Virus record (IMG/VR): IMGVR_UViG_3300010396_000021
Span: 1 to 44,979 of that record
Length of the DNA: 44,979 nucleotides
Strand: one strand, 5' to 3'
Origin: a virus
Positions 1 to 44,979 of the stretch are shown in pieces. The stretch's first letter is position 1; the number at the start of each line of letters is the position of its first letter. The notes beneath the pieces were generated by a model that had not been told where the DNA came from, made no database searches, and worked only from the letters and a program-made list of their open reading frames with translations. The translations under genes were made by a program, and so were the position numbers.

Positions 1-123
1 ACGCGGAAGACGGTGGCTTTGGAGAGGTCGAGTTTCGTTTTCGCCGTCGTCGCTTTGAGCGATTCTTCTTTGAAGCCTTCGAGGTCGGTCAGCGTCTTGG
101 CCGTGATCGCCGCCATGATCTGA
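1..123. repeat. Direct terminal repeat, left copy
   Basis: Bases 1-123 are identical to 44857-44979, by direct comparison. The reading frame of a tail gene passes through both copies without a break, so the repeat is an assembly overlap of a circular or circularly permuted molecule of 44,856 bp. It does not look like a biological duplication. A true short terminal redundancy cannot be excluded without reads. Confidence 0.95.
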
Positions 124-377
124 TCGCCTTTTTCGACCGTCCGGGCGCTGGTGCCCTCCTGTTTGCGCGTGATCGTGAGCGTGCCCGAGCTGTTGGCCGT
201 AACGCGGACGATCTCGGCGTTCGTAGACAGCGGGCTCGCGCCTGCGGGCCAGACGACGGCGTTGAAGGGCACAGCCGGGAAGACGGTCCCCGAGGCCACC
301 ACCATCGACGTGCCTGTCGTGGCAGGGCTCGGCGCTGTGCTCACCGTCGAGTAGGCGAAGTTGGCTACGGCGTCCAT
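1..377 (-). CDS. Tail fibre/adhesin-like protein, N-terminal part (gene crosses the join)
   Basis: The ATG at 377 has a strong AAGGAG site about 6 nt upstream and lies just after the stop of the Dit-like gene. The frame is open to base 1 and continues in phase into 44856-44247 on the circle, for 328 codons in all. The first ~87 residues (start MDAVANFAYSTV) look like a beta-sandwich seen in phage tail proteins: repeated Ser/Thr/Val stretches and the phrase GTLTITRKQEGTSA. That phrase resembles the repeat family in which a position or value is followed by TRAQEGT. Its place right after Dit suggests a tail-tip or fibre component. A start at the internal ATG 116 would lose this N-terminal domain and its ribosome site, so 377 is preferred. 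Confidence 0.85.
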   Translation of the reverse strand, partial: MDAVANFAYSTVSTAPSPATTGTSMVVASGTVFPAVPFNAVVWPAGASPLSTNAEIVRVTANSSGTLTITRKQEGTSARTVEKGDQIMAAITAKTLTDLEGFKEESLKATTAKTKLDLSKATVFR

Positions 378-386
378 ATGGGCTCC

Positions 387-2417
387 TTAGCGGGGAATGA
401 CCGAGTAGCGCGGCGTCACGAATACGGCGGCAGTGAAGGCGTCGCCGATCGTCGTCTGATCGGCCTCTTCCAGGTCGTTGCGGTCGGCCTTGACGAGAAT
501 CCGGCTGGTGCGGTTGGCCGAGCCGTCCTGGGGGACAAAGAAGCGAGCGCCGCGGTACTGGGGCACCGGGCCGTCGTAGGTGCCGGTGCTGTCCTGGGCG
601 AGCGTGCCGTCAGAGCGGGCTTCCATCACCCGCGAGGGCGCTACGCAGTAGGGGACAGCGCCGAGTTTGGCTACATGCACGCTCGTAAACCTGCGCGGTT
701 GGGTGCCTATTCCCCCTTTGGCCTGGTCGTGGATGCCGCCCTTACCCGACGCGAGAGCGCCGCCTGTGACCAGCGATGGGTGCGATCCTGCCAGCGAGAA
801 CGGCGCTCCTGCGAGTTGGCCCTGGGTGCTGATCTGACCGTCGGGAGAAGCCACTGCGCTGATCGAGAAGGGGTACTGTTCGATCGCGTTGAGGCTGAGG
901 GCGATGGACGTTTCGTTGAGGTAGGTGTTGATCCCTGCCACCTTCACGCCGAGCACGACCCGAAGCGGTTCTCCCCCGCCGGCGGCTTGGCAGAGCACGA
1001 ACGCGAGGTTTTCTTTGTTGGTCCAGCTCAGAACCGCACCGAAGTACGCTCCGAGGTTGCAGAAGCGCCCCTGTATGAAGATCGCTGAGTTCGCCAGCGA
1101 TGAGCCGATCACGCCGTAGCGCGCTTCGCTGTCGGTCGTCGTGGATCGACTGACTTCTTCTTTGGTCACGGCCCAGTCGGTCGTCGCGCCCGACGTGGCC
1201 CATGCCCCGCCGATCGCCGCGAGGCGTCCGTTGAGGCTGCCGGAGAGCGTCCCAGTCGTGAAGTTGTCGAAAGCCGAGGCTGTCCCCGGTTCGGTAGCCG
1301 TGACACCCCGAGCCTTGCCGTAACCCTCGAGCACGGGTATCAGGACGATGTAATCGACGTGCAGGACATCGACCGCCGCGCCAGCTGAGCTGTACGCTTC
1401 GATTCGCCCGGACCACTTCTGCGTTCCCGCTTGCGCCGGGGTGATCGACACAGTCCCTAGATCGACCTCTACGAAGGAGCCGACAAGGTTGGGTGTCTGC
1501 CACTGGTTTGCTCTGAACGGGCCGCTGCCGTCCTGCCATGAGAGACGCAGGTGGATGTTCTGGGCGAGGCTGCCGACGTTGAGTTCGGAGTAGACGCGCG
1601 CCTTGATCCGATAGGTGCCGACGTGCCCCAGGTTGCCCGTCGAGCAGCAGATCGTCGGTTCGGTGATGAGCGTCGTGGCGATCGTGCCTTTGGTCGCGCC
1701 TGCGCGTTTGTAAGCGCCGAGTGAGTTCAGGGCCGTAGACTGCGCACCGCCTTCGGGCGTCATGTCTTCGGAGTCGAGGATCAGGCTCGTGGCGGCGTTG
1801 TAGTAGCGGTTCTCCAGCCCCCACTCCACGAACCTGCGCCCTATCGCCGCGGTGTCTTTGACAACCAGCCTGCCCTCTGCCGGGATGTCGCCTTCGACCG
1901 TGGGGACGGTCAACGTGACGACCGAGAGGCCCGTTTCGATCGATTTCGCAGCTGCTGCTTCGACCTCTGCGCCGTAGCCGAAGGGCTTGCAGGTCATTGA
2001 GATGTTGACCTTGATCGAGGCGGCGAAGTAGCCCGCGTCCGCGCCTTCCATCACGATCGGAATGCCGGTCACTTCCCCGGTGAGGACGTAGAGCGTGATT
2101 TTCTTCGTGGAGTTGGCGGGCGTCCATTCGAGCGGGATGCCGCCGGGGTTCTTCTCGGCCTCCTGGAGCTGGTCTACGAGTTCGCCGACCTTGGCCAGCG
2201 CTTCGTTCATCGTCGGGCGCGTGACGCGGACGGTGGCTGTGACGACGCGGTTTTCGTAGAGCGGGGTGCGGATCAGGCGCGAGCCGTCCGAGTCTGCCCC
2301 CTGCGCCCACTCGGGCTTCTTCTTCGGCGGGGTGAGGTCGACGGCTTCGGTGACGTAGGCGCCGGCTTCGTTGTTCAGTTCTAGGCCGTTGAGGGTCAGG
2401 CCCTCCTGGATCGCCAT
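387..2417 (-). CDS. Distal tail (Dit-like) minor tail protein with C-terminal extensions
   Basis: 676 residues, directly downstream of the tape measure, whose stop TGA shares one base with this ATG. The N-terminal ~160 residues follow the Dit pattern: a short strand pair around LTLNGLELNN, then a domain in which an RVTRPTMNEALAKV segment is followed by tape-like beta structure. Dit forms the hexameric hub joining the tail tube to the tip. The remaining ~500 residues are beta-rich, with Ser/Thr/Gly runs and an ARYGVIGSSLANS segment. They resemble carbohydrate-binding or jelly-roll insertions such as those of evolved Dit proteins, but no exact family was recognised. Function is inferred mainly from position and length; minor tail protein is the safe name. 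Confidence 0.75.
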   Translation of the reverse strand: MAIQEGLTLNGLELNNEAGAYVTEAVDLTPPKKKPEWAQGADSDGSRLIRTPLYENRVVTATVRVTRPTMNEALAKVGELVDQLQEAEKNPGGIPLEWTPANSTKKITLYVLTGEVTGIPIVMEGADAGYFAASIKVNISMTCKPFGYGAEVEAAAAKSIETGLSVVTLTVPTVEGDIPAEGRLVVKDTAAIGRRFVEWGLENRYYNAATSLILDSEDMTPEGGAQSTALNSLGAYKRAGATKGTIATTLITEPTICCSTGNLGHVGTYRIKARVYSELNVGSLAQNIHLRLSWQDGSGPFRANQWQTPNLVGSFVEVDLGTVSITPAQAGTQKWSGRIEAYSSAGAAVDVLHVDYIVLIPVLEGYGKARGVTATEPGTASAFDNFTTGTLSGSLNGRLAAIGGAWATSGATTDWAVTKEEVSRSTTTDSEARYGVIGSSLANSAIFIQGRFCNLGAYFGAVLSWTNKENLAFVLCQAAGGGEPLRVVLGVKVAGINTYLNETSIALSLNAIEQYPFSISAVASPDGQISTQGQLAGAPFSLAGSHPSLVTGGALASGKGGIHDQAKGGIGTQPRRFTSVHVAKLGAVPYCVAPSRVMEARSDGTLAQDSTGTYDGPVPQYRGARFFVPQDGSANRTSRILVKADRNDLEEADQTTIGDAFTAAVFVTPRYSVIPR

Positions 2418-5400
2418 CAGTAGCTCGCCGCGGTTCCGGCGCCTGCGGTGAGCTGACGACCCTTGTAGCCGACGCCGGCGATCTGGCCCGAGATCACGTC
2501 GGCGAGCGACTTCAGCAGCGAGGCTGACTCGACGGCGCTGACGCCCGATGCGATCTGTGAGAATTCCTTCAGCACCTTGGCCGATTCTTCGAGCGCCTTG
2601 GTGTGGGCTTCGAGCGCGTTCGTCGCGTTGGTGACGGCCTGGGCGAATTCGCGCAGGTCGCCGAGTACCTGCAGGCGTCCTTCTTCGGAGAGGGCACCGA
2701 AGCCGCCGGCGAGGGCGCGGTTGGCGTTGGCGATCTTCTCGGCCTTGCCCTGGTCTTCTGACTTCAGCCCCGCTCTGACTTCGGCGTCTACTTTGGCGTT
2801 CGCTGCCTGGTAGGAGGAGAGGTCGCCTGCCTGCTGGTTGGCGGCGGCTTCTGCGATTTCTGCCGGGAGCGCGACGTTGAGCGTGTGTTCGGCTTCGAGG
2901 ATCGCGGTTTCGGTCGAGGCGATCGTGCCGCCGAGTTCCTTCGCGTCGTTCTGGGCCTGTTTGACCTTGGCGTCGAATTCAGCGGCCTTGTGCAGCGCTT
3001 CCTTCTTCGCCCCTCCGTGCTGGTGGCGGGCGAGCTTCAGGTAGGAGTCGCGGACCTTGGCCCAGTTCTTCGCTTCGGCGCGTATCGCCCGCAGCTCGCG
3101 TTCGTAGTACTTCTTCTGCGTCTGGGCGGTGAGGACAGCCTGCGTGTCCCGCGCTCGAGCGGCGCTCTGGCCGCCTGCGGTCGTGAGGTCGGGTTTGTCG
3201 AGCGCCCATTTGGTCTGACGGGCCTGGAGGAAGGCTCCGACGCTCGTAGCAGCTTCGCCGTAGTGTTCGCGCATCGCGTGGGCTTCGCCAGCGCCCTGGA
3301 CCCCGACATGCAGGCCCATGCGCTGAGCGGCGGTGAGGATCAGCTTTTCGGCCCGTTCCTGCGCCCGCTTGACGGCGTTTTCGATGCGTTCGTTGATCTT
3401 GCCGCTTTCGCCTTCGCGGATCACCGAGCCTGCCCCGCCTGAGCGATAGATCGGCGTGGCGTAGGTGCCTTCGCCTGCTTTGCGGTGGATGACTTCGACC
3501 TTGCCACCCGACGTATTGCCCTCAATCGTCGTCACCTTGTCCCCGTGGACCGACTGCACGAAGCCGACGTGCGAGTCGCCGAACATCATCAGGTCGCCGA
3601 CGTGCGGGGTGTGGCCGACGCCCTTCTTGTAGCCGTGCGTGCCAGCTTCGGCCCATTCGCGGATCGTGGCCACCGAGGCTGTGCGGACCGCCTTGTTGGC
3701 TCCGCCCATCATCGCGGCCGTGGTGGCGAACTCAGCGCACCATGCAGCGGCTCGGGTGTGGAATTCCTTCTGCAGCGCGTCGAGTTCGGGGCCGGTGTTT
3801 TTGCCCGTTGACTCGCGGAACTTGCCGACGTGTTCTTCGGCCCATTTGTCGATGGCAGCGGTGTCCGGACCCTTGGCCTTTTCGTGGCTCGGGAGTGTGC
3901 CCTTGCCTTCGAGGGCGGCGGCGTGCTTTTCCATCGCTTTGGTATGCGCCTTGCCTACCCCAGCGAAGTGCGTGCCCCACGGCGAGGCGTTGATCAGTTC
4001 CTCGACCTTCTTGACCGAGGCGCCCGACTGGATGGCTTCAACAACCGCGTGATATTTCGGCCCGGAGAGCGTCTTCAGCGTCGCTTCGAGCCCCTGCCCC
4101 CAAGAGGTATATGCCTTTACACCGACGGAGTTAATGCCTCGAGCGCCGGGCAGATCCAGGGTCGTGTTTAGGGGGTTGAAGCGAGCGTCGTTGTTCCAGT
4201 TGCCGCCCTCCTGCTTCATCCAGGCTTCGAGGGCTGCCCTGCTGCTGCCTCCGGTGGGGGCTCCGATGGAGAGGAGTACCGTTTCGGCGAACTTACGCGG
4301 CGATACGTTCCCGCTCAGGCCACCCATTTGCTGCGCCTGCTTGACCCACGCGCCGCCGCCCTTGCCCGGACTCCATCCTTCCCGTTCGTTTTCGTCTTCT
4401 TCCTTCTTACTCGGGCGCCCGGCGAAGGCCCATTCGTCCTGGCTTAGGTGGCCGACCTTTTCGATGGCGGGGATGAGGCCGAAGCTGATCGCCGACGTGA
4501 ATTCGTTGACGTTTTCGATCATTTCGTTGAGCCTGTCGACAACGAAGTTGGCGACGGCTTCGGCGGCCTTTTCGATGGCGGCCATGTCCCGTTCCCAGTG
4601 CTGGCTCAGCTCGAAGGCGGCGGCGGCGAGTATGACGAGGGTCGCACCGATCCCGGTGGTTATCAGCGCCGCCTTCACCGTGTCCGACGCCGCCACGCTA
4701 GAGGCCGCTATTGCGGCGTTATCAGTCTCAACCGCCGCTGCCGTAATCCCCATCCGAACCGCGAGAACTTTGGCCGCTTCGACCATCGTTTTGATGCCGC
4801 CAACGAATTTGGCGACCTTGCCTACGGCGAAGTCCACCACGGCGGCGGCGAGGACGGTGGTGATGACACCTGCGAGCAGTTTGGCTGCCGTCTTGTGCTT
4901 GTCGAGCCAGTCGATCCCGTCGCGCAGGGCTTCGACCATTTTCTTCAGCACTGGAATTACTTTGTCGCCAATCGAGGCGGCTGCGTTTTCCATAGCCGCC
5001 CGCGCCTGTTTGGCTTGCCCGGATAGCGTTTTGTGCTCCTGCGCGGCGGCTTTGGCGGTGGTGCCGGTCTGCCCTACTCGTTTCGTCCATTCGTCAAACG
5101 CCTGCGGCCCCTGGTGGATGACTTCAAGCATCTGCTTGGCGGCGTTCTTGCCGAACAGGAGCGACGCCGCCTGGATCTGCGAGCCCTGGTTGAGTTTGCC
5201 GAACGCCGGCTGCATCTGTTCGATGACGGAGCGCAGGCCGACGAACTGCCCCTTTGAGTTGAAGACGTGGACGCCGAGGTCTTTGAGCGTCTGTTCGACA
5301 GGCTTGGTTTTGCTCAGGAGGGTTCCGAAGACACCACCGAGGGCGCCCATCGTCAGGCGCCCAGCGACACCCTGCTTGGCGAGCTCGCCCATCAGGGCTG

Positions 5401-6109
5401 CCGTCTCCGTCACCGAGGGCGCAAGGGCGCCGAGCCTGCCTCGCGCTTTGTCGAGGGTGGTGGTGAATTCTGCGACCGTCGTGCCGGTGGCTTTGGAGGC
5501 GTTGAAGAGGATGTCGGAGGCTTTGCCCGCTTCTTCGGCGCCCAGGCTGTAGGTCAGCATGACTTTGCCGAGGGCTTCGGTGGTTTCCTTCAGGTCACCG
5601 CCGGTGGCGTCGGTGAGATCCAGCGCCGCCGCCATCACTTTCATCGACTCGCCGGCGTTCAGCGCCCGCCCTTCGATCGTCTTCATCTCACCCGCGATAC
5701 CGGCGAAGGCTTCGCCGATCTTCGCGCCCGAGAATTCGACGGTGCTGGGGAATTTGCGAAAGGCGTCCTCGATTTTCTTGCCAGCCTCGGTGGTAATGCC
5801 GCTGGCCTTGGCAATAGCCACGCCCGCGTCTTCGACGTGCATCGCCATGGCAACGCTTCCGCCGATGACCGCTCCGGTCGCCACCGTGCCCCATTTGGCG
5901 AAGGCCGCGTTGCTCTTGGACACCGAGGCAATAGCCTTGTCGTGGGCTGCCGCAACCTTTGCGGCGGCGGCCTCCTGAGCGGCTGCGCCCGACTTCGCTG
6001 ATGCGGCGATCTTCGCCTGCGCATCCTCGGTCGCCCTCGCGGCGACGGCAGCTGCGCGCTCGACCGAGGCTGCGTTCCCTAGGAAGACGACCTCTGCTGT
6101 ACGGGCCAT
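2417..6109 (-). CDS. Tape measure protein with lysozyme-like and CHAP domains
   Basis: 1230 residues, the longest gene, placed after the tail chaperones as usual. The N-terminal ~400 residues are Ala/Lys-rich helix like TP901-type tape measures, which set tail length. Hydrophobic segments lie near 413-440 and 476-500. Around 605-710 is a lysozyme/transglycosylase-like domain (AWMKQEGGNWNNDARFNPLN). Around 785-890 is a CHAP amidase/peptidase domain with the catalytic Cys in AAAWCAEF, then GDLMMF, the catalytic His in SHVGFVQSV, and IEGNTSG. Both should cut peptidoglycan during DNA entry. Coiled coil follows, ending in a C-terminal motif (SLADVISGQIAGV, then GTAASY) that recurs in other genes here. 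The ATG at 6109 follows the frameshifted chaperone stop by 2 nt. Confidence 0.95.
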   Translation of the reverse strand: MARTAEVVFLGNAASVERAAAVAARATEDAQAKIAASAKSGAAAQEAAAAKVAAAHDKAIASVSKSNAAFAKWGTVATGAVIGGSVAMAMHVEDAGVAIAKASGITTEAGKKIEDAFRKFPSTVEFSGAKIGEAFAGIAGEMKTIEGRALNAGESMKVMAAALDLTDATGGDLKETTEALGKVMLTYSLGAEEAGKASDILFNASKATGTTVAEFTTTLDKARGRLGALAPSVTETAALMGELAKQGVAGRLTMGALGGVFGTLLSKTKPVEQTLKDLGVHVFNSKGQFVGLRSVIEQMQPAFGKLNQGSQIQAASLLFGKNAAKQMLEVIHQGPQAFDEWTKRVGQTGTTAKAAAQEHKTLSGQAKQARAAMENAAASIGDKVIPVLKKMVEALRDGIDWLDKHKTAAKLLAGVITTVLAAAVVDFAVGKVAKFVGGIKTMVEAAKVLAVRMGITAAAVETDNAAIAASSVAASDTVKAALITTGIGATLVILAAAAFELSQHWERDMAAIEKAAEAVANFVVDRLNEMIENVNEFTSAISFGLIPAIEKVGHLSQDEWAFAGRPSKKEEDENEREGWSPGKGGGAWVKQAQQMGGLSGNVSPRKFAETVLLSIGAPTGGSSRAALEAWMKQEGGNWNNDARFNPLNTTLDLPGARGINSVGVKAYTSWGQGLEATLKTLSGPKYHAVVEAIQSGASVKKVEELINASPWGTHFAGVGKAHTKAMEKHAAALEGKGTLPSHEKAKGPDTAAIDKWAEEHVGKFRESTGKNTGPELDALQKEFHTRAAAWCAEFATTAAMMGGANKAVRTASVATIREWAEAGTHGYKKGVGHTPHVGDLMMFGDSHVGFVQSVHGDKVTTIEGNTSGGKVEVIHRKAGEGTYATPIYRSGGAGSVIREGESGKINERIENAVKRAQERAEKLILTAAQRMGLHVGVQGAGEAHAMREHYGEAATSVGAFLQARQTKWALDKPDLTTAGGQSAARARDTQAVLTAQTQKKYYERELRAIRAEAKNWAKVRDSYLKLARHQHGGAKKEALHKAAEFDAKVKQAQNDAKELGGTIASTETAILEAEHTLNVALPAEIAEAAANQQAGDLSSYQAANAKVDAEVRAGLKSEDQGKAEKIANANRALAGGFGALSEEGRLQVLGDLREFAQAVTNATNALEAHTKALEESAKVLKEFSQIASGVSAVESASLLKSLADVISGQIAGVGYKGRQLTAGAGTAASY

Positions 6110-6111
6110 GC

Positions 6112-6584
6112 CTACCCCAATCCGCCCGCTTGGGCCTTCGCTTCTATGTAGGCTCGGGCCTTTTCAAACCCCCCGTAGGTGAGCTTGTGCCAGTCCCACT
6201 CCTGAATGCCTAGGTGGTCGGCGTACTCTGGGCTCCACTGCGGGATTTGCCCTTGGCCGGCGCGGAATCGTTCCCGCCGGCCGCCTGAGGGTCGGCCTTC
6301 TTCTCCTCCTCCTCGGCCTGCTTCTGGAACGCCTCGATAAAGAGGCCGTACTTCAGCTTGCGGGCCTTGGCGAGCACTTCATCGGTGTCCATCTCCTCAT
6401 GCGCCCTCTGGACACCCACGGCGACGACGCCGGTGATCTGGCGAGGCTCGAGGAAGTTGTATTCGCGGATGTCGGCGAGGCCGAAATGCCCTTGCAGGAA
6501 CTCCAACTCGCCGAGCGTCAGCTCACTCGGGTCGACCTCGACGGCATACTGCTTGCCGTCGATCTTAACCTTCAGTCCAGCCAT
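6112..6584 (-). CDS. Tail assembly chaperone GT fusion (predicted -1 frameshift)
   Basis: The gene below ends at TAG 6210. The -1 frame is open through that stop and continues for about 45 more codons to TAG 6112, ending 2 nt before the tape measure ATG. The extension contains EWDWHKLTYGGFEKARAY, an aromatic and charged pattern typical of the T part of G/GT chaperones, which are nearly always made by programmed slippage. The full product would be 157 residues. It would bind the tape measure while the G-only form, in excess, coats the growing complex. The slip site is not certain: no perfect X XXY YYZ heptamer lies in the overlap, and G GGC AAA at 6252-6246 is the best candidate. Confidence 0.75.
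6210..6584 (-). CDS. Tail assembly chaperone (G protein)
   Basis: 124 residues. The first ~90 form a compact domain with an ITLGELE-like pattern (SELTLGELEFLQGHFG) common to the G chaperones of siphoviruses. The acidic/basic tail (EEEEKKADPQ onward) is low complexity and is where the frame changes. It lies between the tail tube/gp10-like genes and the tape measure, as in lambda-like and mycobacteriophage tails. ATG 6584 has AAGGGGG a few bases upstream. Confidence 0.85.
   Translation of the reverse strand: MAGLKVKIDGKQYAVEVDPSELTLGELEFLQGHFGLADIREYNFLEPRQITGVVAVGVQRAHEEMDTDEVLAKARKLKYGLFIEAFQKQAEEEEKKADPQAAGGNDSAPAKGKSRSGAQSTPTT
6246..6252 (-). promoter_or_regulatory. Candidate -1 frameshift site
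   Basis: On the minus strand the 0-frame codons read AAG GGC AAA TCC. The heptamer GGGCAAA lets the GGC-bound tRNA re-pair at GGG, but the AAA to CAA shift is poor, so this site is tentative. The -1 frame has no stop for many codons upstream, so the slip could lie further 5', for example in the purine-rich GAG/AAG run near 6305-6320. Confidence 0.35.
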
Positions 6585-6616
6585 GCATCCCCCTTCGTTG
6601 TGTAGGCTCTCCGCCG

Positions 6617-6835
6617 ATGAACTGGCGGAGCATCCTGATCGTGGTCGCCGTCGTCGCCCTGATCGGCTTCTATCTGCATGGCACCTTCGACCGCGTGTTG
6701 TACGGAGTCGGGCTCAACTTCAACGAATGCGCCCGCAACGGCTTCGGAGCGACGTTCTGTGGCAAGGAACTAGACGAGTACCGCGAACGGGTCCAGGGCG
6801 TGCAGGAACGGCTAAGAGCGCTCCAGCGGCACTAG
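6617..6835 (+). CDS. Small single-pass membrane protein on the opposite strand
   Basis: 72 residues. It begins with one transmembrane anchor (SILIVVAVVALIGFYL, residues 5-20) and continues with a polar domain holding two Cys (NECARNGFGATFC) and a C-terminal helix. It lies head to head with the chaperone gene and end to end with the gp10-like gene, their stop codons overlapping at CTAG 6832-6835. No Shine-Dalgarno is seen. TAGGCT at 6603-6608, 8 nt before the ATG, could be a -10 box for a leaderless transcript. The Cys pair outside the membrane would suit an exported domain, perhaps a lysogeny-expressed exclusion factor, but that is guesswork. Confidence 0.65.
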   Translation: MNWRSILIVVAVVALIGFYLHGTFDRVLYGVGLNFNECARNGFGATFCGKELDEYRERVQGVQERLRALQRH

Positions 6836-7290
6836 CCAGCCTCGAACTCCCGCACGATGAAGTCGAGCAGCTCCTCCATCTCGGCTTCTATGACCGCAGC
6901 GTTCGATGCCACGGCCCTGTTCATCCAGTGAGAGGCCTTTGCGGCCTTGACGTGCGGGCCACGCGCGGCCCAGCCCGCTTTCGGGCCTCCACCGACGTTC
7001 TGCACTCCTCCGTGCGGGGCGGTCGAGTAGACCGACGCCGAGCGGGCGGTGACCGACACCTTCACCGAGTCCTCTAGTCGCGGTTTGCCCGGCCTTGCGT
7101 TCTTGGTGTCGTGCGTGACGAACTGCGGCGCTGCGCGAGCGACGGCCTCGCCCATCTCTCGTAGGCGCTGCTGGAGCTCGTATTGCAGCCCGAAGTTGCC
7201 GCGACCGCCTTCGATGCGCCTGAGCGCCGCGTTCAGCTCCGTGAAGCCGTGGACCGCGACGCCTTGGTCGGCGACGGCATACTTCGCCAT
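6832..7290 (-). CDS. HK97 gp10-like head-tail/tail completion protein
   Basis: 152 residues. The helix around ELNAALRRIEGGRGNF, the following AVARAAPQFV and the beta region (DSVKVSVTARSASVYSTAPHG) match the gp10/minor capsid morphogenesis fold: an N-terminal amphipathic helix, then a small alpha/beta domain with a GxxH turn. These proteins act at the neck or tail terminus. It is placed after the tail tube gene and before the chaperones, whereas this family usually precedes the tube gene. Spacing to the tube gene is 3 nt. Confidence 0.7.
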   Translation of the reverse strand: MAKYAVADQGVAVHGFTELNAALRRIEGGRGNFGLQYELQQRLREMGEAVARAAPQFVTHDTKNARPGKPRLEDSVKVSVTARSASVYSTAPHGGVQNVGGGPKAGWAARGPHVKAAKASHWMNRAVASNAAVIEAEMEELLDFIVREFEAG

Positions 7291-7293
7291 CGG

Positions 7294-8289
7294 CTACAAA
7301 GCCACGTCGGTCGAGACGTAGGTCGCCGTGCAGGGCGGCGCCGAGGTGTTGTCTTCGACCATCAGCGGGATCGTCTGCGTGAGCGCGCCCAGGTCTTTGA
7401 TGTTCGGCGTGTCGCCTTCGAAGCGGGCGAACGGAAAGACGAATTTGAGTTCGAATTTGGTCACGTCGGTCGTCATTTTGTTGCCGACGAACGCGACTTC
7501 GACTTCCTTGGCTTCGCCTTTTTCGAAGAATTTGTAGAGGGTCTGATCGGTGTAGTCAACTTCGAGGTCGATTTTGATGCTGTTGAAGGCGTTCGTGAGC
7601 GGCTGTAGCCGGGTGGCCGAGCCGAGTGCAAACCGGCTGCCGTCGGTGGGCTTCGCGAACGTCAGTTTCACGGATTTGGCGAATTTCTGTTCGACGCTGT
7701 TGATCTTCAGGATCGCCTGGATGAAGTTGAAGTTTTCCAGGCCCGCGGGGTAGGTCACCGTCCCGATCGTCTGTTCGGAGTTCTCGTCCTTCGCCTGGAT
7801 CGCGGCCTGGGCGGTAAGGAACCCGCCAGTCGCCATGTCGAACGTCAGCGAGTCGAAAATCGCTCCCGGGTAGCAGTAGGAGTCGACCGTGCCGCCTCCG
7901 ACCTTCGGAGCGGCCTTCACGAACGTCATGCTCTTGTTGAACGGGTCGGTGGTCCCGATTTCGTGAACCTGCGTGTAGGTTTCGGTCAGCGTTTTGGTCG
8001 GCGTGACCGTTTTGCCGTGCAGCATGTTCAGGAACGGGCCGAAGCCCTTGTTCGCGACCTCGACGCCGAGGTTGCCGCCGGCGGTGCGAGTCGTTGCGAC
8101 GGTGCGCGTGCCGGTTGCGAACGTGCGCCCCGCCTTGATGCCTGCCGAGCGCTGGAAGTTCTGCTGCCGGCCAAGCGTCTCGCCAGCTAGGAACTCCGAC
8201 CATTTCGAGGGTGCGACAGAGGTGCCCCATGCCGACTCGATCGCGTAGCCGAGCGCACCTGAGATGCCAGTATTGCCTTCGAGTGGCAT
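7294..8289 (-). CDS. Major tail tube protein
   Basis: 331 residues. It has the opening GALGYAIESAWGTSVAPSKW, seen in many phage tail tube proteins, followed by alternating beta strands (LTFDMATGGFLTAQAAI, FNSIKIDLEVDYTDQTLYKF, KFELKFVFPFARFEG) of the tube fold. The long polypeptide and Thr/Val-rich strands suit the major structural protein of a long flexible tail. The C-terminus (APPCTATYVSTDVAL) has a lone Cys. It lies between the tail terminator and the chaperones. Confidence 0.85.
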   Translation of the reverse strand: MPLEGNTGISGALGYAIESAWGTSVAPSKWSEFLAGETLGRQQNFQRSAGIKAGRTFATGTRTVATTRTAGGNLGVEVANKGFGPFLNMLHGKTVTPTKTLTETYTQVHEIGTTDPFNKSMTFVKAAPKVGGGTVDSYCYPGAIFDSLTFDMATGGFLTAQAAIQAKDENSEQTIGTVTYPAGLENFNFIQAILKINSVEQKFAKSVKLTFAKPTDGSRFALGSATRLQPLTNAFNSIKIDLEVDYTDQTLYKFFEKGEAKEVEVAFVGNKMTTDVTKFELKFVFPFARFEGDTPNIKDLGALTQTIPLMVEDNTSAPPCTATYVSTDVAL

Positions 8290-8292
8290 GCC

Positions 8293-8472
8293 TTACTCCT
8301 TCTCGCCCGAATCGGGCTTCGCGGCGGATGAGCTCGACTCCCAGTTGCCTGAGGCCTCGAGTTCCTTGATGTCGATCCCGTCCGGTATCTCTACGGACGA
8401 GCCTCGCTTTGCGATCGTGCCGTCCGGGAGGACTACCTCCGCGTGCGACCCGACGTAGATGCGCTTGGGCAT
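8293..8472 (-). CDS. Small hypothetical protein (59 aa)
   Basis: ATG 8472 to TAA 8293 gives 59 residues beginning MPKRIYVGSHAEVVLPDG. Predicted short beta strands (an RIYVGS...VVLPDG hairpin) are followed by a polar tail. It sits tightly between the tail terminator and tail tube genes, 3 nt before the latter, where small head-tail accessory genes are common. No family recognised. Confidence 0.65.
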   Translation of the reverse strand: MPKRIYVGSHAEVVLPDGTIAKRGSSVEIPDGIDIKELEASGNWESSSSAAKPDSGEKE

Positions 8473-8497
8473 CGATGACCTCCCGGTCGGTGGTTGA

Positions 8498-8944
8498 CTA
8501 GATGCGGGCGACGACCTGGACCTCGAAGAGGACCGTGACCTTCCAGCCGTCGTTGCCGCCTACTGCTTTGGATTGAAAGCGTCCGGCGATGGCCCACTGG
8601 ACCTGCGCTTCGAAGCCGAGTTTCGGTTCTTCGGCGATTGCCTTTTCGATGGCGAGAACGATCTCCCAGGTGCGGGCTTCCGTGCCTTCGCCGTCGGTGC
8701 CCTCGCGGAAGACCTCGACTTCGACGCCTACGGAGTAGTCCTCTTGGCGCTGGTGAGGAGTGGGACCGCCGACGTTCTTCCACTCGCGTTCGCCTCTGAC
8801 GTCTCCGATGAAGACGTTTTCGGAGAGGTCGTAGTCCTCGTTGGGGCGGTTGCCCCAGACTTCCGTTTCGGCTTCGACAGCTCCCTCGAAGATTTCCTTC
8901 AGCCGTGCGATGACGGCCGGGACGGTGGAGACTCCGGCGCTCAT
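8498..8944 (-). CDS. Tail terminator/tail completion protein (gpU-like)
   Basis: 148 residues beginning with a helix (VPAVIARLKEIFEGAV), then beta strands (EDYSVGVEVEVFREG; DGWKVTVLFEVQVVARI) and a middle helix (TWEIVLAIEKAIAEEP). This alpha-beta-alpha-beta order is that of tail terminators, which cap the tail tube and bind the head connector. It overlaps the upstream connector by 4 nt (ATGA). Assignment rests on fold pattern and order. Confidence 0.65.
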   Translation of the reverse strand: MSAGVSTVPAVIARLKEIFEGAVEAETEVWGNRPNEDYDLSENVFIGDVRGEREWKNVGGPTPHQRQEDYSVGVEVEVFREGTDGEGTEARTWEIVLAIEKAIAEEPKLGFEAQVQWAIAGRFQSKAVGGNDGWKVTVLFEVQVVARI

Positions 8945-9579
8945 GCCGAGGGGGTCGGCCTGACCCAGCGCTTCAGGCCCCAGACGACGGGCAGCGGCAG
9001 GTCATAGCCCACGGGCAGCGGTCCTTCGCCGAATTCGGTGAGGTTGGGCTGGCCTCCCTCGCGGCGCAGGTGAGCCCACGCCTCGACCGTGACCTTGGCC
9101 CAGTGTTCGATCTCGGTAGGGACGCTCGCCGTGCCCCAGTCGGCTTCCACGTCGATGCGGCGGGTGTGGAACGGCAGTCCTGCCGTCGGGACGGTAGTTG
9201 CGGAGGCAACGAACGCCGGTAGACCGACCAGCCGCACGCCGAAGAACGTCCCGTCGCGCTCGGGGAAGGGCCATTCGCGGAACTGGCCAGCTTCCAGTTT
9301 CGTGCCGCTTTCCACGTCGGGGTCGAGCGTGACTTCGCGCAGCACGCGGTACTCGTAGGGCTTCAGGTCCAACAGCTCGAAGCCGTCGCCGTTGGGCTCG
9401 AACTCGAAGCTGCGGACCTGTTTGTTCGTCGGCCCGAACTCGCGGTTGCAGTGCCGTGGGATGGCCTGCGACGCCCCCAGGATGAGGACTTCTAGATCCT
9501 CATCCTGGAGTTTGTCGCGGACCGACTTGCCCATGAACTGGCGCACCGAGTCGACGTCAACCAGTTCTGCGGCAGCCAT
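8941..9579 (-). CDS. Head-tail connector (adaptor, gp6-like)
   Basis: 212 residues. The N-terminal helices (SVRQFMGKSVRDKLQDEDLE, then LILGASQAIPRHCNREF) are the signature of the gp6/YqbG-like adaptor, which rings the portal. The protein is longer than the ~100 residues usual for the core family, and the extra part is beta-rich, as in actinophage versions that end with an HWAKVTVEAWAHL helix. It follows the capsid region directly. Confidence 0.75.
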   Translation of the reverse strand: MAAAELVDVDSVRQFMGKSVRDKLQDEDLEVLILGASQAIPRHCNREFGPTNKQVRSFEFEPNGDGFELLDLKPYEYRVLREVTLDPDVESGTKLEAGQFREWPFPERDGTFFGVRLVGLPAFVASATTVPTAGLPFHTRRIDVEADWGTASVPTEIEHWAKVTVEAWAHLRREGGQPNLTEFGEGPLPVGYDLPLPVVWGLKRWVRPTPSA

Positions 9580-9585
9580 GAGGCG

Positions 9586-9981
9586 TTAGCCCCTCTTGAT
9601 GTGGACGACCGAAACCTTGCCGGTCGTGCCCGCAGTCCATTTGAGCTTCACCAGTCCACCTTCTGAGAGGTGGCGGGCCGACTCGATCAGGATGATCTGG
9701 AGCGTTTTTTCGGCCATTTTGACTTTCAGGGTGCCGAGCCCTTTGCGCAGCGCCGGAGGCGAGTCGCCTGCGGTGACTTCGCATTCCTTTTCCGCTGCGG
9801 TGGTGTGTTCGATGACCAGGAACGCCCGTTCCCAGTTGCCCCATTCGATGTTGTTGCCTTCCGTGGCGCTGATGGCGACAGGTTTGACGCCCGCCACTAG
9901 CGCGGCGGTGGGGGACAATTCGACGCCTTCGCCTGCTTTCACTTCGAGGACTTCTGATGCTTTGGTGAGTGTTGCAGCCAT
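9586..9981 (-). CDS. Probable minor capsid or decoration protein
   Basis: 131 residues lying just after the major capsid gene. The composition is rich in Val, Thr and Ala, with beta strands (ERAFLVIEHTTAAEKECEV; KTLQIILIESARHL; KVSVVHIKRG) consistent with an Ig-like or beta-sandwich fold such as head decoration proteins have. No exact family was recognised. ATG 9981 has GGAGG about 9 nt upstream. Confidence 0.55.
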   Translation of the reverse strand: MAATLTKASEVLEVKAGEGVELSPTAALVAGVKPVAISATEGNNIEWGNWERAFLVIEHTTAAEKECEVTAGDSPPALRKGLGTLKVKMAEKTLQIILIESARHLSEGGLVKLKWTAGTTGKVSVVHIKRG

Positions 9982-9999
9982 GTGATTTCCACCTCCTCG

Positions 10000-10854
10000 C
10001 TAGTTGTTTTCGATCAGGACTTTGACGAGCTGCGACGGGCGGACGACCTTGCCGCCGTAGACGTGCAGCCCCTTGATGGCTTCGGCGAACCGCTTCTCCG
10101 GCGAGTACGCTTCGACCTTTGAGATCTGCTCCGCGAACGTCCACGCGATCGGGTGCCCCGCGCAGCATTTGAATTTGGTCGAGGCTTCCGGCACGTCGTT
10201 GGACTGGTAGACCCGGAAGTTCGCGGCGTAGCCGACGAACCCGTTGGTCGCGGGAGGCATCCCGCCTTCCAACTGGGCGCGGTTCCCGGTCGTGCCGTAG
10301 CCCACGAACCTGATGTCCTTCTGGAGGTTCGCGACTGCGGCAGGCGGCAGGATGATGAACCGTTTGCCGTCGTCCGGGGTGTCCGTTTCGTCCAGCTTGA
10401 CGCCGGCTTCCACGATGTTGTTGTAGACCGCTTCCGCTGTCGACCGTTTGAAGCTCGAGACTTCGCTTCCGGCCTGTTCCCAGCTTTTGGCGGTGAATTC
10501 GTCCGCTTTTTTGCGGAGCTTGTACGCGGCCCGGCGTGCGGCCTCTTCGAGCAGCGGCGTGTTCGCCTGTACCCGGTCGATGTTGTCCAGCTGGAAGTTG
10601 AAGTAGTCCTGCTGGTCGATCACCAACGTCTGCGCCGCATCAGTCAGGTTGTCCATCGTGATGTCGGTGTCCTTCGTGTACGAGCGGACTTCCGGGTCGC
10701 CGATGGAGATGATTTTCACCGAGTCCCCGGCTTCGCGGATGTCGCCCTCGTAGTCGCGCGAGATCACGTCCGGGCCGTTGTAGACCAGGAGCGTGTTCAA
10801 CGCACGGAGGATCATTTTCGACCAAATTGTCGGCCGAGCGTTCTGGATGGACAT
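10000..10854 (-). CDS. Major capsid protein
   Basis: 284 residues. The sequence carries features of the P22 coat/HK97-fold capsids of actinophages: the opening IWSKMILRALNTLLV, a RDYEGDIREAGDSVKI strand, the long DFDKQ-like spine helix (TPLLEEAARRAAYKLRKKAD) and the FIILPPAAVANLQKDIRFVG segment. It is preceded by a scaffold-like gene and no protease gene is visible, so assembly probably uses a separate scaffold without cleavage of the coat N-terminus. The upstream AAGGAGG site is strong, as expected for the most abundant protein. Confidence 0.9.
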   Translation of the reverse strand: MSIQNARPTIWSKMILRALNTLLVYNGPDVISRDYEGDIREAGDSVKIISIGDPEVRSYTKDTDITMDNLTDAAQTLVIDQQDYFNFQLDNIDRVQANTPLLEEAARRAAYKLRKKADEFTAKSWEQAGSEVSSFKRSTAEAVYNNIVEAGVKLDETDTPDDGKRFIILPPAAVANLQKDIRFVGYGTTGNRAQLEGGMPPATNGFVGYAANFRVYQSNDVPEASTKFKCCAGHPIAWTFAEQISKVEAYSPEKRFAEAIKGLHVYGGKVVRPSQLVKVLIENN

Positions 10855-10925
10855 GAGCGTCCATACCTCCTTGCGGTGTGGTTATGCAGTTGGCACGCCA
10901 CGCCGCGGGAGGGCGGCGGGAGAAG

Positions 10926-11546
10926 CTACTGCGGTGATGTGCGGAGAACCGCCTGCACCTCCGCATACCTGGCGTCGAATTCGCTATCCGGAAGGGCTTC
11001 CACGTCCTCGATAGTGCGGAGCGGGGCCTTCCCGGGTGGCGGCTTCGGGCCGGTGTCGGGGGTTGCGGCGGGGGTGAGCACCTGTCCGATCTCCGGGGGT
11101 GCCTGCTGCTCTTTGGCGATTAGGTGCGGCGAGGACTCGGCGATCCGCGCAAGTGCGGCCTCCGTGAGCCCGTCGTCCTGACCGTCCTCTGGCGAGATGC
11201 GACCGATCACGTCGGTCGGGTCGAGGAACTTCGCCTTCGACGCGAGTCGCGTGATCCGCTGCTCGCGCTCGATCCGAGCGTTGTTTGCTTCGGCCTTCTG
11301 GAGGGCTTGCTCGCGCTGCTCAGCCAGCTCTTTCCATTTGCCCTGCTCGGCTTCGCGCTCCTCTTTGGCTTTCTTCTGCTCGGCCTCGAGCTTGCGCGAT
11401 GCCTTCTCGGCCTCGGCCACACGGCGCCTGAGCGCTGCGGCCTCCTGCGCCGGCATCGTGACCGTCTCCGGCTGCTCGGGTACTGCGGGTGCGTCCGGTG
11501 TCGCCGCAGGGGCGTCTGCCTCTGCGGCGGGTGCGTCATCTGTCAT
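10926..11546 (-). CDS. Capsid scaffolding protein
   Basis: 206 residues. The N-terminus is Ala/Pro/Asp-rich and disordered. Residues ~35-110 form a continuous charged coiled coil (AAALRRRVAEAEKASRKLEA onward), and the C-terminal part is again Pro-rich with a final helix (DSEFDARYAEVQAVLR). This layout and the position just before the coat gene are those of phage scaffolds, which template the procapsid and leave before DNA packaging. Confidence 0.8.
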   Translation of the reverse strand: MTDDAPAAEADAPAATPDAPAVPEQPETVTMPAQEAAALRRRVAEAEKASRKLEAEQKKAKEEREAEQGKWKELAEQREQALQKAEANNARIEREQRITRLASKAKFLDPTDVIGRISPEDGQDDGLTEAALARIAESSPHLIAKEQQAPPEIGQVLTPAATPDTGPKPPPGKAPLRTIEDVEALPDSEFDARYAEVQAVLRTSPQ

Positions 11547-11663
11547 TGGGTTTCCTTCCTTGCCAGGCGATTTGTCACCCGCAGCGACGCGGGACCATCT
11601 GGCGCTTGGTTGGCGTCCAACCCGGACGCGGGGCTTGCCCCGTTAGGGGCGCAAGATTGGGCC

Positions 11664-11692
11664 TTGACAGGCGTTACCGCGTTCGCTACTGT
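11664..11692 (+). promoter_or_regulatory. Promoter for the plus-strand RHH-HNH-CHC2 operon
   Basis: TTGACA at 11664-11669, a 17-nt spacer, then TACTGT at 11687-11692, which fits the actinobacterial -10 pattern TANNNT. The ATG of the first gene lies 9 nt beyond the -10, so the transcript would be leaderless or nearly so. No Shine-Dalgarno is seen in front of that ATG, which agrees. Confidence 0.65.
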
Positions 11693-11701
11693 GCGTTACC
11701 A

Positions 11702-12022
11702 ATGGCCCCACGAAAGCAAATAAATCTGCGCATCGAGGCTGACCTTTTGGAGCAGATCGAAAGGAGTCGGCGATCCGGAGCGCACGCGGGTATGGCTGAA
11801 ATGTCCCGAGACAACTGGATACGCCTCGCCATCCACAATCTGCTACGCGACCTCAGCGCGACACCGCCCGAAACGGACGAGGACCGATATCGGAAGGCGG
11901 AGCAGCGCATGGCGAACGTCATCTCGGTGCTCGTCGAGGACAAGGAGCTTCCACTACGACCCGGCATGGCGGACCGACTGTTGGCGGCTACCAAATGGCG
12001 CCCACGCAATGCTCCGCGCTAG
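11702..12022 (+). CDS. Ribbon-helix-helix-like DNA-binding protein
   Basis: 106 residues from ATG 11702, chosen because a strong promoter ends 9 nt upstream; the longer open frame upstream has no support. The beginning (KQINLRIEADLLEQIERSR) is a typical strand-helix opening of Arc/MetJ-type ribbon-helix-helix regulators, followed by a second helix (SRDNWIRLAIHNLL). The rest is charged helix. It heads a three-gene operon inserted on the opposite strand between scaffold and portal genes. It may autoregulate this operon or regulate neighbouring late genes; which one cannot be told here. Confidence 0.75.
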   Translation: MAPRKQINLRIEADLLEQIERSRRSGAHAGMAEMSRDNWIRLAIHNLLRDLSATPPETDEDRYRKAEQRMANVISVLVEDKELPLRPGMADRLLAATKWRPRNAPR

Positions 12023-12356
12023 TTACCCATCCGTCTGTCCCCGCTGCCACTGGTCAATCTCGCCAGGCGATGAGATTGGTACACCCGACGATTCGGAGGA
12101 ATGGCTATGCGCCGAATGCCTCAACGACGAGCCCGAGCGTGTCGACTACTTCGAGCACCTCTCATCGCCCGCGTGGCGCACGATCAGAGCGCAAGCGCTT
12201 ATGCGTGCTGGTCGGCGCTGTCAGCTCTGCGCGTCTCAGCGCGGCTTGGAGGTTCATCACAACAGCTACGCCCACGTTGGCCGCGAGGCCCCTGAGGATC
12301 TCGTCGTGCTGTGCGGCGAGTGTCACGCAACCTTCCACGGAAAGCTGGCTGCCTAA
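12009..12356 (+). CDS. HNH endonuclease with N-terminal zinc ribbon
   Basis: 115 residues. An N-terminal zinc ribbon (CPRCHWSISPGD, then CAEC) is followed by the HNH core: RAGRRCQLCASQRGLEVHHN, then LVVLCGECHATFHG. The HH pair and the final H provide the metal site. It overlaps the preceding regulator by 14 nt and the next gene by one base, so the three are probably translated together. Free-standing HNH proteins of this size are either homing endonucleases or packaging-associated nickases. The true packaging HNH here is probably the gene at 16270-16515, so this one is more likely mobile or regulatory. Confidence 0.85.
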   Translation: MLRASYPSVCPRCHWSISPGDEIGTPDDSEEWLCAECLNDEPERVDYFEHLSSPAWRTIRAQALMRAGRRCQLCASQRGLEVHHNSYAHVGREAPEDLVVLCGECHATFHGKLAA

Positions 12357-12583
12357 TGACGATAGAGTTCGTTGACTGTCCGTTCCACGATGCCCGCCAT
12401 CCGGACATGATGATCGACACGGAGCTGGATGCCTTTTATTGCCTTGGCTGTCACGCCTCGGGCGACGCCCGCTTCCTCTTGGAGTTGATTGGGCGGGAAC
12501 ACATCCCGCCGCAGACACTCAGCCCAGGGCTCTTGGAATTCGCACAGCGACCAACCGAATCGGACTCGACTCAACGCAACTAA
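12356..12583 (+). CDS. Stand-alone CHC2 primase-type zinc finger protein
   Basis: 75 residues, starting at the ATG that overlaps the HNH stop (TAATG). Residues 8-45 hold the CHC2 pattern of DnaG primases: CPFH, then FYCLGCHASGDARFLLE, with one Cys-x2-His and one Cys-x2-Cys pair and the conserved G(D/G) turn. In DnaG this finger reads template DNA; here no TOPRIM or helicase domain follows. It could be a remnant of a larger primase or a specialised DNA reader working with the HNH nuclease encoded just upstream. The C-terminus overlaps the end of the opposing gene by 4 nt. Confidence 0.8.
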   Translation: MTIEFVDCPFHDARHPDMMIDTELDAFYCLGCHASGDARFLLELIGREHIPPQTLSPGLLEFAQRPTESDSTQRN

Positions 12584-12990
12584 CCCACGCGCACAATACG
12601 TCGCAGCATGCGCCTCAGGCGGTTGCGACGTGAGGGCTTCTGCCCATCGATCTGGCCGTTGACGACATCGGCCAGACTCTTGCTCAGAGCTTTGGAGTCG
12701 ATGACTCCGAACCCTGAGGACACCTCCGCGAACTCTCGAAGTGCGGCCGTCGTTTGCTCGAGAGCGGCTGTGTGCGCTTCCGTCTTCGCGGTCGCCTGTT
12801 TTATCCCCACTGCCATCTTGCTCAGTTCGTCCTTCGCCGCATCGGCTTTGGCCTGAAACCCTGCCGCCTTAGCGAGCGCTTCGTATCGAACCACGGTGTT
12901 TTTAGTGCGGCAGGCAAGGCTCCTGTAGGAGTCACGCAGCCTCAGCCACGCCTCCACTTCCTTCAGCAGCGCTTCGCACTCGGCGCTCAT
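12580..12990 (-). CDS. Small tape-measure-derived helical protein
   Basis: 136 residues that align by eye with two separated parts of the tape measure C-terminal region. EAWLRLRDSYRSLA and the following EALAKAAGFQAK match NWAKVRDSYLKLA and EALHKAAEFDAK. TEAHTAALEQTTAALREF and SLADVVNGQIDG match EAHTKALEESAKVLKEF and SLADVISGQIAG. The tape measure sequence between the two parts is missing here. The C-terminus is strongly basic (RRNRLRRMLRRIVR). It overlaps the portal stop by 4 nt, so it is expressed with the head genes. Role unknown. Confidence 0.75.
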   Translation of the reverse strand: MSAECEALLKEVEAWLRLRDSYRSLACRTKNTVVRYEALAKAAGFQAKADAAKDELSKMAVGIKQATAKTEAHTAALEQTTAALREFAEVSSGFGVIDSKALSKSLADVVNGQIDGQKPSRRNRLRRMLRRIVRVG

Positions 12991-14366
12991 CGGTTCGTCT
13001 CGTCTTCTCTGAGCGGCGCTGCGCGCTGCGCTTTAACGGGCGTTTCCGGTTTCGCCGGGATCTGGTTCGGATCGCCGGCCGGGAGCGCTTGGGGATCGGT
13101 GCTCGCTGTCGGCTCCATTTCGGTGATCGGGCGCACGTTGTTGCGCTGGACGTGCGGGATGTCGGCGAGCCCTTCGGGGTCGGTCTTCGGGTCCACGGGC
13201 GGCATGTCGATCATCAGCCGGGCCTCGTTCAGGGTTGCCAGCCCGTTGTTGAAGGCCTCTGAGGCGGCGTCGATCTCCTCGCGGCGGTTCCCTCGCAGCA
13301 CCTCGGCCAGGTCGAAGCGGACGTAGAGGTCGTTGCCCCACTCTTCCTCTTCGTCGATCAGCTGGGCCTGCAGGATTTCCTCGATCAGCTTCAGCCACGG
13401 GCGCAGCGTCGTGACGTAGAGGATGCGGTGTAGTTCTTCGACGTTGGAGTACGTGCCGTGGGTGAGGTCGCCGATCATCGGGGGCGGGATGTCGTAGACC
13501 ATGGCGAACTCTTCGCGGCCAAGGTTGCGTGCTGCGATGACCTCTGCCTCTACGGCGGTGAAGGCGTGCTGTTCCCATTTGAAGCCCGGGGCGAGCAGCG
13601 CCGTCTTGAAGGCGTTATCCACGCCGCCGTGGACGCGGGAGAGCTCCGCTTTCAGCATCTCGCGCTCGTTGTCGCGGTAGCGATAGCCTTCGGGCGGGAC
13701 GACGGAGCTGCCGGGGCGCTGGCCGTTCTGGAACGCCGCTGACTGGTATCTGCGCGTCGCGTCGTCGAGCTTGACCGTTTCAGCGAGCGTCTTCAGCGGC
13801 GAGACGCCGAGGCCGTGCAGGTCTTGGGATTCCCAGGCCAGATGAACGCTGTCCTGCGCTGAGAAGAAGCGCTGAACGCCGGTCTGGAAGGTCGACCACC
13901 ACTCCACCGGAGCTCCGAGGGGGGCGTAGCCGGCGATATAGGGCCATGAGACGTTCAGAAGGCACTCAGGAGCGCCGGATTTGGACGCTCCGCGCCACTT
14001 GGCGAGCAATCCGTTGCCGTGGACGAGCGCTGAGCGCGTCAAGCCCTGCTTCCAGTACGCCTGACCCCTTCTCGGGGCTGGTTTGTTCAGCAGATCGCCG
14101 AGAGGATGGCCGCGAATCTCTTCCGGGGCGTCTTCGGAGGCCGGTCGGTCGTAGACATTCACCGGCAGCGTCGAGATCAGCCGCACGAGCTTGTTGACGA
14201 CCGCTGCGCAGTTGGGGTTGGCCTCGTAGATCGTCTCGTAGGTGGCCGTGAGGCTCCCAGAGAGCGCCAGCGAGCCCTGTCCGCCCGCCGTGACGATGTA
14301 ATTGTCGCGGAAGACCGGGGCCTGCGTCGAGAGAAGCCTGTCGTCGCGCGTTACGAGCGTCGTCAT
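12987..14366 (-). CDS. Portal protein
   Basis: 459 residues from ATG 14366, which overlaps the preceding stop by 4 nt. It matches the HK97/SPP1-like portal pattern: the wing/stem segments LVRLISTLPVNVYDRP and HPLGDLLNKPAP, a QSAAFQNGQRPGSSVVPPEG region, and REEFAMVYDIPPPMIGDLTHGT, followed by the stem helix and a disordered acidic C-terminus. The portal is the ring through which DNA is pumped by the terminase encoded directly upstream. Confidence 0.95.
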   Translation of the reverse strand: MTTLVTRDDRLLSTQAPVFRDNYIVTAGGQGSLALSGSLTATYETIYEANPNCAAVVNKLVRLISTLPVNVYDRPASEDAPEEIRGHPLGDLLNKPAPRRGQAYWKQGLTRSALVHGNGLLAKWRGASKSGAPECLLNVSWPYIAGYAPLGAPVEWWSTFQTGVQRFFSAQDSVHLAWESQDLHGLGVSPLKTLAETVKLDDATRRYQSAAFQNGQRPGSSVVPPEGYRYRDNEREMLKAELSRVHGGVDNAFKTALLAPGFKWEQHAFTAVEAEVIAARNLGREEFAMVYDIPPPMIGDLTHGTYSNVEELHRILYVTTLRPWLKLIEEILQAQLIDEEEEWGNDLYVRFDLAEVLRGNRREEIDAASEAFNNGLATLNEARLMIDMPPVDPKTDPEGLADIPHVQRNNVRPITEMEPTASTDPQALPAGDPNQIPAKPETPVKAQRAAPLREDETNR

Positions 14367-14575
14367 GTGGGCTCCGGGACTGCCATCTGAATCCACACCC
14401 CCGGTCCCCTCGGAATCACGATCTCGCCCTTCAGATCGGCCTCGTCGTCCAGTGATTTGCCATGTGCGAGGACCAAACAGTCGCGGTAGGCGTGCAAGAG
14501 GACTCCCTGCAGCGATGGACCGGCGTGGTGGACGATCACGGTGCGTCCCTGCAGCTTGCGAAGCCCTCTGTTCAT
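14363..14575 (-). CDS. Small protein between terminase and portal
   Basis: 70 residues. The pattern GRTVIVHHAGPSLQGVLLHA...LVLAHGK...GEIVIPRG suggests a small beta-barrel (SH3 or Sm-like), with alternating hydrophobic strands. A gene of this size and place recurs in actinophages, where its role is unknown. It overlaps the portal start by 4 nt and abuts the terminase stop. Confidence 0.75.
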   Translation of the reverse strand: MNRGLRKLQGRTVIVHHAGPSLQGVLLHAYRDCLVLAHGKSLDDEADLKGEIVIPRGPGVWIQMAVPEPT

Positions 14576-16002
14576 TAGCCAACCATCTCCATGAGCGGAC
14601 CGTCATAGGGAGCCAACCCGAGCGCTCTGGAACCCCACGCGGCGAGCGTCACGGCCACCAAGGGCGAGATGTCGGTGCCCGAGTTCTTGCGAGACCAGGC
14701 CCAGGCGTCGCTCAGAGGGCGCTTTGCGGCACCAGAGACCGCGGCATTGAGCTCAGGCGTCCCCAGATGGCGAAGATCGCCCTGCTCAACGAGGTCGAAG
14801 AAGAAGCCGCACGCCTGCGCGTACTCCTTCGCGCTCAGGATCGTCACCTTGACGCCCAACTCCTCCAGATCGGGGAGCAATGAGGCCACCGGGCCGGCTG
14901 CGTCCATCAAAACATCCGCCGCATCGTGCTTCTCGACCAATTCGGCGGTTCTCTGCGCCATCCAGCCCGTTCCCTGACGACGGTCGACTACCTCGACGTG
15001 CGAAAGGCCATCTGCGCGGAAGCCCGCGACCCCGATCGACCCGTGAGAGCGGTTCGGCGAGACATCGAGGGCAAAGCAGACCGGATCTAGAGCGCCCGAG
15101 CGCCTGTCCTGACAGTCGGTCCAGAGTTGAGGGTCGATAACCACACTTGCAAGGCCGTCCGTGCGCGGCCAGTCGCCGACACCGAGGCGCTCGACGGCGA
15201 AGGTGCGCGGGTCCATCGACCGCTGCTCGCGCTCGATGTGCTCGTCTGAGATCCGGATGCCTTTGCCGGGGTTCGCAACTCCCTGAACCTCGGAGTTGGT
15301 CGCGTCCTCGTGCGTAACCGCGCCGGGGTGGTCGAAGGGGGCCGACCACTCGAAGTAGGCGAGCGCCGGGTCATCCCCCTTCAGCCCACGCTCGCGGATG
15401 CGCGCAAACGCGACGCCGTTTTCGTCCTTCTCCTGGTCGACCGCTGAGCCCGTATACCAAACCTGCGGGTTGGGTCGTGCCGAAAGCGTCGGAAGTAGCG
15501 CGCCGACCGTCGACTCAGGAAGGTCCATCGCCTCATCGAGGATCAGTAGGTCGGCGGTGAAGCCGCGGCCGCCGCCCTTGGTCCGCGTCCTGAACCTGAT
15601 CCGCTGACGAAGCCCCGTCCGTGGGTTCTTCTTCAGCTCGATCCCCTCCTCGCCGTGGGACTTGGACACCCGTTGCACGCGGGCGTCTAGGTCAGGCGAA
15701 TCTTCGATCAGGCCAAGCAGGCGCCGGAACGCCTCAAGCGACGTGTCGAACTGGTGGGCCGAGTGGATGATGAATCGCTCGTCCAGCAGGAATAGCCCGG
15801 CAAGCTCGCGGGCCTCGAGGATCGCGCCCTTGCCGTTCTGGCGGCTGACCATCAGGCCGACCTCGAACGCCGCCCACTTCCCACCGGGCGCAAGGCCAAG
15901 CGATTGCGAGAGGACGAACGCCTCCCACGGATCAAGCTCGAGCCCGACCGACGCCGCGAGCTCCACGGCTTCCGGCCCGCACGAGCTGGACGACAGCGGC
16001 AC
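14575..16002 (-). CDS. terL: Terminase large subunit
   Basis: About 475 residues from GTG 16002, which lies 5 nt after the small-subunit stop; a TTG at 16065 would add 21 residues but overlap that gene. The ATPase half has a deviant Walker A (VSRQNGKG, near residue 52) and Walker B (LLILDEAMD, near 152), then a coupling TGS segment (WYTGSA). The nuclease half begins at FALDVSPNRSHGSIGV and contains the acidic residues of the RNase H-like site (VLMDAAGP). It drives headful or cos packaging; which type cannot be told from this sequence. Confidence 0.95.
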   Translation of the reverse strand: MPLSSSSCGPEAVELAASVGLELDPWEAFVLSQSLGLAPGGKWAAFEVGLMVSRQNGKGAILEARELAGLFLLDERFIIHSAHQFDTSLEAFRRLLGLIEDSPDLDARVQRVSKSHGEEGIELKKNPRTGLRQRIRFRTRTKGGGRGFTADLLILDEAMDLPESTVGALLPTLSARPNPQVWYTGSAVDQEKDENGVAFARIRERGLKGDDPALAYFEWSAPFDHPGAVTHEDATNSEVQGVANPGKGIRISDEHIEREQRSMDPRTFAVERLGVGDWPRTDGLASVVIDPQLWTDCQDRRSGALDPVCFALDVSPNRSHGSIGVAGFRADGLSHVEVVDRRQGTGWMAQRTAELVEKHDAADVLMDAAGPVASLLPDLEELGVKVTILSAKEYAQACGFFFDLVEQGDLRHLGTPELNAAVSGAAKRPLSDAWAWSRKNSGTDISPLVAVTLAAWGSRALGLAPYDGPLMEMVG

Positions 16003-16006
16003 ATGG

Positions 16007-16273
16007 CTAACCCTTGGCTGCTGCTCTCCCCACCTTCTTCTCCCGTTGCTGCCTGAGCTGGTCAACCAGATCGTTCCTCTCCGCCGGCGGTGCCTGCGAG
16101 AGCAGAACGCCTAGCGTGTCGCGCAGCTCTTTCGCGGCCATTGACTTCATCGCCAACGATGCCGGACCATCCAGACCACGGGCGATCTCCAAAGCCGCGG
16201 CGGCGAGACCCGACTTCGACAGTTGATCCGGCAGGCCGTCAAGTTCTGTCTGCACCGCCTCGAGAACGCTCAC
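16007..16273 (-). CDS. Terminase small subunit
   Basis: 88 residues from GTG 16273, chosen because it overlaps the HNH stop as GTGA and has GAGG 6 nt upstream; the open frame extends to 16348. The sequence is helical ([18 protein letters not shown], then [15 protein letters not shown], then [13 protein letters not shown]), the pattern of actinophage small terminase proteins. It recognises the packaging site and stimulates the large subunit. It lacks a clear helix-turn-helix in this short form. Confidence 0.75.
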
Positions 16274-16515
16274 CAGAACCTCGATCTCAGTTGTCGGCGC
16301 CTGCCGGCGGTACTCCGATTGCACCGACGATGCTCGGGGCCGGTCCAAACCGATCGGTCAAAGTCGCCGTGGCCCAAGTCCCAAGGTTCACCGGGCACGA
16401 TCGCAAACCCGCATCGCGCGCAAGCCACTTCACCTACTTGCACCTGTCGAGCCCAGCGTCGCCTCAGAGCCTGATGGCGGCCTCCGTAGCCCCTTGCGAC
16501 GGTTGAACCCCTCAC
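16270..16515 (-). CDS. Terminase-associated HNH endonuclease
   Basis: 81 residues from GTG 16515. The pattern [18 protein letters not shown], then [14 protein letters not shown], is the HNH form found immediately before terminase genes in many siphoviruses, where it works with the terminase in cutting packaging sites. The zinc pair is CARC and the catalytic His lies in DLGH. It overlaps the small terminase by 4 nt. That context separates it from the homing-type HNH genes elsewhere in the genome. Confidence 0.85.
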
Positions 16516-16553
16516 AACCCACCCCCACGACTTTTCAAGCGGGGAGAGACGTC

Positions 16554-16571
16554 GTTGACTGCGCGGTCAAC
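16554..16571. repeat. Perfect inverted repeat upstream of the packaging genes
   Basis: GTTGAC, a 6-nt centre TGCGCG, then GTCAAC. It lies in the 94-bp gap 16516-16609 before the HNH/terminase genes, with TTGACC on the minus strand as part of it. It could be an operator, a promoter element or a packaging-site feature; no -10 box was found at proper distance. Confidence 0.4.
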
Positions 16572-16609
16572 AACCGACAAAAGCTGGTGGTTTTGATAGC
16601 CCCTATGCA

Positions 16610-16792
16610 TCAGTCCACCGGCCACTGGTCGGTCTGGTAGGCGACCACTATCTCCAATGCCTCTGGCCTCGTGAAGCCTTCTGTGGTCAGGCTGTTGAAG
16701 TAGCCGTAGAGGAGGTCAGCTCGCATCGCTAGACCTGCCTTCGCCTGATGCATCGCGGCGAGGGGGTCAGCTATGTTCTCGTCCTCGCTCAT
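16610..16792 (-). CDS. Small conserved-type hypothetical protein (60 aa)
   Basis: 60 residues from ATG 16792, which overlaps the upstream stop (ATGA). Two helices: DPLAAMHQAKAGLAMRADL, then GYFNSLTTEGFTRPEALEI. The phrase on a trained residue pair (EGFTRPEAL) recurs in small actinophage proteins encoded before the terminase. Function unknown. Confidence 0.75.
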   Translation of the reverse strand: MSEDENIADPLAAMHQAKAGLAMRADLLYGYFNSLTTEGFTRPEALEIVVAYQTDQWPVD

Positions 16793-16965
16793 CGCACTCT
16801 CGGTGGGTCGATCAGGTCGGTGAGGCGGTCTAGTAGTTTGGCGATGCGCTTGCGCCATGATGGCTTTGGGGTCAGGATCGCCGAGTATTCATACGACAAG
16901 AACCGGGACGCTGCTTCGAGTGCTGCGGTGTGGGCTTCGAGCGCCCCTTCCCCATCGCTGTGCAT
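16789..16965 (-). CDS. Small protein with tape-measure-like segment (58 aa)
   Basis: 58 residues, ATG 16965. Residues 8-25 (ALEAHTAALEAASRFL) resemble the tape measure segment ALEAHTKALEESAKVL and the 136-residue protein after the portal. The rest is basic helix (KPSWRKRIAKLLDRLTDLI). This is the shortest of the tape-measure-related genes. It overlaps the next gene by 4 nt. Confidence 0.6.
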   Translation of the reverse strand: MHSDGEGALEAHTAALEAASRFLSYEYSAILTPKPSWRKRIAKLLDRLTDLIDPPRVR

Positions 16966-16975
16966 CACGCCTCCC

Positions 16976-17317
16976 TTAGAACTGCATCCCTCTGAACGAT
17001 TGCTTCTTGGTCGAGAACAACGCTTTGCCTTCGGAGTCCTTGCCGTAGCCGCGCCAGTGGTATGGGCCTGATTCTTCTACGCGGATGACGTAGTGGAAGG
17101 CGCCTGCTGCGTCGCGGGTGATCTGGCTCGTGCCTTCCTTGGTGGTTGTCGTGCCGTTGGGGGTCGTATAGTCGAAGAAGACCGTGGTGGGGTCGACTCC
17201 TGTTGCGGCTGGCAGTCCTTTGCCTTCGAGGAATTCGGCTTCCTCGACCTTGGTCAGTTCGCGATTAGTAGCGGCGAAGCGGCAGAGGCGTTGGCTTCCT
17301 GTCGGGGCGTTCTCCAT
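16976..17317 (-). CDS. Beta-rich tail-type protein (113 aa)
   Basis: 113 residues from ATG 17317, which shares one base with the preceding TGA. The N-terminus is helical; residues ~40-100 form an Ig-like beta unit with a T-rich strand, ITRDAAGAFHYVIRVEESG and YHWRGYGKDSEGKALF. That pattern (a strand, AGAFHY, then YHWR) is common in phage tail and head-fibre accessory domains. It lies in the structural block before the terminase. Confidence 0.65.
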   Translation of the reverse strand: MENAPTGSQRLCRFAATNRELTKVEEAEFLEGKGLPAATGVDPTTVFFDYTTPNGTTTTKEGTSQITRDAAGAFHYVIRVEESGPYHWRGYGKDSEGKALFSTKKQSFRGMQF

Positions 17318-17565
17318 CAGTAGCGCGCTGAGCTGCCGCTGCCCGGCGTAAGGCCGCGATAGTGGACACCCGCAATCTGACCGCTGATCGCATTGGCCAG
17401 TACGCCCATCAGGGCTGTGTCGCTCTCTGGCGTCCCGCGCTCGGGTCCGATCAGCCTCAGAACCCATTCGCGCGTCCCGCGATCGAGCTCGACGAGACGG
17501 CGCACATCGTTGGAGCTAATCCGTCCTTCGACGAGAAGCTCGCCCATGCGCTGGTCCATATCCAT
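17317..17565 (-). CDS. Small protein ending in the tape measure C-terminal motif
   Basis: 82 residues. The N-terminal 50 residues are a charged helix (EGRISSNDVRRLVELDRGT). The C-terminal ~30 (GVLANAISGQIAGVHYRGL, then SSARY) closely follow the last residues of the tape measure (SLADVISGQIAGVGYKGRQL, then TAASY), including a terminal aromatic Tyr and an identical TGATG junction to the next gene. The identity is in the protein, and the DNA differs at many codons, so this is not a recent copy. It may bind the same partner as the tape measure end. Confidence 0.7.
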   Translation of the reverse strand: MDMDQRMGELLVEGRISSNDVRRLVELDRGTREWVLRLIGPERGTPESDTALMGVLANAISGQIAGVHYRGLTPGSGSSARY

Positions 17566-18584
17566 CAGGCATCTCCCGCGTAGGTCTTGACTGTTGGTTC
17601 GTCTGAGGCCGTGCCGTAGACGACCGTTGTGTCGCCTGCGAGGGCCGGGATCAGCGTCGAGCTACCGCGTACGGTCCAGGTCTGCACGAACTGAGCGGCT
17701 TCGACGCTTACCACCGTGATCGCGCCTGTGCGCAGCGTGATGGTGCTCATGACGACCAGCTTGGCGCTGGATGCTACCCGCGCACCAGCTCTGAGAGCGA
17801 CCGAAGACTGGGCGATGGATTGGCTTGCCGTCGAGAGGCGTGTCCCTGCTCGCACCGTGATCGTGGTCTGGGCGACGAACTTGGCTGCGACCTGATTGCG
17901 CGCTCCCGCTTCGATCACAATGCCTTGCGATTTCCCGGTCACGAACGGCGTAACGCGCGGCGTTGGGTGGTCCATCGTTGCGCTTGCAATCATCGTCGCT
18001 GCTGCTTTGACGGCGCTACCCGCCCTGACAGCGACGCTGGCTGAGGCGATGTTCTTCGCCTGAACGCTTGTGGCTGCGCCGGCCCTGACGCTCACGGCTG
18101 ATTCGTAGGTGGTTTTGCCGCCTTCGGTGCCCGTGCCCCAGATCGAGATCGGGCCTTTGCTTGTTTCTGCGCCCCACTGCCCCGCGGTGATTTCGGAGAT
18201 CAGTTTGCGTTTTTCCGTCGCCTGCCGACGGGGGGTCGAGTTGCCGGGTTTGTATTTGGCGTTGCCACCGAGAGGCAGGAAGGTCAGCCAGTAGGTGGTG
18301 CCTTCGGTCACCGCCGCGCTGAGGCCCGTGGCTTCGTGTTCCCCGGCCGCGTTCGACGTGATTTCCGCTTCAGCCAGCGGAGCGCCTGCTTTGGGTTTGC
18401 CCGCTTCGTCGGCTTGGATCGCTATGCGGGATTTGGTGCCGGTGCCGTTGGCCGAGAATTTGACATGTAGCGCCGTCAGCGTCCCCGTTTTCAGCGCTTT
18501 GAAGCTGAACGCCTGACCGATTTCGACCGCTGCGGCGACTTCGGCTTCGCCGCCGTCGGTTTCGTGCCCAATGAGCAGCGCCAT
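17565..18584 (-). CDS. Repeat-containing fibre/adhesin-like structural protein
   Basis: 339 residues. The N-terminal ~130 residues resemble a jelly-roll lectin-type domain (FSFKALKTGTLTALHVKF, GTTYWLTFLPLGG). Residues ~160-290 contain about six degenerate repeats of ~24 residues built on VRAG, SVAVRAGS, VIEAG, TITVRAGT, SVALRAGA and ITLRTGA, each followed by an A/S-rich strand. That is a beta-helix-like or shaft pattern. In the middle lies TPRVTPFVTG, nearly the same as TPQVTPFVTG at the start of the Ig-repeat tail protein at 39315-41621. Probably a virion adhesin; no exact family recognised. Confidence 0.6.
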   Translation of the reverse strand: MALLIGHETDGGEAEVAAAVEIGQAFSFKALKTGTLTALHVKFSANGTGTKSRIAIQADEAGKPKAGAPLAEAEITSNAAGEHEATGLSAAVTEGTTYWLTFLPLGGNAKYKPGNSTPRRQATEKRKLISEITAGQWGAETSKGPISIWGTGTEGGKTTYESAVSVRAGAATSVQAKNIASASVAVRAGSAVKAAATMIASATMDHPTPRVTPFVTGKSQGIVIEAGARNQVAAKFVAQTTITVRAGTRLSTASQSIAQSSVALRAGARVASSAKLVVMSTITLRTGAITVVSVEAAQFVQTWTVRGSSTLIPALAGDTTVVYGTASDEPTVKTYAGDA

Positions 18585-18587
18585 GAC

Positions 18588-19229
18588 TTAGACGATGTAA
18601 GCGTTCTGGAGGACTTTGCTCGTCGTGACCCGGTAGATGTTGCCTTCGATCATGGGCTGTTCGGTGACCGCTTCAACGCCCATGAAGGTGCCGCTGGTTT
18701 CCGCCGAGAAGTAGAGTGCCCACTTGACCGTGACGGAGCCCGATGCTTCGATTTCCCGGGCCGTTGAGTCTTCGTTGGTCAGGTTCGCGGCGGCGGCGAA
18801 GCCCGTTTTGATGCGTTTGGTTTTCGCGCCGGTGTGCTCGAGCAGCTTGGCGAGCTTGGTCGTGGCTTTGATCGTGACCGTCCATTCGATCCATTCGCCT
18901 TCGGTCGCCGATTCGGCCTGGGCTTTCGTGTAGGCCAGCGAGAATTCTGACGTGCTCACTTTGCGGACGTAGTAGGGGGCGCCGATGACGAGGCCGCCGA
19001 CAGCTTCTCCGAACGTCGTTTTGGCGTTGAGTTCGGTGAAGACGATGATGTCGCCCGTGTTCAGGCCGTGGCCGGTCTTTTTGATCTTGCGCGCCGGCGC
19101 TGTCGTTTCTTCGGGTTCGACCGTTTTTTCGGTCGAGGCGATCGTGACCCATTCGGTCAGGTTCGACGGTTTGGTGCCGCGGGTGATCGCATTCCCTTGT
19201 TCGTTGAGGGCCTCACCTGACAAAGGCAA
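18588..19229 (-). CDS. Probable virion adhesin/baseplate-type protein (213 aa)
   Basis: 213 residues. The middle has the recurrent fibre phrase GHGLNTGDIIVF...APYYVRKVSTSEFSL, seen in beta-hairpin modules of phage tailspikes and fibres (HGLxxGDxxxF, then YYVxxxxxxxFxL). The ends are Thr-rich strands (WTVTIKATTKL; NIYRVTTSKVLQNAYIV). It starts 1 nt after the homing-type HNH gene and is 3 nt from the next structural gene, so it belongs to the block before the terminase. Confidence 0.6.
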   Translation of the reverse strand: MPLSGEALNEQGNAITRGTKPSNLTEWVTIASTEKTVEPEETTAPARKIKKTGHGLNTGDIIVFTELNAKTTFGEAVGGLVIGAPYYVRKVSTSEFSLAYTKAQAESATEGEWIEWTVTIKATTKLAKLLEHTGAKTKRIKTGFAAAANLTNEDSTAREIEASGSVTVKWALYFSAETSGTFMGVEAVTEQPMIEGNIYRVTTSKVLQNAYIV

Positions 19230-19736
19230 CTAGACCACCGTCCTTTCAAGTGCGACCGCTTCGATGTCTTCGCCGCCGCAGCACCGACAGCGCAAAGCGA
19301 CGCCCTTGCCATGACCGCCGTAGTGGAGCTGCAAGTTCTCTGGCCGGTTATCCCGCTTGTCGCCATTGATGTGGTGCACCGTCTCGCTGGGGTCCAATGT
19401 GCGCCCGAGCTTTTCTTCCATGACCAGCCTGTGGACGCGCACCGTTCGCCCGTCACGGGTCGTCCGCGCGTACCCCTGCTCATCGTTCCAACCGGAACCG
19501 GCTGCTTTGACCACTCGCAATGGTTTGAGGTGCTGGCCCCTGCGCTGCTGGTTGTAGTGCGGTGCGCACAGGCCAAGCGAATAGCTTGTGCGCTCACAGT
19601 TCTCGAACGCGCATCTCTGCATGTCGGTGCGAACCGGAGCCAACTTCGAACCGCGCCGGCGCTGCCCGTCGTGGGGCACACACAGCCCATGCGCCAGAAC
19701 CTCGCGCTCACAGCCGGGGAACTCGCAGTGGGGCAT
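19230..19736 (-). CDS. HNH homing-type endonuclease with two N-terminal zinc fingers
   Basis: 168 residues. Two Cys/His fingers repeat (CEFPGCEREVLAHGLCVPH, then CAFENCERTSYSLGLCAPHY), each with C-x4-C, GLC and H, followed by RRG. The HNH core follows: VHRLVMEEKLGRTLDP, SETVHHINGDKRDNRPENL, with HH-N-N. A final CRCCGGED may bind zinc. The DNA-reading fingers plus HNH are typical of free-standing homing endonucleases. It splits the end of the early arm from the late structural genes. Confidence 0.9.
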   Translation of the reverse strand: MPHCEFPGCEREVLAHGLCVPHDGQRRRGSKLAPVRTDMQRCAFENCERTSYSLGLCAPHYNQQRRGQHLKPLRVVKAAGSGWNDEQGYARTTRDGRTVRVHRLVMEEKLGRTLDPSETVHHINGDKRDNRPENLQLHYGGHGKGVALRCRCCGGEDIEAVALERTVV

Positions 19737-19770
19737 CTCGTGGCTCCTTGCGTCGTGGTTCTGAAGTTCC

Positions 19771-19792
19771 GCCCTGCCTCTGCCAGCAGGGC
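19771..19792. terminator. Hairpin upstream of HNH gene
   Basis: GCCCTGC, 8-nt loop, GCAGGGC: a perfect 7-bp stem in the gap between the 78-residue ORF and the HNH gene. A second short hairpin (GAAGC, GAT, GCTTC) lies just beyond, near 19807-19819. No T-tract follows on either strand, so it may be a weak terminator or a border structure of the HNH insertion. Confidence 0.35.
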
Positions 19793-19831
19793 GCGGTCAG
19801 CACCTGAAGCGATGCTTCGGCTGACGCAGTT

Positions 19832-20068
19832 CTAGGCGGCCCGGCGTGCGGGCCGCGGCATCCAAGGCTGATGGTTGGCAAGCGCTCCGCGCGAAGGGCG
19901 AAGCGATGCGACCTTCTGCACCTTGGGTGCGGGTCTGGGTCCGTCGTGCGGACGTGGCGCTCGAGGGATACCGAAGTCCCGACCTTGGGAGAGGATCATC
20001 ACCTCGGCCAAGCCGTAGCATTCCTTGCAGCGGCAACCGGTCTGAATCCAGCGCTGCTCACTGTTCAT
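19832..20068 (-). CDS. Hypothetical small protein (78 aa), uncertain
   Basis: 78 residues from ATG 20068 with GAGGCGAC in front. A Cys-rich N-terminus (GCRCKECYGLAEVMI) could bind metal; the C-terminal half is Pro/Arg-rich and low complexity, possibly untranslated or out of frame. It has no tight coupling with neighbours, unlike real genes here. Retained because it fills a gap in the operon. Confidence 0.4.
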   Translation of the reverse strand: MNSEQRWIQTGCRCKECYGLAEVMILSQGRDFGIPRAPRPHDGPRPAPKVQKVASLRPSRGALANHQPWMPRPARRAA

Positions 20069-20157
20069 GTCGCCTCGCAGACTGTCGGAGGCTGAAGGAA
20101 GCCACCGCCATCTCTGGCGAGGCTATTCACCACTATACAGCCGTGTCAACCGGCACG

Positions 20158-20580
20158 TCAAGCGGCGACACCGTAGACCTTGCGCACCTGCTGCACATAG
20201 GCTCGTTTGCAGTTGAACTTGCGCGCGATCTCGCCGTGGCTAAGTGGGCTTTCCGCAACCCAGCGCTTCCACTGCGGACTGCCGTATTCGGGCTCCCTCG
20301 GCATCGGCTGATAGCGCCATGCGTTGAGCGCCGCTTCGGCATCCGCAAGCACGAAGCCCTCCGGTCGACCACGTTTGAGCTGTCGGCGGAAGTAGTCGGC
20401 AGATCGCAGTATCCGCTCGCCGCTCTCACGCGGTTGGTGGTCTTCCTTGCGATCGATGCCGCCCGGTGGACGCTTGCCTCCGATGTCCTCGCCAGCATCC
20501 CGACTCGACGGCTCGAGGTTGACCGCGCTGACGTGCGAGCACATCTCAAGTTCGGCTAGAACCTGCCCGAGCGAGCTCAT
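20158..20580 (-). CDS. HTH DNA-binding protein at end of early arm
   Basis: 140 residues. The C-terminal 35 residues form a clear helix-turn-helix (SHGEIARKFNCKRAYVQQVRKVYG), as in resolvase or sigma-like regions. The middle contains a basic segment (YFRRQLKRGRPEGFVLADA). It overlaps the T5orf172 gene by 4 nt. It is the last gene of the early arm before the gap with the homing nuclease, so it could control the switch to late genes; only the DNA-binding role is supported. Confidence 0.7.
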   Translation of the reverse strand: MSSLGQVLAELEMCSHVSAVNLEPSSRDAGEDIGGKRPPGGIDRKEDHQPRESGERILRSADYFRRQLKRGRPEGFVLADAEAALNAWRYQPMPREPEYGSPQWKRWVAESPLSHGEIARKFNCKRAYVQQVRKVYGVAA

Positions 20581-21038
20581 GCCAGGATCGCCCTATGGTT
20601 GCGAAGGCCGTCGTCAACGCACCGAGCGAGGCCAGCCTCGACCAGTCGACCTGCATCGAGAACGTCGAGCTGCGCCTGTGCGATGTGTTTGGCGAGAGCC
20701 AGAATCGAGTCGTGATGCCCATTGCCGAACCACTCGTCCCTGATGAGCGCGCCCTTGCGAGTCCAGAGTCGGTGGAATCGCGTCTCCACCGGCGCACCGC
20801 CGACGACTAGCTGCCGGATCTCCAGCTTGCGCGGGTTGCCGGTCTGGAGGCCCACCAACCGCGCCCAGGGCTCGCTTGCTGTGCCTATCTTGATCGCCTC
20901 GCCGTCGACCTCCTGAGCGAAGTAGACGAACGGCCCTGTCGCTGCGTGCCTCAGCTTGCGCGGCAGTTCTACATCGAGCGCGTCCCACTGCCACTGCTCG
21001 AGGACAACGCCGTTGCGTTCGATTGTCGCGGCTCTCAT
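20577..21038 (-). CDS. T5orf172/GIY-YIG superfamily nuclease-like protein
   Basis: 153 residues from ATG 21038, with GGAGG 5 nt upstream. Residues ~30-110 carry the T5orf172 pattern: VYFAQEVDGEAIKIGTAS, WARLVGLQTGNPRKLEI and VETRFHRLWTRKGALIRDEWF. Those are the aromatic, KIG, Arg, Gln-x-GN, E and H-R positions used by this branch of the GIY-YIG fold. These proteins are found in phages as probable nucleases or DNA-reading partners. Overlaps the next gene by 4 nt. Confidence 0.85.
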   Translation of the reverse strand: MRAATIERNGVVLEQWQWDALDVELPRKLRHAATGPFVYFAQEVDGEAIKIGTASEPWARLVGLQTGNPRKLEIRQLVVGGAPVETRFHRLWTRKGALIRDEWFGNGHHDSILALAKHIAQAQLDVLDAGRLVEAGLARCVDDGLRNHRAILA

Positions 21039-21099
21039 GGGCCTCCATCCGATCGCTTCTCTAGCTTGATGGGTGGTTTGGACCCATAAGCGGTGGAGG

Positions 21100-21113
21100 C
21101 GTCTTCGGAGACG
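21100..21113. terminator. Hairpin in 97-bp gap
   Basis: CGTCT-TCGG-AGACG, a 5-bp stem with a 4-nt loop, in the gap 21039-21135 after the zinc-tailed hypothetical gene. It is one of the few untranslated places in the early arm and may reduce read-through; no T-run follows. Confidence 0.35.
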
Positions 21114-21135
21114 GGGGCGCCTTTGTCGTTCTAGG

Positions 21136-21816
21136 TCACTCCCGCCCCTCGTCTCCCTGTGGCTGCGGATCAAGCCATGCACCGGGCGCGCACGGCTGCT
21201 CGTCGGGCTTGACCGAGTGCGTCTTGTGGCAGTAGGTGCAGTAAACGAGCCTCCGCGTCTCCGTCTCCCCCTTCGGCTGCTCGGCCTGCGCGGGGCTGAG
21301 GAACGCACGAATCGCGGCGAAGTGCCGACTCAGCCATTCGCCCGCCTCGCGGTCCTCGATCTTGGCGAACCTCTGAATGACCGCTTCGGCGCTGTCGAGC
21401 GACTTCAGGGTGGGGAAGGCCGCTAGTTCGTAATCGCGTCGCTCCCGCTCTCCCTCGGCCTGCTGAAAGCAAGCCTCCACGTCGGCCATCAGCCCACGAC
21501 TCGGCGGGTCTGGATAGAAGGCGAGCACCCGGCGAAGCAGCGCGTAGGGATTGCGCCAATCCCCTTCATCCCCCTCTGAGGACTCGGGCGGGTGAGGGGA
21601 CTCGGGGGGGAGGTTGTGCGGCTTGATTCCCACCGCGAGGTCGGGCGGGTGCCATCCCAGGGCTTCTAGAGCGGTGAGGACACCTTGGGCATCGTCTTCG
21701 TAGCCCTTGCCATGCTCGGTCCAGTCCTCCTCCTCTGGCTCGCCGATTTCGCGCCATTGCTCGCGCCACAACGCCCGCGCCATGTCCTCTATCGCTTGTT
21801 GTCGGGGGTCGGTCAT
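21136..21816 (-). CDS. Hypothetical acidic protein with C-terminal zinc motif
   Basis: 226 residues from ATG 21816, overlapping the stop of the upstream gene. The N-terminus repeats a common phage start (MTDPRQQAIEDMARALWREQ); the middle is Pro/Glu-rich, then helical (YALLRRVLAFYPDP, FAAIRAFLSPAQ). The C-terminus has a zinc-like CTYCHKTH. No function recognised; early operon member. Confidence 0.65.
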   Translation of the reverse strand: MTDPRQQAIEDMARALWREQWREIGEPEEEDWTEHGKGYEDDAQGVLTALEALGWHPPDLAVGIKPHNLPPESPHPPESSEGDEGDWRNPYALLRRVLAFYPDPPSRGLMADVEACFQQAEGERERRDYELAAFPTLKSLDSAEAVIQRFAKIEDREAGEWLSRHFAAIRAFLSPAQAEQPKGETETRRLVYCTYCHKTHSVKPDEQPCAPGAWLDPQPQGDEGRE

Positions 21817-22205
21817 CGGACGCCCTCGTAGATCACGAATACGATGGCGAGGAAGCACACCAGATAGACGAAGCGAAACATCCAGTCGTCCATTGTGGAG
21901 TTTCGACCGTTGGCTCGAGCGTCGGAAGCGCTGTCAACCACACAGAACACCCAATCCGTAGCCCAACCGCGCCATTCTCCGTCGTCGGTCTTGAAGTCGA
22001 GCGGCGTTGATGCGAGGGCAGGCGGATGCCCTATCTCACGAAGGGTGTGGATAGCCCCGCTCGCCAGTATTCGATCTCCGACTACCAAAGCGCTCGCTTG
22101 CACACGCTCGACTACGAAGCGCGCACTCTCGCGCTCGAACAGGTCGGCATGGGCGTCAGCGAAACCCTCCCTGTAGGCCGCTCGCTCTATTTCCTCTCTC
22201 GTCAC
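21813..22205 (-). CDS. Hypothetical protein with C-terminal membrane segment
   Basis: 130 residues from GTG 22205, which overlaps the upstream TGA as GTGA and has GGGAGG upstream. The N-terminus is helical (EIERAAYREGFADAHADLF). The middle has a beta unit with WRGWATDWVF. The final 25 residues (MFRFVYLVCFLAIVFVIYE) form a clear transmembrane helix. An internal ATG at 21885 could also express the membrane tail alone. Confidence 0.65.
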   Translation of the reverse strand: MTREEIERAAYREGFADAHADLFERESARFVVERVQASALVVGDRILASGAIHTLREIGHPPALASTPLDFKTDDGEWRGWATDWVFCVVDSASDARANGRNSTMDDWMFRFVYLVCFLAIVFVIYEGVR

Positions 22206-22420
22206 GACGGGCCTCCCGGCTTGTACTCGACCTCGCCGCAGCCGTTCTCGATGGCCCATTCCGCAGCTCGGTGGATCGCGTACCGCTTGCTCACGCGGAC
22301 CAACGCCCCATAGAACCGCTCCGATCCCCCTGCAACCGCCGCCTCCGTGTCCGCGTTGCGGTAGAACACGGCCACGCCGCCCTCGATGTCGTCGATCCAG
22401 TAGTCGATGTATTCAGGCAT
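22202..22420 (-). CDS. Hypothetical small protein (72 aa)
   Basis: 72 residues, acidic, starting with MPEYIDYWIDDIEGGVAVFY. Alternating beta then helix (RYAIHRAAEWAIENG). It overlaps both neighbours by a few bases (8 and 4 nt). No family recognised. Confidence 0.7.
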   Translation of the reverse strand: MPEYIDYWIDDIEGGVAVFYRNADTEAAVAGGSERFYGALVRVSKRYAIHRAAEWAIENGCGEVEYKPGGPS

Positions 22421-22613
22421 TGACGGCCTCCTGGTGGGCGGATTGCTCTCGCCCTATCTGCCAAGCAAGTGCCTGCTCGAAGGTGCGCCCCTCGCCCAGT
22501 TCGCGGTGCCCCCAATAGGGGCGGCCGTCTTTGTAGGTAGAGCAGTGAAATCCGTTGCCGAGTAGATATGCCGCGATCACGGCGTAGAGGGTGCTGTTCG
22601 GGTAGTCGCTCAT
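22413..22613 (-). CDS. Hypothetical small protein (66 aa)
   Basis: 66 residues from ATG 22613, which overlaps the preceding stop (ATGA). It contains LYAVIAAYLLGNGF, GRPYWGHRELGEGRTFEQAL: a helix, then a short Gly/Trp turn and another helix. A longer upstream open frame is not used because other genes lie there. Function unknown. Confidence 0.7.
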   Translation of the reverse strand: MSDYPNSTLYAVIAAYLLGNGFHCSTYKDGRPYWGHRELGEGRTFEQALAWQIGREQSAHQEAVNA

Positions 22614-22777
22614 TGGACGGCCTCGCCTTCTGTTCGCGCTTTCAGTGCCGCCTCGACCTCGCGGCGCTGCTCTAGTAGTTCGTCCTTCGTGTGCCGCCAC
22701 TCCGGTACGTCGGGCCGCAGCCAGAAGTCGATGTCGATGAGCTTGTCGGCCAGCTCGCGTTGTCGGGAGTCGGTCAT
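22610..22777 (-). CDS. Hypothetical small helical protein (55 aa)
   Basis: ATG 22777 to TGA 22610: 55 residues, charged and helical (REVEAALKARTEGEA at the end; DIDFWLRPDVPEW near the centre). Both ends overlap neighbours as ATGA. It reads like a small phage helix-turn protein that binds a partner; no family. Confidence 0.65.
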   Translation of the reverse strand: MTDSRQRELADKLIDIDFWLRPDVPEWRHTKDELLEQRREVEAALKARTEGEAVQ

Positions 22778-22950
22778 CGGCGGTCAGCCCATTCGCCCGG
22801 GTCGGGTGCGGGATCGGCGCGGGTGAGCGTGAGCGTCCAGAACCCGATCCGCAGATGAAGGTGGTGGTCGCTCGCTTCGATGTGCAGCCAGCGCCAGCCC
22901 GCAAGCCAGCCCGTCGTCGTCGGTTCGTCGTAGTAGGTGCGCGCAATCAT
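22774..22950 (-). CDS. Hypothetical small Trp-rich protein (58 aa)
   Basis: ATG 22950 with GGGAGGA a few bases upstream, a strong ribosome site; stop overlaps the next start. 58 residues with beta strands and many Trp (GWLAGWRWLHIEA; LRIGFWTLTLTRADP). Unknown role. Confidence 0.7.
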   Translation of the reverse strand: MIARTYYDEPTTTGWLAGWRWLHIEASDHHLHLRIGFWTLTLTRADPAPDPGEWADRR

Positions 22951-22959
22951 TCGTCCTCC

Positions 22960-23205
22960 CTATGGGGTTCGACCGTTGGCTCTGAGGATGGCCCAGACTT
23001 CGACATGGAGCATCGAGCGCGGGCTGATCTTCTTCTCGACCCGTTCCAGCAGGTTCAGTATCGGATCGGCAGGGAGAACGCGGGTCGGCGTGTGGACCGG
23101 AATGTCCAGCGGCCCGCCGCCTTCCTCATGCGACTTGAACGTCGCGCCCGTGAAGTGCCGCTCCAAGGTCAACGCCCTCACCGGCTCTACCGAGTGCTCG
23201 GTCAT
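22960..23205 (-). CDS. Hypothetical protein (81 aa)
   Basis: 81 residues from ATG 23205, overlapping the upstream stop. It contains a His-rich region (ALTLERHFTGATFKSHEEG) and a C-terminal strand-helix (SMLHVEVWAILRANG). No family recognised. Confidence 0.65.
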   Translation of the reverse strand: MTEHSVEPVRALTLERHFTGATFKSHEEGGGPLDIPVHTPTRVLPADPILNLLERVEKKISPRSMLHVEVWAILRANGRTP

Positions 23206-23390
23206 GGGGAGTCCTCGGGCAGCAGTTTTCTGAGCGCCTGTTGTGCCCGCCTGAAGCCGCCCATTTCTGCCCTTTGCAGCTCCTCGTGCCTTCCACACGA
23301 ACCCCGTTTGGGCACCATTCGCAGGTTCAGGAACTCGCGGACTGCGGCCTCGATCCGCCCCTCCTTCGTCTCCACCGAGGGCTTAGGCAT
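23202..23390 (-). CDS. Hypothetical small basic helical protein (62 aa)
   Basis: 62 residues: VREFLNLRMVPKRGSCGRHEEL followed by FRRAQQALRKLLPED. Basic and helical. It overlaps the upstream gene by 8 nt and the downstream gene by 4 nt. Role unknown. Confidence 0.65.
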   Translation of the reverse strand: MPKPSVETKEGRIEAAVREFLNLRMVPKRGSCGRHEELQRAEMGGFRRAQQALRKLLPEDSP

Positions 23391-23688
23391 TGGGGAACGC
23401 TCCCGCCTCTGGCAGGTCGGGGTACGCTCGGGTCTTGCGCAATACGCGCTCAGGGCAGTCCCATGTGTAGCGAGCCTCGCCCTCTCGCCGCCCGATGCGC
23501 CGCGCTATCTCAACCGGCACCTCGCCGTCGCCGATGTACGCGCTGCCGATGGCGTAGTCGAGGTCGCACTTCTCGGGGTCCGCGTCGTTCTCGTCCCACT
23601 TGACGCACCGCTCGCAGTTGCGGGCTTGCCAGTCGGCGAACTGCGAGCCGCTGTCGAATGGCCGCTCAGTCTCCTTCGTCTCCATCAC
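23383..23688 (-). CDS. Hypothetical Cys-containing protein (101 aa)
   Basis: 101 residues. Four Cys (NCERCVKWDENDADPEKCDLD, then TWDCPERV) could bind zinc. The pattern FADWQARNCERCVK recurs in small phage proteins. It follows the transglycosylase gene by 22 nt; whether it belongs to the modification pathway is not known. Confidence 0.7.
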   Translation of the reverse strand: MMETKETERPFDSGSQFADWQARNCERCVKWDENDADPEKCDLDYAIGSAYIGDGEVPVEIARRIGRREGEARYTWDCPERVLRKTRAYPDLPEAGAFPNA

Positions 23689-23710
23689 TCCTCCCTCCGT
23701 TGGTGGGTGT

Positions 23711-24418
23711 TCATGCTGCGAGCTCTAGCTGTTGACCAACACGACGCCAGCGAGCGGGACATTGCTTGCCGTCCCAGCGTTCAGCCAGTGAGCGGGCCGT
23801 GTTCTGATTGCGGTTGTGGTTCTGTGCCACGTCAGTCGAGTCCACGCTGGCGAAAGGGAAGCGGTCCTCAACCAGCGCCATGCCTCTGAGCATGTGCAGC
23901 GCGACTGGCGGCGTTCCATCCTCATCGCAGATCACGTCCATCGCTTCGTCCATGCGGCGATACCAGCGCGGCGTTCTGAGAATCGCGTAGTCAGCCGACG
24001 AGCCGATGCAGACCCTCGGCCACAGATCGCATAGGCGCTCTAGGCGCGCGATCCGCTCGTGCATATGCCAGACGGGTGCTCCCTTCTCGCCGAAGGGCCA
24101 TTGCGCGATGAGACGGTCGTTGAAATATTCGTCGCCTTCGATCACATCGGGCATCACCGCCCAGCTCGAATGCCCCAGCCAGCGCCCACAAAACTCGTAG
24201 TAGCCATCCCAGTCGGGCACGGCGCCCCGCTTCCACACCGAGAAAGCACCGTTGTCCAGCATGACGCTCTGCGCGATCTCGAAGATGACCGCTGTTTCGG
24301 CCTCTCGCGCTGCCTCGTAGGAGATGCAGAACGAGCGCCCTGAGAGCGAGAGCAGTTCGCTCCGGGGCGTGATGGGCGTCCCATGGAAATGCTGGGTCAG
24401 CGCTCGGCCCTGCCCCAT
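23711..24418 (-). CDS. dpdA: TGT/DpdA-like transglycosylase (DNA 7-deazaguanine insertion)
   Basis: 235 residues, shorter than tRNA transglycosylases. Motifs follow the order of the TGT barrel: LDNGAFSVWKRG (Asp55, as the DSGGFQ motif), AVMPDVIEGD (Asp91), VWHMHE, VCIGSS, LHMLRGMAL, then FASVDSTDVAQN, where the nucleophilic Asp should lie (Asp193 or Asp196). TGT swaps guanine for a 7-deazaguanine base; DpdA relatives do it in DNA. It overlaps queD by 22 nt and a YhhQ-like transporter lies a few genes upstream, so DNA is the likely substrate and defence against restriction the likely purpose. Family by motif reading, not by search; a tRNA substrate is possible. No zinc Cys cluster is seen. Confidence 0.75.
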   Translation of the reverse strand: MGQGRALTQHFHGTPITPRSELLSLSGRSFCISYEAAREAETAVIFEIAQSVMLDNGAFSVWKRGAVPDWDGYYEFCGRWLGHSSWAVMPDVIEGDEYFNDRLIAQWPFGEKGAPVWHMHERIARLERLCDLWPRVCIGSSADYAILRTPRWYRRMDEAMDVICDEDGTPPVALHMLRGMALVEDRFPFASVDSTDVAQNHNRNQNTARSLAERWDGKQCPARWRRVGQQLELAA

Positions 24419-24702
24419 CGCTGTTTGTCCTCCCAGACGGTGACGGAGAGTAGGAGCGGCGAAGCGTTCAACAGCACGCTTGCGATGTTCTCGACCGTGG
24501 ACGGCTCAAATGACTCATTCAAGTCCTGATCGTTGAACGCGCCCCATGCCCAGAGGCGGTCCAACTCGTCCGTCGATGTACCGCCCTCGGCCACCAGTTC
24601 CACCGTGTAGTCGTGCTGGTGCGGGTGGCACCACGGAGACTCGAAGTCGGGCAGCGAGTGGGTTGCCCTGAAGCGGTAGATGCGGGCTACGGTGGTCTTC
24701 AT
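24397..24702 (-). CDS. queD: QueD-like 6-carboxytetrahydropterin synthase
   Basis: 101 residues, a usual length for QueD. Zinc ligands are His15 in FRATHSLP and His28 and His30 in CHPHQH; catalytic Cys25 sits just before them. PSTVENIA (the pTxEN motif) is near 68 and the C-terminal Glu is in VTVWED. QueD turns dihydroneopterin triphosphate into carboxytetrahydropterin, the second step of preQ0 synthesis. The first step (FolE) and later steps (QueE, QueC) are not encoded here and must come from the host. It overlaps the transglycosylase gene. Confidence 0.85.
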   Translation of the reverse strand: MKTTVARIYRFRATHSLPDFESPWCHPHQHDYTVELVAEGGTSTDELDRLWAWGAFNDQDLNESFEPSTVENIASVLLNASPLLLSVTVWEDKQRWGRAER

Positions 24703-24911
24703 CGGACAACACCATCGCGGTCCCGTTTCGGCTCAATGCGAGGGTAGGCGGCGAGGGCTTCGTCGTGGCTTGCCCCGCCGAGGCGCATCCCTATCCGTTT
24801 GAGAACGCGCTCAGCTTCCTCCTCGGTGCCACCCGTCCACTTCTGCGCGAGTTGCTTGAGGTCCGCGCGAACCTCAGCGTTTGTCCATCCGGTGTAGTCC
24901 CGTTCGCTCAT
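24699..24911 (-). CDS. Hypothetical small protein (70 aa)
   Basis: 70 residues: a helical N-terminus (YTGWTNAEVRADLKQLAQ), then a Glu/Arg-rich helix (EEAERVLKRIGMRL). Overlaps queD and the upstream gene by 4 nt each, so it is translated with the modification genes. No family recognised. Confidence 0.65.
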   Translation of the reverse strand: MSERDYTGWTNAEVRADLKQLAQKWTGGTEEEAERVLKRIGMRLGGASHDEALAAYPRIEPKRDRDGVVR

Positions 24912-25138
24912 GCCAGCCCCTTACCTTCAGCGGCGAGGCGTGCTCGTCGTTCGTCATCAAGCATCGCCCGGAGCTTTAGGTTCTCCTTGTCGGTGGCCTG
25001 CGCCCGCATCCGCGCTTTGTCGCGTTGTTCGCGGACTTCGACGGTGATCGCGTGGGCACGCCCAACCGCAAGCTCCATCTCGTCCCGCGTGGGCTGTGCC
25101 GTCGAATCAAGGTCCAACCTCTCAATGCCGAAGATCAT
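24908..25138 (-). CDS. Coiled-coil small protein (76 aa)
   Basis: 76 residues, helical throughout: DEMELAVGRAHAITVEVREQ, RDKARMRAQATDKENLKLRA, MLDDERRARLAAEGK. A single charged coiled coil with no motif of a known enzyme. 4-nt overlaps on both sides. Confidence 0.65.
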   Translation of the reverse strand: MIFGIERLDLDSTAQPTRDEMELAVGRAHAITVEVREQRDKARMRAQATDKENLKLRAMLDDERRARLAAEGKGLA

Positions 25139-25392
25139 TCGCCCGCGTCCAGCCTCTCGCGCAGTTCCTTTGCAAGCGTCGGGTTTTCACCCTCCACCGC
25201 ATCCGCATACGCTCGCAGCGCGGTTCCAGCATGGGGGTCATGCGACGGGATCAGCGTGAACCTAAACTCCTTGACCTCTTCGCCCGTGTCGTTGCGGATG
25301 ACCGTGAACTTCTCGTAGTAGCCTTTGGGGTCCATAACATTCTCCGATTCGGCTTGCTTGACCTTGTGCGGGTAGATGATTGCTCTCGTCAC
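25135..25392 (-). CDS. Hypothetical protein (85 aa)
   Basis: 85 residues from GTG 25392, overlapping the transporter stop as GTGA. Beta strands (YYEKFTVIRNDTGEEVKEF, RFTLIPSHDPHAG) precede a helix (ALRAYADAVEGENPTLAKEL). Unknown function; lies between transporter and queD genes. Confidence 0.65.
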   Translation of the reverse strand: MTRAIIYPHKVKQAESENVMDPKGYYEKFTVIRNDTGEEVKEFRFTLIPSHDPHAGTALRAYADAVEGENPTLAKELRERLDAGE

Positions 25393-25916
25393 GCCAGCGC
25401 CTTAGCCGTGCGACGAGAGGGCAGCAGCCACACGATCACCAGCGACCACACGAAGCACCCGGCGAGCTTGGCGAAGGATTGAGCGGTAACGATCTGCCAG
25501 TCAAAGCCGAAGGCGATCCAGACGAACAGGATCGAGTCCAGAGCCGCGCCGCCGATGGCTGCGATGTTGGCGCGTTCGACCCAGGGTTTGCGTCGGGCGA
25601 GGTGGTAGATCGCGCCCTCTAGCGTCTCTGAGGAGGCAAAGGCGATAGCCGAGGCGATAGCGATGGTCGCTGTGGCGTTGCTGCTGTTGAGCGCATAGGA
25701 GAGGCCCGAGCCAGCGAGGATCAGCCCCGCCATCTTCAGCCACGGTTTCGGATACCACCAGCTCTGAAGCGCGTCCCGCGTGCAGAGATCCAGGCCGATG
25801 AAGAAGAAGGCCGTGACGATGCTCGCCTCTGGCCCGTAGTGGGTGATGATGAGGTTGGCGCTGACGATTGCCGCCAGATAGAGCGCGATCAGCGATGGCA
25901 CCTTCAGTCGCGGCAT
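25389..25916 (-). CDS. yhhQ: YhhQ/VUT-like membrane transporter for a 7-deazaguanine precursor
   Basis: 175 residues from ATG 25916, chosen for its GAAGGAGG site 5 nt upstream; in-frame ATGs at 25940 and 25958 also have coupling or weak sites. About five or six membrane helices, with YLAAIVSANLIITHYGP, FFFIGLDLCTRDALQSWW and WIAFGFDWQIVTA. The IVSANLI opening and the conserved D(L)xxRD element are those of YhhQ/VUT transporters, which import queuosine precursors such as preQ0. In the phage operon it would supply the base for the transglycosylase. Confidence 0.75.
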   Translation of the reverse strand: MPRLKVPSLIALYLAAIVSANLIITHYGPEASIVTAFFFIGLDLCTRDALQSWWYPKPWLKMAGLILAGSGLSYALNSSNATATIAIASAIAFASSETLEGAIYHLARRKPWVERANIAAIGGAALDSILFVWIAFGFDWQIVTAQSFAKLAGCFVWSLVIVWLLPSRRTAKALA

Positions 25917-25954
25917 AACGGCCTCCTTCGTCGTGTTCATTTGCCCCTTCTTCC

Positions 25955-26227
25955 TCATCGGTGTTCCTGGGTCGAGCAACGAGGACAGAAATCGTCATCT
26001 CCGCGCGTCTCCCAGTCGTCGGGCAGCTCAGCGGAGGGCGCTTCCGCTCCGCAGCCGTCACAGAGGCGGCGGACGCCCATCGCGATCACCGGGTCGGGCT
26101 GCCCGAGAACCTTGGCGATCGTGCGGAGGAGATCGGCGGTTGCCTGTCCCGCCTCCTCAGCGGCCTCGGCAGACTTGAACGGCGGCGTCGATGTAATGCG
26201 CACCTCTGCTGGCTTCTCCCCGCTCAT
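25955..26227 (-). CDS. Zinc-ribbon small protein (90 aa)
   Basis: 90 residues. The C-terminal half has CDGCGAEAPSAELPDDW, then FCPRCSTQEH, a two-pair zinc ribbon. The N-terminus is helical (AAEEAGQATADLLRTIAKVL). Its stop TGA lies over the first in-frame ATG of the transporter, so coupling is possible. Confidence 0.7.
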   Translation of the reverse strand: MSGEKPAEVRITSTPPFKSAEAAEEAGQATADLLRTIAKVLGQPDPVIAMGVRRLCDGCGAEAPSAELPDDWETRGDDDFCPRCSTQEHR

Positions 26228-26421
26228 CTCACCCTCCCCGGCCGCAGAGCGGCATCTACCGCTTCCTCTGCGGTCGCCCCCGTGAATCGTTCGTGACGGC
26301 TCAGCGTGACCGTCCAGCCGTCGCCGATGTTGGTCAGCCCGTAGATGACCTCGGTGGCGTCGAAGCGCTCGGCGAGCCTCGCCAGCGCCGCATCACCCTC
26401 GCGTAGAACCCCGTCGCTCAC
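26224..26421 (-). CDS. Hypothetical protein (65 aa)
   Basis: 65 residues from GTG 26421, with GGTGAGGGG in front; an ATG at 26439 would reach toward attP. Predicted alpha-beta: ALARLAERFDATEVIYGLTN, then WTVTLSRHERFTGATAEEA. First gene of the modification arm after the integrase and attP. Confidence 0.6.
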   Translation of the reverse strand: MSDGVLREGDAALARLAERFDATEVIYGLTNIGDGWTVTLSRHERFTGATAEEAVDAALRPGRVR

Positions 26422-26460
26422 CCCCTCACCCCCGCCCATAGGGGTTGGGGGCGGTTAGGG

Positions 26461-26471
26461 ACGAGCGGAAC
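26461..26471 (+). repeat. Direct repeat beside attP, copy 1
   Basis: ACGAGCGGAAC at 26461-26471 recurs exactly at 26536-26546 in the same direction, 75 bp apart, on either side of the tRNA-like core. Pairs like this can be arm-type integrase binding sites. Only two copies were seen. Confidence 0.5.
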
Positions 26472-26535
26472 GAGGCACCGGTTCGATTCCGGTCGTCGCC
26501 TTGATGCCCAATGTTCATGGGCTCTGAGGGAAGCC

Positions 26536-26546
26536 ACGAGCGGAAC
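26536..26546 (+). repeat. Direct repeat beside attP, copy 2
   Basis: Second exact copy of ACGAGCGGAAC, 8 nt before the integrase stop region. See the first copy; a role as an Int or excision-factor site is inferred from position only. Confidence 0.5.
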
Positions 26547-26553
26547 TTCTCCA

Positions 26554-27600
26554 TCAGTCGTCCTCCCCTAGGGCCTGGATCAGCGACGCCGTTAGCTGCT
26601 CTACGTCCCAGTCGGTGTAGACATCGGCGGTCGTCTGGATCGAGGCGTGGCCGAGGAGCTTCTGCTCCGCCTTGAGGTTGCCCGTAGCGTCGAGCAGGCG
26701 CTGTCCTGCCGTGTGCCTCGCGGCGTGCATGTTCATCGTGCGCCCGGTCCCGGTTGCGCCCTTCGGAGCGAGGCCCGCGTCGTTGAGGCGGCGGTGCCAC
26801 CACATGTGGAGGGCCGTGCTGCTCATCGGTCGCTTCGGGAACCGCCGCAGGCCGACTCGCGGGATCGGCTTGACGACGCACATCAGGAAGTCGGTGGGCT
26901 TCGCCTCCACGTCGAGGATGTGGCGCTCGAGGTCCATCCACAAGTGCGGGTCGGGCAGCGGGAGCTCGCGGACCTTCTGGCCCTTTGTGAAGATCGTCAG
27001 GCGCTTGCGCTGGTGGTCGAAGTGCCGGAACTCGACGGCGGCGAGCGCGCCCTTGCGGATGCCGTAGTCGAACAGCAGCCGCAACGCGATCCGGTCACGC
27101 AGGCTCTCGGCGGAGGCGATCAGCGAGCGGCGCTGGTCCGGCGTGAAGGTGCTGCGGTGGATGTCGCGTTTCTTCGCCCGCTCGATGTTGAGCGTCGGAT
27201 TGCCGTGCAGCCTTCCGATGCGCTGGAAGTGCTTGAAGAAGTCCGTGACGTGAGCAAGGCAGACGTTGTAGGTGCCCGGCGCTCCGTCGCCCCAGCGAGC
27301 GTCGAGGAACTGTTCGAGACGGGCGGTGCCAGTCGGTGGCTCGAAGTCCTCGACGGTGAGGTCCGGGAAGTCGCGGGCGAGCTTGTCGAGCGTGCCCTCA
27401 TAGCTGCGGTAGCTCGCCGCGGTCAGCCTCTTGCGCTTGGCGCGGAGGTAGGCGGCGACATCTTCGCCGAGGGGCAGCAGCTCGTAGGATTTGTCCCGCA
27501 CCGCCTCCCGGAGCATAGGCGCGAGCAGCTGAATCTGCTCTGGCGTCAGGCGCTCGCCGATTTCGAGCGTCCGTCCGTTGAGGTTGAGGAGGCTACCCAT
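26554..27600 (-). CDS. int: Tyrosine integrase
   Basis: 348 residues from ATG 27600; the longer open frame upstream overlaps other genes and lacks a start signal. The N-terminal ~120 residues are the arm/core-binding SAM-like domain (AAYLRAKRKRLTAASYRSYE). The catalytic residues are in order: Arg in FDYGIRKGAL (near 182), HAARHTAG with His-x-x-Arg (near 290), LLGHASIQTT (near 315) and nucleophilic Tyr in ADVYTDWD (near 325). It overlaps the SLOG gene by 8 nt. It would integrate the genome at the tRNA-type site encoded just downstream. Confidence 0.95.
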   Translation of the reverse strand: MGSLLNLNGRTLEIGERLTPEQIQLLAPMLREAVRDKSYELLPLGEDVAAYLRAKRKRLTAASYRSYEGTLDKLARDFPDLTVEDFEPPTGTARLEQFLDARWGDGAPGTYNVCLAHVTDFFKHFQRIGRLHGNPTLNIERAKKRDIHRSTFTPDQRRSLIASAESLRDRIALRLLFDYGIRKGALAAVEFRHFDHQRKRLTIFTKGQKVRELPLPDPHLWMDLERHILDVEAKPTDFLMCVVKPIPRVGLRRFPKRPMSSTALHMWWHRRLNDAGLAPKGATGTGRTMNMHAARHTAGQRLLDATGNLKAEQKLLGHASIQTTADVYTDWDVEQLTASLIQALGEDD

Positions 27601-27949
27601 GGGAAAACTCCCGGACTGGGATGCCTGCGGCCTTCGCTCGCTTGATGCAGCCTTCGGTACCTGAGCCACCCGGAAGGGCAATGAGGAGGTCGGCGCCAGC
27701 GTCCACCATCTCCTGATTGCGGATGTGGAACGCTGCGGGCGCGCCGTGCTTTGCGATGTCCGGCGGATGCGGCTCCACGGCCCATCCACGTCCAGCCGCC
27801 TCCCGCGCCGCGAGGCGGTCAGCGCCGCGCTGCGAGCCATGCACGAGGCAGAGGCGATGGGGTACCAGCCCGCCGTCCACATAGGCGAGTGCCTTGCGAA
27901 CCACGTTCACGTTGTGGTAGTCCCGACCGCCACACACGATGACCCTCAC
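27593..27949 (-). CDS. SLOG/YspA-like (DUF2493-type) protein
   Basis: 118 residues from GTG 27949, overlapping the mIHF-like stop. It opens with VIVCGGRDYHN, has LCLVHGSQRGADRLAAREA, and ends with DLLIALPGGSGTEGCIKRAK. These are the GGR, HGxxxGAD and PGGxGT motifs of SLOG Rossmann proteins that bind nucleotide-derived ligands. Phages often carry one next to recombination genes; its job is unknown. Not DprA: it lacks that family's C-terminal domain. Confidence 0.85.
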   Translation of the reverse strand: MRVIVCGGRDYHNVNVVRKALAYVDGGLVPHRLCLVHGSQRGADRLAAREAAGRGWAVEPHPPDIAKHGAPAAFHIRNQEMVDAGADLLIALPGGSGTEGCIKRAKAAGIPVREFSHG

Positions 27950-28242
27950 GCCGACACCGCCTCTCGCAGCATTCGAGCCTGCCTCTCGCTCAAAGCTCCC
28001 AGCTTCTTGTAGGGGGAGACGCGGATTCCGTTGGCGATCCTGCCCGCCTTCACCCTCCCGATCTTCGGTATGGCGACTAGGAACTCGTCCACTCGGAAGT
28101 GCGGCGCCCACTTGGACTTCAGGGCTTCTGAGACGGTCAGCTCTCCTGCTCTGAGGGAGTGCTTGAGGTGGGACTTGCCTGTGCGGACCGCGTTGGCGTT
28201 GGCTAGGGCTTGCCGGCGCTGGCTCAGTTCGGCGGGCGTCAC
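27946..28242 (-). CDS. mIHF-like integration host factor
   Basis: 98 residues from GTG 28242, overlapping the upstream gene as GTGA. The pattern (QRRQALANANAVRTGKSHLK, HFRVDEFLVAIPKIGRVKAGRIANG, GALSERQARMLREA) follows actinobacterial mIHF: a basic helix, then a helix-hairpin-helix-like PKIGRVKA and the LGxLxxRQ end. Host mIHF bends attP for mycobacteriophage L5 integrase, so a phage-borne copy two genes from int suggests self-supply of this cofactor. Confidence 0.8.
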   Translation of the reverse strand: MTPAELSQRRQALANANAVRTGKSHLKHSLRAGELTVSEALKSKWAPHFRVDEFLVAIPKIGRVKAGRIANGIRVSPYKKLGALSERQARMLREAVSA

Positions 28243-28766
28243 GACTCGCCCCTCTCCAGGCCGAGTGCGGAGGCGGGGTCCAAGCGCCGAGGCCCGGTCG
28301 CGCCCGACGCGATTGCGGCGACCTGTCGGCCATTCCAGCTCTCGACGTGCTCTATCCACGCTGCCCTGAGGTCGCGGCGGTGCTTCTCGCCCCAATCCGG
28401 GTCATCGAGAGGCAGCTGTCCAAGGCGCTCGAGCCCCTGGTGCTCGATGAAGGCGGCGATGAGCGGATGCAAGCCGGTTGGGATCAAGCCCTTCGCCGCT
28501 GAGCGGTAGATCGTGGGATACGCCTCATCGAAGGTGGGGCGCTCGGGTTCGGAACGCAGCTCGGCGAGCAGGTCGCTCACCGCCGGCCGGGGGTAAAACT
28601 TACGCCCGGAGTGCAGCAGGCGCTTCAGCGCCACGATGACCTGCGCCGGCTCAACGTCATCCAGCAGCACCCGGGCGGCTTTGCGTTCGGCCTCGTTGAA
28701 GTCGCCGGGCCAGCCCGCTTGCAGTAGAGCGGCGAAGGCGTCCCACTGGTCGTCGGTCCAAGTCAT
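28239..28766 (-). CDS. Replication-associated (helicase-loader-like) protein
   Basis: 175 residues, helical, with an N-terminal DQWDAFAALLQAGWPG and a GRKFYPRPAVSDLLAEL segment. Such small helical proteins paired with a winged-helix initiator often load the replicative helicase in siphoviruses. No ATPase motif is present. It overlaps the initiator-like gene and mIHF-like gene by 4 nt each. Assigned by partner and layout, not by motif. Confidence 0.55.
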   Translation of the reverse strand: MTWTDDQWDAFAALLQAGWPGDFNEAERKAARVLLDDVEPAQVIVALKRLLHSGRKFYPRPAVSDLLAELRSEPERPTFDEAYPTIYRSAAKGLIPTGLHPLIAAFIEHQGLERLGQLPLDDPDWGEKHRRDLRAAWIEHVESWNGRQVAAIASGATGPRRLDPASALGLERGES

Positions 28767-29503
28767 GCCGTCATCCCCATCGCTCGGTTCAGCGCAGCCG
28801 TGTCGCGCTCGTTCAACTCAGCCTTCTCGTCGAACTTGGGCTTCTCGGCGACGAGCTTCCGCAGCGCTGAGCGCACCGAGGCGGCTGGCCCCATCTGCCA
28901 GTCGGGATCAGAACCCCAAGTCGCCGCGAGCCGACAGGCCCTCAACAGGTCACCATCGGGCTCGGTCCCAGCCGCGTTCTCGATGCCAACCGGATCGACC
29001 GACCATCGCTCGACGGCACTGAGGATGGAGCAGGCTTCCTCTACGAGCTCGCGCGTCAATCGTCCTTCTCCTTGATCCTTCTCTTCACTCCTTTCCGTAG
29101 TCGGAGCGGTTGCGCGCGTGAGGGAGACAGCGGACGATGCTGGAGCATCGTGATGTGCTGGTGACGCGTCACGCTGCTGGCCCCTCCACTTCGCCGTGCG
29201 CTGCTTACCGGCCCTCTTGAGTGCCTGTAGTCGTTCCCGCGAGGGATTGAACTTCAGGTAGTTGTGCACCTCGTACTCGCCGCCCCGATCCAGTAGCAGA
29301 CCAGCACTCAGGAGCTCGTCCACGGCCCGCTTGGTGGCTGAGATGCTGAGGCTGGTCATCAGCGCTGCCGGCACTCGACCGTCGGTTTCGCCACGCGAGC
29401 AGTAGCAGATCGCGTTGACCCAGAGACGGAAGGCGCGGTCGCTGAGCGCCGGCAGCTTGGCGTCTTCGGGCATCGTGTTCTCAAAGCGAACCCAGCCACT
29501 CAC
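28763..29503 (-). CDS. Phage replication initiator-like protein
   Basis: 246 residues. The N-terminal ~100 residues form a winged-helix unit (LPALSDRAFRLWVNAICYCS; LMTSLSISATKRAVDELLSA; GEYEVHNYLKFNPSRER), typical of phage replisome organisers that bind the origin. A low-complexity linker follows, then a helical C-terminal domain (RLTRELVEEACSILSAVE). It lies in a run of replication and nucleic-acid genes. The likely origin may lie in or near this gene, but iterons were not seen. Confidence 0.7.
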   Translation of the reverse strand: MSGWVRFENTMPEDAKLPALSDRAFRLWVNAICYCSRGETDGRVPAALMTSLSISATKRAVDELLSAGLLLDRGGEYEVHNYLKFNPSRERLQALKRAGKQRTAKWRGQQRDASPAHHDAPASSAVSLTRATAPTTERSEEKDQGEGRLTRELVEEACSILSAVERWSVDPVGIENAAGTEPDGDLLRACRLAATWGSDPDWQMGPAASVRSALRKLVAEKPKFDEKAELNERDTAALNRAMGMTA

Positions 29504-29739
29504 GCCGCCGCGTCTCCCAAGAATGAGGTCTGCTCAAGCGCAACCCCTCGACGCAGCTTCCGCACGCAGCCAGAGCACGCCCAGACTTCGGGCTTGTAGA
29601 CCTCGCGGAGAACCAAGTCACTCCCTGAGCGGCGGGAGGCTGCTTGGCTTTTGTGCTCCCAGGCGTGGACCTTGCGTAGCACGTTGGGTCCATCGGGGTC
29701 TAGGGGCGCCTTGCAGTAGAGGCAGTTGACGTAAGTCAC
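29500..29739 (-). CDS. Small zinc-binding protein (79 aa)
   Basis: 79 residues with CLYCKAPLDPDGPN and WACSGCVRKLRRG, two Cys pairs in the form of a zinc ribbon, and a His (KVHAWEHKSQ). Coupled to the resolvase-like gene by a 4-nt overlap. Probably a nucleic-acid or protein-binding finger; no family recognised. Confidence 0.7.
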   Translation of the reverse strand: MTYVNCLYCKAPLDPDGPNVLRKVHAWEHKSQAASRRSGSDLVLREVYKPEVWACSGCVRKLRRGVALEQTSFLGDAAA

Positions 29740-30107
29740 GCCAACTCCTTCAAGGACTGCCGCAGTTCTGCGATCTCCTCCATCATTCCTTCCCAGTCAT
29801 CGAAGGGGAAGGCGATGTAGTCGCGGCTCCGGTTGCGGGCGAAGACGACCGCCGGCGTTTGGGTCGGTGACGCCGCCTCTTCGCTCTGCGCCAGCGCCTT
29901 CCACAAGTTCAGCGCCTCTACCTTCTTGCACTCAAACGACCACCCGGGCGTCTCGACCAAATCCCCGCCCCCGTAGCCCCCAGAGCCTAGGTTCCTTTTC
30001 GCCGTGGGGAAGAAGCGCCGCAGGCGTTCGGAGATGTGTTTCTCGTAGGCGTTGCCCTTGGCCTTGGGGCGGCGCACCAGCGGGGTCTTCCGCTTGAGCC
30101 CACTCAT
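29736..30107 (-). CDS. PDDEXK Holliday-junction-resolvase-like nuclease
   Basis: 123 residues. A basic N-terminus is followed by an active-site layout of the PDDEXK resolvase type: KHISERLRRFFPTAKRNLG, GGGDLVETPGWSFECKKVEA (Asp, Glu-x-Lys), then PAVVFARNRSRDYIAF. Such enzymes resolve recombination joints before packaging. The motif GD-(x)12-E-x-K is visible. It lies in the replication block. Confidence 0.75.
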   Translation of the reverse strand: MSGLKRKTPLVRRPKAKGNAYEKHISERLRRFFPTAKRNLGSGGYGGGDLVETPGWSFECKKVEALNLWKALAQSEEAASPTQTPAVVFARNRSRDYIAFPFDDWEGMMEEIAELRQSLKELA

Positions 30108-30313
30108 GCCGCGACCCTGACCCGCTCGTAGGATTTGACCCGTTCACGCTTGAACAGCGGCGGAAGACCCCGGAGCCTCACATGCTCATGCGCTGCCCAC
30201 TCTGAGTCGAAGTTCATCCATTCGAGCTGGTGCCAGCCGAGGCCGTTTACGTCGCGCTGGAAGATGCGATAGCAGGAGGCGCGAGGGACGTAGCGGACTT
30301 CGTATGGCCTCAT
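30104..30313 (-). CDS. Hypothetical small protein (69 aa)
   Basis: 69 residues from ATG 30313, overlapping the stop of the upstream gene. Aromatic- and Arg-rich (RYVPRASCYRIFQRDVNG, EHVRLRGLPPLFKRERVK), basic, likely nucleic-acid binding. No family recognised. Confidence 0.65.
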   Translation of the reverse strand: MRPYEVRYVPRASCYRIFQRDVNGLGWHQLEWMNFDSEWAAHEHVRLRGLPPLFKRERVKSYERVRVAA

Positions 30314-30513
30314 CCCAGCCACCGTCCATCTCCGAACAGAGCGGCGTGGAGGGCTTCGTCGGCCAGCTGCCAGAAGTTGGTGTCCTCGTTTTCTTCCGGC
30401 CCCTTGTGCGACAGCACCCAGGCGACCCGGTCCACCATCTCCTCGGTGATTTCGTTGTGGTGGCCCGTCACGCCGAACTCGCGGCAGATAGGACACGGGG
30501 CGGTTGCGCTCAT
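30310..30513 (-). CDS. Small zinc-finger-type protein (67 aa)
   Basis: 67 residues from ATG 30513. N-terminal CPICREFGVTGHHNEI forms a Cys/His finger, followed by a helix (MVDRVAWVLSHKG) and a tail ending in LFGDGRWLG. It overlaps the tiny DnaJ-type finger gene. Role unknown. Confidence 0.65.
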   Translation of the reverse strand: MSATAPCPICREFGVTGHHNEITEEMVDRVAWVLSHKGPEENEDTNFWQLADEALHAALFGDGRWLG

Positions 30514-30611
30514 GCTTCCCCCGTCCCTGAGCACGTCTCGCAGAGCTTGAAGTCCTGCTTGGTGCGGATGTAGCCGAGGCCGTTGCAGCGTTTGCAGATG
30601 ACGTTGCTCAT
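30510..30611 (-). CDS. Tiny DnaJ-type zinc finger protein (33 aa)
   Basis: ATG 30611 to TGA 30510: 33 residues with two CxxCxGxG elements (CKRCNGLGY, CETCSGTG), the zinc repeat of DnaJ. Both ends overlap neighbouring genes by 4 nt (ATGA), which argues that it is real. The two elements can form one zinc site. No chaperone domain is nearby. Confidence 0.7.
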   Translation of the reverse strand: MSNVICKRCNGLGYIRTKQDFKLCETCSGTGEA

Positions 30612-30826
30612 GACCCGCCCTCGGGCGAAGCGTAGAAACCCTCCTCGACTACCTGCTCGCACTCAACCTTGTGAAACGGGCATCGAGGGGGTGAGAGCTT
30701 GGCGGGTGATCCGCCGCCCATCGAGAATTCGCAGTCCGCCTTCGGACAACGCCAGAACTGATCGAGTCCCGGCAGACGCTCGTCGGGGCCCATGAAGCGC
30801 ATGCTGGCGTCGATGCCTTTGCTCAT
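30608..30826 (-). CDS. Small Cys-rich protein (72 aa)
   Basis: 72 residues. FWRCPKADCEFSMGGG and RCPFHKVECEQV give two Cys pairs plus His, a possible zinc site; the start is ATG 30826, overlapping the coiled-coil gene. Function unknown; a related layout (FWRC, then C, then a YxxPxGxS ending) occurs at 31415-31591. Confidence 0.65.
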   Translation of the reverse strand: MSKGIDASMRFMGPDERLPGLDQFWRCPKADCEFSMGGGSPAKLSPPRCPFHKVECEQVVEEGFYASPEGGS

Positions 30827-31191
30827 GAGCCGATCGCTTCCATCTCAGCCTTCTCTGCGCTGAGCAGGGAGCGCCAGGACTCGATCTCCACCTTCAGCAC
30901 TTGGATGTGCTGTTTCAGCCGGTCGCGTTTGGCGACGAGCATCCGGTGTTCCTTGCGGAACTCGCTCGGCATTTCCTTTAGCGCCAGCGTCACGCGCATG
31001 TCCTTCGAGGGAAGCGAGGCGCCCGCTTCGTGCTTGGCGTGAAGGTCGGCTTCGAAGTCCATGATCCAGTCGTCGTAGGCTTCCTGCTTCGGAGCCAGAT
31101 CGAGATTCGTGTCGCGCAGTTCCCGAGAGCGCTTGTCCAGCTCGTCGGCCAGTTCGCGGAGCTTGCTCTTGCACTCGATGACGTCGGTCAC
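30823..31191 (-). CDS. Coiled-coil protein (122 aa)
   Basis: 122 residues, almost wholly heptad-like: KLRELADELDKRSRELRD, HRMLVAKRDRLKQHIQVLK, IESWRSLLSAEKAEMEA. Acidic and basic residues alternate as in a long coiled coil. It might help DNA pairing or replication complexes; no motif settles it. 4-nt overlaps on both sides. Confidence 0.7.
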   Translation of the reverse strand: MTDVIECKSKLRELADELDKRSRELRDTNLDLAPKQEAYDDWIMDFEADLHAKHEAGASLPSKDMRVTLALKEMPSEFRKEHRMLVAKRDRLKQHIQVLKVEIESWRSLLSAEKAEMEAIGS

Positions 31192-31418
31192 GACTCACCC
31201 GCCTTCGTCAGAGCCTCGTCAAGTAGGCACAGTTCTGCCCACTCGGCGCTCCAGTTCTCCTCTGCTTTCTCGATGAAGTCGGCCACATTGGAGGGGCGGC
31301 GCTTGCTTATGAGCAGCCAGCGGTAAAGGCGGCTCAGGCAGTGGCGGTCCTCGAACCAGGGCACCTGCTCTAGCGGGATGCCGTTCTCGTAGCGGGGAAC
31401 CAAATGAAGGTCGCTCAC
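31188..31418 (-). CDS. Hypothetical protein (76 aa)
   Basis: 76 residues from GTG 31418, which overlaps the upstream TGA as GTGA. It contains a conserved-looking core LEQVPWFEDRHCLSRLYRWL and helical ISKRRPSNVADFIEKAEENW. No family recognised. Confidence 0.65.
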   Translation of the reverse strand: MSDLHLVPRYENGIPLEQVPWFEDRHCLSRLYRWLLISKRRPSNVADFIEKAEENWSAEWAELCLLDEALTKAGES

Positions 31419-31591
31419 GAAGCCCCCTTTGGTTCGACGTAGCCCTCGGCCTCGATCTTCTGCATGTCGGCCTTGTCGTGGCCGAAGGTGCAGTAAGGCG
31501 TGTCGACCAGGCTTCCGGTGGACCCGATGGCGATCACGGAGCCGCACTCGGCGCAGCGCCAGAAGTGCTCTAGGCGCAACCGCTCGCTCAC
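31415..31591 (-). CDS. Small zinc-ribbon protein (58 aa)
   Basis: GTG 31591 to TGA 31415: 58 residues with FWRCAECGSVIAIG and YCTFGHDKADMQ, a Cys/Cys/Cys/His set that resembles a rubredoxin-like ribbon. The ending EGYVEPKGAS parallels EGFYASPEGGS in the 72-residue Cys-rich gene, so the two are probably paralogues. Overlaps the next gene by 4 nt. Confidence 0.7.
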   Translation of the reverse strand: MSERLRLEHFWRCAECGSVIAIGSTGSLVDTPYCTFGHDKADMQKIEAEGYVEPKGAS

Positions 31592-32046
31592 GACTTCCCC
31601 GCGTGGGTCTCAACGTCGTCGGTGAACCAGTCCACCACTTGCTTGAGGTAGGTGGCGTTGTAGTTCTCGGGCGGGTTGCCGAGCTCGGCCATGAGCTTGA
31701 CGTGCATCAGCGCCATCTCCTGCGAGTGCTGGCGGGCGATGGATTTGCGTTCTTCGGGGCTCTTGCCGTAGGAGCCACCTTTGCCACCGCCGCCTTTGAA
31801 GGGTTCGCGCAGCTTGGGACCGAAGCCGCCCTCGGTCTCCAGGTCGGCCTGAATCTTCTCCCCGACGACCGGAGCGGGTGACGTGGCTGGGCGCGATAGC
31901 TCGGCAGGCTTGTCGCCGTTGGAGCGGCGTTCCATGCCGTCTAGCTCCTGGAATTCCACTTTGTAGGCGACGAAGGCCGTGCCCTTCTTGCTCGTCCAGG
32001 GCCGTGTCTCTGCCTCTACGCTCAGAATCTCGAAGGTGCTAGGCAT
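31588..32046 (-). CDS. Possible ssDNA-binding (OB-fold-like) protein
   Basis: 152 residues. The N-terminal half alternates strands as an OB-fold might (TFEILSVEAETRPWTSKKGT, AYKVEFQELDG, EKIQADLETEGGFGPKL). A Gly-rich linker (FKGGGGKGGSYGK) follows, then a helical C-terminus (SQEMALMHVKLMAELG). That order (barrel, Gly linker, tail) fits phage SSB-type proteins. No exact family; a tail of acidic residues typical of SSB is not clear. Confidence 0.5.
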   Translation of the reverse strand: MPSTFEILSVEAETRPWTSKKGTAFVAYKVEFQELDGMERRSNGDKPAELSRPATSPAPVVGEKIQADLETEGGFGPKLREPFKGGGGKGGSYGKSPEERKSIARQHSQEMALMHVKLMAELGNPPENYNATYLKQVVDWFTDDVETHAGKS

Positions 32047-32209
32047 TGAAGGGCTCCATTTCCTCGTAAGTGCGCCTCACGCGCTCTGAGACGAACTCGG
32101 CCTCATCTGCTACTGGCCCGTAGCGGTGCTCTCTCTCGATGCGCTCGAAGTGGTCTTCACATTCTTCGCGCAGCTCGGCGAGAAGCTGCTCCTCGTCAAC
32201 GACGCTCAT
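32039..32209 (-). CDS. Small acidic helical protein (56 aa)
   Basis: ATG 32209 to TAG 32039: 56 residues, rich in Glu and Arg (QLLAELREECEDHFERIE, then AEFVSERVRRTYEEME). It overlaps the upstream gene by 4 nt and the OB-like gene by 8 nt, and begins MSVVD, nearly the same as the next gene upstream (MSVVE). Confidence 0.6.
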   Translation of the reverse strand: MSVVDEEQLLAELREECEDHFERIEREHRYGPVADEAEFVSERVRRTYEEMEPFNA

Positions 32210-32442
32210 CGAGCCTCCCGTGGGCGGGCGAGGAGAGCTTCGATCCGCTCGGCGAGTGGCATCGCGTCGCTGTAGGCGAAGTCGAGCATGTCGGCGGCGT
32301 CCGCCAGCAGGTCGAGTACGGGGTCAAGCTCGATGACGCGCACACGGTTCACGGGTGCGTCGGGACTGCCCGCGATCTCAACGTAAGCCATGTCATTGGC
32401 GTCGATAATCAGCGTCCATGTGCGCGGCTCAACGACGCTCAT
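32206..32442 (-). CDS. Hypothetical protein (78 aa)
   Basis: 78 residues from ATG 32442. Beta then helical: TWTLIIDANDMAYVEIAG, then IELDPVLDLLADAADMLD and AERIEALLARP. Acidic. The first 13 bases of its coding sequence nearly equal those of the following gene, suggesting a small duplication of start regions. No family recognised. Confidence 0.65.
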   Translation of the reverse strand: MSVVEPRTWTLIIDANDMAYVEIAGSPDAPVNRVRVIELDPVLDLLADAADMLDFAYSDAMPLAERIEALLARPREAR

Positions 32443-32570
32443 CGACGGAGACTCGCTGCGCTTAGGTAGGTGGCAGGCTGTTCTTTGGTGCCCCAATGGA
32501 TCGCTTTCTGCTGCGGCACCCACGGTGCGTTTTCTTTGATGAGGGTGCCGGTCGGAATGACTGCTGGCAT
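32439..32570 (-). CDS. Very small protein (43 aa), uncertain
   Basis: ATG 32570 to TGA 32439: 43 residues (MPAVIPTGTLIKENAPWVPQ...). Its stop overlaps the next start by 4 nt, supporting it. The same frame stays open upstream with a highly acidic run (DERTDEDEDDEDVAPTP), but no start codon fits before the previous gene's stop, so the true start is unclear. Confidence 0.45.
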   Translation of the reverse strand: MPAVIPTGTLIKENAPWVPQQKAIHWGTKEQPATYLSAASLRR

Positions 32571-32629
32571 GTAAGCGGAGGGAGTCGGCGCGACGTCTTC
32601 GTCGTCCTCATCCTCGTCCGTCCGCTCGT

Positions 32630-32842
32630 CTAGAAAGGGCGAACCACCACCATCAGGCGCTCCATCTCGCCGTTGCTCACAAGCTCGTCGGGGATCGCCC
32701 GGGCGGCGATGAGCTGAGCCTGGTCCTCGTCACGGGCTGCGATAGCCGTCACCGGAACGACGACCTCGGCCTCTTCGACCAGCTCGCCCTCTTTGTCGCG
32801 CTTCTCGTTGACGAAGACTGCATACTCGAACATCGTTGCCAT
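32630..32842 (-). CDS. Hypothetical small protein (70 aa)
   Basis: 70 residues from ATG 32842. A beta-strand pattern (MFEYAVFVNEKRDKEG, EEAEVVVPVTAIAARDED) followed by a helix (AQLIAARAIPDEL) and a final strand (RLMVVVRPF). Resembles small phage proteins of the ferredoxin-like fold; no function is known. Confidence 0.65.
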   Translation of the reverse strand: MATMFEYAVFVNEKRDKEGELVEEAEVVVPVTAIAARDEDQAQLIAARAIPDELVSNGEMERLMVVVRPF

Positions 32843-32843
32843 G

Positions 32844-33065
32844 TCAGTTGCTCCTTTGAGTTGCGTGGTTTACGGTCGTCATCGCTTCAGCCACTCGCTT
32901 AGCCCTCTCGTTGCTCTCATCTATCTCGCGCTCTAGGCGCTTGTAGCCACCTGCGTAGGCGATAGCTCCGAGGGCATTAGAGAGTGGGCGAGCGTTGGTT
33001 GCTGCCATGTGCTCGCAGGCGCGGGGGGTTAGTGGTTTGGGGCGGTGGAAGATCAACCGAACCAC
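32844..33065 (-). CDS. Hypothetical small helical protein (73 aa)
   Basis: The frame runs from GTG 33065, overlapping the upstream gene by 13 nt; an internal ATG at 33008 (MAATNARPLSNALG) may be the actual start. The C-terminal part is charged helix (YKRLEREIDESNERAKRVAE). Unknown role. Confidence 0.5.
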   Translation of the reverse strand: MVRLIFHRPKPLTPRACEHMAATNARPLSNALGAIAYAGGYKRLEREIDESNERAKRVAEAMTTVNHATQRSN

Positions 33066-33391
33066 CGCATCCCTCGGGCCTGAGATTCGTTCCAGTGCTC
33101 GTTGTTGGGACGCAACCGACCAGCGACACCACAGCGCTCGCAGACTGATTCATCCGGGCCGATGCCGATGACAAGCGCTTGATCGTGCTCTGAGCCGCAG
33201 ATCAGGCACTTCACGGGCGCGGTGTAGTAAGCCTCGGCCCCAAGCGCTTCCTCGACGTGAGCGCAGTAGGCTCGCTTGACGGCTTCGTGGTTAGGCTGAG
33301 GCTCGGTCTCCCAGCCACAGGCGCACGCCATGAACCAGCGTGTTCCCTCCGACGTCTGCCGACAGTCTTTCTGCGGCGAACGGAGGCTCAC
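33053..33391 (-). CDS. Protein with two zinc-binding modules (112 aa)
   Basis: 112 residues from GTG 33391, overlapping the membrane protein's stop. FMACACGWETEPQPNH and, later, KCLICGSEH...SVCERCG give two Cys-rich modules. The order (finger, helix, CxxC-CxxC ribbon) suggests nucleic-acid or protein binding. It is among the first products of the early operon, so it may act on the host. Confidence 0.7.
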   Translation of the reverse strand: MSLRSPQKDCRQTSEGTRWFMACACGWETEPQPNHEAVKRAYCAHVEEALGAEAYYTAPVKCLICGSEHDQALVIGIGPDESVCERCGVAGRLRPNNEHWNESQARGMRWFG

Positions 33392-33540
33392 GGCAACCTC
33401 TCCCTGATCGCCATACGGTCCTCATGGACCTCCTTGTCCCTCCGGATCACCGAGGCTCCTACGGCGAGGAAAAGGACGCACGCGGCGAGGAAGCCGAACC
33501 ATGCGAGGATTCCTACGCCTATGAGCTGAAGGGTCGTCAC
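33388..33540 (-). CDS. Small single-pass membrane protein (50 aa)
   Basis: GTG 33540 to TGA 33388: 50 residues. One membrane helix (LIGVGILAWFGFLAACVLFLAV) is followed by a charged cytoplasmic tail (RRDKEVHEDRMAIRER). It overlaps the Cro-like stop as GTGA. As the second early gene it might be a superinfection-exclusion or signalling peptide; only the membrane topology is supported. Confidence 0.65.
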   Translation of the reverse strand: MTTLQLIGVGILAWFGFLAACVLFLAVGASVIRRDKEVHEDRMAIRERLP

Positions 33541-33767
33541 GCCGCTACCTCCTCGTAGAAGTCCGCCGGTTCCCGGCCAAGGACTTGCGCCAGCGTGCGG
33601 ATGCTTTTCAGGCGCGGCTCCGCTTCGCCGCGGCGCCAGCGGTCGATTGACTTCGTAGTGACGCCGACCATGACCGCCAGCTCTTCGCTGGTGAGGAAAT
33701 GCGCCCGGATCTCGCGGTTCAGAACCTCGGAGCGGAACTCCCTCCCGACGATGTCTTGACTGGACAT
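33537..33767 (-). CDS. XRE-family HTH protein, Cro-like
   Basis: 76 residues from ATG 33767. A compact helix-turn-helix: SEELAVMVGVTTKSIDRWRRGEAEPRLKSIRTLAQVLG, the five-helix XRE fold with little else. It is the first gene of the early arm, divergent from a larger XRE regulator, and would act as Cro or as an early-operon regulator. Its promoter puts the start of transcription at the ATG. Confidence 0.85.
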   Translation of the reverse strand: MSSQDIVGREFRSEVLNREIRAHFLTSEELAVMVGVTTKSIDRWRRGEAEPRLKSIRTLAQVLGREPADFYEEVAA

Positions 33768-33817
33768 TGACTAGACGCTATCGTACTCGTCAGATGGATG
33801 TCAAGAGGGTCCAGACA
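33752..33817. promoter_or_regulatory. Switch region: overlapping divergent leaderless promoters and operator-like palindromes
   Basis: Plus direction: TTGACT 33756-33761, 17 nt, TATCGT 33779-33784, ATG 33794. Minus direction: TTGACA (complement of 33799-33804), 18 nt, TAGCGT (complement of 33775-33780), 7 nt, then ATG 33767. Both -10 boxes fit TANNNT and share two bases, so polymerase cannot sit on both. Two TGTC...GACA palindromes (33752-33766 and 33799-33817) overlap the -35 boxes and are the likely repressor and Cro sites. Confidence 0.7.
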
Positions 33818-34321
33818 ACGGGATGGACAAACCCCGCACTTACCGCCAGATTCTGGGCGGCGATGGAGGACCAGCAGCGTCAAGAGCGCGCCAAGGCGCT
33901 TATCCGGCTGCGCAAGGCCAGAGGTTGGAGCGCCGAACGGCTAGCTCAGGAGGCGAAAGTCTCAAGCAAGACCGTCTCGCGCATTGAGACGGCTGACGTA
34001 GACGAGCCGCACACGGGCACGATCAAGAAGCTCGCGGTCGCCCTCGACGCCCAGATCGAAGACATCAACGGTCCTGCCCCCCCGATGGAGGGCGAGCCCG
34101 GTCCTATCGAACGCCTCGAAAACCGGCTCGAGAAGATGCAGGAGTCGCTTGAGCAGCTCCTCGCTCGCCTGCCCGAGGCTAGACCGCTTTCAACCGGGGC
34201 TCTCCCAACTCCTCCAGGCGCCCTCGGCCATGACCTTGCAACCGATCCGCCCAAACGGCGATCTCGGGGGCGAAAGCGGAATCCTCCGGGGGAGGATGCC
34301 ACAGGAGATAGCGCGAAATGA
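33794..34321 (+). CDS. XRE-family repressor-like protein
   Basis: 175 residues from ATG 33794, chosen because the promoter ends 9 nt upstream; the open frame also allows a TTG at 33767. After a ~40-residue arm, the HTH is LIRLRKARGWSAERLAQEAK...SSKTVSRIETADVDEP, the XRE/Cro-CI fold, with a C-terminal helix (ERLENRLEKMQESLEQLLA) that could form dimers. The last ~40 residues are low complexity and basic. Convergent with the end of the late operon. Probable lysogeny repressor. Confidence 0.85.
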   Translation: MDVKRVQTTGWTNPALTARFWAAMEDQQRQERAKALIRLRKARGWSAERLAQEAKVSSKTVSRIETADVDEPHTGTIKKLAVALDAQIEDINGPAPPMEGEPGPIERLENRLEKMQESLEQLLARLPEARPLSTGALPTPPGALGHDLATDPPKRRSRGRKRNPPGEDATGDSAK

Positions 34322-34466
34322 TTAGGCCGATGTCGTACTCGGCGTGCGCATCCCAGCGCGCACCGCGCGTCCGTGCGTTCCCCTCGGGCTCCATCCCGCT
34401 CCGAACCTACCCCCTCGCCGATGGTTTGTAAACCCCGAACAAGCGGAACGCGCAAGATGCTCCAAA

Positions 34467-34510
34467 ACGCACAAAAGCCGCCCAACCCCGAGAGGCTGAG
34501 CGGCTGTGCG
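34467..34510 (-). terminator. Terminator-like hairpin at the end of the late operon
   Basis: Reading the minus strand: AGCCGC, 18-nt loop, GCGGCT, then TTTGTGCGTTTT. A longer pairing (CGCAC/GTGCG) flanks it with an AAA bulge. A GC stem followed by a T-rich stretch just after the Rpf-like gene (stop 34547) and before the convergent repressor is what a factor-independent terminator of the late transcript would look like. A second hairpin (GCCGG/CCGGC) lies at 34513-34529. Confidence 0.6.
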
Positions 34511-34546
34511 TTGCCGGGAGCGAACCGGCTGCTACTAGATGCTACA

Positions 34547-34924
34547 TCAGGCGCAGACCCATTGTGAGGCGCCTGAGCCGCCCGCCCAGATCCTCGAGGC
34601 GATGATGCCCTGCTCCGGGATCGTGGCCAGCCACGCTTCGGAGGCAAAGCGCCTGCCCCCGTAGGCTTCCCACGTTCCTCGGATGATCTGATACACGCCG
34701 CTGGCGGAGGCGGAGTTGGGCGGCAGGTTGACCCCTTTGGACTCGCAGATCACGATGTATTCAGGGATCACCCAGCGCGCTTTCGGGCGATGATGGATCG
34801 CCCAGAGATGGTCTGCGCGTCGGACACACCGATGGCTGAAGCACTCGGGGTGTCTCTTGCTGTGGAATCGGTGATGCTTGTGGTCCTGCTTATGAGCAGG
34901 CGCTACCAGCGCCAGCGTTGTCAC
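34547..34924 (-). CDS. Rpf/lysozyme-like secreted protein (possible lysin)
   Basis: 125 residues from GTG 34924. The C-terminal 75 residues follow the resuscitation-promoting-factor/lysozyme fold: VIPEYIVICESKG, SASASGVYQIIRGTWEAYGG, then EQGIIASRIWAGGSGASQWVCA, with the catalytic Glu in CESKG. The N-terminus is His/Lys-rich. Five codons before the GTG (ILLAA) would complete a signal peptide (ILLAAVTTLALVAPA), but there is a TGA before them and only CTG or ATC as starts. It may cut the glycan strand during lysis. Confidence 0.75.
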   Translation of the reverse strand: MTTLALVAPAHKQDHKHHRFHSKRHPECFSHRCVRRADHLWAIHHRPKARWVIPEYIVICESKGVNLPPNSASASGVYQIIRGTWEAYGGRRFASEAWLATIPEQGIIASRIWAGGSGASQWVCA

Positions 34925-34973
34925 GGCAGCGAGCAGGATCGGTCAACGGTTTCCTTTCCTCGGTTTGGACAGA

Positions 34974-35026
34974 CCACTAGGGCGTGCCCCGTGCGCCCTC
35001 CGAGCGGAGAGCCTTCGCCCTAGTGG
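34974..35026. repeat. Long inverted repeat at the HNH gene 3' end
   Basis: CCACTAGGGCG at 34974-34984 and its exact reverse complement at 35016-35026 form an 11-bp stem. The 31-nt loop holds a second hairpin (CTCCG-AG-CGGAG). The HNH stop codon is inside the stem. This may be a terminator, a protected mRNA end or the border of an inserted element. Confidence 0.6.
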
Positions 35027-35433
35027 GCGGAAGTTGACGACGACCAGCGACGTCCGCGCCGGACGTTCTCTCGGCCGGTCACGGGTTCCAAGTGCGCCGG
35101 GTTGACGCAGTTGCGAACCCGGCAAAGGTGGTCTAGCTGGAGGCCATCCGGAATCGGGCCTACCAATTCCTCGTAGACGATCCGATGGATGCGCCCGCGT
35201 CCGGTCTTGCCGTAGCCTTTCCCATCTTGGCTTCCGGTCCAGAGCCAGCAGCCGCCAGGGCCATCCTTGTCAACAAGGGACCAGAGTTCGCGCCGTTCGC
35301 AAGTGAGGAGCGTCGTCGGATCACCGTGGCGGCGCCAGCGCATGTGGTGCTTGGCGCAGTATCCACGGCAGTAGTGCGGCTGGCTACAGCCGTCAACCTC
35401 ACACGGCTCGGGATGAGGGATACCCTTTGGCAC
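35020..35433 (-). CDS. HNH homing-type endonuclease with N-terminal zinc finger
   Basis: 137 residues from GTG 35433 with AGGAGG 6 nt upstream. A zinc finger (CEVDGCSQPHYCRGYCAKHH, then MRWRRHGDP) of the same type as in the 19230 gene precedes the HNH core: GRIHRIVYEELVGPIPDG, LQLDHLCRVRNCVNPAHLEP. Members of this class read DNA and cut neighbouring sites to spread. It lies between holin-like and Rpf-like lysis genes, bounded by hairpins on both sides, as an inserted module would. Confidence 0.9.
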   Translation of the reverse strand: MPKGIPHPEPCEVDGCSQPHYCRGYCAKHHMRWRRHGDPTTLLTCERRELWSLVDKDGPGGCWLWTGSQDGKGYGKTGRGRIHRIVYEELVGPIPDGLQLDHLCRVRNCVNPAHLEPVTGRENVRRGRRWSSSTSAH

Positions 35434-35453
35434 GTCAACCTCCTAGTTAGGTT

Positions 35454-35468
35454 GGCCGGCCCCCGGCC
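35454..35468. terminator. GC hairpin upstream of HNH gene
   Basis: GGCCGG-CCC-CCGGCC, a perfect 6-bp stem in the 68-bp gap between the 77-residue gene and the HNH gene. It is placed so that it could reduce HNH transcription. No T-run. Confidence 0.4.
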
Positions 35469-35501
35469 GTTACAGCGGTGCGGGGGCGCTTTCACGGGAT
35501 C

Positions 35502-35735
35502 TTACCCCAGGGAGATGACCTCCCAGCGCCCACGGCGAGCGCTGGCGCAGCGCTTGACCTTCAGCTCCGAGTCAACCCGCAGCTCGAGCACGCCCAGTTT
35601 GCGCTGAGCCTCGCCCTGATAGCCGAGCGGTGCTTCATCGCCGTTGGCGATCTCCTGCCAGCGTTCCAGCTCGCGCTTGGTGGCGCGGGCGGTGCGGCGG
35701 AAGAAGTGCGTCGAGATGACACGGGGCCGGCTCAT
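35502..35735 (-). CDS. Small basic protein (77 aa)
   Basis: 77 residues, very basic: RVISTHFFRRTARATKREL, ERWQEIANGDEAPLGYQGEA, LRVDSELKVKRCASARRGRW. Helical with a final basic strand. It follows the holin-like gene by 3 nt. Function unknown; not obviously a spanin. Confidence 0.6.
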   Translation of the reverse strand: MSRPRVISTHFFRRTARATKRELERWQEIANGDEAPLGYQGEAQRKLGVLELRVDSELKVKRCASARRGRWEVISLG

Positions 35736-35738
35736 CGC

Positions 35739-35975
35739 TCAGACCTCTTTCGCACCCTTGATGATCGCCACAACAGCCTGCGCGTACTTACCGGCCGCGC
35801 CGACCACGATCAGCGCCGCGCTCGTGAGCAGTTGCGTTTTGTCCGCGCTACTCCAATGCGTCTGTACGTTTTCGATCTGGTCCACGATGCCCGAGACGAG
35901 CACCGGTGTCGCTCCGACGACGCCAACGATGATCGTTGCCCACGTCGCGACGCCGTGCTTGATCTTGATACCCAT
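35739..35975 (-). CDS. Two-helix membrane protein, holin candidate
   Basis: 78 residues with AAAGGAG in front of the ATG. Two hydrophobic helices (VATWATIIVGVVGATPVLVSGI; QLLTSAALIVVGAAGKYAQAV) separated by a polar hairpin and ending in basic residues (IIKGAKEV), the class II holin layout. Its place, upstream of HNH and Rpf-like genes, supports a lysis role. Several other small membrane proteins lie nearby, so the main holin is not settled. Confidence 0.65.
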   Translation of the reverse strand: MGIKIKHGVATWATIIVGVVGATPVLVSGIVDQIENVQTHWSSADKTQLLTSAALIVVGAAGKYAQAVVAIIKGAKEV

Positions 35976-35990
35976 GATCTGCTCCTTTGG

Positions 35991-36113
35991 TTAGAAGTCG
36001 GGCGAGCCTGGATGCCGCAGCTCGACCCAGAGGCGTTTCAGGGAAGGCTTTTCCTTGCAGCACGGATCGAGCCAGCAGCGGACCCACGAGATGAGTGCGA
36101 GAAGGCGGAGCAC
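35991..36113 (-). CDS. Tiny hydrophobic-basic protein (40 aa), uncertain
   Basis: GTG 36113 to TAG 35991: 40 residues starting with LRLLALISWVRCWLDPCC, a short hydrophobic stretch with paired Cys, then basic (KPSLKRLWVEL). It is 2 nt after another tiny ORF and before the holin candidate. Confidence 0.4.
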   Translation of the reverse strand: MLRLLALISWVRCWLDPCCKEKPSLKRLWVELRHPGSPDF

Positions 36114-36115
36114 GC

Positions 36116-36211
36116 TCAGATTCCGAGGCGCTCGCGCAGCACTCGCCGCACGAACCGGCGGTAGCCGATCTCCAGCAGCGCGAGGCCAGCGAGGAGGGGT
36201 GCGCACTTCAC
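36116..36211 (-). CDS. Tiny protein with signal-like start (31 aa), uncertain
   Basis: GTG 36211 overlaps the stop of the adhesin-like gene as GTGA. 31 residues: hydrophobic (LLAGLALLEIGY), then very basic (RRFVRRVLRERLG). Retained because of the coupling, which is the rule in this genome. Confidence 0.4.
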   Translation of the reverse strand: MKCAPLLAGLALLEIGYRRFVRRVLRERLGI

Positions 36212-37332
36212 GGGGCGACAGCGCGCAGACGGCCTTTGAAGTCCACGCCCGAGCGCACGTCGAGCCATGTGCCGAGCGAGGCGAACGGGTTGGCGACGCC
36301 GAGCGACGTGTACATGACTGCCGACTCGACCTGAAGGCCGAACGGGTTGCCCGAGCTGTCGCCGATGATGATCCCGTATTCAGCGATAGCGGTGATGATC
36401 GCCTTGCGGTAGGCGGGGATCGCCAGCGCCGAGACTTCGGCGGGGGTATAGGCCAGTTTGAAGCGCTGGCCCATCGGGATCGGGCCGCCCGAGCCGTCTG
36501 AGTGGACGGCGGGGTAGACGTAGCCTTTGCCGATGCTCGACTTGTGCGTGACCGCGAACAACGCGTGCGGGATACGGCCTGCCAGAAGCTCCGGCGCGCG
36601 GATCATCCCCGCGCCGAGGTCGCTGTTCATCGCCGTGGCCTTACCGCCGATCAGCGAGCCGTCGATCTGGCCGTAGCTGCCCGATTCAAAGCGCAGCACC
36701 GAGCCTTCCCATTTCGCCCGCCAGAACTCAGCCGTCTTGCCGAAGGGCAGCCCGAGGCGTTCGCAGTCGCCTTTAGCGAGGACGATCTGCATGTGCGCGT
36801 CGGTGTTGCCGTCTTCCGACCAGGTAGGCGGTGCGGGCTGCGCGCCTTTCGGGATGCGTATCTGCTTGCCGTCGAGCACCGAGGAGCCGCCCCACGACGG
36901 CGCTTTGAACTTCAGCGTCACGAGCGGGTCGGTGTCGGCCGCGTAGTAGGTCGGCTTTGACCAGCGCCCGGAGGTGCCGATCGGTTCGGGACCGGCTATC
37001 CCGGAAAGCAGGGTGTTGACGAGCGTCGAGGAGTTGGCGAGCACCGAACTCGACGCCTTCGTGTTCCACGGGCTGTCTGCGGCTCCGGGCGTCTTGCCTG
37101 CGGGCATCGGGCTCTTGGGCGTGTAGCCGCCCCAGGTCGCGGGCCCTTCCACGGGCGGTGGGGGAGGCGGCGGCGCAGGTGTCACGTCCGTCACGGACAC
37201 GTCGTATTCATGCCCAGCCGTGAGGCCGTAGAGGGTTGCGCTGCCGTCTGCGGATGCTGTGACGCGGGTGCTCATGGTTGCCCCCAATGCGTTGGCGATG
37301 AGGAAGAGGGCTGCGAGTGCTGCGGCGGCCAA
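36208..37332 (-). CDS. Secreted or virion adhesin-like protein with a shared domain
   Basis: About 374 residues from TTG 37332 (start uncertain), giving a signal-like opening (AAAALAALFLIANALG). An FN3-like fragment (LYGLTAGHEYDVSVTDVTP) and a proline run follow. The main ~260-residue domain contains AGMIRAPELLAGRIPHALF, GYVYPAVHSDG, PMGQRFKLAYTP, and KAIITAIAEYGIIIGDSSG. The same motif order occurs in the protein at 42988-44250 (GIIRFPEL, IPHPLFW, YVFPAHQG, WFRLNL, ALVKYGAFLTD), so they are distant paralogues. It follows the M23-like gene; carbohydrate binding or cleavage is plausible but unproven. Confidence 0.65.
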   Translation of the reverse strand: MAAAALAALFLIANALGATMSTRVTASADGSATLYGLTAGHEYDVSVTDVTPAPPPPPPPVEGPATWGGYTPKSPMPAGKTPGAADSPWNTKASSSVLANSSTLVNTLLSGIAGPEPIGTSGRWSKPTYYAADTDPLVTLKFKAPSWGGSSVLDGKQIRIPKGAQPAPPTWSEDGNTDAHMQIVLAKGDCERLGLPFGKTAEFWRAKWEGSVLRFESGSYGQIDGSLIGGKATAMNSDLGAGMIRAPELLAGRIPHALFAVTHKSSIGKGYVYPAVHSDGSGGPIPMGQRFKLAYTPAEVSALAIPAYRKAIITAIAEYGIIIGDSSGNPFGLQVESAVMYTSLGVANPFASLGTWLDVRSGVDFKGRLRAVAP

Positions 37333-37345
37333 AAAGGGCGGAGCA

Positions 37346-37786
37346 TCACTGCCACTTCCAGACCGGGACGAACAGGTGGTGGTACTTCGCGCCTTCGCCA
37401 AATGGACCGGGGAAGCCGTTGGGCGCGTGGCCGATCTCTGACCAGCCCCAGCCCGCGTTGAGGCTGTGATTGGGTTTGGCGAGGATGTCCCCGGTGTGGA
37501 AGCTCTTGCCGACCGGGATCAGGCCCGAGCCGTTGTCGTGGCCGAGGTACCAGTACTTGCCTTCAAAGCCCGGCGCATGGCCGCCGATCCAGACGACGGC
37601 ATAGGGCGAGCCGAAGCCTCGCGGCCATTCGTTGTCTGAGAGATGGCGTACGCACTTGCCCCAGCCCGGGGCGATGATGTGACGCCCCAGTGGGATCTCG
37701 AAGTCCTGGCCTTGGTCGACGCGCTGCATCCGCGTTGGGACGCCCTGGTAGACCCAGCCGCCCATCGGTCGCTTGACGTAGCTCAT
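37346..37786 (-). CDS. M23-like peptidase fold protein
   Basis: 146 residues. The pattern QGQDFEIPLGRHIIAPGWGK, then YAVVWIGGHAPG and YLGHDNGSGLIPVGKSF, then AGWGWSEIGHAP, resembles the M23 endopeptidase barrel (x-D-F-x-x-P, H-x-x-G, V-x-x-G). The usual HLH motif is not intact and the first His is replaced (QGQD), so zinc binding may be lost. Possibly a cell-wall binding or lysis-related relative. It overlaps the small proline-rich gene by 4 nt. Confidence 0.6.
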   Translation of the reverse strand: MSYVKRPMGGWVYQGVPTRMQRVDQGQDFEIPLGRHIIAPGWGKCVRHLSDNEWPRGFGSPYAVVWIGGHAPGFEGKYWYLGHDNGSGLIPVGKSFHTGDILAKPNHSLNAGWGWSEIGHAPNGFPGPFGEGAKYHHLFVPVWKWQ

Positions 37787-37905
37787 GGCTGCACCTGAGC
37801 CGCTGACTGGCCCTTGGGTGGCTTCTCGGGGGTCGGCGGCGCTTCGATGACCTCCGGCTCGGGCGTCGGCGGGATGCGCAGGATGCGGTGGAGCAGAGTG
37901 ACCAT
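37783..37905 (-). CDS. Small proline-rich protein (40 aa)
   Basis: ATG 37905 with AAGGAGGG at ideal distance and a 4-nt overlap with the next gene. 40 residues: HRILRIPPTPEPEVIEAPPT, then PEKPPKGQSAAQVQ. No membrane helix. It may be a spacer protein or a tag for the M23-like partner. Confidence 0.6.
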   Translation of the reverse strand: MVTLLHRILRIPPTPEPEVIEAPPTPEKPPKGQSAAQVQP

Positions 37906-37981
37906 GTGCCCTCCTTCGTTGTTGGTCGTCGGGTGCGGTGGTGGCGGAAGAGGGCGGCGCGCACCAGCGCGCACCCGACGG

Positions 37982-38344
37982 TCAGTGGTTGGCGATCAGG
38001 TAGATCAATCCGGCGAGGCCACTGAGCGCGCTGACCAGGAGTACGACGCGGGCGAGGGGGCTCCATTTCTGGTCGTCCTCGGTGCGCCGGTCATCCTCGA
38101 GATGGCGGCGAGCGTCTTCGGCGTCCTTGAGCGCCTGCGCAGTGGCGACCCGTGTCTCCTTGTCGGCCGCCATCTGCTGCTCGATGCCCTTGACGCCGAT
38201 CACGAGGTTGGCGAGGGCGGTTGCCACCTTCTCCATCGAGCCGTTGATCTTGTCTAGGTGCTGGCCCTTCTCGGCGACCTTGGCCGCCAGCTCGCCCGCG
38301 ACCTTGCCTCGCTCGTAAGCCTGTTGCTCGTCGGGAGTCGGCAT
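37982..38344 (-). CDS. C-terminally anchored membrane protein (120 aa)
   Basis: 120 residues: coiled-coil region (RGKVAGELAAKVAEKGQHLD; AADKETRVATAQALKDAED), then one membrane helix (VVLLVSALSGLAGLIYLI) at the C-terminus. Such tail-anchored small proteins are common among holin accessory or spanin-like genes. Belongs to the lysis region. Confidence 0.65.
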   Translation of the reverse strand: MPTPDEQQAYERGKVAGELAAKVAEKGQHLDKINGSMEKVATALANLVIGVKGIEQQMAADKETRVATAQALKDAEDARRHLEDDRRTEDDQKWSPLARVVLLVSALSGLAGLIYLIANH

Positions 38345-38345
38345 G

Positions 38346-38798
38346 TCATTTCAGTTTCGCCAGCAGGCGCAGGCGCTCGCAGTTGAGCGATCCGGCTGCC
38401 GGGTTGGGCTTGCCGTTCTTCGTCGCCGGTTCGAGCACGCTGCTGGCATCGACTCCGGCGGCCCTGACCACTTCGCGGTTGATGTTGTTCGTGTAGGACT
38501 GCGCGGAGAGGGTCGCCTGCTGTTCGCGCGCCCCTTTAGGCGGGAAGCCGTAGTGTTCGAGGAAGCTTTCAAGCCGGGGCGGAAGCGGCTGTTCGGATGA
38601 CTGCACGATCACGAGACGGCCGGCGTTCACGACTGCTGCGGAGACGGCGCAGGTGATCCCCGCCGTGGCCTTGCGTCCTTCCTGGATTTCGTTGGTCTGG
38701 TCGCTCAGCGCTTTCAGGCCGAGCAGCACCATGACCGTGATCGCTACCAACCAGGCGTCCCTATACCAGTTGGCTCGGGGGTGCAGGTGGCGCCTCAT
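38346..38798 (-). CDS. N-terminally anchored membrane protein (150 aa)
   Basis: 150 residues. A basic N-terminus (RRHLHPRANWYRDA), one membrane helix (WLVAITVMVLLGLKAL), then an exported-looking domain (ITCAVSAAVVNAGRLVIVQS; ERLRLLAKLK) with two Cys. It overlaps the two-helix gene by 4 nt. Topology fits an outer-face lysis accessory protein; no family recognised. Confidence 0.65.
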   Translation of the reverse strand: MRRHLHPRANWYRDAWLVAITVMVLLGLKALSDQTNEIQEGRKATAGITCAVSAAVVNAGRLVIVQSSEQPLPPRLESFLEHYGFPPKGAREQQATLSAQSYTNNINREVVRAAGVDASSVLEPATKNGKPNPAAGSLNCERLRLLAKLK

Positions 38799-38950
38799 CG
38801 CCTCACGTCCTGCTCTGCGCGAACATGCACGAACACCGCCCCAGCGAGGATGACGGCCGTCTCGACCGTGGAGATGCTCAGCCCGAGAGCCGTGACGCAG
38901 GCGAGCAGGAGCAGCACGATCGCTGGGGCATACAGCCGCAGCGTCCTCAT
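38795..38950 (-). CDS. Small two-helix membrane protein (51 aa)
   Basis: ATG 38950 to TGA 38795. Two hydrophobic segments (LYAPAIVLLLLACVTALGLS; TVETAVILAGAVFVHV) and a charged end (RAEQDVRR). Short holin-like or antiholin layout. Overlaps both neighbours by 4 nt. Confidence 0.65.
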   Translation of the reverse strand: MRTLRLYAPAIVLLLLACVTALGLSISTVETAVILAGAVFVHVRAEQDVRR

Positions 38951-39165
38951 TTCTCTTTGCCCTTCACGCCGAAGAAGCGTTCGATGAGGGCGAGCAGCGT
39001 CGTCTCCGAGAGCTGCGCCCCGGCCATCATGAACGCGCTGTAGGCGAGCACGACGGCGCTGGGCGTTGGCTGGAGGGCGGCCCTGACGCCTACATAGAGT
39101 CCTGCGATCTTGATGACGTTCGTGACGATCAGCGTGACGAAGCGCGAGAGCGATTCGAGGTTCAT
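38947..39165 (-). CDS. Two-helix membrane protein, holin candidate (72 aa)
   Basis: 72 residues: VTLIVTNVIKIAGLYVGV and SAVVLAYSAFMMAGAQL are membrane segments, with an amphipathic C-terminal helix (LLALIERFFGVKGKEK) like many phage holins. It is first in the lysis membrane cluster, following the structured 150-bp leader. With 35739-35975 it is the best holin candidate. Confidence 0.65.
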   Translation of the reverse strand: MNLESLSRFVTLIVTNVIKIAGLYVGVRAALQPTPSAVVLAYSAFMMAGAQLSETTLLALIERFFGVKGKEK

Positions 39166-39243
39166 TCACGACGCTCGCGCATCCTGAAAAGGGGGCGACA
39201 CAACGCAATCGGAGCATCGGGAGTAACCTCCGATGGCATTCAT
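39166..39243 (-). CDS. Possible leader peptide (25 aa)
   Basis: ATG 39243 to TGA 39166, whose stop abuts the holin ATG. 25 residues (MNAIGGYSRCSDCVVSPPF...). AAGGAGG lies ~11 nt upstream and partly pairs in AGGAG-GCAAAG-CTCCT (39247-39262). It could be a regulatory leader ORF, or only an artefact of the gap. Confidence 0.35.
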   Translation of the reverse strand: MNAIGGYSRCSDCVVSPPFQDARAS

Positions 39244-39270
39244 GAGGAGCTTTGCCTCCTTGTGGATCAC

Positions 39271-39304
39271 GCCCCCGGGCGAATCTGCTGTTCGCGCCGG
39301 GGGC
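39271..39304. terminator. Strong hairpin between tail and lysis genes
   Basis: GCCCCCGG and CCGGGGGC pair perfectly over 8 bp, continued by GCGAA/TTCGC after a one-base bulge, with a 7-nt loop. It lies after the Ig-repeat tail gene stop (39315) in the 149-bp gap. No T-run follows, so it may be a partial terminator or protect mRNA ends. Confidence 0.5.
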
Positions 39305-39314
39305 ACGGGGACTC

Positions 39315-41621
39315 TCAGGGGAGTCGGAAGTTCGAGGCTTCGATGGCGACGCCCAGGCGGGCGAGAACGGCGTCGAGGCGCTTCAGCGAGCCATCGACGC
39401 TGATGGTCAGCTGCTTCGAATCGTGGTCCCAGGAAGTCTCGCCCACAACTCGTACGCGGTCGTTCGGTTGGTCAGCGATGACGAGCCGATCGCCTGCTCT
39501 CACCTTCCAGCCCTGCTGCCAGTGCCCCGCTCGGTCTTGAATGTGCCCGGCGACCGTGATCGTCCCCGGCGAGGCGGGCTGGTTGAACTCGGCCAGGAAG
39601 GTTCGACCCATCTGGATCGCCCCTTCGCGGGTCGTCGGCACCGAGATCGTCATCGTCTGGTAGCCCTTGCGCCCAGCGATGTTGTAGGGGTTGTCGGGCG
39701 ATTCGTCCTTCAATTCGGGGAAGTCGTCGGGCGAGAGTCGGGTTTCGTAGCCCGTGGCTAGGTCCGTGTAGCGGACCGTGACGCCGTTGCAGAGGTGTTC
39801 TGAATCGTCGCCCTGGAGGTTGACGGTCACGCCCTTGTCTGTGGTGCGGACCTGCCAATCCCAGTCGTTCAGGTCGATCGGGTAGTAGAGGAGCTTCCGC
39901 CCCTCATACACCGCAAGCTCCCACCTATGAAAGGCGTTGAGCGTCTGGAAGGCGTCGTAGGGCAGCGTCTCAGACAGGAACGAGGCGTGGGGAACGACGA
40001 AGGTGGTTTCCTGGATGCCCGAGGTGTCGAGCTTCGGGGCGAAGCGTTGGGCGATGTTGGCGATCATCTGGCTCACCGTGAAGCCAGCCGGGTCGCCTGC
40101 CTCTTTGTGCCCTACGAGTCCGTGGTCGCCGTAGACGGCGAGTTTCGTGAAGTGGGCGAAGTAGCTGGCACCTTCGCTTCCGCCCGGCGTTGAGCCGTAG
40201 TAGAGCTGTATCGCCGCAGCGGTCCGCGTGCCCGTGTTTTCCAGATAGCCCGCTTTGGCGCCGGGCCAGAGGTTCGGGGTGATGTCCAGTTCGGTGCGTT
40301 TGTCGTCGCTCGCGAGCCAGACGTGGATGTTCCAGTTGGCGTCCCCTTCGCTCATTGTTTTGGGGTTGCCTTCGGTGAAGAAGTAGTAGATCGCCCCGAG
40401 CTTGATCCCCGGCTGCGGGAGCCACCAGGCTTCTGCCACTGGCCTGAACGGCGAGGCCCAGCTGCCCTGGATGTTCAGTTCGACGGCCGGGTTGCCCGCT
40501 TCGTCCAGGAGCTGCCCGTTCGAGCCGTAGGAGAAGTTTTCACCGAGCACTCCCGCGACGAATCCCATCGCAGGGGCGACCCATTTGGAGAGGTCGCGGT
40601 CGACGTAGACCTCTACGAAGGGCTCGTCCTTGGCATGGGTCATCCAGCCACCGGCCTGGAGCGATATCTGCGGGCCGGTCTGGAGCGAGCGGGGCATCGA
40701 GCCCAGCCAACCCTCATACGCCACCGAGCCGTCGTAGCCGATCAGGTTCAGGCCGTCGAGCAGGCGCAGGTCGGGGTAGTCCTGGTCGATGCGGCGATTG
40801 AGGGTCAGCTGTGCGTCGGCGAAGCCGGTGTAGCGCTGCGTGCGGAAGGTGATCCCCACGGGCTGGTTGGCCGCCTCCTTGGCGTCCGAGTCCCAGCGGG
40901 TCGTCGTGCCGTCGGGGTAGACGAGCTCGGCGTGCAGGGCGAGCGGTGGCTTCTGGCTCCCTCCGACGATGACCGAGGGCGTGACTGCTGCGACGATCGT
41001 CCACTGGAAGGTCGTTTCCGCTTCCGGGGCGGTCGGGCCTTTGACTTTGATCGTGACCGTTTTCGCAGCGCCGATGGTCGTGGGCGCTCCGGTGATCTGC
41101 CCAGTGCTCGCGTTGATCGAGAGGCCGGCGGGGAGGCCCGTGGCTTTGTATTCCGTCGTGTTCGTCGCTTCGATGAACAGCGAGACGGCGACGCCTTTTT
41201 CGGTCGTCTGATCGGGTGGTTTGGAGACGGTCGGCGCCGGCGCTGCTTCGACGGTCCAGGTGAAGGTCGTGGATGCTTCCGAGCCTTCGGCGTTGAACGC
41301 CCGGATCGTGACCGTGGGCGATTCGACCGTCGTCAGGGTGCCGCTGATGGCTCCGGTCGAGGCGTTGATACTCAGCCCTGCCGGGAGGCCTGAGGCTCCA
41401 TAGGAGGACTGGCCCGCCGGTTCGATCTGGAGCCCGTCGGCTTCCCCTACATGCCCCGTCTGGGTCGGGGGTTTGACGATGCTCGGCGGTGTGCCTGCCG
41501 CTACTCCGCCACCGGGGTACGAGCCACCCGGGTACATCCCTCCCGGGTAGCTGCGCTGTTCGGGCGAAGCGGTAAGCAGCGAGCCTGTGACGAAGGGCGT
41601 GACCTGGGGAGTCGAGGGCAT
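39315..41621 (-). CDS. Large tail protein with two Ig-like (He_PIG) repeats
   Basis: 768 residues. The N-terminus (TPQVTPFVTG) matches a motif in the 339-residue adhesin-like protein; then three YPGG units. Two He_PIG repeats follow: YGASGLPAGLSINASTGAIS and YKATGLPAGLSINASTGQIT, each with PPxQT openings. From residue ~230 the sequence resembles a tail-tip/Tal-like platform (LHAELVYPDGTTTRWDSDAK; QRYTGFADAQLTL; HLCNGVTVRYTDLATGYETR). It ends the tail gene block. Probably part of the tail tip or receptor-binding apparatus. Confidence 0.75.
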   Translation of the reverse strand: MPSTPQVTPFVTGSLLTASPEQRSYPGGMYPGGSYPGGGVAAGTPPSIVKPPTQTGHVGEADGLQIEPAGQSSYGASGLPAGLSINASTGAISGTLTTVESPTVTIRAFNAEGSEASTTFTWTVEAAPAPTVSKPPDQTTEKGVAVSLFIEATNTTEYKATGLPAGLSINASTGQITGAPTTIGAAKTVTIKVKGPTAPEAETTFQWTIVAAVTPSVIVGGSQKPPLALHAELVYPDGTTTRWDSDAKEAANQPVGITFRTQRYTGFADAQLTLNRRIDQDYPDLRLLDGLNLIGYDGSVAYEGWLGSMPRSLQTGPQISLQAGGWMTHAKDEPFVEVYVDRDLSKWVAPAMGFVAGVLGENFSYGSNGQLLDEAGNPAVELNIQGSWASPFRPVAEAWWLPQPGIKLGAIYYFFTEGNPKTMSEGDANWNIHVWLASDDKRTELDITPNLWPGAKAGYLENTGTRTAAAIQLYYGSTPGGSEGASYFAHFTKLAVYGDHGLVGHKEAGDPAGFTVSQMIANIAQRFAPKLDTSGIQETTFVVPHASFLSETLPYDAFQTLNAFHRWELAVYEGRKLLYYPIDLNDWDWQVRTTDKGVTVNLQGDDSEHLCNGVTVRYTDLATGYETRLSPDDFPELKDESPDNPYNIAGRKGYQTMTISVPTTREGAIQMGRTFLAEFNQPASPGTITVAGHIQDRAGHWQQGWKVRAGDRLVIADQPNDRVRVVGETSWDHDSKQLTISVDGSLKRLDAVLARLGVAIEASNFRLP

Positions 41622-41630
41622 GGTGGCCCC

Positions 41631-42977
41631 CTATGTCATCTGGTTGACGGCTTCGATCGCCGCCAGCGCTTCGGCGGCTGGCTTGTTGTTGATTTTGACT
41701 TCTTCCCCTTCTTTTTTCACTGCCGAAGTCACGTTGCCGACGAAGCGGTTGCCATAGAGGCCGACGTTTTCTGATTTTTTGCCGAGCGTGATGCCGACTT
41801 TCTGTTTGCCGCCGCCTGCGCCGCCTGGGTTGCCGATCGTGCAGCCGTTGACATTCAGGCCGCCCGCTTTTTCGGCGAGGAAGATGCCGGCCTTGGCCGC
41901 TTCGGCATTTTCGCCGTTGTCCACAATCGATGCTCCTGAGATATTGATCGAGTTGCCCGGCGCGCTGGAACCTTGCAGCCGTATCCCATGACCCTGGTTG
42001 GCGTAGTAGTTGCCGCCGATCACGTTGAAGTCAGAGACCGATTCGCTGAAGACAATGCCTTCCCCGCACGCCTCGGCGTGGCAGCTGGTCATTTCGCCGT
42101 TGAGAGCCGAGGCGATTTCGTAGCCCGTCACTGTGCAACCATCGGCGACGACGGTTGCGATCTCGAGATTCGTGCTGCGTTTGCTCGACGTGTCTTTGTT
42201 GCCGATGAGGAGGCCCTTTTCCCCGGTCTGCATCAGCACGTTCGACATTTGCAGCGTGTCGGTGTTGTTGACTTCGAACCACTTGGGCATGTCTTTGGCT
42301 TCGGCGGCCTGCCCACAGAAGTTGACGAACTGCACGACGTTCACGCGTTTGTTCGTTTCCCCGTTGCCCAGGACCACCGCGGCGTTGCCGTAGCCTTTGA
42401 CGGAGTGGTTGAAGTTCTGAAAGCGGATGTTGATGCCGAAGATGCCGCCGATGTTTTCGATGTTGCCGACGAGGAACAGGCCGTTGAAGAAGTTGTCGCC
42501 GATCTTGATGTCCGCCATCGTGAGGTTCTGAATAAAGCCATGTGAGAGGTCGATCGCCGAACCCGACGCCTGTTTCGATTCGGATTCCATGCTCAGATGT
42601 TCGATCGTGTTGTTGCCTTCGGTGACTTCGATAAGGTTGATGTTGCCTTTGGCGATCAGGCGGGTGCCGTGGCTGTGCTGACCGATCAGGCGTACCTTGG
42701 CCGGGACTTTCAGCGCTGACGTGCAGGCATAGGAGCCCAGCGGCAGCAGGACGATCGTTTCTTCACCGCCGACTCCTGCGAGCGCAAGGGCTTCGTTGAT
42801 CGCCGTGGCGTCATTCGTTACCCCGTCGCCTTTCGCGTTGAACGGAGCTTCCTTGACGTTGATGACGCCCATCGAGGCATTGAAGATGCCGTTCTCGATA
42901 TTTTCCTGCTTCGCTGCGGTGACTTCGTAGGTCGAGCCTTTTTCGCCGTCTTTGTACTGCCCCTTTTTGTATGGCAT
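41631..42977 (-). CDS. Tailspike-like right-handed beta-helix protein
   Basis: 448 residues from ATG 42977 with AAAGGAG in front. INVKEAPFNAKGDGVTNDAT is the pectate-lyase-superfamily start seen in tailspikes. The long middle is a ladder of short strands (SINISGASIVDNG; GLNVNGCTIGNPGG; NVGLYGNRFVGNV), the beta-helix pattern, then a helical C-terminus (AAEALAAIEAVNQ). Such proteins bind or cut surface polysaccharide. Catalytic residues could not be assigned. Confidence 0.85.
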   Translation of the reverse strand: MPYKKGQYKDGEKGSTYEVTAAKQENIENGIFNASMGVINVKEAPFNAKGDGVTNDATAINEALALAGVGGEETIVLLPLGSYACTSALKVPAKVRLIGQHSHGTRLIAKGNINLIEVTEGNNTIEHLSMESESKQASGSAIDLSHGFIQNLTMADIKIGDNFFNGLFLVGNIENIGGIFGINIRFQNFNHSVKGYGNAAVVLGNGETNKRVNVVQFVNFCGQAAEAKDMPKWFEVNNTDTLQMSNVLMQTGEKGLLIGNKDTSSKRSTNLEIATVVADGCTVTGYEIASALNGEMTSCHAEACGEGIVFSESVSDFNVIGGNYYANQGHGIRLQGSSAPGNSINISGASIVDNGENAEAAKAGIFLAEKAGGLNVNGCTIGNPGGAGGGKQKVGITLGKKSENVGLYGNRFVGNVTSAVKKEGEEVKINNKPAAEALAAIEAVNQMT

Positions 42978-42987
42978 CGCGGCTCCT

Positions 42988-44250
42988 TTAGGACGACAGG
43001 TCGGCGGGCTTGGGCGGCGGTTTGAGGATCTGCATGGCACCGAAGAAGGTCGGCGCGAAGCCTTCGGCAAACAAGTTGAAGCTCCACAGCGAGCCGGCGG
43101 TTTCTTCTTTCAGCCAGGGGTTGCTCGGCGTCGCATGGGCTTTTAGCCAGTTGGTCGCGTAGGGGTCGCCGCGGTAGGTGTAGCTGTTGGGCGACTCGGT
43201 TCGGAAGGTCATCCCTTCAGCTCCGCCCACGTCGGTCAGGAAGGCTCCGTACTTGACCAAGGCCCACACGATCGCCTTGACGTAGTTCGGGCCGGTCAGT
43301 TTTTCGACCTGCGTGTGGGTCAGGTTCAGCCGGAACCAGCAGCCGTTAGGCGGCGCGTATTCGTTCAGCGTCCCGAGCGCTTCGTTGCCGACGACCTCGC
43401 CCTGGTGCGCAGGGAAGACGTAGGGCAGCCGGCCATCTGCGGGTGAGGCGACGACCCCTTCGCCGTATTTCGTCGTCCCCCGCGGGGCGCAGCCCGCTTC
43501 TCCGGAGCCATGCGCTTTGCGTCCCTGTACGAGCCAGAACAGCGGGTGAGGGATGGCGTCTTCCCAGCCATTGACTTCATCGGCCCGTTTGAGCTCGGGG
43601 AAGCGGATGATGCCCGGCGCCTCGCAGACGCGAGCAGATGAGCCGCCGCCCGCCTCGTTGGTCGAGCCTCCGGTGACCCGCGCCGGTGAGGCGGCGTTGA
43701 AGGGGATCAGCGAGGCCGAACTGTTCGCCGAGTAGCCGCAGCCGTATTCGCTCAGGTCGTGGCCGTGGATCGTCGCGCCGCTGCCCGGTTCGATCGAGCG
43801 AAACGTTTTGCCGTCGATGATGTCGAAGTTGTTATCGACGTTCAGCGCTTTGGCTTTGGCTTCCGCGCTTTCGGGCACGCGCACTTTCGGCCATTTGGTG
43901 AAGCCGTCTTCAAACGTCTGTTCGGTGGTGGCACGCGCTCCGGCTTCGGTCGAGCCGAGCACCGTCGGGATGCCGGTCCAGTCGTTCGCCTGCTGCGTCG
44001 TCCAGAACGCCCAGCCCGCGAACACTTTTTTGGACTGTTTTTCGATCGATTCGCGGATCAGCGTGGACGAGGGATGAACGGTTGCTTTGGTCGCATCCCA
44101 GCGCCACATGTCCGGGCGGCAGGGGCGGTGGTTGTAGAGCCAGTCCTGCTCTTTGACGTAGGTATCGAATTTGGCCTGTTCGACCCCGGTGGGTTCTTCG
44201 CCTTTTTCTTTTTCGACTTCCGAGGGATGGATGCGCCCCGAGTGCTTCAT
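42988..44250 (-). CDS. Adhesin-like tail protein, paralogue of the 36208 gene product
   Basis: 420 residues. Opens with a charged helix (SEVEKEKGEEPTGVEQAKFD). A WRWDATKATVHPSS region precedes the shared domain: IIRFPELKRADEVNGWEDAI, then PHPLFWLVQG, YVFPAHQGEVVG, WFRLNLTHTQVEKL, VKAIVWALVKYGAFLTDVGG. It lies between the fibre gene that crosses the join and the tailspike. The same domain in a secreted-type protein near the lysis genes suggests a carbohydrate-related role. Confidence 0.7.
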   Translation of the reverse strand: MKHSGRIHPSEVEKEKGEEPTGVEQAKFDTYVKEQDWLYNHRPCRPDMWRWDATKATVHPSSTLIRESIEKQSKKVFAGWAFWTTQQANDWTGIPTVLGSTEAGARATTEQTFEDGFTKWPKVRVPESAEAKAKALNVDNNFDIIDGKTFRSIEPGSGATIHGHDLSEYGCGYSANSSASLIPFNAASPARVTGGSTNEAGGGSSARVCEAPGIIRFPELKRADEVNGWEDAIPHPLFWLVQGRKAHGSGEAGCAPRGTTKYGEGVVASPADGRLPYVFPAHQGEVVGNEALGTLNEYAPPNGCWFRLNLTHTQVEKLTGPNYVKAIVWALVKYGAFLTDVGGAEGMTFRTESPNSYTYRGDPYATNWLKAHATPSNPWLKEETAGSLWSFNLFAEGFAPTFFGAMQILKPPPKPADLSS

Positions 44251-44979
44251 TCGTAGACGACCCAGTTCACCGCGCCCGTGAATGCGGAGGCGAATTTGAC
44301 CACGAACGATTCGCCCGATTTGCGTTCCTTGATCTCGCAGGCCACCGGCGTCCCGGTTCCTTCGAGGCTGATGATGATCGTGACCCCGCTGAAGGTGTTG
44401 GGGGCTGGGATCGTGCCTTCCGTGACCCCCGTGAATTCCGAGCGACCACGTTCGAGCGGGATCAGTTTGGAGATTTCGGAGATGAACTTGGCGCGGTTGA
44501 TCGATTTGTTTTCGAGGTCAACGGTTTTGATCGTGCCTTCCGCGATCTTCGCGCTCGTGACAGCTTCGTTAGCGAGGTATTCGGTGATGACGCTGTTGGG
44601 CGTCAGGCCGGTGCCTTCTCCTGGCGGCACGCCGAGGATTTCCGTGCCCGCGTTGGTCGTAAAGAAGGAGAACAGGTAGCGCGTGCCCGCTGTCGTCACA
44701 AGGCTGGTCGGTTCAGCGCCCCCCACCCAGCTCACGCCTTTCCACGTCATTTTGCGCCCGCCCGTGGCGTCCTGCGTGGTGATGAGCGTCAGTTCCGCCG
44801 CGTGCGTCGTCGGGGCGTTGATGACTTCAAATTCGGTCGTCGCCACTTCGAGCGTTACGCGGAAGACGGTGGCTTTGGAGAGGTCGAGTTTCGTTTTCGC
44901 CGTCGTCGCTTTGAGCGATTCTTCTTTGAAGCCTTCGAGGTCGGTCAGCGTCTTGGCCGTGATCGCCGCCATGATCTGA
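44247..44979 (-). CDS. Tail fibre/adhesin-like protein, C-terminal part (gene crosses the join)
   Basis: Continuation of the gene that begins at 377. Within this copy the frame is open past 44979. The region around 44972-44850 is the copy of bases 116-1. Contains DLEGFKEESLKATTAKTKLD, a strand-rich middle (TEFEVINAPTTHAAELTLIT, WKGVSWVGGAEPTSLV), and a C-terminal jelly-roll-like stretch (GVTIIISLEGTGTPVACEIK; FTGAVNWVVYE). The pair VTSAKIAEGTIKTVDLENKS is a fibre repeat phrase. Stop overlaps the next gene by 4 nt. Confidence 0.8.
   Translation of the reverse strand, partial: QIMAAITAKTLTDLEGFKEESLKATTAKTKLDLSKATVFRVTLEVATTEFEVINAPTTHAAELTLITTQDATGGRKMTWKGVSWVGGAEPTSLVTTAGTRYLFSFFTTNAGTEILGVPPGEGTGLTPNSVITEYLANEAVTSAKIAEGTIKTVDLENKSINRAKFISEISKLIPLERGRSEFTGVTEGTIPAPNTFSGVTIIISLEGTGTPVACEIKERKSGESFVVKFASAFTGAVNWVVYE
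44857..44979. repeat. Direct terminal repeat, right copy
   Basis: Identical to bases 1-123. Counted once, the circle is 44,856 bp. Confidence 0.95.

Follow-up and report, generated by a model that had tools for sequence, protein, structure and literature searches.

The window analysed here, a stretch of 44,979 nucleotides that makes up an entire IMG/VR virus record, carries within one operon a short DpdA-family gene and two genes of base supply, one encoding a transporter of the Vut_1/YhhQ type (VUT) and the other a QueD-like protein. We consider it rather likely that the set is a salvage-fed cassette through which a temperate tailed phage modifies its DNA with 7-deazaguanine, and that the QueD-like protein in it is a relic or has been reused. 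The unusual part is the presence of both supply genes in one operon; related phages carry one or the other. This reading starts from what the present analysis observed: the families of the proteins, their conserved residues, the layout of the operon and the VUT-or-QueD pattern.

The record has a GC content of 64%, and Pfam/PHROG searches show that it encodes a terminase, a portal, a major capsid protein, a tape measure, tail genes, a tyrosine integrase and a replication initiator. The phage is tailed and temperate. Upstream of the integrase gene and on the same strand, the ORF at 27593-28333 has a C-terminal YspA/cpYpsA SLOG domain (PF10686, 2.7e-15), which is of the nucleotide-binding type. 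In the set itself (Table 1), transcription runs from VUT through three small ORFs to the QueD-like gene, the DpdA-like gene and then a 101-aa ORF. The QueD-like and DpdA-like genes overlap by 22 bp, and the overlaps of the three small ORFs lying between VUT and the QueD-like gene are of 4 bp. With overlaps of 4 to 22 bp all the way from VUT to DpdA, the genes form one operon, on the minus strand, as an earlier sequence-only reading had proposed for the three genes of the pathway. For VUT the ORF-caller chose an upstream TTG at 25979; the ATG at 25916, preceded by AAGGAGG, is the likeliest start. The PHROG matched by the 85-aa ORF is annotated as 'sulfatase-modifying factor enzyme', a function for which this ORF seems too short.

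Table 1. Coordinates of the operon genes and of the neighbouring features in the window.
Feature	Coordinates	Strand	Evidence and remarks
101-aa ORF directly downstream of DpdA	23383..23688	-	22-bp gap, Shine-Dalgarno; weak PHROG_6074
Short DpdA-family 7-deazaguanine DNA transglycosylase (by sequence), 235 aa	23711..24418	-	PHROG_887 4e-50
QueD/PTPS-fold protein (predicted), 101 aa	24397..24702	-	PF01242 2e-5; Foldseek to 4ntk 2.3e-4
70-aa operon ORF	24699..24911	-	4-bp overlaps; no confident Pfam/PHROG family
76-aa operon ORF	24908..25138	-	4-bp overlaps; no confident Pfam/PHROG family
85-aa operon ORF	25135..25392	-	PHROG_9572 6e-18, N-terminal part only
Vut_1/YhhQ-type (COG1738) queuosine-precursor transporter, 175 aa	25389..25916	-	PF02592 1.2e-7; PHROG_4899 4e-28
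Tyrosine integrase	26554..27882	-	PF00589 4.6e-19; PHROG_1 7e-39; 0.6 kb upstream of the DpdA set

Judged by its sequence, the product of 23711-24418 is a member of the DpdA family. PHROG_887, which it matches, also takes in the DpdA proteins of phage 9g (317 aa, 2e-98) and of Salmonella phage 7-11 (234 aa, 7e-74). When a profile of 72 relatives was compared by hhalign, E values of 8e-8 with 9g DpdA and of 1.5e-35 with 7-11 DpdA were obtained; blastp between the window protein and 7-11 DpdA gives 37% identity over 165 aa. The 9g motifs LDSGAF, HAGEP, VHGF and CDSS are paired by hhalign with LDNGAF, HMHE, LHML and VDST of the window protein. D55 (LDNGAF), H118 and D193 (VDST) correspond in the alignment to D72, H141 and D215 of the 9g protein, and D55, N56, G57, H118, H175, D193 and S194 are invariant across the 72 sequences; D55 and D193 are the putative TGT-type catalytic Asp pair. 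H175 aligns with H196 of 9g, the residue that distinguishes DpdA from DpdA2 (Hutinet et al., 2019; PMC6884629), and because this His196 equivalent is present the window protein is assigned to DpdA, not to DpdA2. For the 9g enzyme, insertion of preQ0 or G+ into DNA has been shown experimentally in E. coli (PMC6884629).

An AlphaFold (AF2) model of the DpdA-like protein, built with 67 sequences, reached a pLDDT of 95. Among viral predicted structures, Foldseek matched it to several phage 'queuine tRNA-ribosyltransferases' and to a short relative (E 1e-24); in the PDB it matched mainly generic TIM barrels and no tRNA-guanine transglycosylase (TGT), with the 7-deazaguanine-related CBASS Cap10 complex 9ntn among the more specific matches. 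PDB sequence searches with the DpdA-like and the QueD-like proteins gave no useful match. The sequence-only reading had seen here a TGT/DpdA-type enzyme and had named a profile search against DpdA as a check; the shared PHROG, the hhalign result, the conserved Asp and His residues and the confident model matching phage queuine tRNA-ribosyltransferases all agree with it. The same reading had noticed that the 235-aa protein is without a zinc Cys cluster, and indeed the translation contains no CxCxxC site. As there is likewise no Pfam or NCBIfam match, TGT families included, identity as a TGT was rejected. The missing zinc site is the ordinary state of short DpdA. The suggestion that so compact an enzyme could be a distinct subtype did not survive: 7-11 DpdA has 234 aa and relatives are common (104 phage records and at least 579 IMG/VR stretches encode them), which rules out a new compact TGT subtype.

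The transporter gene product scores 32.7 bits with PF02592 (Vut_1), above the cut-off of 27.2, and the YhhQ/VUT-type membrane protein recognised earlier is thus borne out. Transport of preQ0 in E. coli requires the type member, YhhQ (PMC5372724). The PHROG to which the window VUT belongs is also that of the DpdA-adjoining VUT in Rhizobium phage N3_2. Both NCBIfam equivalog cut-offs are missed (TIGR00697, 16.2 against 50.95; NF008406, 14.3 against 252), and the substrate could therefore be another purine. A single-sequence look-up in IMG/VR found no close relatives. YhhQ homologues have been reported from some phages, with no correlation to any phage group (Hutinet et al., 2019; PMC6884629). 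A VUT adjoins or sits close to the short DpdA in Pam5, RHph_N3_2, RHph_X2_30, PEAT2, AB3P2 and Flyfo.

The QueD-like protein passes PF01242 (PTPS) just above the cut-off (25 bits against 22.4). Its single-sequence AlphaFold model is of modest confidence (pLDDT 73); the closest Foldseek matches are E. coli QueD (4ntk) and archaeal PTPS, and those of the second tier are archaeosine synthase QueF-like. According to this model, the product of 24397-24702 has the QueD fold. In PTPS/QueD proteins the Asp-His pair that precedes LN has a catalytic role; in the window protein FNDQDLN replaces LDHxxLN, and the pair has become Asn-Asp. The zinc-type residues His15, His28 and His30 are kept, within a C25-H-P-H28-Q-H30 stretch that reads CxxHQH, with Cys25 displaced, and not CxxxHGH, the signature of QueD (PMC5041015). 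The QueD equivalog TIGR03367 is missed by far (20.2 bits against a cut-off of 89.25). Signature motif, loss of Asp-His and TIGR03367 score together rule out a canonical QueD. The sequence-only reading had credited the protein with the zinc His set and the catalytic Cys: the His set stands, the Cys fails on its spacing, and the loss of Asp-His had been overlooked. Its idea that QueD provides partial synthesis is not supported, on the same three points. From its residues, the protein is unlikely to act as a normal CPH4 synthase, and has most likely been left over from an older cassette of the synthesis type, or reused. The ORF is intact and overlaps that of DpdA, which counts against simple decay. 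Single-sequence look-ups in IMG/VR and in phage records found no close relatives.

QueD-like proteins encoded near short DpdA elsewhere (n = 29) have a Cys at the catalytic place in only four cases (L108, L082, L115 and L121); in several that position is Asp or Glu, and the Asp-His pair is retained in most. Eight of the 29 adjoin QueE, one QueE just passing its equivalog (TIGR04508, 240.6 bits against 240); in those phages the QueD-like family is therefore part of a synthesis route. On this comparison of residues, the window protein is among the most altered copies of the DpdA-linked QueD-likes. Five members that adjoin both QueE and short DpdA (L072:2954-3271, L058:3312-3662, L073:4660-5010, L074:4702-5007 and L068:6007-6609) have Asp or Glu exactly at the catalytic-Cys position; their motif, (D/E)xxxHGH, is unlike every QueD/PTPS signature given in PMC5041015.

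Genes for import and synthesis side by side had been called an unusual combination, and a census of short-DpdA loci upholds this. We classed 150 loci (phage, IMG/VR and prophage), drawn by similarity to the window DpdA and many of them on fragmentary contigs, by their content within about 5 kb, using our own profiles. VUT only was found in 48, a QueD-like gene with or without QueE in 29, neither in 72 and both in one, the window; the two occur together in none of the other 149. Whole-record Pfam searches over 42 phages, three of which had been chosen through their VUT, detected VUT in 20 and PTPS in 11; the window alone has the two together, and no record gave a QueC or FolE match. Hidden QueE, QueC and FolE genes were searched for in the window record, with no match to any of them; therefore, the phage cannot make preQ0 alone.

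On the DpdA tree the VUT and QueD states are interleaved, with 20 changes and a supported VUT/QueD sister pair (L020/L083). Exclusion of one by the other gives a Fisher value of 5e-7 on 77 distinct tips without the window, these tips being related. Simulation under independence puts the chance of zero overlap below 0.01 when conditioned on similar marginals, the Mk simulation fitting poorly unless so conditioned; a tree-based independent-pairs sign test has a median p of 0.25, with too few pairs for significance. Mutual exclusion of VUT and QueD is well supported, not proven, the counts and the interleaving on the tree carrying more weight than any single p-value.

A further small gene was observed in the census. 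A protein of about 80 aa, PHROG_37496 ('unknown function'), adjoins short DpdA in 42 of the 150 loci (L034:4756-5004, L128:4750-4998, L013:4768-5016 and 39 further loci), VUT and QueD both being absent from 34 of the 42. Its invariant residues, a Cys, two Glu and a His, follow one another as in QueF-type T-folds, and its top PDB profile match, a weak one (E 0.21), is archaeosine synthase QueF-like. Perhaps it is a mini QueF-L that tailors the inserted base.

Other explanations of the window set were weighed against the salvage-fed cassette. That the QueD-fold protein has been reused to bind or alter the 7-deazaguanine, as QueF-like T-fold enzymes do, before or after DpdA inserts it, the final base then being a further derivative, we regard as doubtful. 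The second-tier Foldseek matches, the recurrence of small T-fold-like proteins beside short DpdA and the presence of a Cys25, even if displaced, speak for it; the zinc-type His residues, however, are retained as in PTPS/QueD, base binding is putative, and the single-sequence model has the modest confidence given above. It is unlikely that import and synthesis both work, with the QueD-like protein as an active CPH4 synthase boosting the host preQ0 pathway and VUT adding imported base, and an active synthase is a less likely reading than a relic or reuse. The intact ORF, translationally coupled to DpdA, the retained zinc-type His and the AF2 model, whose nearest structures are E. coli QueD and archaeal PTPS, are compatible with activity, and Cys-less QueD-likes elsewhere adjoin QueE, so that the family can serve a synthesis route. 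Against this, the window copy has CxxHQH and Asn-Asp where CxxxHGH and Asp-His are expected and scores far below TIGR03367 (cut-off 89 bits), the record has no recognisable QueE, QueC or FolE, and no other of the 150 loci has both supply genes. Action of the short TGT-like enzyme on host or phage tRNA or on protein, as in CBASS Cap10, and not on phage DNA, is less likely still: the most TGT-like PDB match is a Cap10-CdnD complex with NDG modification (9ntn, prob 0.98-0.99) and DNA activity is documented, in the literature searched, only for longer relatives such as 9g DpdA, but the enzyme shares PHROG_887 with 9g DpdA, has the DpdA-specific His and lacks the TGT zinc site, and no Cap10-type partner gene was recognised nearby.

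Comparison with known systems places the set among phages that have parts of it. Modification of phage DNA by DpdA is already known, as are short DpdA proteins and YhhQ in phages (PMC6884629). Salmonella phage 7-11, whose DpdA is in group 3 of Hutinet et al. (2019) and which was described without preQ0 synthesis genes (PMC6884629), shares with the window the short enzyme and the same motifs; unlike the window, it has no VUT or QueD annotated adjoining, and its DpdA is only 37% identical. Pseudanabaena phage Pam5 and Rhizobium phages RHph_N3_2 and RHph_X2_30 encode short DpdA proteins 42-52% identical to that of the window; their VUT/DUF165 transporter gene is adjacent or at most about 1 kb away, and they have no QueD-like gene. 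In Caulobacter phage DMCA (DMCA_034c/035c) the genes for short DpdA and for a small QueD-like protein overlap and are arranged as in the window; this phage is without VUT, and its QueD-like protein is Cys-less, with Asp-His retained. Enterobacteria phage 9g has the same catalytic Asp and His positions in its PHROG_887 DpdA, whereas that enzyme is longer and accompanied by a full FolE-QueD-QueE-GatQueC pathway with a canonical QueD, and the phage makes dG+. E. coli QueD (4ntk) has a fold in common with the window copy, which is without the QueD signature and Asp-His; E. coli YhhQ (COG1738) belongs to the same family as the window VUT, which is short and below equivalog cut-offs. Our literature search, outside which lay most subscription papers and perhaps a later DpdA survey, found no paper on both supply modules in one operon or on the either-or pattern.

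The hosts were considered as well. Among prophages whose host genomes are known, those of the VUT type have 10 hosts, 6 of them with a strong QueC, whereas all 14 hosts of the others have one (one-sided Fisher about 0.02, computed by hand). The hosts without strong QueC (L104, L107, L114 and L117), three of the four coming from metagenome bins, all carry VUT-type short-DpdA prophages. These host QueC counts fit the idea that VUT is useful where the host cannot make preQ0. For the window phage, the terminase is nearest to those of Rhodococcus phages and the structural genes resemble those of actinobacteriophages, a resemblance that suggests an actinobacterial host but is not proof of it. The terminase is 56% identical to one in an actinobacterial genome (G157) that is without strong QueC and without Vut_1; strong QueC is present in only 33 of 149 genomes of the actinobacterial phylum. 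Contig C93 of G157 (L157/L158) contains a prophage-like region with tail genes in the order of the window and without the DpdA set. If the host is of the actinobacterial kind, QueD would be of no use by itself, and the base could come only from import.

In the salvage-fed cassette that we favour, VUT would bring preQ0 or preQ1 into the infected cell, and the short DpdA would exchange guanines of phage DNA for the imported base. The reaction may follow the double displacement of TGT, with D193 as the Asp nucleophile that attacks the nucleoside at C1' and D55 in the role of acid/base. The modified phage DNA would then resist host restriction enzymes, while the QueD-like protein would be a leftover of a synthesis variant, now redundant, or be reused. 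More broadly, and only tentatively, short-DpdA phages may draw on alternative modules, namely VUT import, QueD-based synthesis in which QueE may or may not take part and, perhaps, a mini T-fold protein that tailors the base; the window would have been caught between two of them, with the importer gained and QueD losing catalytic residues or gaining a new role on the base.

How DpdA-only phages obtain the base was left open by Hutinet et al. (2019), and the modification status of such phages was considered difficult to predict (PMC6884629). The replacement of transporter and QueD-like genes by one another, together with the host QueC pattern, turns the question of supply into a testable prediction of the base of each phage, for which the window, as the single exception with both supply genes, is a natural test case.
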